DNA from: Gammaproteobacteria bacterium
Lineage (GTDB): Bacteria; Pseudomonadota; Gammaproteobacteria; Steroidobacterales; Steroidobacteraceae
NCBI GenBank assembly: GCA_013289615.1
Contig: JABCZO010000010.1
Span: 1 to 64,000 of the forward strand
Direction of reading: 5' to 3'
Length of the DNA: 64,000 nucleotides
Of the stretch, positions 1-64,000 are shown one piece after another. Every line of letters begins with the position of its first letter. Within the stretch, counting starts at the first letter, position 1. The position numbers and the translations under genes are program-made. The notes beneath the pieces were generated by a model. The model was not told the DNA's origin and did not search any database. It worked only from the letters and a program-made list of their open reading frames with translations.

Positions 1-2705
1 ATCCCCGATGCCGGCACCGCGTCTGCCGGCGCGGCGCCCGGGTGCACCCGCGCCGCCGACGTGATCATCATGAAGCGCAGCTCGCCACCCAGTGCCGACA
101 GGCGCGGGTACTGCGCAGCATCGCACCAGACATCCAGTTCCGCATCCAGCGGCGCGCCGATGTCGCCTGCGATGCGCAGGCGCTCGAGTTCGCGCGCGAC
201 ATCAGCGCGCAGCGCGATCAGCGCACTCCAGTCGATCGCATCGGCCGGCGGCGCCGGAAGCTCGTGCCAGGTCGCCAGGAACACCGATTCGGCCCGCTCA
301 CCGCGCAGGTGCCGCCACAGCTCCTCGGCGGTGAATGACAGGATCGGCGCCAGCCAGCGCACCATGCTCTCGGCGATGTGCCACATCGCACTCTGCGCCG
401 AGCGGCGCGCGCGGCTGGCCGCCGGCGTTGTGTACAGCCGGTCCTTCAGGATATCCAGGTAGAAACCGCCCAGGTCCACCACGCAGAAGTTATGCACCTT
501 CTGGTAGATCAGGTGAAACGCATAGTCGCGATAGGCGCCGACGATCTCCTGCTGCAGCTCGCGCGCACGTGCAATCGCCCAGCGGTCGATCGCCACCAGT
601 TCTGCCGCGGGCAGGGCCTGCTGCGGCTCGAAGTCGTAGAGGTTACCGACCAGGAAGCGCAGCGTGTTGCGCATGCGGCGATAGGAATCGCTCATGCGCT
701 TCAGGATCTCCTGCGACAGGCTCATCTCGTTCGAATAATCGGTCGCCGCGATCCACAGCCGCAGCATGTCGGCGCCGAGCGTCTTCATGATGTCCTGCGG
801 CTCGATGCCGTTGCCGAGGGACTTGGACATCTTGCGACCCTTGTCGTCGACCGTGAAGCCGTGCGTCAGCACACCGCGGTACGGCGCGCGGGCGTAGAGA
901 GCCTCTGACATCAGGATCGCGCTGTGAAACCAGCCGCGATGCTGGTCGGAACCCTCAAGGTACAGATCCACCGGCGCGCTGAAATCATCGCGGATCGCGG
1001 CCACGCACTCGAATGACAGCCCCGAGTCGGCCCAGACGTCCATCACATCGGTGAGCTTGTCGTAGTCCCTGGCCTCCTCGCCCAGCAATTCTTTGGGATC
1101 GAGCGCAAACCAGGCGTCGATGCCGCCGCTCTCAACACGCGCGGCCACTTCCAGCAGCAGTTGCTGGGTGCGCGGGTGCAGTGTCGCGCGATCCTTGTGC
1201 ACGAACAGCGCCAGCGGCAGGCCCCAGATGCGCTGGCGCGAGATGCACCAGTCGGGACGGGTCTCGATCATGCTCGCCATGCGCTGCTCGCCCCAGGCCG
1301 GCGTCCAGTGCACGTGTTTGATATCGGCGAGCGTGTGCGCGCGCAGGCCGCGCTCGTCCATGCTGATGAACCACTGCGGCGTGGCGCGAAAGATCAGCGG
1401 CGTCTTGTGACGCCAGCAGTGCGGATAGCTGTGACGCAGCGGCCGCTGATGCAGCAGCGCGCCGGTCTCTTCCAACTGTTGCACCACGACGCCGTCGGCG
1501 TCCCAGACCTTCAGTCCCGCCACCAGCGGCGTGTCGGCGACGAAGCGGCCGTCGGCGCCGACCGGATTGACGACCGGCAGGCCGTAGCGCCCGCCAACCA
1601 CGTAGTCCTCCTGGCCATGCGCGGGCGCGGTGTGCACGGCGCCGGTGCCGGCCTCGAGCGTGACGTGCTCGCCGAGGATCACCGGGACCGTCTTTGCGAG
1701 CCACGGATGGGTCAGGGTCAGGCCTTCCAGCACGTTGCCGCTGAACTCGCCCAACACTTCCAGCATCGCAAGGCCGAAGCGCTCGAGCGAGGCGTTGGCA
1801 AGGTCTGCCGCCAGCACCAGCACCTCGCGCGCACCGGCGCGATCCACCGCCACCGCCACATAGCGAAACGCCGCGTTGACCGCGACCGCCTCATTCGCCG
1901 GCAGTGTCCAGGGCGTTGTGGTCCAGATCACCAGCGACACGCCCTCGCCAAGCCGCGACGCGTCGATGCCGGTGCGGTGCGCGAAGTCGGCGACATCGGC
2001 GACGCGAAACGCGACGTCGATCGAGCGTGAGGTCTTGTCCTCGTACTCGACTTCCGCTTCCGCGAGCGCCGAGCGGCAATCCAGGCACCAGTGCACCGGC
2101 TTGGCACCGCGATACAGGTGGCCGTTGGCAATGATCTTGCCCAGCGCCCGGATCTGCTGCGCCTCATAGCGCGGATCCATCGTCAGGTACGGGTGATCCC
2201 AGTCGCCGAATACGCCCAGGCGCTTAAAGTCGGTGCGCTGGGAATCGATCTGTGCGGCGGCAAACGCGCGGCAGGCGGCGCGAAAGGCCACGGCATCGAG
2301 TTTCTGGCCCGGGCGGCCATGTTTCTTTTCCACCGCCAGCTCGATCGGCAGGCCGTGGCAGTCCCAGCCGGGGATATAGGGCGCATCCTTGCCATCCATC
2401 GTGCGCGACTTGACGACGATGTCCTTCAGGATCTTGTTGACCGCGTGGCCCAGATGAATCACGCCGTTCGCATACGGCGGCCCATCGTGCAACACGAACG
2501 AAGGCCGGCCGCGCGACACCTCGCGGATGCGCTCGTAGATACGCTGCTCGTTCCAGCGCGCCAGCTGCGCCGGCTCGCGCCTGGCCAGGTCCGCTTTCAT
2601 CGGAAAGTCGGTCTGCGGCAGATTGATCGTCGTCTTGTAATCCACTACTGGCTCACCATCACTGGCTGTCACCTCGGCTGCGGCGCCCGTGCGAGGGGTA
2701 GTCAT
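1..2705 (-). CDS. ileS: isoleucyl-tRNA synthetase, 3' end outside window
   Basis: Charges tRNA-Ile with isoleucine in the cytoplasm (class Ia synthetase). The reverse strand reads openly from ATG at 2705 to the window edge, about 901 codons. The ORF track omits it because its stop lies outside. The class I signature HLGH is at about residues 84-87 ([11 protein letters not shown]) and KMSKS at about 625-629 ([15 protein letters not shown], bases 819-833). An anticodon-binding domain follows ([17 protein letters not shown]). The C-terminal zinc-binding tail should lie outside. The start overlaps the ribF stop in an ATGA, so the two are translationally coupled. ribF-ileS is the usual gammaproteobacterial order, normally followed by lspA. 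Confidence 0.97.
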
Positions 2706-3616
2706 GCGCCGATGATCCGACGCGCTTCAGCAGCATCGCGCACCATCTGCTGCACCATGTCATCCATCGACGGGAATGTCAGCTCATCGCGCAGGTGCGC
2801 AATAAATTCCACTTCCAGCTCCTGACCATACAGATCACCATCGAAATCGAACAGGTGCGCCTCGAGCAGCATCTGTGTGCCCTGGACCATCGGCCGGGTA
2901 CCCAGGCTGGCCACGCCCGGATGCGAGCTGAAACCCGGGCCGCTGACCAGCACCGCAAACACGCCCTGCAGCGCCACCCGCCGGCGTTTCACCGGCAGAT
3001 TGGCGGTCGGAAAACCGATCGTGCGGCCGAAATGGTTGCCGTGATGCACGCGCGCACGCATGCCATAGCCGCGCCCGAGCATGCGCTTCGCGCGCGCAAA
3101 CTCTCCGGCCGCCAGCGCGGTGCGCACCCGGCCGCTGCTGACGCGCTCGCCCTCCACCGGCACCACGTCCACCAGGTCCACGCTGAAGCCAAACTGCGCG
3201 GCATTGTCCGCGCACCAGGCCGCCGTCGCCTCCCCGCCGCGGCCGAAGCGAAAATCATGCCCGACCACCACGACGCGGGTGCGCGCCGCAGCGAGCAGTT
3301 CCATGAACTGCAGCCCCGACAGCGCACGCAGCCGATTTCCGAAGCTCAGCACGCACAGGCGCTCGATGCCGGTACACGACAGCAGCCGCCAGCGCTCGCG
3401 GAAATTGGTCAGCCGGGCCGGCGGGTTCGCGGCCTGCAGGAACTCGCGCGGCAGCGGCTCGAAGGTCACCAGCATCGCCGGCACCGACAGCCGGGTGGCA
3501 TGCGCACACAGGCGCTCGATCAGCGCCCGGTGGCCCAGGTGCAGGCCATCGAAACTGCCGATCGTGACCACGCAACCGCGTGAATGGACCGATTCGAGTC
3601 GGCGGATGAGCTCCAT
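2702..3616 (-). CDS. ribF: bifunctional riboflavin kinase / FAD synthetase
   Basis: Converts riboflavin to FMN and then FAD in the cytosol. The 304 aa match the usual length of about 310. The N-terminal nucleotidyltransferase shows [10 protein letters not shown] (residues 20-29). The C-terminal flavokinase domain carries [11 protein letters not shown] (197-207). The ATG start has AGAGG close upstream, and a perfect TATAAT lies about 70 bp before it. It overlaps ileS by four bases (ATGA). rpsT is divergent across a short intergenic region. Identification is secure. Confidence 0.97.
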
Positions 3617-3685
3617 GATCCTCTAGGCAGTGTTCAATGCCGCTGCGCCGCCGATCGGTAAGCTCCACGGCCATCTAAGCGATTG

Positions 3686-3714
3686 ATTATAGCCCGATCC
3701 GTGCCGATATTGCC
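3686..3714 (-). promoter_or_regulatory. candidate promoter for ribF-ileS
   Basis: On the reverse strand a perfect TATAAT occupies 3686-3691, about 70 bp upstream of the ribF start. The best -35 at 16-18 bp spacing is poor (GGCAAT), so only the -10 element is convincing. It sits in the ribF/rpsT divergent intergenic region. Confidence 0.4.
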
Positions 3715-3723
3715 CCGCCTGCA

Positions 3724-3752
3724 TTGACAAGCTTTTAAGCCCTGCCCACACT
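3724..3752 (+). promoter_or_regulatory. candidate sigma70 promoter for rpsT
   Basis: A perfect TTGACA at 3724-3729 is followed after 17 bp by CACACT (3747-3752), a weak -10. It lies 26 bp before the rpsT start codon, which leaves a short leader with the ribosome binding site. Confidence 0.4.
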
Positions 3753-3778
3753 ACGCGGCCCTCAAAGGAGCTCGACGC

Positions 3779-4045
3779 GTGGCGAATACGAAATCGGCGG
3801 AAAAGGCGGCCCGGCAGGCCGAAAAGCACCGGGAGCACAATGTCACGTTGCGCTCGCGCATGCGTACCGCGATCCGCAAGGTCAATGACGCGGTGGCCAA
3901 GGGCAACAAGGCCGAAGCCAACAGCAGCTACCGCGCCGCGGTGCCGTTGATCGACACGCTGGTCAACAAGCACATCATTCACCGCAACCAGGCCGATCGC
4001 CACAAGAGCCGCCTCGCGGCCCGCGTCAAAAGCGTCTCGACCTGA
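3779..4045 (+). CDS. rpsT: 30S ribosomal protein S20
   Basis: Primary binder of 16S rRNA in the small subunit. The 88-aa basic protein begins MANTKSAEKAARQAEKHREHN, the hallmark S20 N-terminus, and carries the DTLVNKHIIHRNQADRHKSRL segment. The start is GTG (3779), supported by AAAGGAG at 3764-3770 with 8-nt spacing. GTG rather than ATG may keep translation low. It is monocistronic and divergent from ribF. Confidence 0.97.
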   Translation: MANTKSAEKAARQAEKHREHNVTLRSRMRTAIRKVNDAVAKGNKAEANSSYRAAVPLIDTLVNKHIIHRNQADRHKSRLAARVKSVST

Positions 4046-4087
4046 TTCGCCCCTGTCCGCCGCCAGCTGTCCGCCGCCGCCGCCCGC

Positions 4088-4423
4088 TCAGCGCGCGCCC
4101 GGCACCCGCCGCTCGTAATCATCCAGCGCCAGCAGCAGCGACAGGCGAGAATCGCCGCGCGATACCTCGCGCCAGTGCTGGCCTTCCGGCCAGGGCTCGA
4201 GCGCACCGGCCAGCGCCCACAGCATGTTGAGTGACGAGGAGAGCCCGGCGCGCTTGAGCTCGAAGAACGTGCGCACCGGGCCGCGCCGGCGCAGCTCCTG
4301 CGCACTGTGCACGCCAATCTGGGCCAGCATCTGCTCGGATCGGGCGCCGAGGTTACGCAGATCCCGCACCCGCAGTTTCAGCTTACCGGCGGCAATACGC
4401 GCGCGGACTTTGGAATTGCGCAT
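4088..4423 (-). CDS. TfoX C-terminal domain protein
   Basis: This 111-aa protein consists of a TfoX/Sxy C-terminal-type domain: LRNLGARSEQMLAQIGVHSAQELRRRG followed by SLNMLWALAGALEPW. The family is a helix-hairpin-helix-like fold seen in competence regulators of gammaproteobacteria. This gene has only that domain, without the N-terminal TfoX half, and its partner is unknown. It lies between the convergent end of rpsT and obg, in obg orientation and 45 bp downstream of the obg stop, so it may be read from the obg transcript. The short 4046-4087 gap carries a GTCCGCCGCC direct repeat and no gene. Confidence 0.75.
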   Translation of the reverse strand: MRNSKVRARIAAGKLKLRVRDLRNLGARSEQMLAQIGVHSAQELRRRGPVRTFFELKRAGLSSSLNMLWALAGALEPWPEGQHWREVSRGDSRLSLLLALDDYERRVPGAR

Positions 4424-4468
4424 CCCCTATTGTCACCGAACGCGGCTAGCTGGCGAACTGGCCCCCGC

Positions 4469-5500
4469 TCAGGCCGCAGGCTGCGCCGTCGCCTGCTGCT
4501 CCAGGAAGTTCATCAGCGCATCGGCCAGTTCGCGCGTGCCGCGCCCGGTCGCCGCCGAGATCAGGAAGCGCGGTCCGCGGTAGCGCAGGCGCCGCGCGAT
4601 GTCGGCAGCGAGCTTCTCGGCGTCCGCATCCGGCAGCAGGTCGCGCTTGTTGATCACCAGCCAGCGCGGCTTGCCGGCCAGCTCCCCGCTGAATTTCTTA
4701 AGCTCAGCGACGATCGCGCGCGCGTCGCGCACCGGGTCGGCATCCGGATCGGGCGGCAGGATATCCACCAGATGCAGCAGCACGCGCGTGCGCTGCAGGT
4801 GCTTCAGGAACCGGATCCCAAGGCCCGCGCCCTCGGCGGCACCCTCGATCAGTCCTGGAATATCGGCCATCACGAAGCTGCGATGCTCGCCGCAGTAGAC
4901 CACGCCGAGGTTCGGATAGAGCGTGGTAAAGGGGTAATCCGCCACCCGCGGCCGCGCCGCCGACACCGCCCTGATCAGCGTTGATTTGCCGGCATTCGGC
5001 AGGCCCAGCAGGCCCACGTCGGCGATGACCTTCAGCTCCAGCGCCAGCGTGCGCTTCTCGCCCGGCAGGCCCGGGCCGAACTGCCTGGGCGCGCGGTTGG
5101 TGCTGGACTTGAAGCGCGTATTACCCCAGCCGCCCTTGCCGCCCTGGGCCACCTTCAGCTCCTGGCCCACCACCGCCAGGTCGCCGAGCAGCTCCTCGCT
5201 CTCGGCATCGCGCACCACGGTGCCGACCGGTACCAGTATGAACAGCTCTTCGCCGCTGCGCCCGGTGCAGCCGTTGGCCGAGCCGCCCTCGCCCGATGGC
5301 GCCTTGAACACGCGTGCGATACGAAAATCGGCCAGCGTATTGATGCCTTCCATCGCGCGCAGCCACACGCTGCCGCCATGGCCGCCGTCACCGCCGTCCG
5401 GACCACCGAACGGCACCGACTTCTCGCGCCGGAAGCTCGCGCTGCCGCGCCCGCCGTTGCCGGCCTGCACCCTGGCGATTGCCTCGTCTACGAATTTCAT
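4469..5500 (-). CDS. obg: ribosome-associated GTPase ObgE/CgtA
   Basis: Essential GTPase in 50S assembly and stress signalling. The 343 aa show a glycine-rich Obg fold ([22 protein letters not shown], near residue 20) and then the G domain with P-loop GLPNAGKS (166-173). The switch region ([13 protein letters not shown]), DIPGLIEGA and NKRD follow. There is no long C-terminal extension, as is usual in proteobacteria. obg normally follows rplU-rpmA directly. Here about 3 kb separates them, so it probably uses a local promoter; a TATGAT-like box lies at 5551-5556 on the reverse strand. Confidence 0.96.
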
Positions 5501-5590
5501 GCCCTGCCCGTGCCGTCAGCGGCTCGCACTCGCCAATCGGCCAAAACCCCATCATATCTCAAGGGTTTAGCTTAAGGCCGGGCTCGTCGT

Positions 5591-7051
5591 TCATCCCTGA
5601 GCGTAGTCGAACAGCGCCATGAAGCCGAAATCCATATGCAGCTGCTGGTGACAGTGAAAGAGTGTCAGCCCCGGGTTGTCCGCCACGAAATCAAACTCCA
5701 GTTCCTGGAAACCGCCCAGCATCACGACGTCCTTGATAACGCCCGCGGTCGCTTTGCCGGCAATGCGTGTCAGCTCGAAGCTGTGCCGGTGCAGGTGCAG
5801 CGGGTGGATGTCATCGCTCGCGTTGCGAAACTTCAGCCGATAGCGGCGCCCCTGATGCAGCGTGACCATCGGCTTCCCGCTCGCCATCGAAAATGCTACG
5901 CCGTTGAGGGTCCATTGATTGAAGCCGTCGACCGCGGCGTTGTGCTTGACGATCTTCATTTCGATCGTCTCGTCGGCTGCAGCCGGCACAGCATGGGTGC
6001 TGCCGAAGCGCTGGTAATCCCAGCGAAACGGCTTTGGCTGGCTCCACTGCGGCTTGCCCTTCTGACCGGCATATTCGACGACGATACCCATCCCGTGCCG
6101 GCGGTCATCATCGGCGGTATCGCCCATCACCCAAACTCCGGGATGATTCATGTCGACGATCGCCGAGATCCGCTCGGCGGTGCCGAGCCACAGTACCGGC
6201 ACATCCGTTGGCGTCGGCACCGGATTGCCATCGAGCGCCACGACGCGGAACACATGCCCGGGCAACGCCAGGCTCCGGATCTCGGTCGCGCTCGCATTAA
6301 GCACGTGAAACAGCACGCGTTCGCCCTGGCGCACGCGCACCGGTTCGGCGTGACCAAGCATCCGGCCATTGATCGCGAACAGCTCATAGCCCACCTCGAA
6401 GCCCCTGGCTTTCTCCGGCGCTTCAACGTCGGCGGCCTTTCCCAGTTGGCGCAGCGTGCTGATCGGCGCACCGGCGAGTACGTCCATCGCCATGTCGCCG
6501 CCGCGGCTCAAGGTCGGCTGGAACTCCTTCATCACCAGAAAGATCTCCCGATCGTAAGCACCCGGATTGGCGTTGGGCTCGATATAGACCGGTCCGACCT
6601 GACCGGTGTACGTGCCGCGGTTGAGATCGGCACCGGCGACGACATGCGTGTGATAAAAGCGCAAGCCCGAAGGTTTCGGCACGAACGCGATCCGGCGCAT
6701 GCCGTGCGCCGGGACGAACGGCGAGCCTTCCTCGGCGGCGCCGTCCACGTCGCTGGCAATCATCTGCCCGTGCCAGTGGACCAGCTCCGGCGTGTCGGTG
6801 TCGTTGTGAATATCGAGCACCACCCGCTGTCCTTGCCTGAAGCGCAGCAGCGGTCCGGGAAACTGGCCGTTATAGAGCGTGGTCGAGATGATGTGCCCGG
6901 GAGCCAGTTCGAGCAGCCCGGTTGCGATGCGCAGCGTGTAGTCCGCCTTTTCGGTGTCGCCATCGCCCGCAGCTCGTGCCAGGCGCGGCAGCGCGCCGAT
7001 CAGCGGCAGCAGTCCGGCGTATTTGAGCAGGCAGCGTCGATCGATCGTCAC
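5591..7051 (-). CDS. periplasmic multicopper oxidase
   Basis: Probable laccase-like or Cu-oxidising enzyme coupling substrate oxidation to O2 reduction. The N-terminus DRRCLLKYAGLLPLIGALPRLARA resembles a twin-arginine signal. All four copper motifs are present: HWHG (92-95), HTH (134-136), HPLHLHRHSF and HCHQQLH (466-472). The T1 axial position, normally Met or Leu, is Phe477. Of 486 aa. The start is GTG, overlapping the TGA of the lysR remnant (GTGA). The substrate cannot be told from sequence, and no CopB or metal-binding Met repeats are visible. It is part of the block separating obg from rpmA. Confidence 0.88.
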   Translation of the reverse strand: MTIDRRCLLKYAGLLPLIGALPRLARAAGDGDTEKADYTLRIATGLLELAPGHIISTTLYNGQFPGPLLRFRQGQRVVLDIHNDTDTPELVHWHGQMIASDVDGAAEEGSPFVPAHGMRRIAFVPKPSGLRFYHTHVVAGADLNRGTYTGQVGPVYIEPNANPGAYDREIFLVMKEFQPTLSRGGDMAMDVLAGAPISTLRQLGKAADVEAPEKARGFEVGYELFAINGRMLGHAEPVRVRQGERVLFHVLNASATEIRSLALPGHVFRVVALDGNPVPTPTDVPVLWLGTAERISAIVDMNHPGVWVMGDTADDDRRHGMGIVVEYAGQKGKPQWSQPKPFRWDYQRFGSTHAVPAAADETIEMKIVKHNAAVDGFNQWTLNGVAFSMASGKPMVTLHQGRRYRLKFRNASDDIHPLHLHRHSFELTRIAGKATAGVIKDVVMLGGFQELEFDFVADNPGLTLFHCHQQLHMDFGFMALFDYAQG

Positions 7052-7371
7052 GGGTGCTTTCTTCCGCTCGCCAGAGGTGCGCCGTGCTGTGCCCTAGAAC
7101 CCCGGTAACGAAGCGCTTCGACCAGTAGCGCAAACGCGGGCGCGAGCTGCCGGCGACTCGGATAGTAGAGGTGATAGCCGGCGAAAGGCGTGCACCAGTC
7201 GGTGAGCACGCGCACCAGCCGGTCTGCTTCAATGTCTGCCCGGACCATATCTTCCGGAACGAACGCTATGCCGAGACCGGCCCTGGCGGCCGCGAGACTC
7301 AGCGGCGCTTCGTTGAACGCGAGCTGGCCGTCGACCCGAACCTTGATCTCGCGTCCTGCCTTCTCGAACTC
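7048..7371 (-). pseudogene. LysR-family regulator, 5'-truncated remnant
   Basis: The reverse strand reads EFEKAGREIKVRVDGQLAFNEAP, then AGLGIAFVPEDMV and RLVRVLTDWCTPFAGYHLYYPSRRQ. This is the last third of a LysR effector-binding domain. An in-frame TGA at 7372-7374 ends the frame upstream, and the DNA-binding helix-turn-helix and first ~200 residues are absent. An intact LysR gene would be divergent from the aldo/keto reductase, a common pairing, so a deletion probably removed its 5' half. The stop overlaps the oxidase start. It cannot encode a working regulator. Confidence 0.85.
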
Positions 7372-7443
7372 TCACGCATACAGCGCTGCTCGCGATGCAT
7401 TCATGCACCCCATTCATAGGTCCATTCGCATTCTAGCGGCTAG

Positions 7444-8478
<1,035 letters not shown>

Positions 8479-8492
8479 GGCGCTCAGCGAGG

Positions 8493-8519
8493 AATCCACA
8501 TGGACGTAATCCACATGGA
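8493..8519 (+). repeat. 12-bp direct repeat between convergent genes
   Basis: AATCCACATGGA occurs at 8493-8504 and again at 8508-8519, a 15-bp period, in the gap between the aldo/keto reductase stop and the rpmA stop. No function is evident; it may be a scar of the insertion. Confidence 0.5.
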
Positions 8520-8548
8520 ACTGAAGCCTGCCGGGTCGGGGTTTTGCT

Positions 8549-8839
8549 TTAGTTGGACTCGGCCGCCGGCGCTGTCTCGGCCGAGGGCGTCAGCACGCTG
8601 ACGTACATGCGCTGCTCGGCACCCCTGACCCGAAACTGCACCCGCCCGCTGATTTCCGCGTACAGCGTGTGGTCGGTGCCGATACCAACGTTCTCACCGG
8701 CGCGTACCTTGGTGCCGCGCTGGCGCACCAGGATATTGCCGGCCAGCACGTCCTGGCCGCCATAGCGCTTCACGCCCAGGCGCTTGCTGTGCGAATCGCG
8801 GCCATTGCGGGTACTGCCGCCTGCTTTCTTGTGTGCCAT
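8549..8839 (-). CDS. rpmA: 50S ribosomal protein L27
   Basis: Component of the large subunit near the peptidyl-transferase centre. The 96-aa protein starts [29 protein letters not shown], diagnostic for L27, with [11 protein letters not shown] following. The acidic, Ala-rich tail ([11 protein letters not shown]) is slightly longer than in E. coli. It lies 23 bp after rplU in a classic two-gene unit, but obg does not follow directly here. Confidence 0.97.
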
Positions 8840-8862
8840 GCCAGTGTTCCCCTACCGAGCCG

Positions 8863-9177
8863 TTACAGACCGCTGATGTCGGTCACACGCACCTGCGTGT
8901 AGTGCTGCCGGTGCGTCTTTTGCCGCAAATAATGCTTGCGGCGGCGGAATTTCACGATCGTGACCTTGTCGCCCTTGGCGTGCTTCTCGACCGTCGCGAG
9001 CACCTTGCCACCGCTCAGCAGCGGTGCGCCCAGGCGCACATTGTCACCGTCGGCGATCAGCAGCACCTCATTGAACTCGACCGTCGACCCAAGTTCCGCG
9101 CTCAGTTTCTCAATGCGCAGCACGCCGCCTTTCTCGACCCGATACTGTTTGCCGCCCGTGGCGATGACCGCGTACAT
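8863..9177 (-). CDS. rplU: 50S ribosomal protein L21
   Basis: Large-subunit protein binding 23S rRNA. From the ATG at 9177 it is 104 aa: MYAVIATGGKQYRVEKG to the KFRRRKHYLRQKTHRQHYTQV C-terminus typical of L21. The ORF track start at 9288 adds 37 residues with no counterpart in the family, so the internal ATG was chosen. It is first gene of rplU-rpmA, divergent from ispB across 153 bp that should hold both promoters. Confidence 0.97.
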   Translation of the reverse strand: MYAVIATGGKQYRVEKGGVLRIEKLSAELGSTVEFNEVLLIADGDNVRLGAPLLSGGKVLATVEKHAKGDKVTIVKFRRRKHYLRQKTHRQHYTQVRVTDISGL

Positions 9178-9330
9178 TGTCTTCAAACTCCGTGTGTGTC
9201 GCCGCACCCCTGGTTGAGCGCCGCGCGGTTTAAACAACGCCGGCACGCGTGGGAAGTGCGAAAAGGTCGCGCATTCTAACGACGCCACGCCAGCCGGTCA
9301 AACGCCGCATTCTCTTGGAGAAACAAAGAG

Positions 9331-10323
9331 TTGAGTATTGATTACGGCAGCCTGGAAGCGCTTGAGGCAATCCGCGCGCTGGTTCGCCCCGACTTGCTGG
9401 CGGTCGACGAGGCCATCCGTGGCGGCTTTCACAGTGCGGTACCGCTGGTAGACCAGGTCTCAGAGCACATCATTGGCGGCGGTGGCAAGCGCCTGCGCCC
9501 GCTGCTGGTGGTGCTGGCCGGCCGCGCCTGCGATCCGGTAGGCATGGGCTGCATCCGCGCCGCCGCGTTCATCGAGTTCATCCACACCGCCACCTTGCTG
9601 CACGACGATGTGGTGGACATGTCGGTGCGCCGCCGCGGGCGCGATACCGCCAACGAGATCTACGGCAACCAGGCCAGCGTGCTGGTCGGAGACTTTGTTT
9701 ATTCACGGGCATTTCAGCTCATGGCCGCGACGCGCAGCCAGCGCGTGATCGAGATCATGGCCGACGCGACCAACGTGATTGCCGAGGGGGAAGTGCTCCA
9801 GCTGATGAACGCGCACGATCCTGACACCACCGAAGCACGCTATCTGGAGGTCATCCACCGAAAGACCGCCCAGCTGTTTCAGGCAGGGGCCGAGGTCGCA
9901 GCGGTCCTGGGCGGCGCGCCCGAGCCGATCCAGCGGGCGCTGGCCGCCTTCGGGCGCCACTTCGGGACCGCCTACCAGCTGATCGACGATGTCCTCGACT
10001 ATCGCTCCGATCCCCTCACCCGCGGCAAGAACCTCGGCGACGACCTGGCCGAAGGCAAGCCGACCCTGCCGCTGATCCATGCGCTCGCCCAATGCGCACC
10101 TGCGCGCACCGCGCTGATCCGCGAGGTAATCAAAAACGGCGGCCTTGGCCAGCTGGATGAAGTCATGGCGACAATTGAATCGACCGGGGGGCTTGAGTAC
10201 ACTGCCCGGCTCGCGCAAACCGAGGCCGATCACGCGCTTGCAGCGCTGGCGGCGCTTCCCGAGACCGCCTATCGGGGAGCCCTGGCTGATCTGGTGCGCT
10301 TCGCGATCGCGCGCCAGCATTGA
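9331..10323 (+). CDS. ispB: polyprenyl (octaprenyl) diphosphate synthase
   Basis: Makes the isoprenoid side chain of ubiquinone by adding isopentenyl units to farnesyl diphosphate. The 330 aa show GGGGKRLRP (substrate binding), the first Asp-rich motif DDVVD (92-96) and the second DDVLD (219-223). The start is TTG with GGAG ten bases upstream; the next residues (MSIDYGSLEALEAIRALV) fit the family N-terminus. The position divergent from rplU is standard in gammaproteobacteria. tRNA-Pro follows 22 bp after the stop. Chain length (C40 or C45) cannot be fixed from sequence. Confidence 0.95.
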   Translation: MSIDYGSLEALEAIRALVRPDLLAVDEAIRGGFHSAVPLVDQVSEHIIGGGGKRLRPLLVVLAGRACDPVGMGCIRAAAFIEFIHTATLLHDDVVDMSVRRRGRDTANEIYGNQASVLVGDFVYSRAFQLMAATRSQRVIEIMADATNVIAEGEVLQLMNAHDPDTTEARYLEVIHRKTAQLFQAGAEVAAVLGGAPEPIQRALAAFGRHFGTAYQLIDDVLDYRSDPLTRGKNLGDDLAEGKPTLPLIHALAQCAPARTALIREVIKNGGLGQLDEVMATIESTGGLEYTARLAQTEADHALAALAALPETAYRGALADLVRFAIARQH

Positions 10324-10345
10324 CGGCCGATCCTTAAGGCCATTT

Positions 10346-10431
<86 letters not shown>

Positions 10432-10455
10432 CTAAAGGTTTTTCCGGCAAGCGTG

Positions 10456-10872
10456 CTAACGAAAGGGATTGAGGATCACAACACCCTCCACGTCTCTTCC
10501 GTGCGCCATGTCCTCGGAGTAAAGCTGCCGGCATCCAAGCGCGCGAGCCGCGGCGATGAGGGCGCCGTCCCAATACGAGAAGCCGTGCTTCGCTTTGATA
10601 TCTAACGCCTGGGTGAGAATTGAGGCCGTAATGTCCTGCACCGCAAAGCGCATCCAGGTATGAATTAGACTGGCGGCAATCGCGTGCGGTATTGGATCCG
10701 GCCGCGAGGCCCGTGTTGCTTGGACGTAGAATTCCTGCAGCACTTGAACCGACAAAGCGCCGCCGTCCTCGTCCATAAGCGTTATCGCCTGCTCCCGCTT
10801 GCGTGTCTCGTTTGGGTCGCGGCTGATCGAATACAGCAGGATATTGGTATCTAGGAAATGAAGATTGCTCAC
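10456..10872 (-). CDS. vapC: PIN-domain toxin, VapC type
   Basis: Likely Mg-dependent endoribonuclease toxin of a type II pair. The 138-aa PIN fold keeps the acidic residues: Asp8 (HFLDTNILLYS), Glu47 (VLQEFYV), Asp102 (SYWDGALIAAA) and Asp121 (YSEDM). The start overlaps the antitoxin stop in an ATGA, so the antitoxin is made first. The pair sits between two copies of the tRNA-Pro 3' end. The RNA target is unknown; VapC proteins often cut tRNA or rRNA. Confidence 0.88.
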   Translation of the reverse strand: MSNLHFLDTNILLYSISRDPNETRKREQAITLMDEDGGALSVQVLQEFYVQATRASRPDPIPHAIAASLIHTWMRFAVQDITASILTQALDIKAKHGFSYWDGALIAAARALGCRQLYSEDMAHGRDVEGVVILNPFR

Positions 10873-11108
10873 GAGCGGGCGTGATCGTGCAGCTCGTCCC
10901 GAGATTGCTTGTCCGATGCCCGAAAAGAAGTAATACGTTCGCGGAGCGCGCGTTCCTCGCGTTTCAGGCGCTCGACCTGGCTTTCCCCGGAGCCGAGCCT
11001 AATGAGGAACTCCTTAACCAGCGCGGAAATAGATGTATCTCGTTCAGCTGCGATCATGCGGGCACGACGGTACGTGGCGTCATCAAGTGATACTGTGATA
11101 TTCTTCAC
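10869..11108 (-). CDS. vapB: ribbon-helix-helix antitoxin, VapB-like
   Basis: 79-aa antitoxin. The N-terminal MKNITVSLDDATYRRARMIAAERDTSISALVKEFL is a ribbon-helix-helix DNA-binding domain (beta strand, then two helices). A charged C-terminal segment (ERLKREERALRERITSF) should wrap the toxin. The start is GTG at 11108, inside an inverted repeat likely to be its own operator. It overlaps vapC (ATGA). Confidence 0.85.
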   Translation of the reverse strand: MKNITVSLDDATYRRARMIAAERDTSISALVKEFLIRLGSGESQVERLKREERALRERITSFRASDKQSRDELHDHARS

Positions 11109-11124
11109 ATATACACAGTATCAC
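11087..11124 (-). promoter_or_regulatory. inverted-repeat operator over the vapB start
   Basis: Perfect 11-bp arms GTGATACTGTG (11087-11097) and CACAGTATCAC (11114-11124) are separated by 16 bp. The repeat spans the vapB GTG codon, so bound VapBC complex could block both initiation and transcription, the usual autoregulation of these modules. Confidence 0.65.
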
Positions 11125-11160
11125 AGGACATCCATTCGATCAAGACGCTCGCCATGCAGC

Positions 11161-11214
11161 TTCGGGACGTAGGAGTTGCAGGCTCAAATCCTGGCACCCC
11201 GACCATTGATTTCA
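11161..11214 (+). repeat. attachment-site copy 2 (tRNA-Pro 3' half)
   Basis: A 54-bp copy of tRNA-Pro from the anticodon loop to nine bases past CCA, with three substitutions. No acceptor 5' half precedes it, so it is not a tRNA gene. Together with copy 1 it brackets vapBC. Confidence 0.8.
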
Positions 11215-11344
11215 TTTAAGAAAATATCTGTGGCTTTACTCGGGGTTCCACCGAATTTTCGCTCAGGGTACCATCGGGGTGTCAGCTCGACCTACTGATT
11301 TGCCCTTCCGTTGCGACGGCGTGTTCGGCCGAAAGGTCAGGCGA

Positions 11345-12049
11345 ATGACCCTCTGGGTGGGAACATCGGGGTACAACTATCCGGAATGGAAGGGAAGCTT
11401 CTATCCCAAGAAATTCCCAACGACGAAGATGCTGCCCTATTACGCAGAGCGCTTTTCGACGGTCGAAATCAACTACACCTATTACCGGATGCCGAATGAG
11501 AAAATACTCGCCGGCTGGGACCGCGAGACGCCAGATCATTTTAAGTTCACTCTGAAGGCGCCTAAGCGCATTACCCACGATGCGCGGCTGCGTGACTGTG
11601 CGCATCTGGTCGGGTATTTTCTCGACACCGCGGTCACACTTGGACCGAAGCTAGGCGCGATACTCTTCCAGCTGCCGCCCTACCTGCGCAAAGACCTGGC
11701 GCTCTTGGACACGTTTCTGGCCAACCTGCCTGGTGGTTTGTGCGCGACCTTTGAGTTCCGGCACAGCTCCTGGCTCGAAGATGCAGTCTACGACCGTCTG
11801 CACGCAAAGAATCTGGCGCTGTGCATCGCGGACAGCGAAGAGCGGTCGATACCGTTCGAGATCACGGCCGACTACGGCTACTTCCGTTTGCGCGACGAGG
11901 GGTATCAACCGGCTGACATTGTGCGCTGGGCTCACGCTATTCGGGACAAGACATCGTCGTGCAGGGACGTCCACGTCTATTTCAAACACGAGGAGAAAGG
12001 CAACGGTCCGGACTTTGCACGTCAATTCGTACAGGCCTTCGGCGGATAG
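11345..12049 (+). CDS. DUF72 (YecE-like) protein
   Basis: The 234-aa product begins MTLWVGTSGYNYPEWKGSFYP, the DUF72 signature, with the YYAERFSTVEINYTYYRMP motif following. A ribosome-sized TIM-barrel is expected, but the family function is not established. The track start (11279) adds 22 residues before the conserved TSGY motif, so ATG 11345 was chosen. DUF72 genes are frequent in genomic islands. It lies between attachment copies 2 and 3. The C-terminus (DVHVYFKHEEKGNGPDFARQFVQAF) is intact, so it seems functional. Confidence 0.88.
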   Translation: MTLWVGTSGYNYPEWKGSFYPKKFPTTKMLPYYAERFSTVEINYTYYRMPNEKILAGWDRETPDHFKFTLKAPKRITHDARLRDCAHLVGYFLDTAVTLGPKLGAILFQLPPYLRKDLALLDTFLANLPGGLCATFEFRHSSWLEDAVYDRLHAKNLALCIADSEERSIPFEITADYGYFRLRDEGYQPADIVRWAHAIRDKTSSCRDVHVYFKHEEKGNGPDFARQFVQAFGG

Positions 12050-12121
12050 GGCGTGGCAGAGCGCAGCGCACTGACGATATTCCATCCTTGAAGGGAAGAT
12101 CGCAGACATGGCAGTTCTGGT

Positions 12122-12148
12122 GACCGGGGCCAATCAGGGGCCCCGGTC
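12122..12148 (+). other. perfect 10-bp hairpin after the DUF72 gene
   Basis: GACCGGGGCC and GGCCCCGGTC are separated by a 7-nt loop. It lies 72 bp after the DUF72 stop and could be a transcription end, but no T-run follows, so an intrinsic terminator is not proven. Confidence 0.35.
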
Positions 12149-12216
12149 GGGGGAGGATTCAAATTCAACCGCCCCTGATTGCAAAGGCCAGCCATTCCGG
12201 CTGCGTCAAACAGCGC

Positions 12217-12408
12217 CTACATTCCATAACTAGGAACATTTGTTTCGCGCGGCGGCACAAGCACAATGCCGCCCCCCTCTCCACGCATCACGGAGGACTT
12301 TGGAGCGTTGTCGTCGATACTGATCAAGCGCATTAGCGCCCATGTGACTGCAACTACCGCAAGCGACCCGATCCCCGCGCCAGCAAGAATCCAACCAACG
12401 GCTTCCAT
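12217..12408 (-). CDS. possible small single-pass membrane protein
   Basis: A 63-aa reading frame from ATG 12408: MEAVGWILAGAGIGSLAVVAVTWALMRL forms one clear transmembrane helix, followed by a soluble tail ending VLVPPRETNVPSYGM. The ORF track start at 12564 adds a low-complexity basic stretch with no helix. No family is recognised and no strong ribosome site is seen, so this may be a chance frame in decayed island DNA. Confidence 0.35.
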   Translation of the reverse strand: MEAVGWILAGAGIGSLAVVAVTWALMRLISIDDNAPKSSVMRGEGGGIVLVPPRETNVPSYGM

Positions 12409-13041
12409 GACAGGATGCACACTGAATGTGCGGTGCCGGGCAGTCAGACGGTGGCGTCGAGCTGGGTCGGGCGTCGAAATGGCTCTTTGGTGCGTAGAAT
12501 TCATGGCGGACCCCGAGTGAACACCATGCTGCAAGTCTACGAACGTAACTCCACCCAATAGCATCGGTCGCGAGGAAGTTGGTGGGTAGGCTTTGGCCTA
12601 CTGCAGGAGCCTGGGCGTTAGTCCAAATCCCGGTGAGTTGGCCGCACTGAGTTGGTGGCCACCGAAGCGCGGCCGGACACCCTCACTTCGCGGACCGAGG
12701 CGATCGGGACGAGAGCTTCTGCAGCGCAACGATTTGCGGCCAGCGCACTTTGTGCGGTGCAGAGGTGCTTCAGAAGTCCTCGAGTGGAACAGCCTTCAAG
12801 GGATCGATACCAAAGAGGAGAAATACCCTGACTGCGGCGATATCACTGGCGATATCGGCGATACGCTCAAGCAGTTTGAGTAACCGGCTTCGAATTATTT
12901 TCGTGCAGCAAAGTGTTAGCACCGTTGTCTCAACCGAACCGACACCACTAATCAGCATTCATGCTCGAAACCGGGCGCAAACCCGACTGGCGGTCCAAGG
13001 AGACCCGTCGGCACTCTTTACTATGCCGTCCACGGGTTAAC
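12409..13041. other. decayed island DNA without a convincing gene
   Basis: No frame in this ~630-bp stretch resembles a known protein. It holds one copy of a dispersed repeat (see 12815-12880) and ends at attachment copy 3. The reverse frame around 12770-12958 reads LLKLLERIADIASDIAAVRVFLL, perhaps the tail of a lost gene. Confidence 0.6.
12815..12880. repeat. dispersed repeat, copy A
   Basis: This 66-bp segment (GAGGAGAAATACCCTG...CAGTTTGAG) matches 34386-34453 with scattered substitutions and a 2-bp indel. An outlying piece, GGACACCCTCACTTCGC (12675-12691), matches 34365-34381. Copy B therefore looks like the same element with about 120 bp deleted. On the reverse strand both read LKLLER. 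Confidence 0.7.
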
Positions 13042-13081
13042 GACGTAGGAGTCGCAGATTCAAATCCTGTCACCCCGACCA
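13042..13081 (+). repeat. attachment-site copy 3 (tRNA-Pro 3' end)
   Basis: Forty bases identical to the tRNA-Pro 3' end (10383-10422) except one (CAGATTCAAA for CAGGTTCAAA), ending exactly at CCA. It marks the far end of the hotspot, next to the beta-propeller gene. Confidence 0.8.
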
Positions 13082-13103
13082 CTTCAATTCGAGGCTGCAT
13101 CGA

Positions 13104-13754
13104 TTACTTGCTCGCAGCGCCTCGCTTGGGCCGGCGCACGGCCCTCACCTTGCCGCTGCTCCCGCCTCCGCAGAAGAACTGATCGCCGCCATCGGACTCG
13201 AGCCCCGACACGCCCATTCCGGGCGGCATCTCGAGCGTCTCCAGAGCCTTTCCTGTTCCAGGATCGATTCGCGTCAATCCACCCGCGTCACCTTCCCAGG
13301 TGCCGTGCCAGAGTTCTCCGTCGGTCCAGGTAACCCCGGTGACGAAGCGGTTGGTCTCGATGGTGCGAAGAATCGCCCCGGTCTGGGGATCGACCTGATG
13401 GATCTTCCGGTCCCGATACTGCCCCACCCAGAGCGTGCCTTCGGCCCACGCGAGCCCCGAGTCACCGCCGTGGCCGGGAGCCGGGATCGTGGCGAGCACA
13501 CGGCCGCTGTTCGGATCGATCTTCTGGATGCGATCCTCGGCGATCTGATACAGGTGATGGCCGTCGAAGGCCGTCCCTGCATGCGCGGCGACATCGATCG
13601 AGCGCAGCGTCTTGCCGCCCGCCGGATCGAGGGCGTTCAGCTTGTCTCCAGAAGCAAACCAGACGTTCTGGCCGTCGTACGTGACTCCATTCACGCGCTC
13701 GGCACCCGGAAAGGGTCCGTACTCACGCACGATCTCGGCGGTTGATCGACTCAT
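13104..13754 (-). CDS. YncE/Vgb-like beta-propeller protein
   Basis: The 216-aa protein has repeating blades of the form VNGVTYDGQNVWFASGDKLNALDPAGGKTLRSI, GLAWAEGTLWVGQYRDRKIHQVDPQTGAILRTI and VTGVTWTDGELWHGTWEG. This is the pattern of PQQ-, Vgb- and glutamine-cyclotransferase-like propellers. No signal peptide is visible, so it is probably cytoplasmic. It follows the TPR regulator gene by nine bases and is likely co-transcribed. The ligand or reaction is unknown; lyase activity should not be assumed. Confidence 0.7.
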   Translation of the reverse strand: MSRSTAEIVREYGPFPGAERVNGVTYDGQNVWFASGDKLNALDPAGGKTLRSIDVAAHAGTAFDGHHLYQIAEDRIQKIDPNSGRVLATIPAPGHGGDSGLAWAEGTLWVGQYRDRKIHQVDPQTGAILRTIETNRFVTGVTWTDGELWHGTWEGDAGGLTRIDPGTGKALETLEMPPGMGVSGLESDGGDQFFCGGGSSGKVRAVRRPKRGAASK

Positions 13755-13763
13755 GCCGACATC

Positions 13764-14984
13764 TTAGTCAATCGGCAGCGCCGCGGGGAGTAACAAGGTC
13801 GTCGTGATTCCCAGCACCGGCGGGGTCATCCAGCGACGCGCCCGCCCGCGACCGAATGACTGCGCTTTGCGTGCTGCCGCAAGCGAGTCGAGCGCCCGCT
13901 GCACGGTACGCTGGCTGGCTGCAAGTGCAAGCGCGAGGGCCGAGCTCGACCACGATTCACCGTCGGCGAGCAAGGCGAGCACCGCCGCATGCTGCTCTTC
14001 GACGGGCCGCGCCAGCACCACGACCTCGCATGCGCGGCGCGGCACCAGCGCAAATCCTCGCTTGGTCGCGCGCACGTCGGCCAGCCTCCGAAGCACCTTG
14101 CGAAGCCGCCCGACTTCGACCCGCAACCGTGCGCGGTACGATTCATCAGCGCGCTTCGCTCGGAAGGCCCGCGCCACCAGCGTGTCCCTCGGCACGTCTG
14201 CCGGCCACGCCTCGGCCAGCGCACGTGCGAGCGCGAACAACACCGGACGCCTCGCGAGCGAGACCTCCGTGCCTGCGTCACGCACGACATGACGGCACGC
14301 GTCCACGACGAACGCTCCTGAGGCCAGCAATGCTTCGACCTCCTCGAGCAGGAGCAGTCGCTCCTCGCCCTTCGCAATCAGGCGCGCAGCGGGCGTGTTC
14401 AGGACGATGTATGCACTCTCGACCTCCGCCACCAGCGCAGGGATACCTGCGTGGCGCGCGGCACGCTCCGCCCGGCCGAGCGCAGCGCGCGCCGCGCCGG
14501 TGCGCAGGCGCCGCACCGCGATCCCCGCAACCACCAGCTCATGGGCCGCCGTCGACGCGGGCGGCAAGGGTGCGGGGTCGAGCTCGGCGAGCGTACGCTC
14601 GGCGGCGTCGAGGCGCCCGATCAGGAGCAGGCGCCGGACCTCGAGATAGCGCGCGTGCGCGGCATTCACCCGGTCACCGTGCTGTTCGAGCGTCACCCGC
14701 GCTGCCTCGAGTGCCTTCGCAGGCCAGCCCAGGTCGCGCGAGACGAGCGCGATCTCGGCTTCGGCGACCACACAGCGCGCGCGGGCCACGGCCTCTTTCG
14801 GACCGAAGGCGCGTGCCGCACTTCGCAGCAGAGCCCTGGCACGAACCAGATCGCCGAGCTGCGCCATCGCGATGCCTCGAAGCGCGAGCGCCGGCGCATC
14901 CTGGCGCAGGGCGATGCGCTTCAATGCGCCGAGCGGATCACCCGCGGCGAGGGCACGCGCCGCAGCCGTGATCAGTGAGTCCAT
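13764..14984 (-). CDS. TPR / winged-helix transcriptional regulator
   Basis: 406 aa. The first ~240 residues are Ala-rich helical repeats resembling TPRs (ALALRGIAMAQLGDLVRARALLRSAARAFG). The stretch DTLVARAFRAKRADESYRARLRVEVGRLRKVLRRL resembles the OmpR/SARP winged helix. A second helix-turn-helix (LALAASQRTVQRALDSLAAARKAQSFGRGRARRW) is near the C-terminus. It is divergent from the SRPBCC-DUF899-DUF2182 genes across 102 bp, so it is their likely regulator. The signal sensed is unknown. Confidence 0.7.
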   Translation of the reverse strand: MDSLITAAARALAAGDPLGALKRIALRQDAPALALRGIAMAQLGDLVRARALLRSAARAFGPKEAVARARCVVAEAEIALVSRDLGWPAKALEAARVTLEQHGDRVNAAHARYLEVRRLLLIGRLDAAERTLAELDPAPLPPASTAAHELVVAGIAVRRLRTGAARAALGRAERAARHAGIPALVAEVESAYIVLNTPAARLIAKGEERLLLLEEVEALLASGAFVVDACRHVVRDAGTEVSLARRPVLFALARALAEAWPADVPRDTLVARAFRAKRADESYRARLRVEVGRLRKVLRRLADVRATKRGFALVPRRACEVVVLARPVEEQHAAVLALLADGESWSSSALALALAASQRTVQRALDSLAAARKAQSFGRGRARRWMTPPVLGITTTLLLPAALPID

Positions 14985-15086
14985 CGAAATCCCGCCACAC
15001 TTGTCACTCCCACCGTTCGATGCCCCGGTCCTAAGCTATCTCACGAGCACCAACCAGCAGCGTATCGAGACCAAGGAGCAAAGGCG

Positions 15087-15584
15087 ATGACCACACACAC
15101 GAGCGCGGCACAGAAGCTAACACTAGCAGGAGAACCGCCGAGCGTTGATATTTTGCACAAAGTCGGAATCAAATCGTCGTCCCAGAATGACGTCTATCAG
15201 GCATTGACCACGATCGAAGGTCTTTCCGGCTGGTGGACCAGCGATACCCGCGGGGAAAGCAAGGTCGGTGCAGTGCTCGAGTTCCGTTTTGGCGCCGGCG
15301 GCTTCGACATGAAGGTACTTGAACTTCATCCCGCCACGCACGTGCTATGGCAAGTGGTCGAGGGACCCAAGGAATGGATCGGCACAAAAGTAAGCTTCGA
15401 TCTCAAACAGCAAGGTGACTGGACCATCGTCCTGTTCAAACACCAGGGTTGGAAGGAGCCGGTGGAGTTCATGCACCATTGCAGCACCAAGTGGGGCGTG
15501 TTTCTGCTGAGCCTGAAGTCGCTGCTCGAAACCGGCAAAGGTGCCCCCCATCCCAATGACATCAAGCTCGACAGCTGGGAATAA
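15087..15584 (+). CDS. SRPBCC/AHSA1-type protein
   Basis: A 165-aa START-like ligand-binding fold: SSSQNDVYQALTTIEGLSGWWTSDTRGESKVGAVLEFRFG, then HHCSTKWGVFLLSLKSLLETGKG, as in AHSA1 proteins. The start has AAGGAG eight bases before it. It is first of three same-strand genes (DUF899, DUF2182) and divergent from the TPR regulator. AHSA1-like proteins often accompany ArsR-type regulators; here that role may be played by the TPR protein. No ligand can be named. Confidence 0.85.
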   Translation: MTTHTSAAQKLTLAGEPPSVDILHKVGIKSSSQNDVYQALTTIEGLSGWWTSDTRGESKVGAVLEFRFGAGGFDMKVLELHPATHVLWQVVEGPKEWIGTKVSFDLKQQGDWTIVLFKHQGWKEPVEFMHHCSTKWGVFLLSLKSLLETGKGAPHPNDIKLDSWE

Positions 15585-15612
15585 AGGCGCGCCGAGCAAA
15601 GGAGAGAAACCG

Positions 15613-16380
15613 ATGATCGACCACAAGACTGGAACGCGTGGAGAGTGGCATGCTGCCCGGCTGGAGCTGCTCAAGGCCGAGAAGGAGCTGACCCAGCGCA
15701 GCGATGAACTGGCGCAGCGGCGGCAGGAGCTGCCATGGGTTCGGATCGACAAGCAGTATCGATTCGAGACCGACGACGGCAATGGCTCGTTGGCGGACCT
15801 GTTTCGAGGGCGCTCGCAGCTGCTCGTCTACCACTTCATGTTCGGGCCCAACTACACGGCGGGGTGCCCGTCCTGCTCGGCGATCGCGGACGGGTTCGAC
15901 GGCTTCGCCGTACACCTGGCGAACCACGACGTCGCGCTTTCGGCGGTGTCGCGGGCGCCGCTCACCAAGCTGCAGGCGTACCGGCGGCGGATGGGATGGA
16001 CGTTTCCCTGGGCGTCCTCGCTCGGCAGCGACTTCAACTTCGACTTCAACGTCGCATTCACCGAGGAGCAACAGCGCGAAGGGACGATCGAATATAACTA
16101 CCAGCGCGGCGGCCACGCGATGGACGCGACAACGGTCGTCCCGGAGCCCGTCGCCCAGTTCGCGGCCACATGCGGAACCGACGCGCCCACGTACACGCGC
16201 GATCGACCGGGCATGAGTGCGTTCGTGCTCGACGACGGCGTCGTCTACCACACCTATTCCACCTATGCGCGCGGACTGGATGGCCTGTGGGGCATGTACC
16301 AGTGGCTCGACCGCGCCCCCAAAGGGCGCAACGAGAGGGGCCCCTGGTGGCGCCGTCACGACGAGTACGGCAAGGGCTGA
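15613..16380 (+). CDS. DUF899 thioredoxin-like protein (module 1)
   Basis: 255 aa from ATG 15613, which has GGAG eight bases upstream; the track start is 24 codons too early. DUF899 is a thioredoxin-fold family. Signatures are ELPWVRIDKQYRFE, LLVYHFMFGPNYTAGCPSCSAIADGF with a CxxC (CPSC), SRAPLTKLQAYRRRMGWTF and VYHTYSTYARGLD. A redox or peroxiredoxin-like role is plausible but unproven. It is three bases from the DUF2182 gene. A clear paralogue lies at 35027-35734. Confidence 0.88.
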   Translation: MIDHKTGTRGEWHAARLELLKAEKELTQRSDELAQRRQELPWVRIDKQYRFETDDGNGSLADLFRGRSQLLVYHFMFGPNYTAGCPSCSAIADGFDGFAVHLANHDVALSAVSRAPLTKLQAYRRRMGWTFPWASSLGSDFNFDFNVAFTEEQQREGTIEYNYQRGGHAMDATTVVPEPVAQFAATCGTDAPTYTRDRPGMSAFVLDDGVVYHTYSTYARGLDGLWGMYQWLDRAPKGRNERGPWWRRHDEYGKG

Positions 16381-16382
16381 AA

Positions 16383-17315
16383 ATGAAAGCACTGCTCAAC
16401 CCCTGGATTGCCCGACTGCCCGCGGTGCTGCGCGAACTGCGCCCGGCGATGCTCGTGGCGCCAGCGATGAGCCGGGTCGTGGGTGTCGTTGGTGCAACCG
16501 GGGGACGGGAGATTTCACGGCGCATGATTTGCGAGCGAGCTTCCGAGCGAGCCTTCTTCGGCGTCTCGGCGCTGCTGTTCGCCGCCAGTACGGTGGCGAC
16601 AATCGCCTGGTGCACTTCCATGTCGGCGATGGGCGCGATGCCGATGCCCGGCGGCTGGACGATGTCGATGGCGTGGATGTCGATGCCCGGACAGACCTGG
16701 CCTGGCGCGGCGGCGGCGTTCCTGGGCATGTGGGTCGCGATGATGGTAGCGATGATGCTGCCGTCCCTGGTGCCCATGCTGTGGCGCTACCGCAAGGCGG
16801 TCGGCAGGACCGGCGAGACGCGCTTGGGCCGGCTGAGCGCGCTGGTGGGCGTGGGGTACTTCCTCGTGTGGAGCGTATTCGGAATGGTCGCTTTTGCGCT
16901 GGGCAGCGCGCTGGCGGGGCTCGAGGTGCGGCTGCCGGGGCTGGCGCGCGCCGTTCCGTTCGCGCTCGGTGTGCTCGTCCTGATTGCCGGCGCGCTCCAG
17001 TTCACCGCGTGCAAGGCACGTCACCTTGCCTGCTGCCGGGAGGCACCGGGGCGCGGGCTTAGGTTGCCGGCGGACGCCGGCACGGCCTGGCGACACGGCC
17101 TAAGCCTCGGCCTGCACTGCAGCTACTGCTGTGCCGGCCTGACGGCGATCCTCTTGGGTGTCGGGGTCATGGACCTGCGGGCGATGGCTGTCGTGACGGC
17201 AGCCATCACCGCCGAACGTCTCGCACCGGCCGGTGCGCGCGTCGTGCAAGCCATTGGAGCCGTCATCGTCGGGGCTGGGTTGTTACTAATCGTGCGAGCA
17301 GTCGGGCTCGGATGA
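16383..17315 (+). CDS. DUF2182 integral membrane protein
   Basis: 310 aa from ATG 16383, three bases after the DUF899 stop. DUF2182 proteins are described as predicted metal-binding membrane proteins. Several transmembrane helices are visible, including FFGVSALLFAASTVATIAW and AFLGMWVAMMVAMMLPSLVPMLW. Methionine-rich segments (MSAMGAMPMPGGWTMSMAWMSMPG) and Cys clusters (CKARHLACC, HCSYCC) could bind soft metals. An alternative start at MICERASERA would drop about 48 residues. Function with DUF899 is inferred only from adjacency. Confidence 0.85.
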   Translation: MKALLNPWIARLPAVLRELRPAMLVAPAMSRVVGVVGATGGREISRRMICERASERAFFGVSALLFAASTVATIAWCTSMSAMGAMPMPGGWTMSMAWMSMPGQTWPGAAAAFLGMWVAMMVAMMLPSLVPMLWRYRKAVGRTGETRLGRLSALVGVGYFLVWSVFGMVAFALGSALAGLEVRLPGLARAVPFALGVLVLIAGALQFTACKARHLACCREAPGRGLRLPADAGTAWRHGLSLGLHCSYCCAGLTAILLGVGVMDLRAMAVVTAAITAERLAPAGARVVQAIGAVIVGAGLLLIVRAVGLG

Positions 17316-17365
17316 CGCTGGCCGAGTGCCTGCGCCGCATGCGCATCACCGCAGGTCCATTCCAG

Positions 17366-18556
17366 TCACATGGGTAACACCGTGGCATTCCAGCCGCCGG
17401 CAAACATCGACTCGGCGTTGCGACGATAGATCTTGTCGATGACCGCTCGAGGCAGATGCAGGCCGCGGAAGCGCTGCGCCAAGTCTGCGGAGTGCATCGG
17501 CTCGGAAGTCGCCAGGAAGCGCCAATCCTCCAGCCATGCGGCGTGCACGTCGGCCAGCGCGCGTGCATCCGTGTCCGCCGGACCGTAGGCATCGTCGCTG
17601 CCGTAGAGGACCCGATCCTGGTATCGAAGCAGGAATTGCCGCACCTTGTGCGGGTTGCGCGCCGCCTGGTATTCGAGGTGCACCAGGCGTGCGGCGAGGT
17701 CGACGTTGGCCTGGGGGAAGCGATCGAGAAACTGCGCTACTCTGTCGACGTCCCATTCGAGCGATGCCAGATGCACGGCATCGAAGCGCAGCGCCGGGTG
17801 GTCGCTCAGCATCCGGTCGCGAGCGGCCAGGATCGCATCGTGCGAGGGCATCTCGGGATGCCGGTACATGTAGTACTGGGGGTGCTCGCGAAAATACTGC
17901 CGGTCCGAGCGCACCGTCATCTGATCGTATGGCAACCAGCAGTTGAGCGGTTCCGCCTGGTGGGCGAGCAGCACCAGGTGACGGCGCTCGAGATCGGCGA
18001 TGATGGGCTCGAAGCGCCGGTCATCGATCATCACGTAGCGGCCATCGGGATCCTGCAGCGCCATGCCGATGTTCTTCCAGATCTTGATCCCGACCGCGCC
18101 CGCCTGTACGGCGGCATCGATCTGATGCAGCGCGCCTTCAGACCAGTCCGGCGCCTCGAAATGCTGTACCGAAAACGCCGCGGCGAACGCTACGCGTCCG
18201 GGATAGCGCTGCCGGAGCGATATGGCTGCGCGCTGCTGCTCCGACAGAGAAGGAAAATCCGGATAATCGACGTTGATGGTCAGGATGCGGAAGTGGTCGC
18301 GGATCGCCTGCGCCATGAATTGCGCGCCGTCGCCATGAATATGCACATGCGCATCGATCTTCTCGACTCGCCGGAAATCCTCGCGCACGTAGTAGTGCGC
18401 AGTGTCGTCGCTCGGCGCGCCGGCAGCGATTGCACTGGCACCGCAGAACGCGAGCAGAACGGGTAGTACCGGCGTCAGCGCGCGCAATGACTCATACCAG
18501 CCGAACCTCGACCCCCCGCTGGCGCAACTCATCGACTGCCGCCGCCGGCGCGCCAC
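17366..18556 (-). CDS. secreted amidohydrolase-family protein
   Basis: A TIM-barrel metal hydrolase of the amidohydro_2 type, 396 aa in the longest form. Metal ligands visible are HVHIHG near the N-terminus, HQAEP, AVHLAS and the late Asp in LYGSDDAYGP. A hydrophobic signal (LRALTPVLPVLLAFCGASAIAAG) implies export. The start is uncertain: the track ATG overlaps agaR by 65 bases, and TTG at 18487, just after the agaR stop, would give 373 aa. It is third in the glycosidase-agaR unit. It is not the GalNAc-6-P deacetylase AgaA, which is cytoplasmic and belongs to another subgroup. Confidence 0.8.
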   Translation of the reverse strand: MARRRRQSMSCASGGSRFGWYESLRALTPVLPVLLAFCGASAIAAGAPSDDTAHYYVREDFRRVEKIDAHVHIHGDGAQFMAQAIRDHFRILTINVDYPDFPSLSEQQRAAISLRQRYPGRVAFAAAFSVQHFEAPDWSEGALHQIDAAVQAGAVGIKIWKNIGMALQDPDGRYVMIDDRRFEPIIADLERRHLVLLAHQAEPLNCWLPYDQMTVRSDRQYFREHPQYYMYRHPEMPSHDAILAARDRMLSDHPALRFDAVHLASLEWDVDRVAQFLDRFPQANVDLAARLVHLEYQAARNPHKVRQFLLRYQDRVLYGSDDAYGPADTDARALADVHAAWLEDWRFLATSEPMHSADLAQRFRGLHLPRAVIDKIYRRNAESMFAGGWNATVLPM

Positions 18557-19277
18557 GGTCGGTGATCAGCAGTTGAATCTGTTCGACCTTGGCGATCAGC
18601 GAGATATTGCGGCGCACGAGCTTCGAGGAATCCGCCACCACGACCACCTGCCGGGCGATGCGGATCATCTTGGCATTGAGCTCGGCTTCCTGCAGATGGG
18701 GCGTCATGACCCCGATTTCAGGATCCAGCCCATCGGCGCCCAGGTACAGGCGATCGGCCTGCAGATAGTCCAGCGCCGCTTCGGCCATCGGGCCCGACAG
18801 TGAATTGGACTCGCGGCGCAGGATGCCTCCCGGCACGATCAGCCGCACCGACGCCACGTCCATCAGCAGCGCGGCCACGTTCAGCGCGTTGGTGATGACG
18901 TTGATCGAGTTGAGCTCGGCCTTGCGCAACGCGCGCGCGATCTCGGCGGTGGTGGTGCCGGAGTCCAGGATGATGGTTTCGCCGTCACGAATCAGCGCCA
19001 CGGCGGCCTGGGCGATTCTGACCTTCTCGGCATGATGCTTGAGCTTTTTGACATCGAGCGGCTCGTCGTCCTCCTGGCGCAGCAGCGCGCCGCCGTGGGT
19101 GCGTACCAGCGCCCCGGCGGCTTCCAGCGCCGACAGATCCGCGCGCACCGTCACCTGCGAGGTGCCGAAGCGCGTCGCCAGCGCCTCGACGGTGACGCGC
19201 CCTTCTGCGCGCAGGAACTCGCAGATGCGCCGTCGGCGCTCCTCGATCAGCAGCCCGCCTTCGATTGCGTTCAGCAT
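18492..19277 (-). CDS. agaR: DeoR-family repressor, AgaR-like
   Basis: 261 aa: an N-terminal DeoR helix-turn-helix (RRRRICEFLRAEGRVTVEALATRFGTSQVTVRADLSALEAAGALVRTHGGALL), then a sugar-phosphate sensor domain (ILDSGTTTAEIARAL, ITNALNVAALL, GADGLDPEIGVMTP). AgaR-type members control galactosamine/N-acetylgalactosamine genes, which fits the kbaZ and agaS homologues nearby. Its ATG shares one base with the glycosidase stop (TGATG). Likely operators lie before the TonB receptor. The symbol rests on context. Confidence 0.78.
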   Translation of the reverse strand: MLNAIEGGLLIEERRRRICEFLRAEGRVTVEALATRFGTSQVTVRADLSALEAAGALVRTHGGALLRQEDDEPLDVKKLKHHAEKVRIAQAAVALIRDGETIILDSGTTTAEIARALRKAELNSINVITNALNVAALLMDVASVRLIVPGGILRRESNSLSGPMAEAALDYLQADRLYLGADGLDPEIGVMTPHLQEAELNAKMIRIARQVVVVADSSKLVRRNISLIAKVEQIQLLITDRGAPAAAVDELRQRGVEVRLV

Positions 19278-21373
19278 CAGACCGGTATCGCCTCGAGCAG
19301 CAGGGCGCCACGGAAGGCCAACGCCAGGCTGTTGCGTGGCCCGCCGATATCGCCCAGGTCCCGGTCATTGAAGTAATCGCGCACGCGGTAGCGGCCGGCG
19401 CGCAGCCCGCGCAGCGTCACCGGCCCGCTGAACTCATGCGCGTAAAAAGCATAGTAGAAGCGACCGTCCTTCTCGACCACATGCGTCTCGGGCTTGTCGA
19501 AGCCGATGTCGTACAACTCGCCGCGATAGATGCCCTGCGGCAGCCGACGCTCATTGTACAACGCGATCCATTTGCGCCAGAGCGTCTCGCGCGCGCTCGT
19601 CAGCAGAAAGGAATCCTTCGGCTTTGGATCGCGCGGCCAGGTGAATTTGGTCGAGATGATGCCGCCGATGCCGACGGTGGATGCAAAGTCATCCCCGCCG
19701 TCGCTCAATTCGACATGATCGCCGGCAAACGCAGCGCTCGGGCCCATCAGCGCCTTCAGGGTCTTGCCTTTGAGCCGCACCTGCCAGGACGACTCGGGAT
19801 CGGACGCCGGCGCCTGATTGAACGAGCGCATATTGAAGAACGAGTAGGTCGTGCCGCAGGGACACAGCTCCACGACCGCGTCCGGATTGAGGCGCACGGC
19901 CGTCTGATAGATCGCCTGGAAGAAATCCTGCAGCTTCTCGACCGACTCCTCGGGCCGGGCATGGCGGTGCGCGGGATTGAAGCACGGTGCCACGCCGTTC
20001 AGGTGCTGGCCATCGATCTTGAGTCCCGCGTAGCCCCACTCGCCGATGAATTTGCGCACCAGCCCCAGCGTGTAGTCGATCGTCGCATCGTACGCCGGGC
20101 ACAGATAGAAGCAGTTCCACCACGAGATATTCTGCACCGCGCCGTCCCTGTCGAGCAGCAGCAGGTCGGTGTGATCGTGCAGCAGATCAGAGCCGGGTGC
20201 CGCGGCCAGCGGCGCCCACCACAGCCGCGGCTTGAGATCCTGCGAGCGGATACTCTGCACCAGCTGGCGCATGTCGGCGTCGGCGCGCGGGTATTTGTCG
20301 CGGTTGGGATTCCAGTCACCGACATTGGACTGCCAGCCATCATCGATGACCGCCCAGCGCAGTCCCAGGTCATGCACCTTGGGTAACGTATCGGTAATCA
20401 GCTGCACCGTGCAGTCGCGCTCATAGCCCCAGGCACACCAGATCGGCTCGTAGGCGGCTGGCGGCGGCTGCGGCGAGGCGACGCCCCGGTCAGCCATCAG
20501 GCGACGATACGCATCCAGCACGCAGAAGTAATCGCCGCTGTGGGTGGCGATGAAAGTTTGCGGCGTGTCGAAGCGCTCGCCGCTGCCCAGCACGCGCTCG
20601 ATCGGCTGCGTGATCGAAAGCGCAACGCCGCTGGCGTCGCAGCGCAACGGCAGCCAGACCTGCAGCGGCGTCAGCTCCAGATGCCCCACGGCAAGCCCGC
20701 GATCGCGCCGCCACACATCGACGATCGGGGTGCCACCACCGTAATCGGAGGCCTCCATACCCATGAAATTCGGCTGCTGGAAACCAGGCCGTACGGCCTG
20801 GACCCAGTCGCGACGGTCGGCATGCGTGCTGCCGCAGTAACTCCAGAACGGCGGCCCACCACTGCCGGGCGGCGCATCGTGCGCACTCGCCGGCGGCAGA
20901 TGCAGCGAAGCGCAGGTCCAGCGACGAATGGCGAGCGGCTGCGGGGTGAGATTGCGATACGACACGCGATACAGCGCGAACCCCGGATAGCGCTCGAATA
21001 AACTGACCTCCAGCGACTTCTCGATGTGCGAGTCCGACACGCCGACCAGTCGCAGCTGCAGGCCGGGACCGAAGGGCCCCTCGACGCGCTGCCGGGATTG
21101 CTCACGCAAGGCAAATTGATCGACGCGCCGGCCATCCTTGAGCTCCAGACTCTCGGCGGCGGCCCACGTGGTCAGGTGCGAGATCCGCGATCGCATCCCG
21201 GCATCGAATTCGATCTGCAGGCGCTCATCGCTCAGCACGGCCATCGGCGCGGCGGCGCGCGAGCGCTGTGGCAACGCCTGCGCCGGCGTGCCCAGCAGCG
21301 CGCTGCCCGAGGCGACACCCGCGCTGGCGGCCCATTGCAGGAATCGACGTCGGCTGGTGCGATGCTGCTTCAT
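19277..21373 (-). CDS. exported alpha-galactosidase-like glycosidase (GH36/GH27 clan)
   Basis: 698 aa with a twin-arginine signal (TSRRRFLQWAASAGVASGSALLG). The TIM-barrel core has the clan-D pattern: WAVIDDGWQSNVGDWNPN, the nucleophile region GYAGLKIDGQHLNG and the acid/base region ELSDGGDDFAST. Such enzymes release alpha-linked galactose or N-acetylgalactosamine. The neighbours favour a GalNAc-containing substrate, but specificity cannot be read from the sequence. It is first gene of a minus-strand unit with agaR and the amidohydrolase, divergent from the TonB receptor operon. Confidence 0.85.
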   Translation of the reverse strand: MKQHRTSRRRFLQWAASAGVASGSALLGTPAQALPQRSRAAAPMAVLSDERLQIEFDAGMRSRISHLTTWAAAESLELKDGRRVDQFALREQSRQRVEGPFGPGLQLRLVGVSDSHIEKSLEVSLFERYPGFALYRVSYRNLTPQPLAIRRWTCASLHLPPASAHDAPPGSGGPPFWSYCGSTHADRRDWVQAVRPGFQQPNFMGMEASDYGGGTPIVDVWRRDRGLAVGHLELTPLQVWLPLRCDASGVALSITQPIERVLGSGERFDTPQTFIATHSGDYFCVLDAYRRLMADRGVASPQPPPAAYEPIWCAWGYERDCTVQLITDTLPKVHDLGLRWAVIDDGWQSNVGDWNPNRDKYPRADADMRQLVQSIRSQDLKPRLWWAPLAAAPGSDLLHDHTDLLLLDRDGAVQNISWWNCFYLCPAYDATIDYTLGLVRKFIGEWGYAGLKIDGQHLNGVAPCFNPAHRHARPEESVEKLQDFFQAIYQTAVRLNPDAVVELCPCGTTYSFFNMRSFNQAPASDPESSWQVRLKGKTLKALMGPSAAFAGDHVELSDGGDDFASTVGIGGIISTKFTWPRDPKPKDSFLLTSARETLWRKWIALYNERRLPQGIYRGELYDIGFDKPETHVVEKDGRFYYAFYAHEFSGPVTLRGLRAGRYRVRDYFNDRDLGDIGGPRNSLALAFRGALLLEAIPV

Positions 21374-21444
21374 GCGCTGACCTTTTCCAGACTCGTCATT
21401 ATTGCAGGCCGGGCGGTAATGGTTGCGGTGCCGCGCGTTCCCGG

Positions 21445-21463
21445 TTTCATTCCTTTCACTTTC
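21445..21463. promoter_or_regulatory. candidate AgaR operator, TTTC repeats (distal)
   Basis: TTTCATTCCTTTCACTTTC contains three direct TTTC units. Known AgaR sites in enterobacteria are built of TTTC-type direct repeats, so this is a plausible site for the local DeoR-type repressor. It lies between the two divergent arms. Confidence 0.45.
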
Positions 21464-21479
21464 GACCCTGCAGTTTATC

Positions 21480-21510
21480 TTGACAGATTCGAAGACATAC
21501 GAAATATTAT
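21480..21510 (+). promoter_or_regulatory. candidate promoter of the TonB receptor operon
   Basis: A perfect TTGACA (21480-21485) is followed by TATTAT (21505-21510) at a long 19-bp spacing. The region is strikingly AT-rich for this genome. It leaves a leader of about 70 nt that contains a second TTTC repeat. Confidence 0.45.
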
Positions 21511-21545
21511 AGGAAGATAAACGAAATATATAGGCGTGCTTTTAC

Positions 21546-21559
21546 TTTCGTTTTCCTTC
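21546..21559. promoter_or_regulatory. candidate AgaR operator, TTTC repeats (proximal)
   Basis: TTTCGTTTTCCTTC lies downstream of the predicted promoter and 25 bp before the TonB receptor start. Repressor bound here would block elongation. Confidence 0.45.
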
Positions 21560-21584
21560 AGATAACATAAATAGGGAACCGACC

Positions 21585-24506
21585 ATGCGCGTGAACCAGC
21601 GGCACGTTTACGTAGCGCTTCTGCTCATTGGTTTGCTGAGCGCGGGCCTGCAGACCGCTAGCGCGGAAGACCCGCAGGGCACGACCCCGAGCAGCGCTGC
21701 GAGCACCCCACCGACCGAAGCGCAGCTCGAAACGGTTGTCGTCAGCGGCCTGCGCGAGAGCCTCGCCAAATCGCTCGAACAGAAGCAGAACGCCAGCGTC
21801 GTGCAGGATTCGATCAACGCGCTCGAGCTCGGCCGCTTTCCGGACGACGACGTCGCCGACGCTCTGCGCCACATCACCGGGGTCTCGATCACCCGCACCA
21901 CCGGCGGCGAAGGACAGTATGTTTCGGTGCGCGGCCTGGGTCCGGCATACAACATCGTCACACTCAATAACCGCATTCTCGCCACCGACGACGACGGGCG
22001 CGAGCTCGCGTTCGACGTACTGCCCGCCGACCTGATCTCCGGCGCCGATGTGTTCAAGTCTTCGCAAGCCTCGGCGCTGGAGGGCAGCATCGGCGGAACC
22101 ACGGACATGCGATCGGCACGGCCATTTGACAACCCCGGCTTTCATACCGCGGCACGCATCGAAACCAACTACGACGACATGTCGCAGTTCTGGGGCAAGA
22201 AGGGCTCGGTGTTCGTCAGCGATACCAATTCGGCCGGTACGCTCGGCTTCCTGATCGGCGGCGTGCTGTCCGATACCCGGACACGCACCGATTCGCTCAA
22301 CTACAACACCTACGACAGCGCCAATCCCGGCGTCTGGCCGCTCTCCGGGCCCGCCAGTCAGCCGGTGATCGCGGAGTGCTGCATCTCGTTCGGTTCGGTG
22401 ATCGAGAAGAAAGAGCGCTCGGCGCTATCGGGCGCGCTCGAGTGGCGGCCCAGCGACACACTCCACGTGACCCTCGACGGGCTCTATTCGCGTTTGAATG
22501 ATCCTCAGGTCGCCTACGACCAGGCGTACTACCCGGATTTCACCTTCGACGCGAATGGCAATCCCGAGTGGTCCAACGTCGTGGTCAAGAACGGCTACAT
22601 CACCTCGTTCACCGCCAACACGTTCACGCCTGAAATCGTCAACCAGACCATCGCCCGCCGCGTCACCACCTCACTGCTCGGCTTGAATGCCACCTGGCGG
22701 CCGACCGAGGACTTCTCGGTCGATGCCGACGTCTATCAGTCCAAGGCCAATCGGCCGGAAGGCGGCAACGATGCCTTCGTGACCTCGGGCCTGGAATCGG
22801 CCACTCCCTACAACCAGGACATCATCAACTGGACCAACAATCCCAATGGCGGATTACCCTATATTTCCGTGACGCTGCCCAATGGCCAGAACTATGCCAA
22901 CGCGCTGGCCTCGGGTGCGTTGAACAACAATTTCTGGACTGCGCACTACACCGGCCTGAACGGCAACAGCATCCACGACAAGGTCAGCGGCGGAACGCTC
23001 GACGGCACGCTGAAATTCCAGGACGCCGGCGCGCTGCGCCAGCTGCGCTTCGGCGTCGCAGAGACCCAGCGCCACAAGACGCGTGACGATTTCGACAACG
23101 ACTGGACCGGCGGGTCAAGCCAGTACGACTTCTACACCACCCCGACGGGCGCCACCCCGATCACCTATGGCTCGCTCGGTGCCAACGTGATCTCGACCAC
23201 GACTTTTCCCAACTACATGCAGGGGGCGGGCGGGAGCTTCCCGACGACCGTCGCTGTCTTCAATATTCCGAACCTGCTCAGTGCGCTTCAAAAGCTCAAC
23301 GGCCAGCCGAACACGTACGTCGCTGGCGCCCCGAACTACAACTTCGCCGCTTCGCTGCCGCAGTTCAACGCGGTGAATTCCTACAACGTGCGCGAAACTA
23401 CCTCGTCGGCCTACTTCGAGGCCGACTTCGCAGGTGCGAAGTGGTCTGGCAACATCGGCGTGCGCGTAGTTCACACCAGCACCACGGCCAGCACCGCGGT
23501 CAATGAAATCCAGACCATTACGATCGCCAACACCGCCGACCCGACCAACCCGGCCATTGTCGGTTACAGCAACCCGACGCCGACCACGTCGTCCGGCTCG
23601 TACACACTGCCGCTGCCGTCGCTGAACTTCACCTACCGCCTCAAGCCAGATCTGCAGCTGCGCTTCGGTGCTTCGGAAACCATGGCACGGCCGGAACTGG
23701 ACCAGCTTGCCCCGACCCGCACCGACAACACGCTCAATCGGGTCTACGAGGTCACCTATGCGGGCAGTTCGACGCTGAAGCCGATTAAGGCTTATTCGGC
23801 CGATGTATCGGTCGAGTGGTATTACCAGCCGAAGTCGGCGCTGACGCTGGCGATCTTCGGCAAGGACATCAGGGATTTCATCACGACCGGGACGCAAAAC
23901 AACGTCAATATCGGCGCGCAGGGATTCTTTAATGGCGGCACCACACCGGTGCCGGTGCTCTACACCGTCTACACGCCGATCAACGGCGACAAGGGTTACG
24001 TCAGCGGATTCGAGTTTGGCTTCCAGCACATCCTGCCGAGCGGCTTTGGCGTGCATGGCCAGTACACGCACACCTGGAGCCAGGCCTACGTCGCGGGGCA
24101 GTTCGTCGGTCAACTCGAGGGGGTATCGCCGAACAGCGCGTCGTTGGGCGTGCTGTACGAGACCGGCCCAATCAGCGCCAACGTCAACTGGGATTACGAC
24201 GGTCCGTCGGTGGAACAGACATTCACGGAGATCCAGGGCGTGTCGGCGTACCAGGCCAGCTTCTCGTGGGTGACCGCTCAGCTGTCGTACGAGCTCGTGA
24301 AGGGGTTCAAGATCTACCTTGAGGGTAAAAATCTTGCCAATGCCATCGCCAGGAGCTACCTCGGCAACCGGCAAGATGCGGTCTGGGCCAGTGGTACTAC
24401 CAGCACCAGCACGACAAGCTCCAGCAGCGGCACCAGCAGCGCCGTCGGCCAGGGCTATACTGCTTTCGGCCGCATGTACACCCTCGGCCTCAGCTACCGA
24501 TTCTGA
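21585..24506 (+). CDS. TonB-dependent outer-membrane receptor
   Basis: 973-aa beta-barrel transporter. A signal peptide (VALLLIGLLSAGLQTASA) is followed by a plug domain: VVVSGLRESLAKSLEQKQNASVVQDSI, the TonB-box/plug pattern of the Xanthomonas/Caulobacter subfamily, and VSVRGLGPAYNIVTLNNR. The barrel ends in an aromatic residue (YTLGLSYRF), as needed for BAM assembly. A Ser/Thr-rich insert (TTSTSTTSSSSGTSS) lies just before the last strand. The ATG has AGGGA upstream. It probably imports the glycan fragment released by the GH36-like enzyme. Confidence 0.93.
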   Translation: MRVNQRHVYVALLLIGLLSAGLQTASAEDPQGTTPSSAASTPPTEAQLETVVVSGLRESLAKSLEQKQNASVVQDSINALELGRFPDDDVADALRHITGVSITRTTGGEGQYVSVRGLGPAYNIVTLNNRILATDDDGRELAFDVLPADLISGADVFKSSQASALEGSIGGTTDMRSARPFDNPGFHTAARIETNYDDMSQFWGKKGSVFVSDTNSAGTLGFLIGGVLSDTRTRTDSLNYNTYDSANPGVWPLSGPASQPVIAECCISFGSVIEKKERSALSGALEWRPSDTLHVTLDGLYSRLNDPQVAYDQAYYPDFTFDANGNPEWSNVVVKNGYITSFTANTFTPEIVNQTIARRVTTSLLGLNATWRPTEDFSVDADVYQSKANRPEGGNDAFVTSGLESATPYNQDIINWTNNPNGGLPYISVTLPNGQNYANALASGALNNNFWTAHYTGLNGNSIHDKVSGGTLDGTLKFQDAGALRQLRFGVAETQRHKTRDDFDNDWTGGSSQYDFYTTPTGATPITYGSLGANVISTTTFPNYMQGAGGSFPTTVAVFNIPNLLSALQKLNGQPNTYVAGAPNYNFAASLPQFNAVNSYNVRETTSSAYFEADFAGAKWSGNIGVRVVHTSTTASTAVNEIQTITIANTADPTNPAIVGYSNPTPTTSSGSYTLPLPSLNFTYRLKPDLQLRFGASETMARPELDQLAPTRTDNTLNRVYEVTYAGSSTLKPIKAYSADVSVEWYYQPKSALTLAIFGKDIRDFITTGTQNNVNIGAQGFFNGGTTPVPVLYTVYTPINGDKGYVSGFEFGFQHILPSGFGVHGQYTHTWSQAYVAGQFVGQLEGVSPNSASLGVLYETGPISANVNWDYDGPSVEQTFTEIQGVSAYQASFSWVTAQLSYELVKGFKIYLEGKNLANAIARSYLGNRQDAVWASGTTSTSTTSSSSGTSSAVGQGYTAFGRMYTLGLSYRF

Positions 24507-24520
24507 AAGGCATTGCGCCC

Positions 24521-25390
24521 ATGACCGCCAGCCGCTGGCTGCGCTATGCGTTGCTGACCACGTTGATGTGGGGCGTCTGGGGCGCCTTCAGCTCGTTGCC
24601 CAGCGAGCATGGCTTTCCGGACACGCTGACTTACGTGGTCTGGGCGCTGACGATGATCGCGCCCGCCGTGTACGCGCTGGCAAGGGCCGGTTGGCGGCTG
24701 CAGCATGATCCGCGTTCGCTACTGCTCGGACTTGCCATCGGGCTGCTCGGTGCCGGGGGACAGATGTTGCTGTTCCGCGCGCTGACCGTCGGGCCCACTT
24801 ACCTGATCTTCCCGATCGTCTCGCTGTCCCCGGTGGTCACGATCCTGCTGTCGCTGCTGCTGCTGCGCGAGCGCACCGGCATGTTCGGCTGGGCAGGCAT
24901 CCTGCTGGCCGTGATTTCGCTGCCGCTGTTCGACTATTCGCCGGACAGCTCGACCCAGCACTACGGCGGCTGGTTCATGCTCGCACTGGCGGTCATGCTC
25001 GCCTGGGGGCTGCAGGCCTACTTCATCAAGCTGGCCAATCGCAGCATGAGCGCCGAGAGCATTTTCATCTACATGATGCTTACCGGGCTGGCGTTCATTC
25101 CGGTGGCCCTGGCGCTGACGGATTTCTCGCGATCGATCAATCTGGGTATCACTGGACCCTGGCTGGCCGCCTCGGTGCAGATCCTCAACGCGATCGGTGC
25201 GCTGCTGCTGGTGTATGCGTTCCGCTACGGCAAGGCAATCGTGGTGTCGCCGCTGGTCAACGCCGGCGCCCCGCTGCTGACGGCGCTGATCGCGCTGGCA
25301 GTGGCCGGCAGCCTGCCGGGTCCCTACAAACTGGCGGGCGTTGCTCTCGCGCTGAGCGGCGCGCTGCTGCTGTCGCTGCAACCCGAATGA
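24521..25390 (+). CDS. EamA/DMT-family inner-membrane transporter
   Basis: 289-aa protein with ten predicted transmembrane helices in two EamA repeats, for example LLGLAIGLLGAGGQMLLFRALTVGPTYLIFPIVSLSPVV. Acts in the cytoplasmic membrane. It lies 14 bases after the receptor gene, and its stop overlaps the kbaZ start (ATGA). Position suggests transport of the sugar taken up by the TonB receptor, replacing the MFS-type AgaP seen in other Aga loci. Substrate is inferred from context only. Confidence 0.85.
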   Translation: MTASRWLRYALLTTLMWGVWGAFSSLPSEHGFPDTLTYVVWALTMIAPAVYALARAGWRLQHDPRSLLLGLAIGLLGAGGQMLLFRALTVGPTYLIFPIVSLSPVVTILLSLLLLRERTGMFGWAGILLAVISLPLFDYSPDSSTQHYGGWFMLALAVMLAWGLQAYFIKLANRSMSAESIFIYMMLTGLAFIPVALALTDFSRSINLGITGPWLAASVQILNAIGALLLVYAFRYGKAIVVSPLVNAGAPLLTALIALAVAGSLPGPYKLAGVALALSGALLLSLQPE

Positions 25391-26664
25391 ACGCCTTGCT
25401 CGAATTGCTGCGCGCTCACAAGTCCGGCAACCCAGTGGGCATCTGCTCGGTCTGCTCCTCGCACTCGCTGGTCATCGAGGCGGCGCTGCGCGAGGCCGAT
25501 TGCCAGGGCCGCTACGCGCTGATCGAGGCCACCTCCAACCAGGTCAATCAGTTCGGCGGCTATACCGGCATGCGACCGCTCGATTTCCAACACTACGTCG
25601 CAGGCATTGCCGCGCGCGTGGGGCTGCCGATGCAACGGGTGCTGCTCGGCGGCGATCACCTGGGACCGAACGTGTGGCGCAGCGAGCCCGCGGCCGTGGC
25701 GCTGGCGCGATCCGAGCAGCTGGTCGCGGACTACGTGGTGGCTGGATTTCGCAAGATTCACCTGGATTGTTCGATGAGCTGTGCCGATGATCCGGGCGCG
25801 CTGACCGACGCGCTCATCGCCGCGCGCGCCGCGCAGCTGTGCCGTGCCAGCGAAGCCGCGTGGCACGCCAGCGGCGGCGAGCCCCCGCTCTACGTGATCG
25901 GCACCGAGGTGCCGACACCGGGCGGCGCCGCCGAGGCGCTCGAATCGCTGGCCGTAACGACGCCGGCGGCCGTCACTGCGACGCTTGACGCCCATCGCGG
26001 CGCATTCCTGGGCGGCGGACTGCAGCACGCGTGGCCGCGCGTCGTCGCGCTGGTGGTACAGCCCGGGGTGGAGTTTGATCATCACAAGGTGATCGACTAT
26101 GAGCCCGAGCGGGCACGCGAACTCGCGCAGCGCATCGAGCGTGTACCGGGCCTGGTCTATGAGGCGCACTCCACCGACTATCAGGCCCCTGCGGCACTCG
26201 CGGCGCTGGTGCGCGATCACTTCGCGATCCTCAAGGTGGGGCCGGGCCTCAGCTTCGCGCTGCGCGCGGCGCTGTGGGCGCTGGCTGATATCGAGCGCGA
26301 ACTCGACATGACGCCGGCCGAACCGTTGAAGCAGGTGGTAATGGAAGCGATGCGGCGCGATCCTCGCCACTGGCAGGCCTACTACACCGACGCGCGCTCG
26401 CAGCGCTTCGATCTGCAGTACAGCCTCAGCGATCGCATTCGCTATTACTGGAACGTGCCCAAGGTCGCAGCGGCTTGCGAGGCACTGATCGCGAACCTGG
26501 ACACCCGCCGCATCCCGTTGACGCTGCTGAGCCAATACCTGCCGCGGCAGTACGCGGCGATTCGGGCCGGTAGGCTCGTCAACGAAGCACGGGCGCTGCT
26601 GCTCGATGCTGTCGCCCAGGTCCTGCGCGACTATGACGGCGCCTGCCATCCACCCGGGGGATAG
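25387..26664 (+). CDS. kbaZ: D-tagatose-1,6-bisphosphate aldolase subunit KbaZ/GatZ
   Basis: The 425-aa protein has the family signature NPVGICSVCSSHSLVIEAAL, IEATSNQVNQFGGYTGM and LGGDHLGPNVW. It is the non-catalytic or stabilising subunit associated with tagatose-1,6-bisphosphate cleavage to DHAP and glyceraldehyde-3-P. The class II catalytic partner KbaY/GatY is not in the window. It overlaps the transporter stop (ATGA) and ends three bases before agaS. Some AgaZ-type proteins in other proteobacteria are annotated as kinases or aldolase subunits, so the precise role is open. Confidence 0.9.
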   Translation: MNALLELLRAHKSGNPVGICSVCSSHSLVIEAALREADCQGRYALIEATSNQVNQFGGYTGMRPLDFQHYVAGIAARVGLPMQRVLLGGDHLGPNVWRSEPAAVALARSEQLVADYVVAGFRKIHLDCSMSCADDPGALTDALIAARAAQLCRASEAAWHASGGEPPLYVIGTEVPTPGGAAEALESLAVTTPAAVTATLDAHRGAFLGGGLQHAWPRVVALVVQPGVEFDHHKVIDYEPERARELAQRIERVPGLVYEAHSTDYQAPAALAALVRDHFAILKVGPGLSFALRAALWALADIERELDMTPAEPLKQVVMEAMRRDPRHWQAYYTDARSQRFDLQYSLSDRIRYYWNVPKVAAACEALIANLDTRRIPLTLLSQYLPRQYAAIRAGRLVNEARALLLDAVAQVLRDYDGACHPPGG

Positions 26665-26667
26665 AAC

Positions 26668-27840
26668 ATGGATGCCTTTGGATTGACGATGGCGCAGATC
26701 GACGCCGCGGGCGCGCACTGGACCGCGCGCGAGATCCTGCAGCAGCCGGACCTCTGGGCACAGATCGAGGACTCGCTCGCCGCCGACTTCGCGCGCCTGG
26801 CGGGGTTCCTCGAGCCGCTGCTCAGCCGATCCGAGCTGCGCATTGTGCTGACGGGCGCCGGCACCTCGGCCCACATTGGCAACTGCCTGGCGCCCGCGCT
26901 GAGGCGCATCCTCGGCCGGCGCGCCGACGCCATTGCAAGCACCGACCTGGTGGCCAGTCCGGAGAGCTACCTGGCGGCCGAGACGCCGACACTGCTGGTA
27001 TCGTTCGGCCGCTCCGGCAACAGTCCCGAGAGCGTCGCGGCAGTTGAGCGGGCAGACGCATGGGTGCGCGATTGCTGGCACCTGATCGTCACCTGCGACC
27101 CCGAGGGAGCGCTCTACCGGCGTGCGAGCCAGGCACCACACTGCTGCGCCATCCTGATGCCCGCGGCGAGCAACGACCGCAGCTACGCGATGACCTCGAG
27201 CTTCACCGGCATGTTGCTCGCCGCCGCACTTGCGCTGCGCACCGTGCCGGCCGACAGCGCACGAGCGGGCGGGCTCGCGCGGCTGGCACAGCAGCTGCTC
27301 GTCGATCGCCTGGCGCTGCTGCAGGAACTGGTAAGCGGCCGTGTCAGCCGCGTGGTGTATCTGGGCAGTAAGGAGTTCAAGGGGCTGGCACAGGAGGCCG
27401 CACTCAAGATGCTCGAGCTCACCGATGGTCGGGTGGTGTCCATCGCCGACTCGCCGCTCGGCTTTCGTCACGGACCCAAGACCATCCTGAATCCCGATAC
27501 GCTGGTGGTCGTCTTTGTCGGCAATGACGACTACGCGCGACAATACGACTGGGACCTCATCGACGAGCTGCGACACGATGCGGTCGCGGGGCGCGTGGTG
27601 GCGCTCGCGGCGCGGCCAGGCTCTGGTGCGCATCCGGACGATGTGATTCTGGAAACCCCACGGGATCCGATGGACACTTCCGATCTCGAACTGTGCCTGC
27701 CGTATGCCGTGTTTGCGCAATCCCTGGCGTTGCTGCGCTCGATCTCGCTCGGTCTACGGCCCGACAACCCCAATGCGACGGGCACGGTGAGTCGCGTGGT
27801 CACGGGTGTCTCGATCCATCCGTGGCGCGGCCGCGCGTGA
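26668..27840 (+). CDS. agaS: AgaS-like sugar isomerase/deaminase (tandem SIS domains)
   Basis: 390 aa with two SIS domains. SIS-1 has LTGAGTSAHIGN and VSFGRSGNSPESVAAV; SIS-2 has YLGSKEFKGLAQEAALKMLELTDGRV. DSPLGFRHGPKT and the tail RPDNPNATGTVSRVVTGVSIHP are AgaS hallmarks. AgaS converts galactosamine-6-phosphate to tagatose-6-phosphate with release of ammonia. It lies three bases after kbaZ. The stop overlaps the kinase GTG start (GTGA). Cytosolic. Confidence 0.92.
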   Translation: MDAFGLTMAQIDAAGAHWTAREILQQPDLWAQIEDSLAADFARLAGFLEPLLSRSELRIVLTGAGTSAHIGNCLAPALRRILGRRADAIASTDLVASPESYLAAETPTLLVSFGRSGNSPESVAAVERADAWVRDCWHLIVTCDPEGALYRRASQAPHCCAILMPAASNDRSYAMTSSFTGMLLAAALALRTVPADSARAGGLARLAQQLLVDRLALLQELVSGRVSRVVYLGSKEFKGLAQEAALKMLELTDGRVVSIADSPLGFRHGPKTILNPDTLVVVFVGNDDYARQYDWDLIDELRHDAVAGRVVALAARPGSGAHPDDVILETPRDPMDTSDLELCLPYAVFAQSLALLRSISLGLRPDNPNATGTVSRVVTGVSIHPWRGRA

Positions 27841-28823
27841 ACACCTACCTCGGGGTCGATGGCGGCGGCAGCAAGACGGCCTTCCTACTGATCGACGAAT
27901 CAGGGCGGGTGCTGGCATCGCACACCGAAGGGCCCGCCTACCATCTCGAGATCGGCCTGCAAGCCCTGCGCACCATGCTCGCGCGCGGTATTCGCGCCAC
28001 ATTGGAGCAGGCGGGGCTGTCGCCCTCGCGCCTGGAGTTCAGCTTTCTCGGCCTGCCGGCGTACGGTGAGGACAGCCGCCTGGTCGCGGCACTGGACAGC
28101 GCCGCATCGCCGCCGCTGCTGCCGGAGCATTACCGCTGCGGCAATGACGCGGTGTGCGCGTGGGCCGGCGCCCTCGCCTGCCAGGACGGCATCAACCTGG
28201 TGGCCGGCACCGGCTCGATTGCCTTTGGCGAGTTCGGCGGCCGTTCGGCGCGCGCCGGTGGCTGGGGCGAGTTGTTCAGCGATGAAGGCTCGTCGTACTG
28301 GATCGCGCGCGAGGGATTGAACCTGTTCTCGCGCATGAGCGACGGGCGCGCGGCCCGCGGCCCGCTGTACCAGATCCTGCGTAGCCATTTCGGACTGCAG
28401 ATGGACCATGACCTCTGCGCCGCCATCTATGATCAGAATCAGATCCAGCGCAGCCACCTGGCAACCCTGTCGCCACTGATTGCCCAGGCGGCAGCGGCCG
28501 GCGATGCCCAGGCCTCGGCACTGTTCGCTCACGCAGCCGATGAGCTGGTAACGATCGTCGATGCAGTGCACCGTCAACTCGGGATTCCTGCGCAAGCAAC
28601 CATGTCGGTGTCCTACTCCGGCGGCCTGTTCCAGCAGCCCGAGCCGCTGCTGACGCGTGTGCAGAGGCGGCTTGAAAGCCAGGGCGCACGCTATCGCGTG
28701 CTGGCGCCGCGCCTGCCACCCGCCGCGGGCGCGGCACTCTACGCCGCCCGCATCAGCGGTGCGCCGCTCAGTGTGCAGGCGATCAGCGCACTGGAGCGCT
28801 CGCTCAGCGCAGCCACGCGCTAG
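27837..28823 (+). CDS. BadF/BadG-type N-acetylhexosamine kinase
   Basis: 328 aa from GTG 27837, which overlaps the agaS stop; the track start lies inside agaS. It is an ASKHA-fold kinase: TYLGVDGGGSKTAFLLID (phosphate 1), NDAVCAWAGAL, LVAGTGSIAFGEF (phosphate 2) and GGWGELFSDEGSSYWIAREGL. This family phosphorylates N-acetylglucosamine, and AgaK members phosphorylate N-acetylgalactosamine. With AgaS and KbaZ it supports an Aga pathway. The deacetylase AgaA and tagatose-6-P kinase are not found here. Confidence 0.88.
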   Translation: MNTYLGVDGGGSKTAFLLIDESGRVLASHTEGPAYHLEIGLQALRTMLARGIRATLEQAGLSPSRLEFSFLGLPAYGEDSRLVAALDSAASPPLLPEHYRCGNDAVCAWAGALACQDGINLVAGTGSIAFGEFGGRSARAGGWGELFSDEGSSYWIAREGLNLFSRMSDGRAARGPLYQILRSHFGLQMDHDLCAAIYDQNQIQRSHLATLSPLIAQAAAAGDAQASALFAHAADELVTIVDAVHRQLGIPAQATMSVSYSGGLFQQPEPLLTRVQRRLESQGARYRVLAPRLPPAAGAALYAARISGAPLSVQAISALERSLSAATR

Positions 28824-28930
28824 GATCAGCCTGAAATGCAGAAGCGCCGCTCCTGGTTCTGTTGCGTGCCTTCGGATACTCGGTTGTCAGCTTCTCAACA
28901 CACCGTAGGCGCAGCGGTGCGCGCACGCAC

Positions 28931-31246
28931 TTACATGTCTCCCACGGACCGCAATGTCTTGTCCGAAAGGCTCGTCTCGCTCGGAAGTGCGGATAAGGCT
29001 TTGTCATCCAAAGAAGCGCGTACCAGCCGTTCGACTTCATCAATTGGTACCGGGCGGCTAAACAAGTAGCCCTGCGCCTGCTGACATCCCAGCGTCTTGA
29101 GTATCTCAAGCTGTTCCTTCGTCTCTACCCCTTCTGCACAGGTGATCATCCCAAAGGCGTTGGCAAGCTGAATGATGGTCGAAACGACCGTGGCGCTGGT
29201 TTCATCCATCCCGAGCCGGCTTATGAACGAGCGGTCGATCTTCAGCATATCGATCGGGAGTTGCGCGAGCCGGCTTAGCGAGGAGTAGCCGGTACCGAAA
29301 TCGTCGATCGCAACACGCATGCCCGCGGCACGAAGGGCTTCCAACTGCCCAATAACCGAGGCTGAGTCATCCAGAAGTGCGCCCTCGACGATCTCGATGT
29401 CAAGCCCATAGCCTGCACCGGAAGTGTCCGCGGCGATCTGCAGAAATTGCGAAGCGAACTGGTGGCGCCGCAGTTGCAGCGGCGAGACATTGACGGCAAT
29501 CCGAATCGGGGGCAGTCCGCCGCTCTTCAGGCGTTTGCAATCCCTGGCGGCTTGCTGCAACACCCATTCGCCAACTGCGACGATCATGCCGGTGGATTCG
29601 AGGATCGGGAGAAAGACTGCCGGTGGCACGATGCCATTCTCAGGGTCGTGCCAGCGCAGCAGCGCCTCCAATCCGATGATCCGTCCGCCCGCTATCTCGA
29701 TCTCAGGCTGGTAGTAGAGCAGGAACTGTTGTTCGGCAAGCGCCGTACTCAGGCGCTGCTCGAGCCCAAGGCGCTCCACGACTTCGGAGTTCATCTCCAG
29801 CCGGTGATGCAAGTATCGCTCGCCGGACTCCCTGGCCTTGCGCAGCGCCGCCTCGGCGTTCTGCAATAAAGTCGTTGCGACTTTCCCGTTCTCCGGAAAC
29901 TCTGCAAGTCCGAACTTGATCGCTATATGAATATCCCGCCCGTTCACGGATACCGGCGTGCTGAAAAGGGTGGTGAGCTGCTCGTCGAGTAGTCGCAGTG
30001 CGCGCTCTGAAGGGCCGGGTTGAGTAATTACCGCGGCAAACGTGCCGCCCCCCAGATTTGCAAGTTGATCAGTGTTGCCGAAATGGTGTTTCAGGCGGTC
30101 GGCGACACATTGCAGAAGCCTGTCCCCGACATGTCGGCCGACTGAGTCATTGATGACGCATAGCCTTTGGATATCCAACGCGATAACAGTCCGGATAGAT
30201 TCGGACTCCAGTTGTTGTTCGAGCGTGCGCGCGAGTCGTTCACAGAAGAGAGCGCGCTTGGCAAGGCCGGTGAGCGGATCGAAGTACGACAGAAACTCCA
30301 CCGTCTCGTGCTTTTGCAGATACTGGAGCGCGAACGAGAGGTTGGCCGTTATTTCTTGCAGTATCAGCAGCTCTTCGCCATCGAGCGTACCCTCCTCGAC
30401 GTTTCCGATGGTAAAGGCACCCACTGGGGTGCCATCGATGAGCAGCGGCAGGGAGGCCAAGGAGCGCATCCCCTCGGTGACGAGCCTCTCGGGGCTGCGA
30501 ACCATCGGCTCGAGTTCGGTCAGGGCGTGCCAGATGCAGATCTCGGCGGTGCGCATGGCCCGTCCGGTCACGCTGGTGTCGGCTGCTCGGGTCTTTGCCA
30601 CGTTAAATACCAGCGTCTTCATCTGCTCGTCGTTGAGGCCTGCCCAGGCAACTGGCCGGGCGGTGCGTGCGCCCGAATCGATCAGCACGATATATGCGCG
30701 GGTATATCCGCCCACGCCATGAGCGATGCGACAGGCTTCAGTCAGCAGCTCGGTGCGCGAGCGAATGCGAACAACAGCAGCATTGACGGCCGAGAGCATC
30801 TGCGTGATACGCGTGAGTCGCAAGACTCGTGCTTCAGCGTTGCGGCGCGCACCGCGCGCAATCGCATCCTCCAACGCGCGAGTAACGGCCGGAACAAGCC
30901 GCTCGGGATTACTCTTGAGTACATAATCGATGGCGCCGTTCTTCAGCGCCTGAATTGCGCGCTCCTCGCCAAGGGTGCCAGAGAGGAAAATGAAGGGGAC
31001 ATCCGGAGCATCGGCCGCTGCCGTTTTGAGTGCGTCGAAACCATCGAAGTGCGGTAGCGCATAGTCCGACAGAATCAGATCGGGCTTAAAGTCTCGTAGT
31101 GCCTCGCGAAAATCCGGTTCGGTCTCTACACGCTTCCATGTGCACGACAGGCCCGACTTCTTTAATTGTCTTATGGCTATTTCAGCCTCGGTGGCCACAT
31201 CTTCGACGATGAGTAGACGTACTGGGGTGTCCTCGGGTGTGCGCAC
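28931..31246 (-). CDS. REC-GAF-GGDEF-EAL c-di-GMP signalling protein
   Basis: 771 aa. Residues 1-120 are a receiver domain (phosphoacceptor Asp61 in LILSDYALPHFDG). A GAF-like region spans about 170-320, GGDEF about 335-495 and EAL about 510-755. The GGDEF signature is degenerate (ANLGGGTFAAV), so cyclase activity is unlikely. The EAL motifs are intact: GLEALLRWHDP, NVSPLQL, AIDDFGTGYSSL, KIDRSFI and AEGVETKEQLE, so phosphodiesterase activity is likely. It is third gene of the histidine kinase unit, 23 bases after the response regulator, which suggests phosphorylation-controlled c-di-GMP breakdown. Confidence 0.92.
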   Translation of the reverse strand: MRTPEDTPVRLLIVEDVATEAEIAIRQLKKSGLSCTWKRVETEPDFREALRDFKPDLILSDYALPHFDGFDALKTAAADAPDVPFIFLSGTLGEERAIQALKNGAIDYVLKSNPERLVPAVTRALEDAIARGARRNAEARVLRLTRITQMLSAVNAAVVRIRSRTELLTEACRIAHGVGGYTRAYIVLIDSGARTARPVAWAGLNDEQMKTLVFNVAKTRAADTSVTGRAMRTAEICIWHALTELEPMVRSPERLVTEGMRSLASLPLLIDGTPVGAFTIGNVEEGTLDGEELLILQEITANLSFALQYLQKHETVEFLSYFDPLTGLAKRALFCERLARTLEQQLESESIRTVIALDIQRLCVINDSVGRHVGDRLLQCVADRLKHHFGNTDQLANLGGGTFAAVITQPGPSERALRLLDEQLTTLFSTPVSVNGRDIHIAIKFGLAEFPENGKVATTLLQNAEAALRKARESGERYLHHRLEMNSEVVERLGLEQRLSTALAEQQFLLYYQPEIEIAGGRIIGLEALLRWHDPENGIVPPAVFLPILESTGMIVAVGEWVLQQAARDCKRLKSGGLPPIRIAVNVSPLQLRRHQFASQFLQIAADTSGAGYGLDIEIVEGALLDDSASVIGQLEALRAAGMRVAIDDFGTGYSSLSRLAQLPIDMLKIDRSFISRLGMDETSATVVSTIIQLANAFGMITCAEGVETKEQLEILKTLGCQQAQGYLFSRPVPIDEVERLVRASLDDKALSALPSETSLSDKTLRSVGDM

Positions 31247-31269
31247 GATCGTCGTCCAGTCGTTGTGGG

Positions 31270-31710
31270 TCAGCTTGGCGGCCGATTCATGATGAGCCAG
31301 TAGTAGCCCAGGCGTGCGATCTCCTCGAATACCTTCTGCGACTCCACTGGCTTTACGATGTAACTGTTGACCCCCAAAGCGTAACTACGCACGACATCGG
31401 ACTCTTCCGAGCTTGATGTCAGCATGACGACTGGAAGAGTTTGCAGGGCAGGTGTTGCCCGAATGTCGCGCAGCACCTCGATCCCATCGACCTTCGGCAT
31501 CTTCAAATCCAGCAGCACCAGGCGCGGTCTGGCGCTTGCGCGACCCGCATAGCGGCCGCGGTGGTGGAGGAAATCAAGCGCCTCCGCTCCATCCTTCACC
31601 CACAGCAAGGGGTTACCGATGTTCGCTTTTTTCAGTGCACGCTGGGTCACCTCCGCATCCGTAGCGGAATCTTCCGCGAGCAGAATCTCGACTTCCTCGA
31701 CTTCGCTCAT
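31270..31710 (-). CDS. single-domain response regulator
   Basis: A 146-aa CheY-like receiver without output domain: acidic pocket LLAEDSATDAE, phosphoacceptor Asp68 (LVLLDLKMPKVDG), Thr/Ser switch (VVMLTSSSEESDV) and Lys in NSYIVKPVE. It resembles the Rcp1-type partners of phytochrome-like kinases. Its ATG overlaps the histidine kinase stop (ATGA), so the pair is translationally coupled. It may relay phosphate to the EAL protein. Confidence 0.92.
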   Translation of the reverse strand: MSEVEEVEILLAEDSATDAEVTQRALKKANIGNPLLWVKDGAEALDFLHHRGRYAGRASARPRLVLLDLKMPKVDGIEVLRDIRATPALQTLPVVMLTSSSEESDVVRSYALGVNSYIVKPVESQKVFEEIARLGYYWLIMNRPPS

Positions 31711-33098
31711 ACAAATGCCGCCTGTGGAAGGGTAAAAAAGAACTTCGCGCCGTGGTCAGGTTTGCCCTCTCCCCAGACACGGCCCCCATGACGACCAATC
31801 ACCCGCTGTACAATGGCGAGCCCGACGCCGGAACCTGGAAACTCATTGGCACCATGCAGGCGCTGGAATACCCTGAAAAGCTTGTCCGCATAGCGCATGT
31901 CGAAGCCAGCCCCATTGTCCTTGACGAAATACACGGCCTCTGATCCTTGAATGCAACCGCCGATTTCAATTCGCGGCGCAGCGATCTTGCTCGAGTACTT
32001 GACGGCATTGGCGATCAGATTGACCCACACGTGATGCAGGAGGACGGCGTCGCCACATGCGCTTGGCAGCTCATGCACGAGGATCTGCGGCGCGGTGCCG
32101 GTGTAAGCCGCGAGCACTTCCCGCACGGCTCGCTCCGCGCCCAGCCTGGGATTAATGTTCAGCGCGTCGATGGGCTCTCGACCCAGGCGTGAGAAAGCCA
32201 GCAGGTCATCAATGAGGCGGCCCATTTGCTGCGCGCCGTCACGAACCACAGCGATGTAACGGCGCCCCTCGTCATCAAGTTTCGCTGCATAATCCTCTTG
32301 GAGCATGAGCGCGAAACTGTCGATCGCGCGCAGCGGCGAGCGTAGATCATGCGAGACGCTATAGGAGAAGCTCTCCAGTTCCTTGTTCGAAGTCTGCAAC
32401 TCGATCGTCTTGCGCTCGAGCCTGTCTGCGAGTTTCTGGCGCAGGTGCAACTCGCGCCGCAGTCGAAAAAGACCCAGTCCGACTATCAGAATGACAACTG
32501 CGAGCAGTGCTCCGCACGCGCCGATGAGCCTGCGCTGGCTCAGCTCGTCAGCCAGAAGCCGCTGCCGCAGCAGCGAGCGCTCCTCGCCGGCCATTGCATC
32601 CAGCAAGTCGCGAAGTTGATTGACCTGGCCGCGAGACTGACCGCTCGCAATGAGCCTTTGGGCAACTTCGAAGCCCCCGGTCTGCCGGGCGAGTATCACC
32701 GCATTCATAAACTCAATGCGTGCGACGGCGTGCGAGTTGACAATGGCCAGTCGCTCCTGCTGGGCGCTATTGTCTGCGGTGAGTGTCCCCAGATCATGAA
32801 GGCTGGATTGAAGGTCGGTGATTGCTCGATCGCGTCCGGCCATGCTCGTGGGATCCCCGGTGATCACAAACTCCTGAGCCACGGACAGTGCCTCATCGGA
32901 GGAGGCTTTCGCGTGCTCCACGGTCTCCAGCACGATATGCGTATGATCAACCCAGTGCGTGCTCTGTATAAAGTGCGTCACTGAGTACCAGGCGAGCAAA
33001 GTGACCATGCACATGAGCACGAGGGCTGCGATGAACGCGACAGTGACAGCGTCTTCAATTGACAGTCGGGACACAAGTTTTCTTGCAAGGATTTTCAT
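31707..33098 (-). CDS. membrane sensor histidine kinase (CHASE3-like)
   Basis: 463 aa. TM1 (VTVAFIAALVLMCMVTLLAWYSV) and TM2 (LIGACGALLAVVILIVGLGLF) enclose a helical periplasmic region resembling CHASE3 (DEALSVAQEFVITGDP). HisKA follows, with phosphoacceptor His250 (FSYSVSHDLRSPLRAID). The HATPase carries NLIANAVKYSS, VKDNGAGFDM and GSGVGLAIVQRVIGRHGG. It is first gene of a three-gene phosphorelay. The signal is unknown. Confidence 0.93.
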   Translation of the reverse strand: MKILARKLVSRLSIEDAVTVAFIAALVLMCMVTLLAWYSVTHFIQSTHWVDHTHIVLETVEHAKASSDEALSVAQEFVITGDPTSMAGRDRAITDLQSSLHDLGTLTADNSAQQERLAIVNSHAVARIEFMNAVILARQTGGFEVAQRLIASGQSRGQVNQLRDLLDAMAGEERSLLRQRLLADELSQRRLIGACGALLAVVILIVGLGLFRLRRELHLRQKLADRLERKTIELQTSNKELESFSYSVSHDLRSPLRAIDSFALMLQEDYAAKLDDEGRRYIAVVRDGAQQMGRLIDDLLAFSRLGREPIDALNINPRLGAERAVREVLAAYTGTAPQILVHELPSACGDAVLLHHVWVNLIANAVKYSSKIAAPRIEIGGCIQGSEAVYFVKDNGAGFDMRYADKLFRVFQRLHGANEFPGSGVGLAIVQRVIGRHGGRVWGEGKPDHGAKFFFTLPQAAFV

Positions 33099-33253
33099 TG
33101 TGTCCCAAATCTGGCGCTACAGCCTGAGCGGCTTCGACCGTAGCACGCTCGGGCAAGTCAGGCTCGGACGAGGCAACTACATCCGTGGGGAAAACATGTG
33201 AACACCGTCACACTTTGCTGCGCCTCGTGACGCACCGCTGGAACGGGGCAAAT

Positions 33254-33281
33254 CGCTACATCCCGACCGCTACATCCCGAC
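33254..33281 (+). repeat. tandem 14-bp duplication
   Basis: CGCTACATCCCGAC occurs twice head-to-tail in the 270-bp gap between the kinase start and the RlpA-like gene. No gene is seen in that gap (33099-33372). Confidence 0.5.
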
Positions 33282-33372
33282 CGTTGAAATCCTGTCTATT
33301 CCGATGACATCGGTAACGGCTCTGCCCAGGTCTCGCACTGGCGAAGGCGATGCCGTTGGTTCGCCGGGGTCG

Positions 33373-33909
33373 TTACGGTTTCGCGTCCTGCGCTGCAACG
33401 CCGGGCCTGATGCTGCCATCCGGCAGCGGGACCGCGATGGGGGCGACCTGCACCTTGGCGACTCCGATCTTTTGTGTAATCCCGATGTTGTGCGCGGTGG
33501 CAGGCGAAAGATCCACGATCCGGCCCCTTGCGTACGGTCCGCGATCCTGGATCGTGACTACCGCGCTTTGGCCGGTCTCGATGTTGGTCACCTTTGCCGT
33601 TGTACCCAGCGGAAGCGTTCTACTCGCAGCGTTGTCGCCGTTCGGATCCATGTTGGTGCCGTCGGCCATCTGTCGACCTGCAAACATGTTCGCGTAGAAC
33701 GAAGCCACGCCGACTCGCTTGCGACCCGATAGGTCCGGCTGCGGCTTCGCAGCGGCTGCGGATATGCGTGGCGGCTCTGCGTCCTGCGATGTGGCGCTCG
33801 CCGCGGCAACGGGATCAGGTGCACACCCGGGCGCACCGACCGTGACAGCGCTTAGCAGCAGAATCATTGCAACAGGATTCAATTTGGAACGCTCCGCCAT
33901 TGGGTCCAC
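33373..33909 (-). CDS. RlpA-like double-psi beta-barrel protein
   Basis: 178 aa with an N-terminal export signal (AMILLLSAVTVGAPGC), a possible but imperfect lipobox. The RlpA fold is clear: GVASFYANMFAGRQMADG, LPLGTTAKVTNIETGQ and VTIQDRGPYARGRIVDLSPATA. In classic RlpA lytic transglycosylases a Glu follows the NG motif and a His precedes TLP; here these positions are Thr (DGTNMD) and Ser (AASRTLP). Only the DRGP Asp remains, so it is probably a structural or binding member. The start is GTG with GAGG upstream. Confidence 0.85.
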   Translation of the reverse strand: MDPMAERSKLNPVAMILLLSAVTVGAPGCAPDPVAAASATSQDAEPPRISAAAAKPQPDLSGRKRVGVASFYANMFAGRQMADGTNMDPNGDNAASRTLPLGTTAKVTNIETGQSAVVTIQDRGPYARGRIVDLSPATAHNIGITQKIGVAKVQVAPIAVPLPDGSIRPGVAAQDAKP

Positions 33910-34031
33910 GTTGCCTCACGACGAGACCTTATTGATGCACAGGCCCGCAGAACGGGTGATGCGCCGAGACCGGCGCCCCCAACTTGGGATAATCGGCCTT
34001 CGACCCACCGTAGTCTGTACGCCGGCGCGCA

Positions 34032-34358
34032 TTGGTGAGCCGCGTCGGTGGAGCCGACGTTTTCGGCGATGGCACGGTGGTCATGTTAAGCACTCCTGGC
34101 CATACGCCAGGACATCACGCTTTGCTGGTTCGCCTGAAGAACACCGGAAACGTGCTGCTCACCGGCGATCTGGCTCACTTCCGCGAGAACTACGATAACA
34201 ATCAGGTTCCGAGCTGGAACACGAGTCGCGCGGACACGCTGGCCTCTTTGGACAGGTTCAAACAGATCGCCCGTAACTTGAAAGCCGTGGTCGACGGCCA
34301 CCACCTGAATTTTCTCGATTCAAACGGCTACGTGGTCGAGCTCCGCGAGCGGTCTTGA
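34032..34358 (+). pseudogene. metallo-beta-lactamase-fold (lactonase-like) remnant
   Basis: Only the C-terminal part of an AHL-lactonase-like protein is present: DVFGDGTVVMLSTPGHTPGHHALLVRLKNTGNVLLTGDLAHF. The first metal motif HxHxDH and the N-terminal half are absent, and an in-frame TAG lies 21 bases upstream at 34011. The tail VVDGHHLNFLDSNGYVVEL diverges from the family end. A TTG could start translation, but the product could not hold both zinc ions. Confidence 0.75.
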
Positions 34359-34385
34359 GGCGGCGGGCACCCTCACTTTGCCATC

Positions 34386-34453
34386 GAGAAGAAATACCCT
34401 GGCTGCGGCGATATCACTGGCGATGTCGGCGACACACGCTCAAGGAGTTTGAG
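34386..34453. repeat. dispersed repeat, copy B
   Basis: 68 bp matching copy A at 12815-12880 (core AAATACCCTG, CTGCGGCGATATCACTGGCGAT). It is preceded directly by GGGCACCCTCACTTTGC, which in copy A lies about 120 bp away, so this is an internally deleted version. A 2-bp insertion breaks the shared reverse frame. Confidence 0.7.
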
Positions 34454-34504
34454 ACCATTCCTGTCGCGATTCCCGCGTCGGTGCGGCGATAATCATCAAT
34501 TATG

Positions 34505-34533
34505 TTGACTATCAGCCTAATCATTGATATTAA
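34505..34533 (+). promoter_or_regulatory. candidate promoter/operator of arsR-DUF899
   Basis: TTGACT (34505-34510), a 17-bp spacer and TATTAA (34528-34533). The AT-rich ATCATTGATATTAATCA around the -10 is an imperfect palindrome of the kind bound by ArsR-type repressors, suggesting autoregulation. Confidence 0.45.
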
Positions 34534-34542
34534 TCAGTCACG

Positions 34543-34992
34543 GTGAATATCGCATCAACGCTTCGAATCTCCCCTCAGTCTGTCGCTGCGGACGGCAGCG
34601 ATGCGGAGGGCGCCGACGAGGCGCGGCTCGACCTGGTGTTTCAGGCCCTGAGCGACCCGATCCGACGCAGCATCCTGCAGCAGCTCGACGGGCAGGCGTT
34701 GCTGGTGTCCGAGCTCGCAGCCCCGTTCGATATCTCGCTCCAGGGCGTCTCGCGTCATATCCAGGTTCTGGTCCGCGCGGGACTGGTGCAGCAGGAACGC
34801 AGTGGGCGCATCAGCCGTTGCAGCCTCGATGTGGGTCCGCTCCTCGATGCCGCCCTGTGGCTGAACCGCTATACCAAGTACTGGCAGGAGCAATTCGACG
34901 TGCTGTCGGCGACCCTGGCGCAGATCGACGAGCGGCGCGCCGCCGAAACCACACCCTCAAACAAGCGCGCACGCCCTGCGCGGCGCAAATGA
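34543..34992 (+). CDS. ArsR-family winged-helix regulator
   Basis: 149 aa: LDLVFQALSDPIRRSILQQLDGQALLVSELAAPFDISLQGVSRHIQVLVRAGLVQQERSGR is the ArsR HTH. No ELCVCDL metal site is visible, so it belongs to the group that usually controls AHSA1/SRPBCC genes. The start is GTG. The DUF899 gene begins 34 bases after its stop, so they are likely one unit. The basic tail (NKRARPARRK) may bind DNA non-specifically. Confidence 0.88.
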   Translation: MNIASTLRISPQSVAADGSDAEGADEARLDLVFQALSDPIRRSILQQLDGQALLVSELAAPFDISLQGVSRHIQVLVRAGLVQQERSGRISRCSLDVGPLLDAALWLNRYTKYWQEQFDVLSATLAQIDERRAAETTPSNKRARPARRK

Positions 34993-35026
34993 CGGGCAAT
35001 GAAATGACACATGAAGGAGTGTCGGC

Positions 35027-35734
35027 ATGACTAACCACAGCATCGTATCTCGGGACCAATGGGTCAGCGCTCGCCGCCGGTTATTGGCCAAGGAAAAAGA
35101 GTTCCTTAGGCTGCGCGATCAACTGAGCAGCGAGCGGCGCGAACTGCCGTGGGAGCGAGTGGACAAGCAGTATGTGTTCGAAGGACCCGCGGGCGAGGAG
35201 ACTCTCGCGGATTTATTCGCGCGGCGCAATCAGCTCATCGTCTATCACTTCATGTTCGCTCCGGAATGGGAGGCGGGTTGTAAGAGCTGCTCGTTCTGGG
35301 CGGACAACTACAATGGCATCGTCCCGCATTTGAACCAGCGCGACGTGTCGCTGGCAGCCATTTCGCGCGCGCCGCTGTCGAAGCTGCAAGCCTTCGCCGC
35401 ACGCATGGGCTGGACCTTCAAGTGGGTTTCCTCGGCGAACACGGATTTCAACTATGACTACCAGGTGTCCTTCAAGCCGGAGGACGTGGCGCAGGGTACC
35501 GCCGTATACAACTACGCACGCTACGATAAATCGATGACTGACCTGCCGGGCTTCAGCGTGTTTACCAAAGATGAGGCCGGTGCCATCTTCCACACCTACT
35601 CCACCTACGCTCGCGGACTGGACCCGATGAACGCGGCCTACCAACTGCTCGATCTCGTTCCGAAGGGGCGCGACGAAGCAGGCCTTCCTAATCCCATGTC
35701 CTGGGTCAAGCTGCGCGATCTCTACGCCAGATGA
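35027..35734 (+). CDS. DUF899 thioredoxin-like protein (module 2)
   Basis: 235 aa, ATG with AAGGAG seven bases upstream. Paralogue of the 15613 gene: ELPWERVDKQYVFE, LIVYHFMFAPEWEAGCKSCSFWADNYNG with a CxxC (CKSC), SRAPLSKLQAFAARMGWTFKW and IFHTYSTYARGLDPM align closely. It lies downstream of arsR. Its stop overlaps the next DUF899-like gene (ATGA), so the pair may act together. Function is unknown; a thiol redox role is inferred from the fold and CxxC. Confidence 0.88.
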   Translation: MTNHSIVSRDQWVSARRRLLAKEKEFLRLRDQLSSERRELPWERVDKQYVFEGPAGEETLADLFARRNQLIVYHFMFAPEWEAGCKSCSFWADNYNGIVPHLNQRDVSLAAISRAPLSKLQAFAARMGWTFKWVSSANTDFNYDYQVSFKPEDVAQGTAVYNYARYDKSMTDLPGFSVFTKDEAGAIFHTYSTYARGLDPMNAAYQLLDLVPKGRDEAGLPNPMSWVKLRDLYAR

Positions 35735-36330
35735 AGTCGGATCAGTCGAGGACCGCCACGATGAACTACACCGCCGGGTCGGAAAAGTTGAGTTCCTATC
35801 GCCGCCAGATCGCCGACATCCGCCAGAAAATGCGCACGACGCTGGCGGCGGTCGAGCCGCAGGTAGTAGCTGATTATGAATTCAAAACACCCGAGGGCAC
35901 GGTACGATTGTCAGAGCTGTTCGGTAGCCACGCCGATCTCATGGTTGTGCATAACATGGGTTCTTCCTGCCCAAGTTGCACTCTCTGGGCCGACGGTTAC
36001 AACGGCGTTCATCATCATGTGCTCACGCGGACTGCATTTGTGGTGTCGAGCCCCGACACTCCCGCCGCGCAGCAGAAATTTGCCGAGAGCCGCGGCTGGA
36101 AATTCCGCATGGTGAGCCACATGGGGACGACCTTCGCGGCGGATATGGGCTATCGCTCAGGCCACGGCGGCTGGCGGCCGGGCATCTCGGTGTTCAAACT
36201 CGCGGGACAGAAAATCCTGCGCGTGTCCGATGCGGCATGGAGCCCCGGCGATGATTTCTGTACCCTATGGCACTTCTTCGATCTGCTGCCCGAGGGCGCA
36301 GCGGGCTGGTCGCCAAAACTGAGCTATTAG
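35731..36330 (+). CDS. DUF899-like thioredoxin-fold protein, shorter type
   Basis: 199 aa; an internal ATG at 35761 (MNYTAGSEKL) would give 189. Shares the DUF899 core: VVADYEFKTPEGTVRLSELFG, VVHNMGSSCPSCTLWADGYNGV with a CxxC (CPSC) and RGWKFRMVSHMGTTF. It lacks the HTYSTYARGLD block of the longer relatives. Coupled to the preceding gene by ATGA. It may form a pair with it. Confidence 0.85.
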   Translation: MKSDQSRTATMNYTAGSEKLSSYRRQIADIRQKMRTTLAAVEPQVVADYEFKTPEGTVRLSELFGSHADLMVVHNMGSSCPSCTLWADGYNGVHHHVLTRTAFVVSSPDTPAAQQKFAESRGWKFRMVSHMGTTFAADMGYRSGHGGWRPGISVFKLAGQKILRVSDAAWSPGDDFCTLWHFFDLLPEGAAGWSPKLSY

Positions 36331-36344
36331 TAGCCAAGTTTGCC

Positions 36345-36602
36345 ATGTGTCCCCTGTGCATCGGAACTGCCACCCTGCTTGTCTCGAGCGGCACATCCGC
36401 TGGCGCGCTTGCGGCCCTGCTACTCAGGCGCCGTGCCGGCAAGAACGGGTCGCTCGCCCCACCCACGGACAGATCGACGGGCGGTGCTCGCCGAACTGCA
36501 GGCAGCATTCGAGAATGCGGTCATACGGCGAACCACGACCGGCAAACTAGACCGGACGTGACTCCTACGGTTCGACGCACCAACATGTCATCTGCTCGCT
36601 GA
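36345..36602 (+). CDS. small CPLC membrane protein
   Basis: From ATG 36345, 14 bases after the preceding stop: MCPLCIGTATLLVSSGTSAGALAALLLRRRAG. This has a CxxC at the very N-terminus and one transmembrane helix, resembling short proteins often found beside DUF899 genes. The last ~50 residues are low-complexity and may follow a frameshift, since such proteins are usually shorter. The track start (36267) overlaps the previous gene. Confidence 0.5.
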   Translation: MCPLCIGTATLLVSSGTSAGALAALLLRRRAGKNGSLAPPTDRSTGGARRTAGSIRECGHTANHDRQTRPDVTPTVRRTNMSSAR

Positions 36603-36730
36603 ACTCCAGGGGCGTCGCGATGGATACTCTAGTTCCGCCTATCGTCTGCGCCTGAGCGCGCGTTCACAGAAACGGTTCAATTAATCCCGCCGGGGCGCCA
36701 AGTGCGCCCACGCCCGCAGCGCGCAAGGTG

Positions 36731-37588
36731 CTACTGCATGCGCTGGATGTCGCCCGGAGGTATGTGTTGGAAATCCGAGGGATCGTGGCGCGAGACTTCG
36801 CGGCTGTTTTCCAGCACCATCTCGACATTGAGCGATAGCTCGACCACCTGGTTGTCGAGCCTGTTGGCATCGGGCTTCGGAACCGCGGCCACCGCGTCAC
36901 GCCACGCCTTTTCGATCTCCTGCTGTGCATCCACCACCGGCTTGCGCAGCGTGGAACCGGTGGGCGCATCGCCGAGCCTGACATGGGGCGTCGCGCGTAT
37001 ATGCATTTCTGCGCTCGCAGGGCTGAATTCGACGATCACGGCAGCAGGACTGCCCAGGAATGCGGCCCGGGGCAGCGTTTCTCGCAGCAGCTCGGCGGCC
37101 AAGCCGCTCACCGTGCAGGCATAGCCGAGCGAATAGCGCGACGATCGGGCCTGGGGATCGAGCCCCCCGGTGACACGGCACAGATCGCCGGCGCGTTCAT
37201 AACTCTACTCGGTTCCAGTGCCGAGTCCGACCTTGGTCGCGTAGTCGAGCGCGGCGCTCTTGTCGCCCAGGTCGGCGGCGCGCGCGAAGAAATCAGTCGC
37301 TGCCACCGGATCCTTCTTCACGCAGATTCCCTCGTCAAGCATGCGCCCCGCCAGAAACGCCGTCTGGTCATCGTTCGAATTCACGATGGGATTCACCAGC
37401 TTGACCGCCGCGTTGCAATCCCCAAGCCTGACCGCGACGATAAGCGGATGTGACGATAAGGCGGTCGCCGACGCCAGCCTCGTCAGGCCCAGGCCGAGCG
37501 CGATCGCGGCCAAGCCCCCGCCCCAAAGCATATTCTTCAGGCGATGCAAGGCGTTGGTCGTTTCGCCGGTTGACGGCATCGCGTGCAA
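36731..37588 (-). pseudogene. Sel1/TPR-like exported protein split by an amber codon
   Basis: Two track ORFs, 37205-37588 and 36731-37111, lie in the same frame (37588-37111 = 477 bases). The frame between them is open apart from one TAG at 37205-37207. Around it the protein reads FFARAADLGDKSAALDYATKVGLGTGTE-stop-SYERAGDLC, as a Sel1-type repeat would continue. The N-terminus has a membrane helix (LAAIALGLGLTRLASA). The 3' part (LRKPVVDAQQEIEKAW) is not recognised. A CAG-to-TAG change is the simplest origin. Readthrough cannot be excluded. Confidence 0.65.
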
Positions 37589-37803
37589 GTATGTGGCTAC
37601 CCGATAAGCGCCGCAACATCGCGACCTGCCGGCTGCGCACGGCCGCCGTTACAGCTGTCGGACTGCCTGCCAGATGCTCTGCCCTGTTGCCGGATGATCG
37701 CAGCCAGCTATGCTTGCACCTGCGATAGTCGCGTAACGAATTGATTTAAGGCGCTCTGATTTAAGAATAGTCTTCGATGCCTTCAGGCAAGAGGGACACG
37801 GCC

Positions 37804-38529
37804 ATGCCTATTCGTGCACTGGTGTTCGATGCCTATGGGACGCTCTACGATGTGCAATCGGTAAGAGGTGTCGCCACCGAGCTATGCGGCGACAAGGGCG
37901 AGATCATTACCCAGCTGTGGCGTCTGAAGCAGCTTGAATACACCTGGCTTCGCAGCCTGATGAGGTCGTACCAGGATTTCTGGCTGGTCACGCGCGCTGC
38001 TCTGGAGTTTTCCCTGGCGAGCGTCGGCATCGCGCCAGCCGCCGCGCTCTGCGATCGGCTCATGAGCAGTTACCTGCATCTCGATCTGTATGAGGAGGTT
38101 CTAAGGGCAGTTGCGTTGCTTGGTGACTATAAACTCGCGATCCTTTCGAACGGCAGCCCCACTATGCTCGATGCGCTGGTCAACTCCTCTGCAGTCGCCG
38201 GCTGCTTTGCCGACGTCATCAGTGTCGATCGAGTGAGGCAGTTCAAGCCCGAGCCGGCCTGTTATGCGCTGGTCGAACCGGCCCTGGGGGTCGCGACAGC
38301 AGAGGTGCTGTTCATCTCGTCGAACGGATTCGACGTTGCCGGCGCGAAGCGCTATGGCTTCCAGGTGGCTTGGGTCGAACGCGGCGGCGCGGCGCCGCCG
38401 CCGGAGAATTCTGTCGTAGGGCCCGCCGAGTTTTACCGGATGATTCGTGGCCGCGCCGAACAGCTCGGTTATGAGCCTGACTACCGCGTTACGCGCCTGA
38501 CCGACCTTGCGCCACTGGTCGGCAGGTAG
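37804..38529 (+). CDS. haloacid dehalogenase type II (HAD superfamily)
   Basis: 241 aa from ATG 37804, the conserved MPIRALVFDAYGTLYDV start; the track start is nine codons earlier. HAD motifs: Asp nucleophile in VFDAYGTLYD, LAILSNGSP (motif II), the Lys in RQFKPEP (motif III) and SSNGFDVAGAKRYGF (motif IV). This is the (S)-2-haloacid dehalogenase pattern, hydrolysing 2-haloacids to hydroxyacids, though related phosphatases share it. GAGGG lies upstream. It stands before the broken prpE on the same strand. Confidence 0.88.
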   Translation: MPIRALVFDAYGTLYDVQSVRGVATELCGDKGEIITQLWRLKQLEYTWLRSLMRSYQDFWLVTRAALEFSLASVGIAPAAALCDRLMSSYLHLDLYEEVLRAVALLGDYKLAILSNGSPTMLDALVNSSAVAGCFADVISVDRVRQFKPEPACYALVEPALGVATAEVLFISSNGFDVAGAKRYGFQVAWVERGGAAPPPENSVVGPAEFYRMIRGRAEQLGYEPDYRVTRLTDLAPLVGR

Positions 38530-38547
38530 CCGCAGCTTTTGCTGCGG
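38530..38547 (+). other. perfect hairpin between dehalogenase and prpE
   Basis: CCGCAGC-TTTT-GCTGCGG begins at the first base after the dehalogenase stop and ends 12 bases before the prpE ATG. It could attenuate or insulate prpE translation; no T-run follows, so it is not a clear terminator. Confidence 0.45.
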
Positions 38548-38559
38548 GGGGATAGGTCA

Positions 38560-40478
38560 ATGACGAGCCGCTATTTTGAAGTCTATGCAGAGTGGATGGC
38601 CGATCCGCACGCCTTTTGGGCCAAGGCGGCGTCGGCAATAGACTGGTTCAGGAAACCTGTGCGCATTTTCGACTCGCAGCAGGGTCCCTACGGACGCTGG
38701 TTTCCCGACGCGACCTGCAACACCTGCTTTAATGCGCTCGATCGTCACGTCGCCGCCGGACGCGGCCATCAGGCTGCCATCCTCTACGATAGCCCGCTCG
38801 CCGCGGCCAAGCAGCGAATCAGTTATTCCGAGCTGCTGGATGAGGTCGCAACGCTCGCCGCGGTGCTTGGCGATTTTGGCGTCGGAAAGGGCGATCGGGT
38901 CATCCTGTACATGCCGATGGTCCCCGAAGCGGTCGCCGCGATGCTCGCCTGCGCGCGCATCGGCGCCATTCATTCCGTGGTGTTCGGCGGCTTTGCGGCC
39001 AAGGAGCTGGCGACTCGCATCGACGATGCCGGCCCAAAGCTCATCCTGACCGCTTCCTGCGGACTCGAGCCAGGGCGCATCATCCCGTATCAACCCTTGC
39101 TCGATCGGGCCATCGAGCTTGCCAGGCACAAGCCGCGCGCGTGCCTGGTGCTGCAGCGCCCGCAGCGCGAAGCGACGTTCAAGCCCGGTCGCGATCATGA
39201 TTGGGCAAGCACGATCGCGGCCGCCAAGGCGGGGGCAAGCGAGCGGCTTGCGTAGAGCTCGCCGCCACTGATCCGCTCTATATCCTCTATACCTCCGGGA
39301 CCACCGGCATCCCCAAGGGGGTGGTGCGCGACAACGGCGGGCATATGGTCGCGCTCAAATGGTCGATGGACAATATCTACGCGGTGAAGCCTGGCGAGAC
39401 GTTCTGGACGGCTTCCGACATCGGTTGGGTAGTCGGCCATTCCTATATCGTCTACGCACCGCTGCTGCAGGGCTGCACCAGCGTTCTGTATGAAGGCAAG
39501 CCAGTTGGCACGCCGGACGCCGGCGCTTTCTGGCGCGTCATTGAGGAATATCGAGTGGTCAGCTTCTTCACCGCGCCGACCGCCTTTCGCGCGGTGCGAC
39601 GCGAAGACCCGCAAGCGGCGTTGCTGAAACGACATTCGATCCGCTCGCTGCGCGCCCTGTTTCTGGCGGGCGAGCGCGCCGATCCGGACACGGTCGCCTG
39701 GGCCGAGCGCGTACTCGGCATTCCCGTCATCGATAACTGGTGGCAGACGGAAACCGGTTGGCCGATCGCTGCCAACCCGATCGGCCTTGGCCTGTTGCCG
39801 GTCAAACGCGGATCGCCGAGCGTGCCGATGCCCGGCTACGACATCGCGATCGTCGATGATGCCGCCAGGCCGGTTACCAGCGGCACCATGGGCTCACTTG
39901 TCATCAGACTGCCGCTGCCGCCGGGCGCGCTGCCAACTCTATACGGCCAGGACCAGCGCATGATCGAATCCTACCTCAGCGAATTCCCGGGCTTTTACAA
40001 GACCTCGGACGCGGGGTTCAGGGACTCGGACGGCTACCTCACGATTCTCGGGCGCACCGATGACATCATCAATGTCGCTGGCCATCGGCTGTCGACCGGT
40101 GGCATCGAGGAGGTGCTCGCCGCTCATCCGGACGTCGCCGAATGCGCGGTTCTGGGTATCAGGGATGAGATCAAGGGCGAGCGGCCTTGCGGCTTTTTCG
40201 TCCTCAAGGCCGGCGTGCTGCGTCCCGCGGCGCTCATCGAACAGGAGATCGTCGCACTGGTGCGCGACAAAATCGGTCCGGTTGCCGCCTTCAGACTCGC
40301 CATTGCAGTGAATCGCCTGCCCAAGACCAGATCTGGAAAAATCCTGCGCGGAACGATCAAGAAAATCGCGGATGGTGAGCCTTGGACGATCCCGGCTACG
40401 ATCGACGACGCCAGCGTGCTCGACGAGATCTGCGCCGCACTGAACGGCAAGGGGATTGCAACCGGGGCCCCGGATTGA
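38560..40478 (+). pseudogene. prpE: propionate--CoA ligase with one frameshift
   Basis: The frame starting MTSRYFEVYAEWMADPHAFW runs to AAAKAGASERLA-stop (39255), and the next frame resumes at ACVELAATDPLYILYTSGTTGIPKGVVRDNGG. The halves join as one acyl-CoA synthetase with the AMP-binding motif (YTSGTTGIPKG), WWQTETGWPI and the C-terminal lysine region (PKTRSGKILRGTIKKI). Restoring one C near 39244 (GAGC to GAGCC) would give ASEPACVELAATD. PrpE activates propionate (or acetate) to its CoA ester. Either a recent mutation or an assembly error. Confidence 0.88.
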
Positions 40479-40726
40479 ACCGCACGGCGCCTGCTGGCGG
40501 TGCGCTGCGCCACAGCCTGAAGCAGCGGCACATGACGATGATCGCCTTCGGCGGCGTCATCGGCGCCGGCCTGTTCGTCGGCAGCGGCGTGGTCATCAGG
40601 GCGACAGGACCCGCGGCGATCGTCTCGTTCCTCATCACCGGACTTCTGGTGGTGCTGGTGATGCGCGACGTCGGCGCGAGCCCATCCCGACGCCGGCAGG
40701 CGCGCGGCTCTCCGAGCAGCGCGTAG
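40475..40726 (+). pseudogene. truncated APC-family amino-acid permease
   Basis: Starts at a TTG overlapping the prpE stop (TTGA). It reads LRHSLKQRHMTMIAFGGVIGAGLFVGSGVVIRATGPAAIVSFLITGLLVVLVMR, the first two helices of GABA/proline-type permeases. Homology then stops abruptly at about 40661, followed by low-complexity residues to a stop. At least ten helices are missing. The break is close to the end of the opposing IclR gene and probably marks a deletion joint. Confidence 0.8.
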
Positions 40727-40759
40727 TGGAACCCGAGGCGCTCTGCGATCGGTCGCGCC

Positions 40760-41491
40760 TCAAGCGTCGAGCGTTGCCGCCGCGTGGCCCGAGGCGGCGC
40801 TCGCGGTCTCGAGCAGCAGCGGCGCCAGCTGCGCTCGCAGTTTCTCGAGCGTCCAGCGGCTGGTCGGTCCCGACAGGTTGACCGCCGCCACCGGGCGGCC
40901 ACCCTTGCCCAGGATCGGCGCCCCGATCGTCAGGTCGCCCAGATAGCACTCCTGGCTTGCCCAGGCGTAGCCGAGCTCACGGGCGGCATCGATGATGTCG
41001 ATGATCCGCGGTATGTCCTGCAGCGTGTGCGTGGTCAGCTTGCGCAGTGTCGAACGCTCCAGGATCGCGCGCACTTCCGGGCGCGGCAGTGCCGACAGAT
41101 AGGCGCGCCCGGCGGCCGTGCAGTACATCGGCAGCCGCCGGCCGACCGACATATGGATGAAGAAGCGCTTGTGGCTCGGAAAGCGCGCGATGAACACCAT
41201 CTCGACGCCGTCGGGCTCCGACAGGCTGACCGATTCACCGGTCGCATGATTCAGGTCGGCCAGATGCATGGTCGCCTGCTCGAGCACCGTATGGCCGGCC
41301 AGGTACGGATAGCCGATGTCGAGGGTCTTGGGCGTCAGCGCCCAGCCATGCAGGCGGGCAACGCGCCGCAGGTAGCCCAGTTGCACCAGCGTATGCACGC
41401 AGCGCTGCGCCGAGCCTGCGGTGAGCCGCGCGGCGGCGGCGATCTCGGCCAGCCCCTGCACGCGACGCTCGGCCGAGAATGCCGCCAGCAC
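40760..41491 (-). CDS. IclR-family transcriptional regulator
   Basis: 243 aa: winged HTH (VQGLAEIAAAARLTAGSAQRCVHTLVQLGYLRRVARLHGWALT) and the IclR ligand domain (ATGESVSLSEPDGVEMVFIARFPS, GRRLPMYCTAAGRAYLSALP, GYAWASQECYLGDLTIGAPIL). The start is uncertain: the frame is open upstream and reads RLFNQSVEKAFAVLAAFS, part of the usual HTH, but offers no ATG/GTG/TTG before GTG 41491. A rare start such as CTG may be used. It is divergent from the molybdenum hydroxylase genes and their probable regulator. Confidence 0.88.
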   Translation of the reverse strand: MLAAFSAERRVQGLAEIAAAARLTAGSAQRCVHTLVQLGYLRRVARLHGWALTPKTLDIGYPYLAGHTVLEQATMHLADLNHATGESVSLSEPDGVEMVFIARFPSHKRFFIHMSVGRRLPMYCTAAGRAYLSALPRPEVRAILERSTLRKLTTHTLQDIPRIIDIIDAARELGYAWASQECYLGDLTIGAPILGKGGRPVAAVNLSGPTSRWTLEKLRAQLAPLLLETASAASGHAAATLDA

Positions 41492-41673
41492 TGCAAACGC
41501 CTTCTCGACCGACTGATTGAACAGCCGATCGCGGCTGCGGGCGTCGACCGTTCGTGCGCCCCCGGCGGCCTTGCGGGTAGTGGCCGCGGGACGCGACTTG
41601 GGGCTCCTGGCGATGGTGGACTCGAGGTGCGAAGGATATGTCGGACAGGATAGCAGAGCAGCTGCCGGTAATT

Positions 41674-41702
41674 TTGCGTCGCCCTCGCCGCCTCTATATA
41701 TT
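41674..41702 (+). promoter_or_regulatory. candidate promoter of the molybdenum hydroxylase operon
   Basis: TTGCGT (41674-41679), 17 bp, TATATT (41697-41702). Two copies of TACAGGTCA follow (41719-41727 and 41735-41743), spaced 16 bp between promoter and start codon, and may be regulator sites. Confidence 0.5.
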
Positions 41703-41746
41703 TACCGCCTGATCGGCTTACAGGTCACCGAACCTACAGGTCAGCC

Positions 41747-42208
41747 ATGATCACACTGCGAATCAACGGCGAGAACCGCACCGTGGATGCGGCCGCCGAT
41801 GTGCCGCTGCTCTGGGCGCTGCGCGACCTGCTGGGCCTGACCGGCACCAAGTTCGGCTGCGGCATTGCCCAGTGCGGCGCCTGCACCGTGCATCTGGATG
41901 GCAAGGCGGTTCGCTCCTGCATGCTGCCGATCTCCTCGATCGGCGATCGGGCGATTACTACCATCGAAGGCGTTGGCAAGACGCCCATCGGGGCCAGCGT
42001 GCAGAAGGCATGGCTCGATCTGGAGGTGGTGCAATGCGGCTATTGCCAGTCCGGTCAGATCATGTCGGCGGCGGCGCTGCTGGCGGTAACGCCCAATCCT
42101 GATGACGCGGATATCGATGCCGCCATGTCCGGCAATATCTGCCGCTGCGGCACCTATGTGCGCATTCGCGCCGCGATCAAGCTCGCGGCCAAAGCCACGT
42201 CCGGATAG
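41747..42208 (+). CDS. 2Fe-2S subunit of periplasmic molybdenum hydroxylase
   Basis: 153 aa. Plant-type 2Fe-2S cluster cysteines 38, 43, 46 and 58 ([22 protein letters not shown]) and the second cluster 97, 100, 132 and 134 ([17 protein letters not shown]). This small subunit passes electrons from the Mo centre. No signal of its own is visible; it would be carried out with the TAT-bearing large subunit. Start ATG, first gene of a three-gene operon with a cytochrome. IorA/aldehyde-oxidoreductase type. Confidence 0.94.
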
Positions 42209-42238
42209 CCCTCCGGTCGCACAGCACCTGCGCTGCCC

Positions 42239-44437
42239 ATGAGCACCGTGATCGATCGGAAAGACGGCGTGCACTCGCCACGTCGGCGTGCGCTGCTGCA
42301 GGTGGGTGCTGCCGCTGCCGGCGGGCTGCTGTTTGGTTTCGAGACCGTTCGCGCCGCGGCGGACGAGGCAGGACGGCGCGGCAGCGGGAGCGTCTTTGCG
42401 CCCAATGCGTTCATCCGCATCGATACGCATGGCAGGATCACGCTGATCATGCCGCAGGTCGAGATGGGCCAGGGCGTCTATACCTCTCTGGCGATGATCC
42501 TGGCCGAAGAACTGGACGCCGCGTTCGAGCAGATAGTGCTGGAAGCCGCGCCGCCGAACGAGAAGCTCTACGCCAATCCGACGTTTGGCGTGCAGGCCAC
42601 CGGCAACTCCAACTCGATCCGCGCTTTCTGGATGCCGCTGCGCAAGGCGGCCGCGGCCACGCGTTCCCTGCTGGTGCAGGCGGCCGCAAGAACCTGGAAA
42701 GTCGATCCCGGCAGCTGCAGCACCGACAGCAGCAGCGTGATTCACGCTGCCAGCGGGCGCAAACTCGCCTATGGCGCGCTGGCCGGGGCCGCGATGGCCG
42801 GTACGGTACCGGCTGATCCGCCGCTCAAGTCGATCCAGCAATTCAAGCTGATCGGCAAGCCGCTCAAACGCCTGGATACGCCCGACAAGGTCAACGGCGT
42901 CGCCGCCTTCGGCATCGATGCGCTGCCGGCGGGTGTGAAGTTCGCGACCCTTGCAGCCTGCCCGGTGTTCGGCGGCTCGGTACAGCACGTGGATGATCGC
43001 GCCGCCAGGGCTGTTCCCGGGGTGCGCCAGGTGGTCGTGCTGGATAACCTGGTCGCGGTGGTCGGCGATCACACCTGGGCCGCGATGCGGGGCCTGGCGG
43101 CCCTCGACATCGTCTGGAACGAAGGCGTGAACGCGCACCTCGATCAGGCGCAGATCTGGGACCAGATCGCCACGGCCAGCAACGCCGCCGGCGCGGTCGC
43201 CAAATCGGTCGGTGATGCCGACAAGGGCCTGGCCGCCGGCCAGAAATTGGAGGCGGTGTATCGATTGCCGTTCCTCGCGCACGCGCCGATGGAACCAATG
43301 AATTGCACCGTGCACGTGCGCCCGGACGGCTGCGAGATCTGGGTCGGCACGCAGGTGGCCGCTCGCACCCAGGCCATCGCCGCGAAAGTCTGCAACCTGC
43401 CGCTCGACAAGGTCATCGTGCACAATCATCTGCTCGGCGGCGGCTTCGGGCGGCGGCTGGAAGTGGACGGCACCGAGAAGGCGGTGCGCGTGGCACAGCA
43501 CGTCGATGGCCCGGTGAAGGTCATCTGGAGCCGGGAAGAGGACATCCAGCACGACATCTATCGCCCGCTTTACTACGACCGGCTTGCGGCCAGCGTCTCC
43601 GACGGCAGGATCAACGGCTGGCACCATCGCATTACCGGCTCAGCGGTCATCGCCCGCTGGCTACCGCCGGCCTTCCAGAAGGGTATCGACATCGACGCGG
43701 TCGACTCTGCGGTCGACATCCCTTACGACATCCCCAATTTGCGCATCGAGTACGTGCGCGATGAACCGCCCGGCGTCCCGACCGGTTTCTGGCGCGGCGT
43801 CGGACCCGACAACAACGTCTTCGCGATCGAATCGTTCATCGACGAACTGGCGGCGGCCTCGCACAAGGACCCGGTCGCGTTTCGCCGCAACCTGCTGCAG
43901 GGTAAGCCGCGGCTGCAGACGGTGCTGGATCTTGCCGCCGGCAAGGCCGGCTGGGGCAGCCCGCTGCCGCAACGGCCCGGGCAGCGCAGCGGGCGCGGCA
44001 TTGCAGCGCAGATCGCCTTCGCAAGCTTCATCGCCACCGTTGCCGAGGTCGAGGTCGGCAGTGATGGCGAGGTTCGGGTGCGACGCATCGTCTGCTGCGT
44101 TGACACCGGCATCGTGGTCAATCCGGATACGGTGATCGCGCAGGTGCAAGGCGGCCTGATCTTCGGCCTGACGGCGGCGCTCTATGGCTCGATTACCATC
44201 GGTAAAGGGCGCGTGCAGCAAACCAATTTCAACGACTACCGCATGCTGCGCATCGATCAGGCGCCGGCGATCGAAGTTCATCTGCTGCCGAGCGAGGCGC
44301 CGCCCGGCGGCATCGGTGAAACCGGCACCGCCGCGGCGCCGCCAGCCGTTGGCAATGCCATCTATGCCGCCACCGGGATTCGCCTGCGCCAGTTGCCAAT
44401 CGACCGGGACATCCTGGCCGGACGGAGAAAGCAATGA
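42239..44437 (+). CDS. molybdopterin-binding subunit, aldehyde dehydrogenase type
   Basis: 732 aa with TAT signal (SPRRRALLQVGAAAAGGLLFG). MQVEMGQGVYT, GGGFGRRLEVDG and FWRGVGPDNNVFAIESFIDELA are Mo-cofactor binding motifs. The active-site Glu is at about residue 694 (GGIGETGTAAAPPAVGNAI). It oxidises aldehydes or N-heterocycles with water as oxygen donor; the closest named types are IorB and membrane-bound aldehyde dehydrogenase. The stop overlaps the cytochrome start (ATGA). No XdhC/MobA maturation gene is in the window. Confidence 0.93.
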   Translation: MSTVIDRKDGVHSPRRRALLQVGAAAAGGLLFGFETVRAAADEAGRRGSGSVFAPNAFIRIDTHGRITLIMPQVEMGQGVYTSLAMILAEELDAAFEQIVLEAAPPNEKLYANPTFGVQATGNSNSIRAFWMPLRKAAAATRSLLVQAAARTWKVDPGSCSTDSSSVIHAASGRKLAYGALAGAAMAGTVPADPPLKSIQQFKLIGKPLKRLDTPDKVNGVAAFGIDALPAGVKFATLAACPVFGGSVQHVDDRAARAVPGVRQVVVLDNLVAVVGDHTWAAMRGLAALDIVWNEGVNAHLDQAQIWDQIATASNAAGAVAKSVGDADKGLAAGQKLEAVYRLPFLAHAPMEPMNCTVHVRPDGCEIWVGTQVAARTQAIAAKVCNLPLDKVIVHNHLLGGGFGRRLEVDGTEKAVRVAQHVDGPVKVIWSREEDIQHDIYRPLYYDRLAASVSDGRINGWHHRITGSAVIARWLPPAFQKGIDIDAVDSAVDIPYDIPNLRIEYVRDEPPGVPTGFWRGVGPDNNVFAIESFIDELAAASHKDPVAFRRNLLQGKPRLQTVLDLAAGKAGWGSPLPQRPGQRSGRGIAAQIAFASFIATVAEVEVGSDGEVRVRRIVCCVDTGIVVNPDTVIAQVQGGLIFGLTAALYGSITIGKGRVQQTNFNDYRMLRIDQAPAIEVHLLPSEAPPGGIGETGTAAAPPAVGNAIYAATGIRLRQLPIDRDILAGRRKQ

Positions 44438-45816
44438 CGACGTTACGGGCACAATCGGGCGCGGCGGCAGTCAGGACCCTCATTGTCGTTGCGCTGGTGG
44501 CACTGCTCGGGCTGATCGTGTACCTGGCGCGTGCGGTCTCGGGCGGGCCGATGGATTTCGCCGAGCGTGGCACTGCTCCTGCCGCCGGCTATAGCGGCGC
44601 GGACCCGACCGGCGTCCCGGCCGAGTTGGCCGGCGCGAGCCTCACAGCTCGTGGCGAGTACCTGACGCGTGCGGCCGACTGTGAGGCCTGCCACACCAGC
44701 AACGGCGGCCAGCGATTCGCGGGCGGCCGGGCGTTCGTGCTGCCGATCGGCACTTTGTTTTCGCCCAATATCACCCCGGACGCCGACACCGGTATCGGCA
44801 GCTGGAGCGATGCGGATTTTCTGCGAGCGGTCCACCGCGGCATCGCGCGCGATGGCACGCGGCTCTATCCCGCCTTTCCCTATGCCTCCTACACCTATCT
44901 GTCGGACAACGACGTCGCCGCAATCAAGGCTTATCTTTTCTCGCTGCCACCGGTGCGTGCCGTCGCGCCCGCCAACACGCTGGCGTTCCCGTTCAATCAG
45001 CGCTGGCTGATGGCGCTATGGTCATCGATGTTCAATCCGGACCGCCGATTCAGTGCGAATGCTGCGATGAGCCCGCAATGGAACCGGGGGGCGTACGTTG
45101 CCGAGGCACTGGAACATTGCGGCGAGTGCCATACCCCGCGCAACCTGTTGCAGGCCCTGAACCATCGAAAGAAGTATGCCGGCGGCACCATCGACGGCTG
45201 GCACGCCTATAACATTACCGGCGACAAGGAGAGCGGTGTCGGCGCATGGAGCGACAGCGAACTGGCGCAGTACCTCTCGGCCGGGCACGCCTCAGGCCAT
45301 GGCACCGCGGCAGGTCCGATGGCAGAAGCGGTCGACGTCAGCCTGCATTACCTTACTCAGGCGGACATCGACGCCCTCGCCGCGTATGTGCGCAGCGTGC
45401 CGGCGATCGCCAGCAGCGATGTGCCGGCACGACTGGCAGGCCCGGCGCCGGCGTCCCACTCGCAAGGGGTGACGGCAGGCATCGACCCGCGCGGCAAGGA
45501 AATCTTCGAGGGCGCCTGTGTCGGCTGCCACGGCTGGACCGGGGTCAGCCCGTTGACCCCCTATGCGACACTGATCGGTGCGCGCGCGGTGAACGATCCA
45601 AGCGCGATGAACGTGGTGCAGGTCCTGCTCGACGGCGAACGGCGCGGCAATGATCCGGCCGATCCGTTCATGCCCTCGTTCCAAGGCGCGTACTCCGACA
45701 CCGAGATTGCCGCCGTCGCCAACTACGTCGTGGCCCGATTCGGCAGCCAGCCATCGAAGGTCACGCCCGAACAGGTGGCGGCGCGGCGACAGCAGGCCAG
45801 GTCTTCGGGCACCTAG
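44434..45816 (+). CDS. tri-heme c-type cytochrome subunit
   Basis: 460 aa with an N-terminal membrane anchor (TLIVVALVALLGLIVYLARAV) and three CxxCH sites: CEACH (83-87), CGECH and CVGCH. This is the cytochrome of alcohol/aldehyde dehydrogenase complexes that passes electrons to ubiquinone or oxidases. Overlaps the Mo subunit stop (ATGA), so all three subunits are coupled. It is convergent with the diguanylate cyclase, with a ten-base gap. Confidence 0.93.
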   Translation: MTTLRAQSGAAAVRTLIVVALVALLGLIVYLARAVSGGPMDFAERGTAPAAGYSGADPTGVPAELAGASLTARGEYLTRAADCEACHTSNGGQRFAGGRAFVLPIGTLFSPNITPDADTGIGSWSDADFLRAVHRGIARDGTRLYPAFPYASYTYLSDNDVAAIKAYLFSLPPVRAVAPANTLAFPFNQRWLMALWSSMFNPDRRFSANAAMSPQWNRGAYVAEALEHCGECHTPRNLLQALNHRKKYAGGTIDGWHAYNITGDKESGVGAWSDSELAQYLSAGHASGHGTAAGPMAEAVDVSLHYLTQADIDALAAYVRSVPAIASSDVPARLAGPAPASHSQGVTAGIDPRGKEIFEGACVGCHGWTGVSPLTPYATLIGARAVNDPSAMNVVQVLLDGERRGNDPADPFMPSFQGAYSDTEIAAVANYVVARFGSQPSKVTPEQVAARRQQARSSGT

Positions 45817-45825
45817 GCAAGTCGA

Positions 45826-47280
45826 TCAGACCGCGATACAGGCGTTGCGGCCGCTGTTCTTCGCCTTGTAGAGCGCCGCGTCGGCGCGGTCGAACACCGT
45901 GTCCACGGTGTCACCCTCGCGCAGCGCCGTGAGCCCGCATGACACCGTCACCTGCACTGGCGTGCCGTGAAAATGGAACCGCAGCGATTCGACGGCGACA
46001 CGCATCTCCTCCGCCGCCAGCAGCGCATCGCCGAGCTCGCTGCCCACCAGCAGGCTCACAAACTCCTCGCCGCCAAAGCGGGCGAAGAAATCAACTTCGC
46101 GCCGGCCGCGACTCAACGCAATCGCGACCTCGCGCAACACGGCGTCGCCGCCACGATGGCCGCAGGCATCGTTGATCGACTTGAAGCGATCGATGTCCCA
46201 GACCAGGATCGCCACCGGGTGTTGAAAGCGTTTCCAGCGCGCCAGTTCCTCGGCGAAGCGCTCGTCGAACGACACCCGGTTGGAGACGCGGGTCAGCGTA
46301 TCGATGCGCGAGCGCAGTTTCTCCAGATCCAGATTGCGGCTCAGCTCGCGCGACTCCTTCTCGAGCACCGCCAGCCGCGAATGCATGCGCTCCGAGCGCG
46401 CCGCGTTCTCGGCGAAGCGATTGCGCTCGCGCTCGCGAAATTCACGCACATTGCTCGCCACCACCTCGAGGCGTTCGGTCACCAGTGCGCGCAGCGCCGC
46501 CAGGTCATCGAGCGTTCGCACCTCATCGGTCATGCGCGTCATCTGCGTCAGCAGCCCGATATCGAGCGTCTCGCGGTCCCGGTGGTCGCGGGCCCGCTCG
46601 GCGCTCTCGCCCGACAGGAACTTCGCCATCTCCCCGAGGCGTTCGGTCACCTGTGCCAGCGTCACAACCGCCTCCGCCCGCTCGCGGGCGATCGCGGCAC
46701 TGTGCTGGGCAACCAGATCGCTGACACGCAGCAGCACGGCGGCGAGGGCGGCATCGTCGGCGGCAGCGGCAAGATCGCTGCGCAGCGCCGTCAGATCGGC
46801 GCCGCGTGTATCGGATTGACCGAGCCGGTCGATCAGCATATCAACGGCCTGGCAGCTCGACTGCCAGCGCCGTTCCGGCACCGGGCCTGCACTGCTGGCA
46901 ACCGGCGATAGTGGTGCGGGTGCCGGCAGCGGCGACGGCAGCGGCGACGGCAGCGTCGCCGGCGCTACCGCGGCAGGTTTCTCCACCGCCATGATCACGC
47001 CGGTCAGTGAATCAAACAGTGCCTTGAGCTGCGGCTCGTCGGCATCGCGACGGGTCGCGGCGCACAGGGTCTCGAGCTGCCTATCCAGGCGCGCATCGTT
47101 GCCCATCGCCGCTGCACACAGCCGCTGCACCAGCCGCCGCAGGATCTGCTCGATCCCGCGCCAGCGGCGTTCCTCGGTCTCCATCTCGCGCAGCGCGTCG
47201 AGATGTCGTTTTCTCCAGTCGACGGCTTCGGCCACGCGACACTCGCCTACGGTGATAGTCAACGAGGCTATCGGCCGCAA
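45826..47280 (-). CDS. diguanylate cyclase
   Basis: 484 aa. The N-terminal ~330 residues are helical with a Pro-rich hinge (LPSPLPSPLPAPAPLSP) and coiled-coil segments. The GGDEF domain has LTRVSNRVSFDER and the active-site loop FARFGGEEFVSLLVG. An inhibitory RxxD (REVD) lies five residues before it, so product feedback is likely. No transmembrane helix is seen. It makes c-di-GMP, in contrast to the degraded GGDEF at 28931. The start may be the later GTG (VAEAVDWRKRH). Confidence 0.92.
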   Translation of the reverse strand: MRPIASLTITVGECRVAEAVDWRKRHLDALREMETEERRWRGIEQILRRLVQRLCAAAMGNDARLDRQLETLCAATRRDADEPQLKALFDSLTGVIMAVEKPAAVAPATLPSPLPSPLPAPAPLSPVASSAGPVPERRWQSSCQAVDMLIDRLGQSDTRGADLTALRSDLAAAADDAALAAVLLRVSDLVAQHSAAIARERAEAVVTLAQVTERLGEMAKFLSGESAERARDHRDRETLDIGLLTQMTRMTDEVRTLDDLAALRALVTERLEVVASNVREFRERERNRFAENAARSERMHSRLAVLEKESRELSRNLDLEKLRSRIDTLTRVSNRVSFDERFAEELARWKRFQHPVAILVWDIDRFKSINDACGHRGGDAVLREVAIALSRGRREVDFFARFGGEEFVSLLVGSELGDALLAAEEMRVAVESLRFHFHGTPVQVTVSCGLTALREGDTVDTVFDRADAALYKAKNSGRNACIAV

Positions 47281-47399
47281 ACGGCCTGGCTTGAGCTCGC
47301 GGCGGCGACATCGCCTGAGCCGGCTTAGCGCTGCCTGTCAGTTCAATAACTTACCTTCCCGCTCGACGAACGAGCGCTGAGCGGGCCTGGCAAGCGCTG

Positions 47400-48269
47400 C
47401 TATCGCGTCAGGCGCTTGCGGATTGACAACAGTTCGCGCCGGCGCTCGGGGCTGCTCTTCGGATAGGTCATCTTCAGGGCTTCGAGCGCGTCCAGGACGA
47501 CCCGGGAGACGATCAAGCGCGAGTTCTTCCGGTCGTCGGCGGGAACGATATACCAGGGGGCTTGCCTGGTGCTGGTGGCACTCAGGCAATCCTCATAGGC
47601 CTTCATATATTGCTTCCAGTAACCGCGCTCCTCGAGGTCGGCCAGGCTGAATTTCCAGTTCTTCTCCGGGTTGTCGATGCGCTCGAGGAAGCGCTTGCGC
47701 TGCTCGTCCCTGGACAGGTGCAGGAAGAACTTGATGATGCGGGTGCCGTTCTGGTGCAGATGCCCCTCCAGCCCGACAATGGATCGATAGCGCTTGTGCC
47801 AGATGGCTTTCTCGCTCGATGGCGCATCCGGCAACCCCTCGCTGCGCAGGATCTGCGGGTGCACGCGCACGATCAGCACCTCCTCGTAGTACGAGCGATT
47901 GAAGATGCCGATCCGGCCGCGTTCGGGCAGTTCACGGGTGGTGCGCCAGAGAAAATCATGCTGCAACTCCATCGGGTTCGGATGCTTGAAGCTGACTACC
48001 TGGCAGCCCTGCGGGTTGACCCCGGACATCACATGCCGGATCACGCTATCCTTGCCGGCCGCGTCCATCGCCTGGAAGATCAGCAGGATCGCGTGGCTGT
48101 TGGACGCGTACAAAAGCTGCTGTAGCGCGCTCAACTGCGCCACCTGCTCGCCGAGCAGTCTCTGATAGTGATGCTCTGACTTGTAAGCGGGCGCCACGCG
48201 GGTCGGCCACTTGCGCAGCTTGACCTCCTCGCCTTCGCGTACCTGGAAATGGCTGGGATTAAATTTCAT
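47400..48269 (-). CDS. ppk2: PPK2-family polyphosphate kinase
   Basis: 289 aa. Walker [27 protein letters not shown], Walker B region [21 protein letters not shown] and lid [10 protein letters not shown] are all present. PPK2 enzymes move phosphate between polyphosphate and nucleotides. The short single-domain form and MSGVNPQG wording resemble class III, which can phosphorylate AMP and ADP; the class is inferred. The start overlaps the alcohol dehydrogenase stop by 11 bases, so it closes the energy block. Confidence 0.9.
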
Positions 48270-49266
48270 CGCGATCCCCTGTCGATGGTAGCAGCACGGC
48301 AGCGCCCTCGAAGCGCCCGGCCCGCAGGTCGGCCAGCGCCTGATTCGCCTGTTGCAACGGATAGGACGTGGTTTGGGTGACGATTCCGATTTCCGGCGCC
48401 AGCCGCAGGAAATCCAGGCCGTCCTGGCGCGTGAGATTGGCGACCGACAGCAGTTGCCGCTCCTCCCACAGTAATCGATAGGGGAAGGCCGGGATATCGC
48501 TCATATGGATCCCGGCACACACCACGCGCCCGCCCTTGCGCACCGCCCTGAGCGCCAGCGGCACCAGATCGCCGAGCGTGGCGTAGATGATCGCGGCATC
48601 GAGCGGCTCGGGCGGCGGCTGGTCGGATCCGCCGGCCCAGCTCGCGCCCAGTCGCCGGGCGAAGCCCTGCGTGGCCACATCGCCCGGGCGGGTGAAGGCA
48701 AACACCGATCGCCCCTGCCAGCGCGCAACCTGCGCGACGATGTGCGCCGCGGCACCGAATCCGTACAGCCCGAGCTTTTTCCCGTCACCGGCGATCCGCA
48801 GCGATCGCCACCCGATCAGTCCGGCGCACAGCAAAGGCGCCAGTGCCACCGCGTCACCGCTCTCGCCGAGTGCAAACGCATAGCGCGCATCGGCAATGGT
48901 CGCGGTGGCGAAGCCACCGTCACGTGTATAGCCGGTGAACAGCGGCGCATCGCACAGATTTTCCCGGCCGCCGATGCAATACGCGCACACCCCGCAGGTA
49001 TGCCCGAGCCACGGAATACCGACGCGCTGATCGATGCGCAGCGCATGAACCCCCGGCCCGATGGCATCGATCCGGCCGATGATTTCATGACCCGGAATGA
49101 TCGGCAGCCTTGGATCGGGCAGTTCGCCGTCGACGACGTGCAGGTCGGTACGGCACACGCCGCAGGCGGCCACCCGGACGCGAATCTGGCCCGGTCCGGG
49201 CAAGCGCTCGGGAAGCTCGCTCCATTCCAGGGCGCCGCTCAGCCGCTTCAGCACCATCGCCTGCAT
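48259..49266 (-). CDS. zinc alcohol dehydrogenase (AdhA/AdhP-like)
   Basis: 335 aa, medium-chain dehydrogenase. Catalytic zinc region [13 protein letters not shown] (Cys38) and GHE (His60, Glu61); structural zinc [15 protein letters not shown]; nucleotide-binding [18 protein letters not shown]. It probably interconverts ethanol and acetaldehyde or similar. The glycine pattern is GxGxxx with Ala, a mild deviation. Downstream ppk2 overlaps it. A 200-bp gap without a gene (49267-49468) precedes it, which probably holds its promoter. Confidence 0.9.
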
Positions 49267-49468
49267 TGTTTACAGCGGCTCCGCGCCCGGCTGCGTACGC
49301 CAGCGTACAGACTGCACCGCGCTTGATCCTTAGGCTAGTTGAGAGCTCGACACTATCTGAAGGCGACGACGGATGCTGGAAACCATTTCCGTGTTGATGC
49401 ACATCATTCGCGGCCGCAATCCGCTCTAGGTGCAGCCGTCGATGAACGCCCCCGCTACCTCGCCCCGC

Positions 49469-49795
49469 CTATCGGCCGCGCGAACGCGACGGCAGCGACG
49501 GCATGGGTCGCGACGCCGATGCTGGTCGATAGGCGGGATGTGGTGCTGCGTGGCCATCCGCTCGGCCAGCGCGATCGTCCGGTCGTCCACCGCGATCGTA
49601 TCCGCGTCGTGGCAGGCCGACTCCGTAGCCGGGCCCCCAACCGCCATAGTCATAGCCATACGGCTCATAGAAGCCCACGTCGTAGCCGACGCTGGCGCCA
49701 CCGCCGTAGCCCCCGCCCGCCACGCAGCCGGCCAGTGCTGCGAGCCATGCCAGGATCAGTGCGCGCCGCGACCGACGATTCATTAGGATTTTCAT
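49469..49795 (-). CDS. Gly/Tyr-rich lipoprotein
   Basis: 108 aa from ATG 49795 (MKILMNRRSRRALILAWLAALAGCVAGGGYGGG). A lipoprotein signal with lipobox LAGC is clear. The rest is Gly/Tyr/Arg/Pro-rich (YDVGFYEPYGYDYGGWGPGYG) and looks like an envelope protein of low complexity. The ATG overlaps the VOC stop (ATGA). The track ORF start (50377) lies inside the VOC gene in another frame. Function unknown. Confidence 0.65.
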   Translation of the reverse strand: MKILMNRRSRRALILAWLAALAGCVAGGGYGGGASVGYDVGFYEPYGYDYGGWGPGYGVGLPRRGYDRGGRPDDRAGRADGHAAPHPAYRPASASRPMPSLPSRSRGR

Positions 49796-50718
49796 TTCGC
49801 GGTGTCCTTGCTGTCGGCGTCGGTCCACTCCAGCAACCCGAACGGTGCGCCGGCAGGATCGGCCACGACCGCGACCAGACCACCGTGCCGGTCGCGAAAC
49901 GGCTGTACCAGCACACGACCCCCGAGCGACGCGACCCGGGTGATCGTGTCGGTCGCACTGGTGACGCGCACGAAGTTGAGCCAGTGCGGGTGGCGCTTGG
50001 CCGCGCCGCCGGCCGGCAGGGTGTTCAGGCTGGCGCGCGCCACATCCTCGCTGGACAGCACGATATGCATCGCGCCGTCCTCGCCCGGCATCTCGAACAC
50101 CTCGTAGCCAAATACGTTCTGGTAGAACGCCGCGTCCTGGTCCGGATCGCGCGTCAGGACCGAGCTCCAGATCCACTCGCCGGGCGCCGCCAGTACATCC
50201 TCCGGATCGCCGCTGGAGGATTGCAGCACCGCGAACACCGCCCCCTGCGGATCGGCGAATACCGCCTGGCGGCCGCGCTCGGCGTACAGGCGCGGCGGCG
50301 CCAGCAGCTTGCCGCCGTGCGCCAGGATGCTGTGCTCGGCGTCGGCCACATCGCGCACCGAGATGAAGGTTAGCCACGCCGGCTGGCGCTGCTCGCCGCT
50401 GCGAAGCGTGTGCTGATACAGGCCGCCGACCGGCCGCCCGTCGAGCAGCGCCACCGAGTAGTCGCTCGCTCCGGTGTGAATGTCGTTGAAGCTCCAGCCG
50501 AACAGCGCGCCGTAGAAGCGTTTCGCGGCGGCCAGGTCCGGCGTCACGAGATCCGCCCAGATCACCTTGCCGGCGTGGCGTTCGCTGCTGGCGGGCTGCA
50601 CCAGCGGTGGCAGCACGAAGCTCGCCGCGGCGGCGACTGCCACCAGCGCGACGCTCAGCAGCGCACCGAGGCTCAGTCGCACCAAAACGCCGTCTTTACC
50701 CCGATGTCGTCCATTCAT
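49792..50718 (-). CDS. exported VOC (glyoxalase-fold) protein, two domains
   Basis: 308 aa with an N-terminal hydrophobic anchor (LSLGALLSVALVAVAAAASFVL). Two VOC units follow: KVIWADLVTPDLAAAKRFYGALFGWSF and GEWIWSSVLTRDPDQDAAFYQNVFGYEVFEM, each ending in a GAVFAVLQ/GAPFGLLE strand. Metal ligands are not certain, so a binding role is as likely as catalysis. It lies 120 bases after atpG on the same strand; that gap has no gene. Confidence 0.85.
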   Translation of the reverse strand: MNGRHRGKDGVLVRLSLGALLSVALVAVAAAASFVLPPLVQPASSERHAGKVIWADLVTPDLAAAKRFYGALFGWSFNDIHTGASDYSVALLDGRPVGGLYQHTLRSGEQRQPAWLTFISVRDVADAEHSILAHGGKLLAPPRLYAERGRQAVFADPQGAVFAVLQSSSGDPEDVLAAPGEWIWSSVLTRDPDQDAAFYQNVFGYEVFEMPGEDGAMHIVLSSEDVARASLNTLPAGGAAKRHPHWLNFVRVTSATDTITRVASLGGRVLVQPFRDRHGGLVAVVADPAGAPFGLLEWTDADSKDTAK

Positions 50719-50838
50719 GCTGTGGCCCCCGGATTGCGCCCAGGCAATCGCCCAAGCTTACCCCCGGCCAGCGCGCCGAGTGATTCGCCGCTCGCTGATC
50801 TGAACGGTAAACTTCGCCTACAACGACAGGCGCCGCGT

Positions 50839-51747
50839 TCACAGCCCGTGCGACAGAGCCTCGAAGCCGGATACGACGTCGAACAGTTCCTCGTCGATCG
50901 AGCTCTGGCGCAGGCGGTGAAAGTTCGCATTCATATCGACCAGCAATTCATCGATGTTTTTCTCTGCCCGCTGCATGGCCGCCAGGCGGCTGGCATTCTC
51001 GCTGGCGAGCGACTCGGCGCAGGCGCGAAACAACGACACGAACAGATATTCGCCAATCAGGGCCTGCAATGTCGTGGTTGCCATGCCCAACACCTCGGGC
51101 AGATTGCGCGTCGGCCAGTGCCGCTGCATCAGCCCGCGGCGCCAGGCCGCATCCAAAGGCAGCAGGCGCTCGGTCGCCGGGGTATAGATCGCGCCCGAGC
51201 TTGGCCGGTTATAGAACAGATAGAGCTCGGCGCCGCGGCCGGACGCCGCAAATGCATCGGCCTCGCGCAGAATCTGCGCCACCAGCGCGGTGATCGCGGC
51301 CACCGAGGCGGGGACGGCGAATACACCGGCGGCCGCGAGACCGGCGTCTGCCAGCCGAGCCTGCACGCGCTCGCCCACTGCCCAGACCTGGACTGGTTGG
51401 TGAACTGCCGCCAGCGTGTCGAGGGCGTGAATGGCGATCGCATCGTTGAACTGGCCCACTAGGCCCTGGTCGGAACCGAACACGATCGCACCGATGGCGC
51501 GGCCGCGTGTCGGTCCGGATGCGTCGGCCGCCGGCGCCGCCACCGCGGGGGCCGGGGTCGACCTATCCTGGCGGAAGCTCGCGCTCAGGCCGAGTTCCAC
51601 AGTGCGAAGGTAATCGGCCAGTGCAGCGACCGATCTTTCGTATTGCACAATGCTCGATGCCGCCACGGCTTTCATCGTGCGCACCACCGATCCGAGCTCG
51701 CCGGCGCTTTCGATCTTGCGCCGCAGAGCGGCACTCGAGTCGCTCAC
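50839..51747 (-). CDS. atpG: N-ATPase gamma subunit
   Basis: 302 aa from GTG 51747, which overlaps the atpA stop (GTGA); the track start lies inside atpA. The N-terminal helix [26 protein letters not shown] and the C-terminal [49 protein letters not shown] form the coiled-coil rotor axle. Sequence is divergent from housekeeping gamma, as in N-type ATPases. Last gene of atpDCQRBEFAG. Confidence 0.9.
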
Positions 51748-53300
51748 GGCCTGGCCGCCGCCGCGGCCGACGCGGGCTGGAAACGTGCGAGCGCGTTGCC
51801 GGCCATCGTGACGATTGCGGCACGATCCTCGGCGCCGAATTTCTGTTCCGTGCTCAGCCGCTCGCACAGCGCTGGCGCAATGTCGGCGGCGGCTACGCGC
51901 AGCGCCTGCTCGGCGGCGCTCACCTGCTCGAGCAGCACGCGATCGAACAGCCCCGCCGTCAGCGCCAGCAGCACGGCGATCTGCGCCGGCACCGAAACCG
52001 GCGAGAATTCCGACTGCTTCAGGCAGGCACGGATACGCCGCCCGTGCTCGATGATCTTGCGGGTATCGTCATCCAGCCGCGCGCCGAACCGGGCAAAGTT
52101 CTCCAGTTCCTCGAACTGCGCAAAGGCGAGTTTGAGGTCGCCCGCGACCGCGCGATAGGCCGCGCGCTGCGCCTTGCCCCCGACGCGCGACACCGACTTG
52201 CCGACATCGACCGCCGGCAGTATCCCGGACTCGAACAGCGATGGCGACAGGTAGATCTGCCCGTCGGTGATCGAAATCAGGTTGGTCGGTATGTAGGCGG
52301 AGATGTCCTGCGCCTCGGTTTCGACGATCGGCAACGCGGTGAGCGAACCGCCGCCGCGCGCCTTAGCCAGGTGGGTGGCGCGCTCCAGCAGCCGCGAATG
52401 AATATAGAAGATATCTCCTGGAAACGCTTCGCGTCCCGGCGGGCGGCGCAGCAGCAGTGACAGCTCGCGGTAGGCGCGTGCGTGATTGGTCAGGTCGTCA
52501 TAGACGATCAGCACATCGCGCCCCTGCTCCATGAAGTGCTCCGCGATGCTGGTGGCCGCATAGGGGGCGATGTAGGTGAGGCCGGGCGCATCGTTGCCCG
52601 CGGTCACGACGACGACGGTATGGTCCATCGCGCCCCTGGAGCGCAACGCGGCGATCACCTTGGCGACGCCGGACTCGCGCTGGCCGATCGCGCAATACAC
52701 GCACAGCACGTCCTGGCCGCGCTGGTTGAGAATCGCATCCAGTGCAATGGCGGTCTTGCCGGTCTGGCGATCACCGAGAATCAATTCGCGCTGGCCACGC
52801 CCGATCGGGATCAGCGCGTCGATCACCTTCAGCCCGGTCTGCAGCGGTTCGGTGACCGGTGCGCGCTGTATGATCGGTGGCGCCGGCCGCTCGATCGGCA
52901 GGCGCCGGACCGCGACCACCGGCCCCTGGCCGTCGAGCGCCCGACCAAGCGGATCGATGACGCGCCCTAGCAGGGTGTCGCCCACCCCCACATCCATGAC
53001 GCGGCCGGTGCGTTCCACCTCATCGCCTGCCTGCAGGTGCCAGTAATCACCGAGCAGCACCACACCAATCTCGGCCGCATTCACGTTGAACGCGATGCCG
53101 GACACATCGCCGGGGAAATTGATCAACTCTTCGGAGCCCACGCCGGGAATACCCGTCACCGTGGCGATCCCGGTCGATACGTTGGTGATGGTTCCCACTT
53201 CCCGCAGCCTGAGCGGGGCGCTGAAGGCCTCGCGCGCGCGAGTCAACTGCGCAAATGCGCTCTGCAGGGCGCACTGGAGACTGCCCGCGGTCGCGTTCAT
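51744..53300 (-). CDS. atpA: N-ATPase alpha subunit
   Basis: 518 aa non-catalytic nucleotide-binding subunit. Walker [61 protein letters not shown], and the arginine-finger region [10 protein letters not shown] are intact. The start overlaps the atpF stop (ATGA). It pairs with the beta subunit at 56120-57571 in an F1-like head. Confidence 0.95.
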
Positions 53301-54097
53301 TGGCTGGCGCCTGACGCTGGCGCCGCCGCCGCCGGCGTCGAAGCTGATCCGAGGATGTCGCCGACGCTCTTCTCGAGCGCACCAAGGTAATCCGCGACGC
53401 TCCAGGCAAGCTTGCGTCCGCTCGCGTGCAGCTCCAGGCCGCTGATGAGCCCCGGCACGGTCTCGTAATTCAGCCGGCTGACGCTGGCGCCGATTTCCGA
53501 CAGCGCCTGTTCGATGGCGGTGCGCTGCTGCGCCGGCAGTTCGAACGCACTGCGCACGACCAGCGCGCCGGCTGCAGCCTCGGTGGCCGAGGTGAGCAGC
53601 TTGCGGTCGGCGCCGCTCAATGCCCGAATGCGCTCGACGAACACACGCGCCATGCTGTCTTCCAGACTCGCGGTCGCCAGATCCGCCAGCACTTTGCGAG
53701 CGATCGCGAGCACCTGGTCGCGGGTCCTGCGTGCCACCTCGGCGCTCAGGAGCTGCTGTTCGCTGCGCAACAGGTCGGCGAGCCGCAAGCGCAATGCTTC
53801 GGCATCCTTGTGCGCCTGTTCGAGTAAGCGCTGATGCTCGGCCCTTGCCTGCTCGCTCGCCTGCGCGAGCAACGCCGCGCGCTGGGCGTCGAATTCCCGG
53901 TTGTTACGCTCGAATTCATCGCGCTCCTTGGTCGCGGCAGCCTGCTTGCTCGCAGCGTCCGCCAGCTGCATGCCAATGCGCTGCTCGCGTACGCTGATCG
54001 CGTTGAGCACGGGCTGGTACAGGAAGCGCTTCAATAACCAGACCAGGATCAGGAAATTGAGTGCCTGCGCGCCGACCGTGAACCAATCGATCAGCAC
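53297..54097 (-). CDS. atpF: N-ATPase subunit b with delta-like C-terminus
   Basis: 266 aa, longer than ordinary b (about 156). A membrane helix ([26 protein letters not shown]) is followed by a long Ala/Glu/Arg coiled coil. The C-terminal part ([51 protein letters not shown]) resembles delta. No separate atpH exists in the operon, as expected of N-ATPases. The start is GTG. Acts as peripheral stalk. Confidence 0.92.
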
Positions 54098-54100
54098 GGG

Positions 54101-54382
54101 TCACTTTCCGGCGGCGTGAGCGATCACGCTGTTCCAGAACGGATTGGCGAAGATCAGGATCATCGACACCACGAAACAATAGATGGCCGTGGATTCGATC
54201 ATCGCCAGTCCGACGAACAGCGTACGAGTGATCGTGGCGGACGCATCAGGCTGCTGAGCCAATGAACTGAGCGCCGTCGCCACGGCCTTGCCTTCCCCGA
54301 GCGCAGGCCCCAGCACGCCGAAGCCGGTGGTAATGCCGGCGGTGACGATCGACGCCACCGCAATGATGGTCATGCTATCCAA
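54101..54382 (-). CDS. atpE: N-ATPase subunit c (proteolipid)
   Basis: 93 aa from TTG 54382, chosen because GGAGG stands four bases upstream and the result (MDSMTIIAVASIV) fits N-type c subunits; ATG 54373 is 13 bases from the site. The track ORF start lies in atpB. Two helices with a loop: GPALGEGKAV has Glu30 and MIESTAIY has Glu63, Ser64, Thr65 and Tyr68. Two carboxylates per site are the N-ATPase hallmark. It forms the rotor ring. Confidence 0.9.
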   Translation of the reverse strand: MDSMTIIAVASIVTAGITTGFGVLGPALGEGKAVATALSSLAQQPDASATITRTLFVGLAMIESTAIYCFVVSMILIFANPFWNSVIAHAAGK

Positions 54383-54414
54383 AGTGCCTCCTTCCGTTGA
54401 GGTTCGCTCATTGC

Positions 54415-55116
54415 TCAAGGCGCCGGCGCCGGGCCGCGCTCCTGCTCCAGCTCGCTGGCACGCGTCGCGGCCGCGATATACACCGCGGCGAGGATGCTGA
54501 AGATATAGGCCTGCACGATGCCGGTAAGCAGGCCGAGCAAAGTCATCACCAGCGGAAAGATGAACGGCGTGATCGTGAGCAGGATGGCGACGATCATCGA
54601 TCCACTCATCATGTTGCCGAACAGCCGCACGGCGAGCGCCAGCGTGCGGGAGAATTCGCTGATGATATTGAACGGCAGCATGATGAAGGTCGGCTTCAGG
54701 TACGACGCAAGGTAGCTGCCGAGACCCTGCTCGAGGATGCCGAACAGCGGCACGGCTACCAGCACGCACAGCGCCAGCGCAGCCGTCGTCGACAGCGAAG
54801 CGGTGGGCGGCTCGTAGCCGGGGATGATCGTGCACAGCGCCGCCGTCGCCAGGAACAGAAACAGCGTGCCCAGGAACGGCAGATATTTGCGCGGTCGGCT
54901 CAAACCCACCGCTTCGATCTGCTGCTCGATGCCGGTGACGATGATTTCCAGCAGATCCTGCCAGCGCGAGCGCTCTGGACCCAGCGACAGCGTACGGGTG
55001 ATGAGTTTTGAGCCCACCGCCAGAATGAGCATCAACCCCCAGGTGAAGGCAATCGTCGCGTTGAGCTTTAACGGCCCGTGCTGCCAGAAAACCAGCTGGT
55101 CGGGGCTAAGGTGCAT
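54415..55116 (-). CDS. atpB: N-ATPase subunit a
   Basis: 233 aa from ATG 55116 (MHLSPDQLVFWQHGPLKLNATIAFTW), since the track start lies in atpR. About five to six membrane helices. The essential Arg sits in SEFSRTLALAVRLFGNMMSGSM. It forms the stator half-channels next to the c ring. Overlaps atpR by 11 bases. The 32-base gap before atpE holds the c-subunit ribosome site. Confidence 0.93.
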   Translation of the reverse strand: MHLSPDQLVFWQHGPLKLNATIAFTWGLMLILAVGSKLITRTLSLGPERSRWQDLLEIIVTGIEQQIEAVGLSRPRKYLPFLGTLFLFLATAALCTIIPGYEPPTASLSTTAALALCVLVAVPLFGILEQGLGSYLASYLKPTFIMLPFNIISEFSRTLALAVRLFGNMMSGSMIVAILLTITPFIFPLVMTLLGLLTGIVQAYIFSILAAVYIAAATRASELEQERGPAPAP

Positions 55117-55426
55117 GGTTGCTGCCGCCTGCTGATTGCGGCCGTGGGCCGGCATCTGCGGTGAGCCGGATCACGATGACGCGCGCCATGACGAAGCCGG
55201 CCACGCAAACCAGCAGCCGCTCCCAGGAGCCGCGCGCGACCAGATAGAAACCGAGCATAGCGACACCGGTTCGCAGCAGCAGGCTGAGGGAAAACCACAG
55301 CCCCGTATGTCGCGAGCCAATGCCACGTACGACGGTCCACCACAGGCCGCCGAAATAGGCCGCCCCGAGGAGCAGGCCGGCGGCGAGCGCCAGCAGCACT
55401 GCCGACAGGTCAATCATCGCCGGCAC
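55106..55426 (-). CDS. atpR: N-ATPase accessory subunit AtpR
   Basis: 106-aa membrane protein with three helices (AVLLALAAGLLLGAAYFGGLWWTVV, LWFSLSLLLRTGVAMLGFYLVA, LLVCVAGFVMARVIVIRL). Short membrane AtpR proteins between AtpQ and subunit a are specific to N-ATPase operons; they may help ring assembly. Overlaps atpQ by 17 bases (8 if MIDLS at 55417 is used) and atpB by 11. Confidence 0.85.
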   Translation of the reverse strand: MPAMIDLSAVLLALAAGLLLGAAYFGGLWWTVVRGIGSRHTGLWFSLSLLLRTGVAMLGFYLVARGSWERLLVCVAGFVMARVIVIRLTADAGPRPQSAGGSNHAP

Positions 55427-55740
55427 CGCCGTGCTGGTGGATATCCCTGCTCTCCCTGGTCACCCAATGCCACGCGTTCCAACAGCCCAGAGCCAGGCCA
55501 CCGATGAGCAGCGCAATCGTCCAGGAGTGACTTCCCGGGTGGTGCCGGTCCAGCCATACGCCGAGCGCCGCACCGAGCAGCGTCGGCACCGTCACCGACC
55601 AACCGACCAGTCCCATCATTCCCAGCCCGGACCAGATGATCCGGGCGGGTCGGTGCTGCGCTGCAAGCTTGCGCGCGACGCTGGCGTCAATCTGCTTCTT
55701 GAACTGCGCCTGATCCGGCGCACCGTCGGTAGGGGGCGGC

Positions 55741-55748
<8 letters not shown>
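55410..55748 (-). CDS. atpQ: N-ATPase accessory subunit AtpQ
   Basis: 112 aa from GTG 55748, which overlaps the atpC stop; the track start lies inside atpC. Soluble N-terminus (DQAQFKKQIDASVARKLAAQHRP) and two helices (MGLVGWSVTVPTLLGAALGVWLDR, WTIALLIGGLALGCWNAWHWV) as in AtpQ/AtpZ-like proteins, thought to assist Fo assembly. Diagnostic, with AtpR, for the N-type operon. Confidence 0.87.
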
Positions 55749-59999
<4,251 letters not shown>

Positions 60000-60136
60000 G
60001 GCGGTGTCCCTTGCAGATCAAAACAATCCTTGAGCGAGGCGCATGGCGCCGCAGGCTGCTGCGCATGGCAGGCGCCACCTCGTACAGATTAGACACCGCG
60101 CAGATGACAGGTCTGTACGCAAACGTACCGTCGCGC

Positions 60137-62662
60137 TCATCGCTGCCACAGAATGCGAGCCTCCTCGAGCGGAACCGCAACGCCGTCGAACTGCGGGCTC
60201 AGGCGCGGCGTGTAGTCGGTGTGCGGACGCGTCGCTGGCACCGAGCCGCTATAGCGGTACACGCCGGCAGCGGCCGGCTGCTGGGCGCGCGTCATCGGAT
60301 AGCGCTCGGCATCACCCTGCCCGCTCGCATCGGCATACAGTTCCACCGCTACGCAATCGGGTGCAAGTTCAGCCAGGGTGACCTCGATCTCGAACGCATG
60401 GCCGCGCGCGCTGGTTTGGGTCTTCAGCACGCCAAAGTGCAGCCGGTCCCAGTAGCGCTCCAGCTGCCGCTGCCAGTCAAGGATCTGCTGTGCCTTGCGG
60501 GCCTTGTCTGTCACCCGAGCGCGCAATCGATCGGAGGCGGGCAGGTAATACTGTTCGGTGTAGTCGCGCACCGCGCGCAGGCTGGAGAAAACCGGCGTCA
60601 GGCGCGCCATGCTCTCGCGCATGCGGGCCACCCACGCGCTCGGAATGCCGTGCGCGTCGCGCGCATAGAATTCGCGAATCACCTCGCGCTCGAGCACCTC
60701 GTACAGCGCGCGCGCATCGGCCTCGTCCACCGCCGGATCGTCGCCGTGCTCCTGAGCGTCCCCGAGGGCCCAACCCACCTCCGGCGCGTAGGCTTCCGCC
60801 CACCAGCCGTCGAGCGTCGACAGGTTCACGCCACCGTTGACCAGCACCTTCATGCCGCTGGTACCGCAGGCTTCCCACGGCCGGCGCGGCGTATTGAGCC
60901 AGACGTCAACGCCCTGCACCAGTTGCTCGGTGAGCATCACATCGTAGTCGCTGAGGAAGACGACGCGCGAGCGCACCTCGTCGCGGCGAAGGAACTGCGT
61001 CCACTGGCGGATCAGCTCCTGCCCCCCGGCATCGGCCGGGTGAGCCTTGCCGGCCAGGATCAACTGCACCGGTCGCTCAGCATTGCACAGCAGGCGCAAC
61101 AGGCGCTCCGGGTCGTGCAGCAGCAGATTCGGTCGTTTGTAGGTCGCGAAGCGCCGTGCGAAGCCGATCGTCAACACCCGCGCATCGAGCACCTGCCGTG
61201 CCGCCTGCACCGCCTCCGGCGACTCGCCCGACGCGGCCCACTGGCGCGATAGTCGGCCGCGTGCATAGCCGACCAGTGTCTCGCGGCTGCTGTTGCGGTA
61301 GCTCCAGAGTTGCGCGTCGGACAGGCGCCGAATGAGGTCAGGGTCGGATTCATTCGGCACGCGCCAGCGATCCTTGCCGCAGGCGCCGGTCCACAAGCGG
61401 TCGGACGCCGCGGAATCCCAGGTCGGTGTATGCACCCCGTTGGTGACCGATCGCACCGGCACTTCCGCCTGCGGCCAGCCGGGAAACAGCACGCCAAAGA
61501 TGTGGCGGCTGACCTCGCCGTGCAGGCGGCTCACGCCGTTGACCGCGCCGCTGCCGCGGATCGCCAGATACGCCATGTTGAAGCTCTCGGTGCGATCTGC
61601 CGGGTCGCGCCGTCCAAGGGCGAGCAGCTGATCGATCGGGATGTGCAGCCGGCGCTGCGCGTAGGCGCCCAGGTATTGCTCGATCAGGGTCGGCGCAAAG
61701 CGGTCAAAGCCAGCCGCGACCGCGGTGTGGGTGGTGAACAGGTTGCCGACGCGGGTTGCCGTCAGGGCGAGCTCGAATGATTGTCCGGTCTGCTCCATCA
61801 GGCTGCGGGCACGTTCCAGCACGGCAAAGGCGGCGTGGCCCTCGTTCAGGTGGCAAACTTCCGGCTCCATGCCGAGCGCGGCCAGCAGCCGCCAGCCGCC
61901 AATGCCCAGCAGCAGTTCCTGCTGCAGTCGCAACTCCGGGCCGCCGCCATACAGCTCGCTGGTGATGGCGCGCCAGGCCGGAAAGTTCGCCGCATCGTTG
62001 CTGTCGAGCAGATACAGCTGGACCCGCCCGATCTGCACCTGCCAGGTGCGCAACCACACCGAATAGCCCGGCAGGTCGATCTTTATCCGCAGCCACTCAC
62101 CATCCGGCCCGCGCAATGGGCTGATCGGCAACTGCCCCGGGTCGTTGTACGGAAACAGCGCCTGCTGGGCGCCCTGCTGGTCGATCACCTGACGGAAATA
62201 GCCCTGCTGGTAGAGCAGCCCGACGCCCACCACCGGCACGCCCAGATCGCTGGCCGCCTTGAGCTGATCGCCGGCGACATTTCCCAGTCCGCCGGAGTAG
62301 ATCGGCAGCGCCTCGCTCAGCATGAACTCCATGCTGAAATAGGCCACGCGCTTCAAGGCCGACTGCGGATAGTTGCTCTGGAACCAGGCCGGCGCGTCGA
62401 GTGCCTGGCGACGGGTGCGCACCAGCATCTCCACCTGGTCGCGAAATTTCGCATCCGCCGACGCGCGCTGCAGGCACTCGCGCGAAACGGTCTGCAGCAC
62501 CACCCAGGGGTTATGCGTGAGGTCCCACAGCTCGCAATCCAGCTGCCGCCACAATCCGTCGGCCGCGTGATTCCACGACCAGCGCACGTCCAGGGCCAGC
62601 TCCGCCAGCGCGTCGAAACCATCGACGTCGCTCGGCAGGCGCGTCGGCACGCTAGGCGACAT
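60137..62662 (-). CDS. glgP: alpha-glucan phosphorylase (GT35)
   Basis: 841 aa. Releases glucose-1-phosphate from glycogen or maltodextrin. RVAYFSMEFMLSEALPIYSGGLGNVAGDQLKAASDLG, HLNEGHAAFAVLERA and the PLP-lysine site EACGTSGMKVLVNGGVNLSTLDGWWAE are present. The N-terminal domain is of the shorter bacterial alpha-glucan phosphorylase type rather than GlgP of E. coli. It lies 15 bases after pgm and upstream of xfp, so glucan carbon enters the phosphoketolase route. Confidence 0.95.
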   Translation of the reverse strand: MSPSVPTRLPSDVDGFDALAELALDVRWSWNHAADGLWRQLDCELWDLTHNPWVVLQTVSRECLQRASADAKFRDQVEMLVRTRRQALDAPAWFQSNYPQSALKRVAYFSMEFMLSEALPIYSGGLGNVAGDQLKAASDLGVPVVGVGLLYQQGYFRQVIDQQGAQQALFPYNDPGQLPISPLRGPDGEWLRIKIDLPGYSVWLRTWQVQIGRVQLYLLDSNDAANFPAWRAITSELYGGGPELRLQQELLLGIGGWRLLAALGMEPEVCHLNEGHAAFAVLERARSLMEQTGQSFELALTATRVGNLFTTHTAVAAGFDRFAPTLIEQYLGAYAQRRLHIPIDQLLALGRRDPADRTESFNMAYLAIRGSGAVNGVSRLHGEVSRHIFGVLFPGWPQAEVPVRSVTNGVHTPTWDSAASDRLWTGACGKDRWRVPNESDPDLIRRLSDAQLWSYRNSSRETLVGYARGRLSRQWAASGESPEAVQAARQVLDARVLTIGFARRFATYKRPNLLLHDPERLLRLLCNAERPVQLILAGKAHPADAGGQELIRQWTQFLRRDEVRSRVVFLSDYDVMLTEQLVQGVDVWLNTPRRPWEACGTSGMKVLVNGGVNLSTLDGWWAEAYAPEVGWALGDAQEHGDDPAVDEADARALYEVLEREVIREFYARDAHGIPSAWVARMRESMARLTPVFSSLRAVRDYTEQYYLPASDRLRARVTDKARKAQQILDWQRQLERYWDRLHFGVLKTQTSARGHAFEIEVTLAELAPDCVAVELYADASGQGDAERYPMTRAQQPAAAGVYRYSGSVPATRPHTDYTPRLSPQFDGVAVPLEEARILWQR

Positions 62663-62677
62663 ACTTGCCGTGCCGGC

Positions 62678-64000
62678 TCATGGCAGCGCTGCCAGCGCCT
62701 CGCCGACGATGGCCTCGGCTTCGCTCAGCACTCGCTGCAGGTGATCGGCGCCACGAAAGCTCTCGCCATAGACCTTGTAGATGTCTTCGGTCCCCGACGG
62801 GCGCGCCGCGAACCAGCCGTTGTCGGCGATGACCTTCAGGCCGCCGATCGCGGCGCCATTACCGGGCGCCTGGGTGAGGATGCTGCGGATCGGCTCGCCG
62901 GCGAGCTGCTTCGAGCTGACCTGGTGCGGGGAGAGCTTTGCGAGCAATGCCTTCTGCGCCGGCGTCGCCTTGGCATCCACGCGATCGCTGACGCATTCAC
63001 CGAACTGGCCGCTCAGCTGCCGGTAGAGCGTGCCCGGGTCGCGATCCAAGGCTGCACTGATCTCCGCGGCGAGCAGCGCCGGAACGATGCCGTCCTTGTC
63101 GGTGGTCCATGTCGTGCCGTCGCGGCGCAGGCAAGTGGCCCCGGCGCTCTCCTCTCCGCCGAAGCCCAGCGAGCCATCGAGCAGGCCATCGACAAACCAC
63201 TTGAAGCCCACCGGGACCTCGTACAGCCTGCGGCCCAGTTTTGCCGCCACGCGGTCGATCATCTGGCTGCTGACGACTGTCTTGCCCACCGCAGCGTCGG
63301 CACGCCATTGCGGCCGATGCCGGAACAGGTAGTCGATCGCCACCGACAGGTAATGGTTCGGGGGCAGCAGGCCGCTGCTGTGGGTGACGATGCCATGCCG
63401 GTCATGATCGGTGTCGCAGCCAAACGCGATGTCGAATCGATCCTTCAGTGCGATCAATCGCCGCATCGCATAGGACGAGGACGGATCCATCCGGATCTTT
63501 CCGTCCCAGTCCACGCTCATGAAGCGGAAGGTCGGATCGACCTCGTCGCTGACCACCGTAAGATCGAGCCCGTAGCGATCCGCAATCGGACCCCAGTAAT
63601 GCACGCCGGCGCCGCCCAGGGGATCCACGCCCATGCGGATCTTCGAGCCGCGGATGACGCCCATGTCGATCACGTTGTCGAGGTCGCCGATGTAGGCGGC
63701 GAGGTAATCGTGCCGGTGCGTGCTCGGCCGGCGCAGCGCCTGAGCCACGGAAATGCGCTTGACGCCGACAAGGCCCGCCGCCATGAGCTGGTTGGCACGC
63801 GCCTGGATCCAGCCGGTGACGTCGGTATCGGCCGGTCCGCCGTTGGTCGGGTTGTACTTGAAGCCACCGGCATCGGGTGGATTGTGCGATGGGGTGATGA
63901 CGATGCCGTCGGCAAGCCCCGATTTGCGCGCGCGGTTGTAGCTCACAATCGCGTGCGACACCGCGGGCGTCGGCGTGTATTCGTCGTCCTGCGCCAGCAT
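62678..64000 (-). CDS. pgm: phosphoglucomutase, 5' end outside window
   Basis: The last 440 residues of an alpha-D-phosphohexomutase of the 546-aa bacterial Pgm type. The phosphoserine loop [24 protein letters not shown], Mg loop [12 protein letters not shown], sugar loop [13 protein letters not shown] and C-terminal phosphate loop [16 protein letters not shown] are present. Interconverts glucose-1-P and glucose-6-P, the step after GlgP. The reading continues past base 64000. Fifteen bases from glgP, so the same transcript is likely. Confidence 0.95.

What the first reader, a model, noticed from the sequence alone, without database searches (positions are those of the whole stretch)
54101..54382. 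c subunit with two carboxylates in one ion site
The rotor helix pair contains Glu30 (GPALGEGKAV) at the position of the Na+-ATPase Gln, and Glu63 with Ser64, Thr65 and Tyr68 (MIESTAIY), the other Na+-type ligands. Na+ and H+ signatures are mixed. A characterised N-type c ring from Burkholderia was reported as proton-specific despite this architecture, so the ion here is a real question.
Basis: partly seen in the sequence, partly recalled or inferred. Interest (0 to 1): 0.5.

Follow-up and report, generated by a model that had tools for sequence, protein, structure and literature searches.

The report
Ordinary sodium-type N-ATPase rotor subunit
This is the rotor subunit of a second, well-known kind of bacterial ion-pumping ATPase, and its ion site carries the standard sodium-binding residues rather than an unusual sodium/proton mixture, so it is an ordinary member of a known family.

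Summary
The residues are real, but the gene is on the minus strand (54382-54101, TTG start). Glu30, Glu63, Ser64, Thr65 and Tyr68 are all there. It is the c subunit of a complete N-type ("alternate F1F0") ATPase operon, beta-epsilon-Q-R-a-c-(b-delta)-alpha-gamma; every subunit passes its curated NCBIfam cut-off. "Mixed Na+ and H+ signatures" does not hold: Glu in place of Gln, with Glu-Ser-Thr..Tyr, is the site of the crystallised two-carboxylate ring of Fusobacterium nucleatum, which carries Na+ while the extra Glu stays protonated. The proton-specific Burkholderia ring does not have this architecture; it reads Glu-Thr-Met..Tyr, the pattern of a separate N-ATPase clade. Among 168 distinct N-type-like c subunits gathered here the window's pattern was the commonest (91), and a published survey already splits 1,807 N-ATPases into 914 Na+ and 893 H+ types by motif. 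Best call: an ATP-driven Na+ pump beside a normal F-type ATP synthase. Mildly interesting side points: residue 65 changes at least 11 times within the Ser64 clade, while residues 30 and 64 each change once on the tree; and I found no measured ring size for an N-type ring with the Na+ motif.

The parts
54101..54382 (-). c subunit (atpE), 93 aa, TTG start; E30, E63, S64, T65, Y68
   Evidence: (TIGR03322, 162 bits)
54415..55155 (-). a subunit (atpB), with the conserved stator Arg at residue 177 (AVRLFGN)
   Evidence: TIGR03306, 364 bits
55106..55426 (-). AtpR
   Evidence: TIGR03165; PF12966 'N-ATPase, AtpR subunit'
55410..55754 (-). AtpQ (start codon not settled)
   Evidence: TIGR02230; PF09527
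55744..56178 (-). epsilon subunit (true start probably inside this ORF)
   Evidence: TIGR03166 and NF004871 over cut-off
56120..57571 (-). beta subunit (atpD), first gene of the operon
   Evidence: TIGR03305, 858 bits
53297..54097 (-). b subunit fused with a delta/OSCP-like part
   Evidence: TIGR03321; PF00430 plus a marginal PF00213 hit, 23.1 bits against a cut-off of 22.3
51744..53300 (-). alpha subunit
   Evidence: TIGR03324, 889 bits
50839..51747 (-). gamma subunit (start inferred at the GTG that overlaps the alpha stop)
   Evidence: TIGR03323, 400 bits on 50842-51801

Best explanation
The gene encodes the c subunit of an N-type rotary ATPase that most likely pumps Na+ out of the cell at the cost of ATP, beside a separate ordinary F-type ATP synthase. 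Na+ sits between neighbouring c subunits, bound by one carboxylate oxygen of E63, one of E30, the side chain of S64, the backbone carbonyl of residue 61 (the F. nucleatum V63 position) and a water held by T65; Y68 and S64 hydrogen-bond to E63. E30 stays protonated and acts like the Gln of Ilyobacter, so one ion per site moves. The conserved Arg of subunit a takes part in ion release at the stator. Shown here: the residues, the complete operon, the family, and the same-register match to a solved Na+ ring. Inferred: the geometry, Na+ preference at physiological Na+ and pH, and the direction of pumping.
For: All subunits over curated N-ATPase cut-offs; AtpR and fused b-delta. GEG and EST..Y in register with 3zk1, whose site binds Na+ through exactly these residues and transports Na+ only under physiological conditions (PMC3692424). 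ProAD calls a site with the complete motif Na+-specific and finds H+-F plus Na+-N the commonest F/N combination. A second, F-type c subunit with Asp is in the same genome. A Na+-only ATP-driven pump, likely of F type, was purified from A. halophytica (PMC2928168), and a Na+-coupled N-type enzyme is reported for that species (cited in PMC5376962).
Against: The only N-type ring with a published structure and ion test in the papers read is H+-specific, though from a clade with other ligands. Such sites are intrinsically H+-selective and use Na+ only because it is in excess. N-ATPase transcripts of PCC 7002, which has EST..Y, did not rise with salt (PMC3468840). No NQR/Rnf or NhaA was found in this incomplete genome, so a large Na+ economy is not evident; two PF00999 exchangers are present.
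Confidence: 0.78

Rival explanations
1. The ring is proton-coupled, like the Burkholderia c17 ring: E63 carries H+, and S64, T65 and Y68 only support the hydrogen-bond network.
For: The one N-type c ring tested for ion choice is H+-specific; about half of N-ATPases are predicted H+.
Against: That ring has Thr-Met where this has Ser-Thr and belongs, by its ligands, to a separate clade. The window has every ligand of a proven Na+ ring.
Confidence: 0.15
2. The ring is promiscuous: it carries Na+ or H+ according to pH and Na+, as reported for the Methanosarcina acetivorans ATP synthase, so neither ion is the coupling ion.
For: PMC3692424 computes that known rings are intrinsically H+-selective and cites dual Na+/H+ coupling in M. 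acetivorans.
Against: The same work finds that the F. nucleatum site, identical in side-chain ligands, moves Na+ only under physiological conditions.
Confidence: 0.07

Closest known systems
N-ATPase (alternate F1F0 ATPase; TIGR03305, 03166, 02230, 03165, 03306, 03322, 03321, 03324, 03323; Dibrova, Galperin and Mulkidjanian 2010)
   Same: Gene order, AtpQ and AtpR, fused b-delta, all subunits over cut-off, F-type synthase elsewhere in the genome.
   Different: Nothing found; TTG start of c is rare (1 of 78 relatives).
Fusobacterium nucleatum Na+ c11 ring with two-carboxylate motif (PDB 3ZK1/3ZK2)
   Same: E30/E63/S64/T65/Y68 correspond to E32/E65/S66/T67/Y70 in register.
   Different: That is an F-type, not N-type, enzyme; helix-1 glycine pattern GxGxGxGxG against VxGxAxGxG here, so ring size may differ.
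Burkholderia pseudomallei N-type c17 ring (Schulz 2017)
   Same: N-type operon, two carboxylates, Tyr ligand.
   Different: Thr62-Met63 instead of Ser64-Thr65; reported H+-specific; AxGxAxAxG in helix 1.
N-ATPase of Picosynechococcus sp. PCC 7002 (plasmid pAQ7)
   Same: EST..Y site and same operon order.
   Different: c subunit about 67% identical; cyanobacterium.

Membership tests
N-ATPase | Operon order beta-epsilon-Q-R-a-c-(b-delta)-alpha-gamma on one strand | tested here: met
N-ATPase | Subunits score above curated 'alternate F1F0 ATPase' cut-offs | tested here: met
   all nine
N-ATPase | AtpQ and AtpR present; delta absent or fused to b | tested here: met
   PF09527, PF12966, PF00430 plus marginal PF00213
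N-ATPase | Another F- or A-type ATPase in the genome | tested here: met
   F-type operon on C32
Na+-specific two-carboxylate c ring (F. nucleatum type) | Glu, Glu, Ser, Thr and Tyr side-chain ligands in register | tested here: met
Na+-specific two-carboxylate c ring (F. nucleatum type) | Na+ protects the essential Glu from carbodiimide; Na+ is transported | not testable with these tools
   needs protein
Na+-specific two-carboxylate c ring (F. nucleatum type) | Undecameric ring with GxGxGxGxG helix 1 | tested here: not met
   window has VxGxAxGxG at 23-31; the ring size itself is not testable here. The fold and site resemble that ring; the claim made is same ion site, not same ring
Burkholderia-type H+ N-ATPase ring | Glu-Thr-Met..Tyr site | tested here: not met
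   window EST..Y against ETM..Y

The most novel reading that the evidence does not exclude
N-type c rings with the full Na+ motif are built on a non-c11 scaffold (window helix 1 VxGxAxGxG), giving a Na+/ATP ratio above that of any characterised F-type Na+ rotor; and the family switches ion by changing the single residue 65 (Thr against Ile, Val, Met or Leu), so that close relatives, perhaps within one genus, differ in ion.
Probability: 0.3. Interest if true: 0.5.

Novelty: new member of a known kind. Interest (0 to 1): 0.17.

Why it matters
As a single case it matters little: one more Na+-type N-ATPase in a family already surveyed by this motif. It removes a false puzzle, because the proton-specific Burkholderia ring does not share the site. 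The side result, one labile ligand (residue 65) in an otherwise fixed site, offers a natural series (Thr, Ile, Val, Met, Leu, Ser) in which the motif rule for ion choice in N-ATPases, so far a prediction, could be tested directly.

Tried and rejected
(1) Rotor-stator covariation: a scan of subunit a against Thr65 in 66 operons gave residue a205 (Thr in 45 of 49 with Thr65, Ser in 12 of 17 without; Fisher 1.5e-8 among 1,063 tests, not corrected for phylogeny). In loci not used to find it, a205 was Q, T, D, S, N, M or H in Thr65 operons and only about three non-Thr cases could be scored, so the link is not confirmed and not claimed. (2) A strong Na+ economy in the genome: NQR/Rnf and NhaA not found; the genome is only about 83% complete. 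(3) The original N-ATPase paper (PMC2881411) is not held; its content is known only through papers that cite it. (5) A single-chain fold of c was not run: the ion site forms between two subunits, so it could not decide the ion. (6) A link between residue 65 and habitat salinity was looked at only through record titles and was not tested.

Full report
Observation. The coordinates 54101-54382 hold a small gene on the minus strand.

What it is. The gene lies in a nine-gene operon running from 57571 down to 50839: beta, epsilon, AtpQ, AtpR, a, c, fused b-delta, alpha, gamma. Every product exceeds the curated cut-off of the matching N-ATPase ("alternate F1F0 ATPase") model. AtpR hits PF12966 "N-ATPase, AtpR subunit", and the b protein also hits the delta/OSCP domain, though only just. 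The same genome carries a separate F-type set whose c subunit has Asp. This is a textbook N-ATPase beside an F-type synthase.

Is the ion site mixed? No. The Fusobacterium nucleatum c11 ring, solved with Na+ bound, uses E32, E65, S66, a backbone carbonyl, and a water on T67, with Y70 stabilising; E32 is protonated throughout and stands in for Gln, and only Na+ is transported under physiological conditions (PMC3692424). A sequence search against solved structures places the window's GEG and EST..Y in the same register as that chain (3zk1). The window therefore has the complete Na+ motif of the two-carboxylate type.

The Burkholderia comparison. The paper on the B. pseudomallei c17 ring names Glu30, Glu61, Thr62, Met63 and Tyr66 around the site (PMC5376962) and finds H+ specificity. 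A B. pyrrocinia N-type c subunit reads GLAMIETMAIY. Ser and Thr are replaced by Thr and Met, so the statement that it is proton-specific "despite this architecture" is mistaken.

How common. In the 80 named loci closest to the window's c subunit the ligand pattern at 30, 63, 64, 65, 68 is EESTY in 56, and EES with Ile, Val, Met or Leu at 65 in 24. In all 168 distinct N-type-like c subunits gathered, the counts are EESTY 91 (one is a Fusobacterium F-type control), EETMY 28, EES[IVML]Y 25, MESLY 13, others 11. The sample is enriched for close relatives of the window, so these are not frequencies for the family. A published survey of GTDB genomes gives 1,807 N-ATPases, 914 Na+ and 893 H+ by the motif (PMC11738941), and the Na+ motif has been reported for individual N-ATPases before, for example in haloalkalitolerant Nitrospira (PMC7784846).

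Evolution of the site. On a tree of 78 operons (beta, alpha and a; 1,236 columns; quick search, one support value), Ser64/Thr64 and Glu30 each need one change; these split a Ser64 clade, a Thr64 clade and a Met30 clade. Thr65 against any other residue needs at least 14 changes, 11 of them within the 66 operons of the Ser64 clade. Well-supported branches alone force at least 7 changes for the EESTY label. Genomes of the window's own genus carry EST (window), ESI (G409) and ETM (G404, G407, G408) types. These are draft genomes, so binning errors could inflate that mixture.

Mechanism. Most likely an ATP-driven Na+ pump with one Na+ per c subunit, E30 as a permanently protonated hydrogen-bond donor, and ion release at the Arg of subunit a. 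Direction and physiological trigger are inferred. The main reservations: in the papers read, no isolated N-type ring with this full motif has had its ion measured; such sites intrinsically prefer H+ and Na+ wins by concentration; and N-ATPase transcripts of PCC 7002, whose c subunit has this motif, did not rise with salt. In favour, a Na+-stimulated ATPase purified from Aphanothece halophytica, likely of F type, pumps only Na+ (PMC2928168), and PMC5376962 credits that species with a Na+-coupled N-type enzyme.

Verdict. It is an ordinary member of a known family and of low interest in itself. Two open, testable points remain: the ring size of N-type rings with the Na+ motif, since the window's helix-1 pattern VxGxAxGxG is neither that of the c11 Na+ rings nor that of the c17 ring, and whether residue 65 is the natural ion switch.

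Noticed in passing
c subunit residue 65 in L062-L161, L034, L170-L174: Residue 65, the water ligand in the Na+ site, changes repeatedly (Thr, Ile, Val, Met, Leu, Ser) while residues 30 and 64 change once each on the tree; the predicted ion would switch many times.
   Followed up: partly
window 45826-64000: On the same strand around the operon: diguanylate cyclase, polyphosphate kinase 2, a zinc-type alcohol dehydrogenase, a glyoxalase-like protein, then after beta a phosphoketolase, a glycogen phosphorylase-like protein and a phosphoglucomutase. This looks like a carbohydrate and energy-stress cluster. Phosphoketolase lies within about 10 kb of 8 of 64 N-ATPase loci, in Pseudomonadota, Myxococcota, Acidobacteriota and Armatimonadota, and in none of the 9 loci of the Thr64 clade; not tested against a background.
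   Followed up: partly
genus of the window's genome: G000, G404, G407, G408, G409: Within one genus N-ATPases of both the EST/ESI and the ETM types occur, and several genomes have none, which fits lateral transfer; draft-genome binning error is not excluded.
   Followed up: partly
L154, L156 and others: A further clade of N-type-like c subunits with Met instead of Glu at residue 30 and Glu-Ser-Leu..Tyr (13 distinct); G102 carries both this and an EST-type set.
   Followed up: no
L023, L155: A c-like protein with neither carboxylate (Ala at 30, Gly at 63); no neighbouring ATPase subunits were found in the 20 kb taken.
   Followed up: no
window subunit a residue 205 (54415-55155, minus strand): Stator residue a205 tracked rotor residue 65 in the first sample (Thr with Thr65, Ser without) but this was not reproduced in new loci.
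   Followed up: yes
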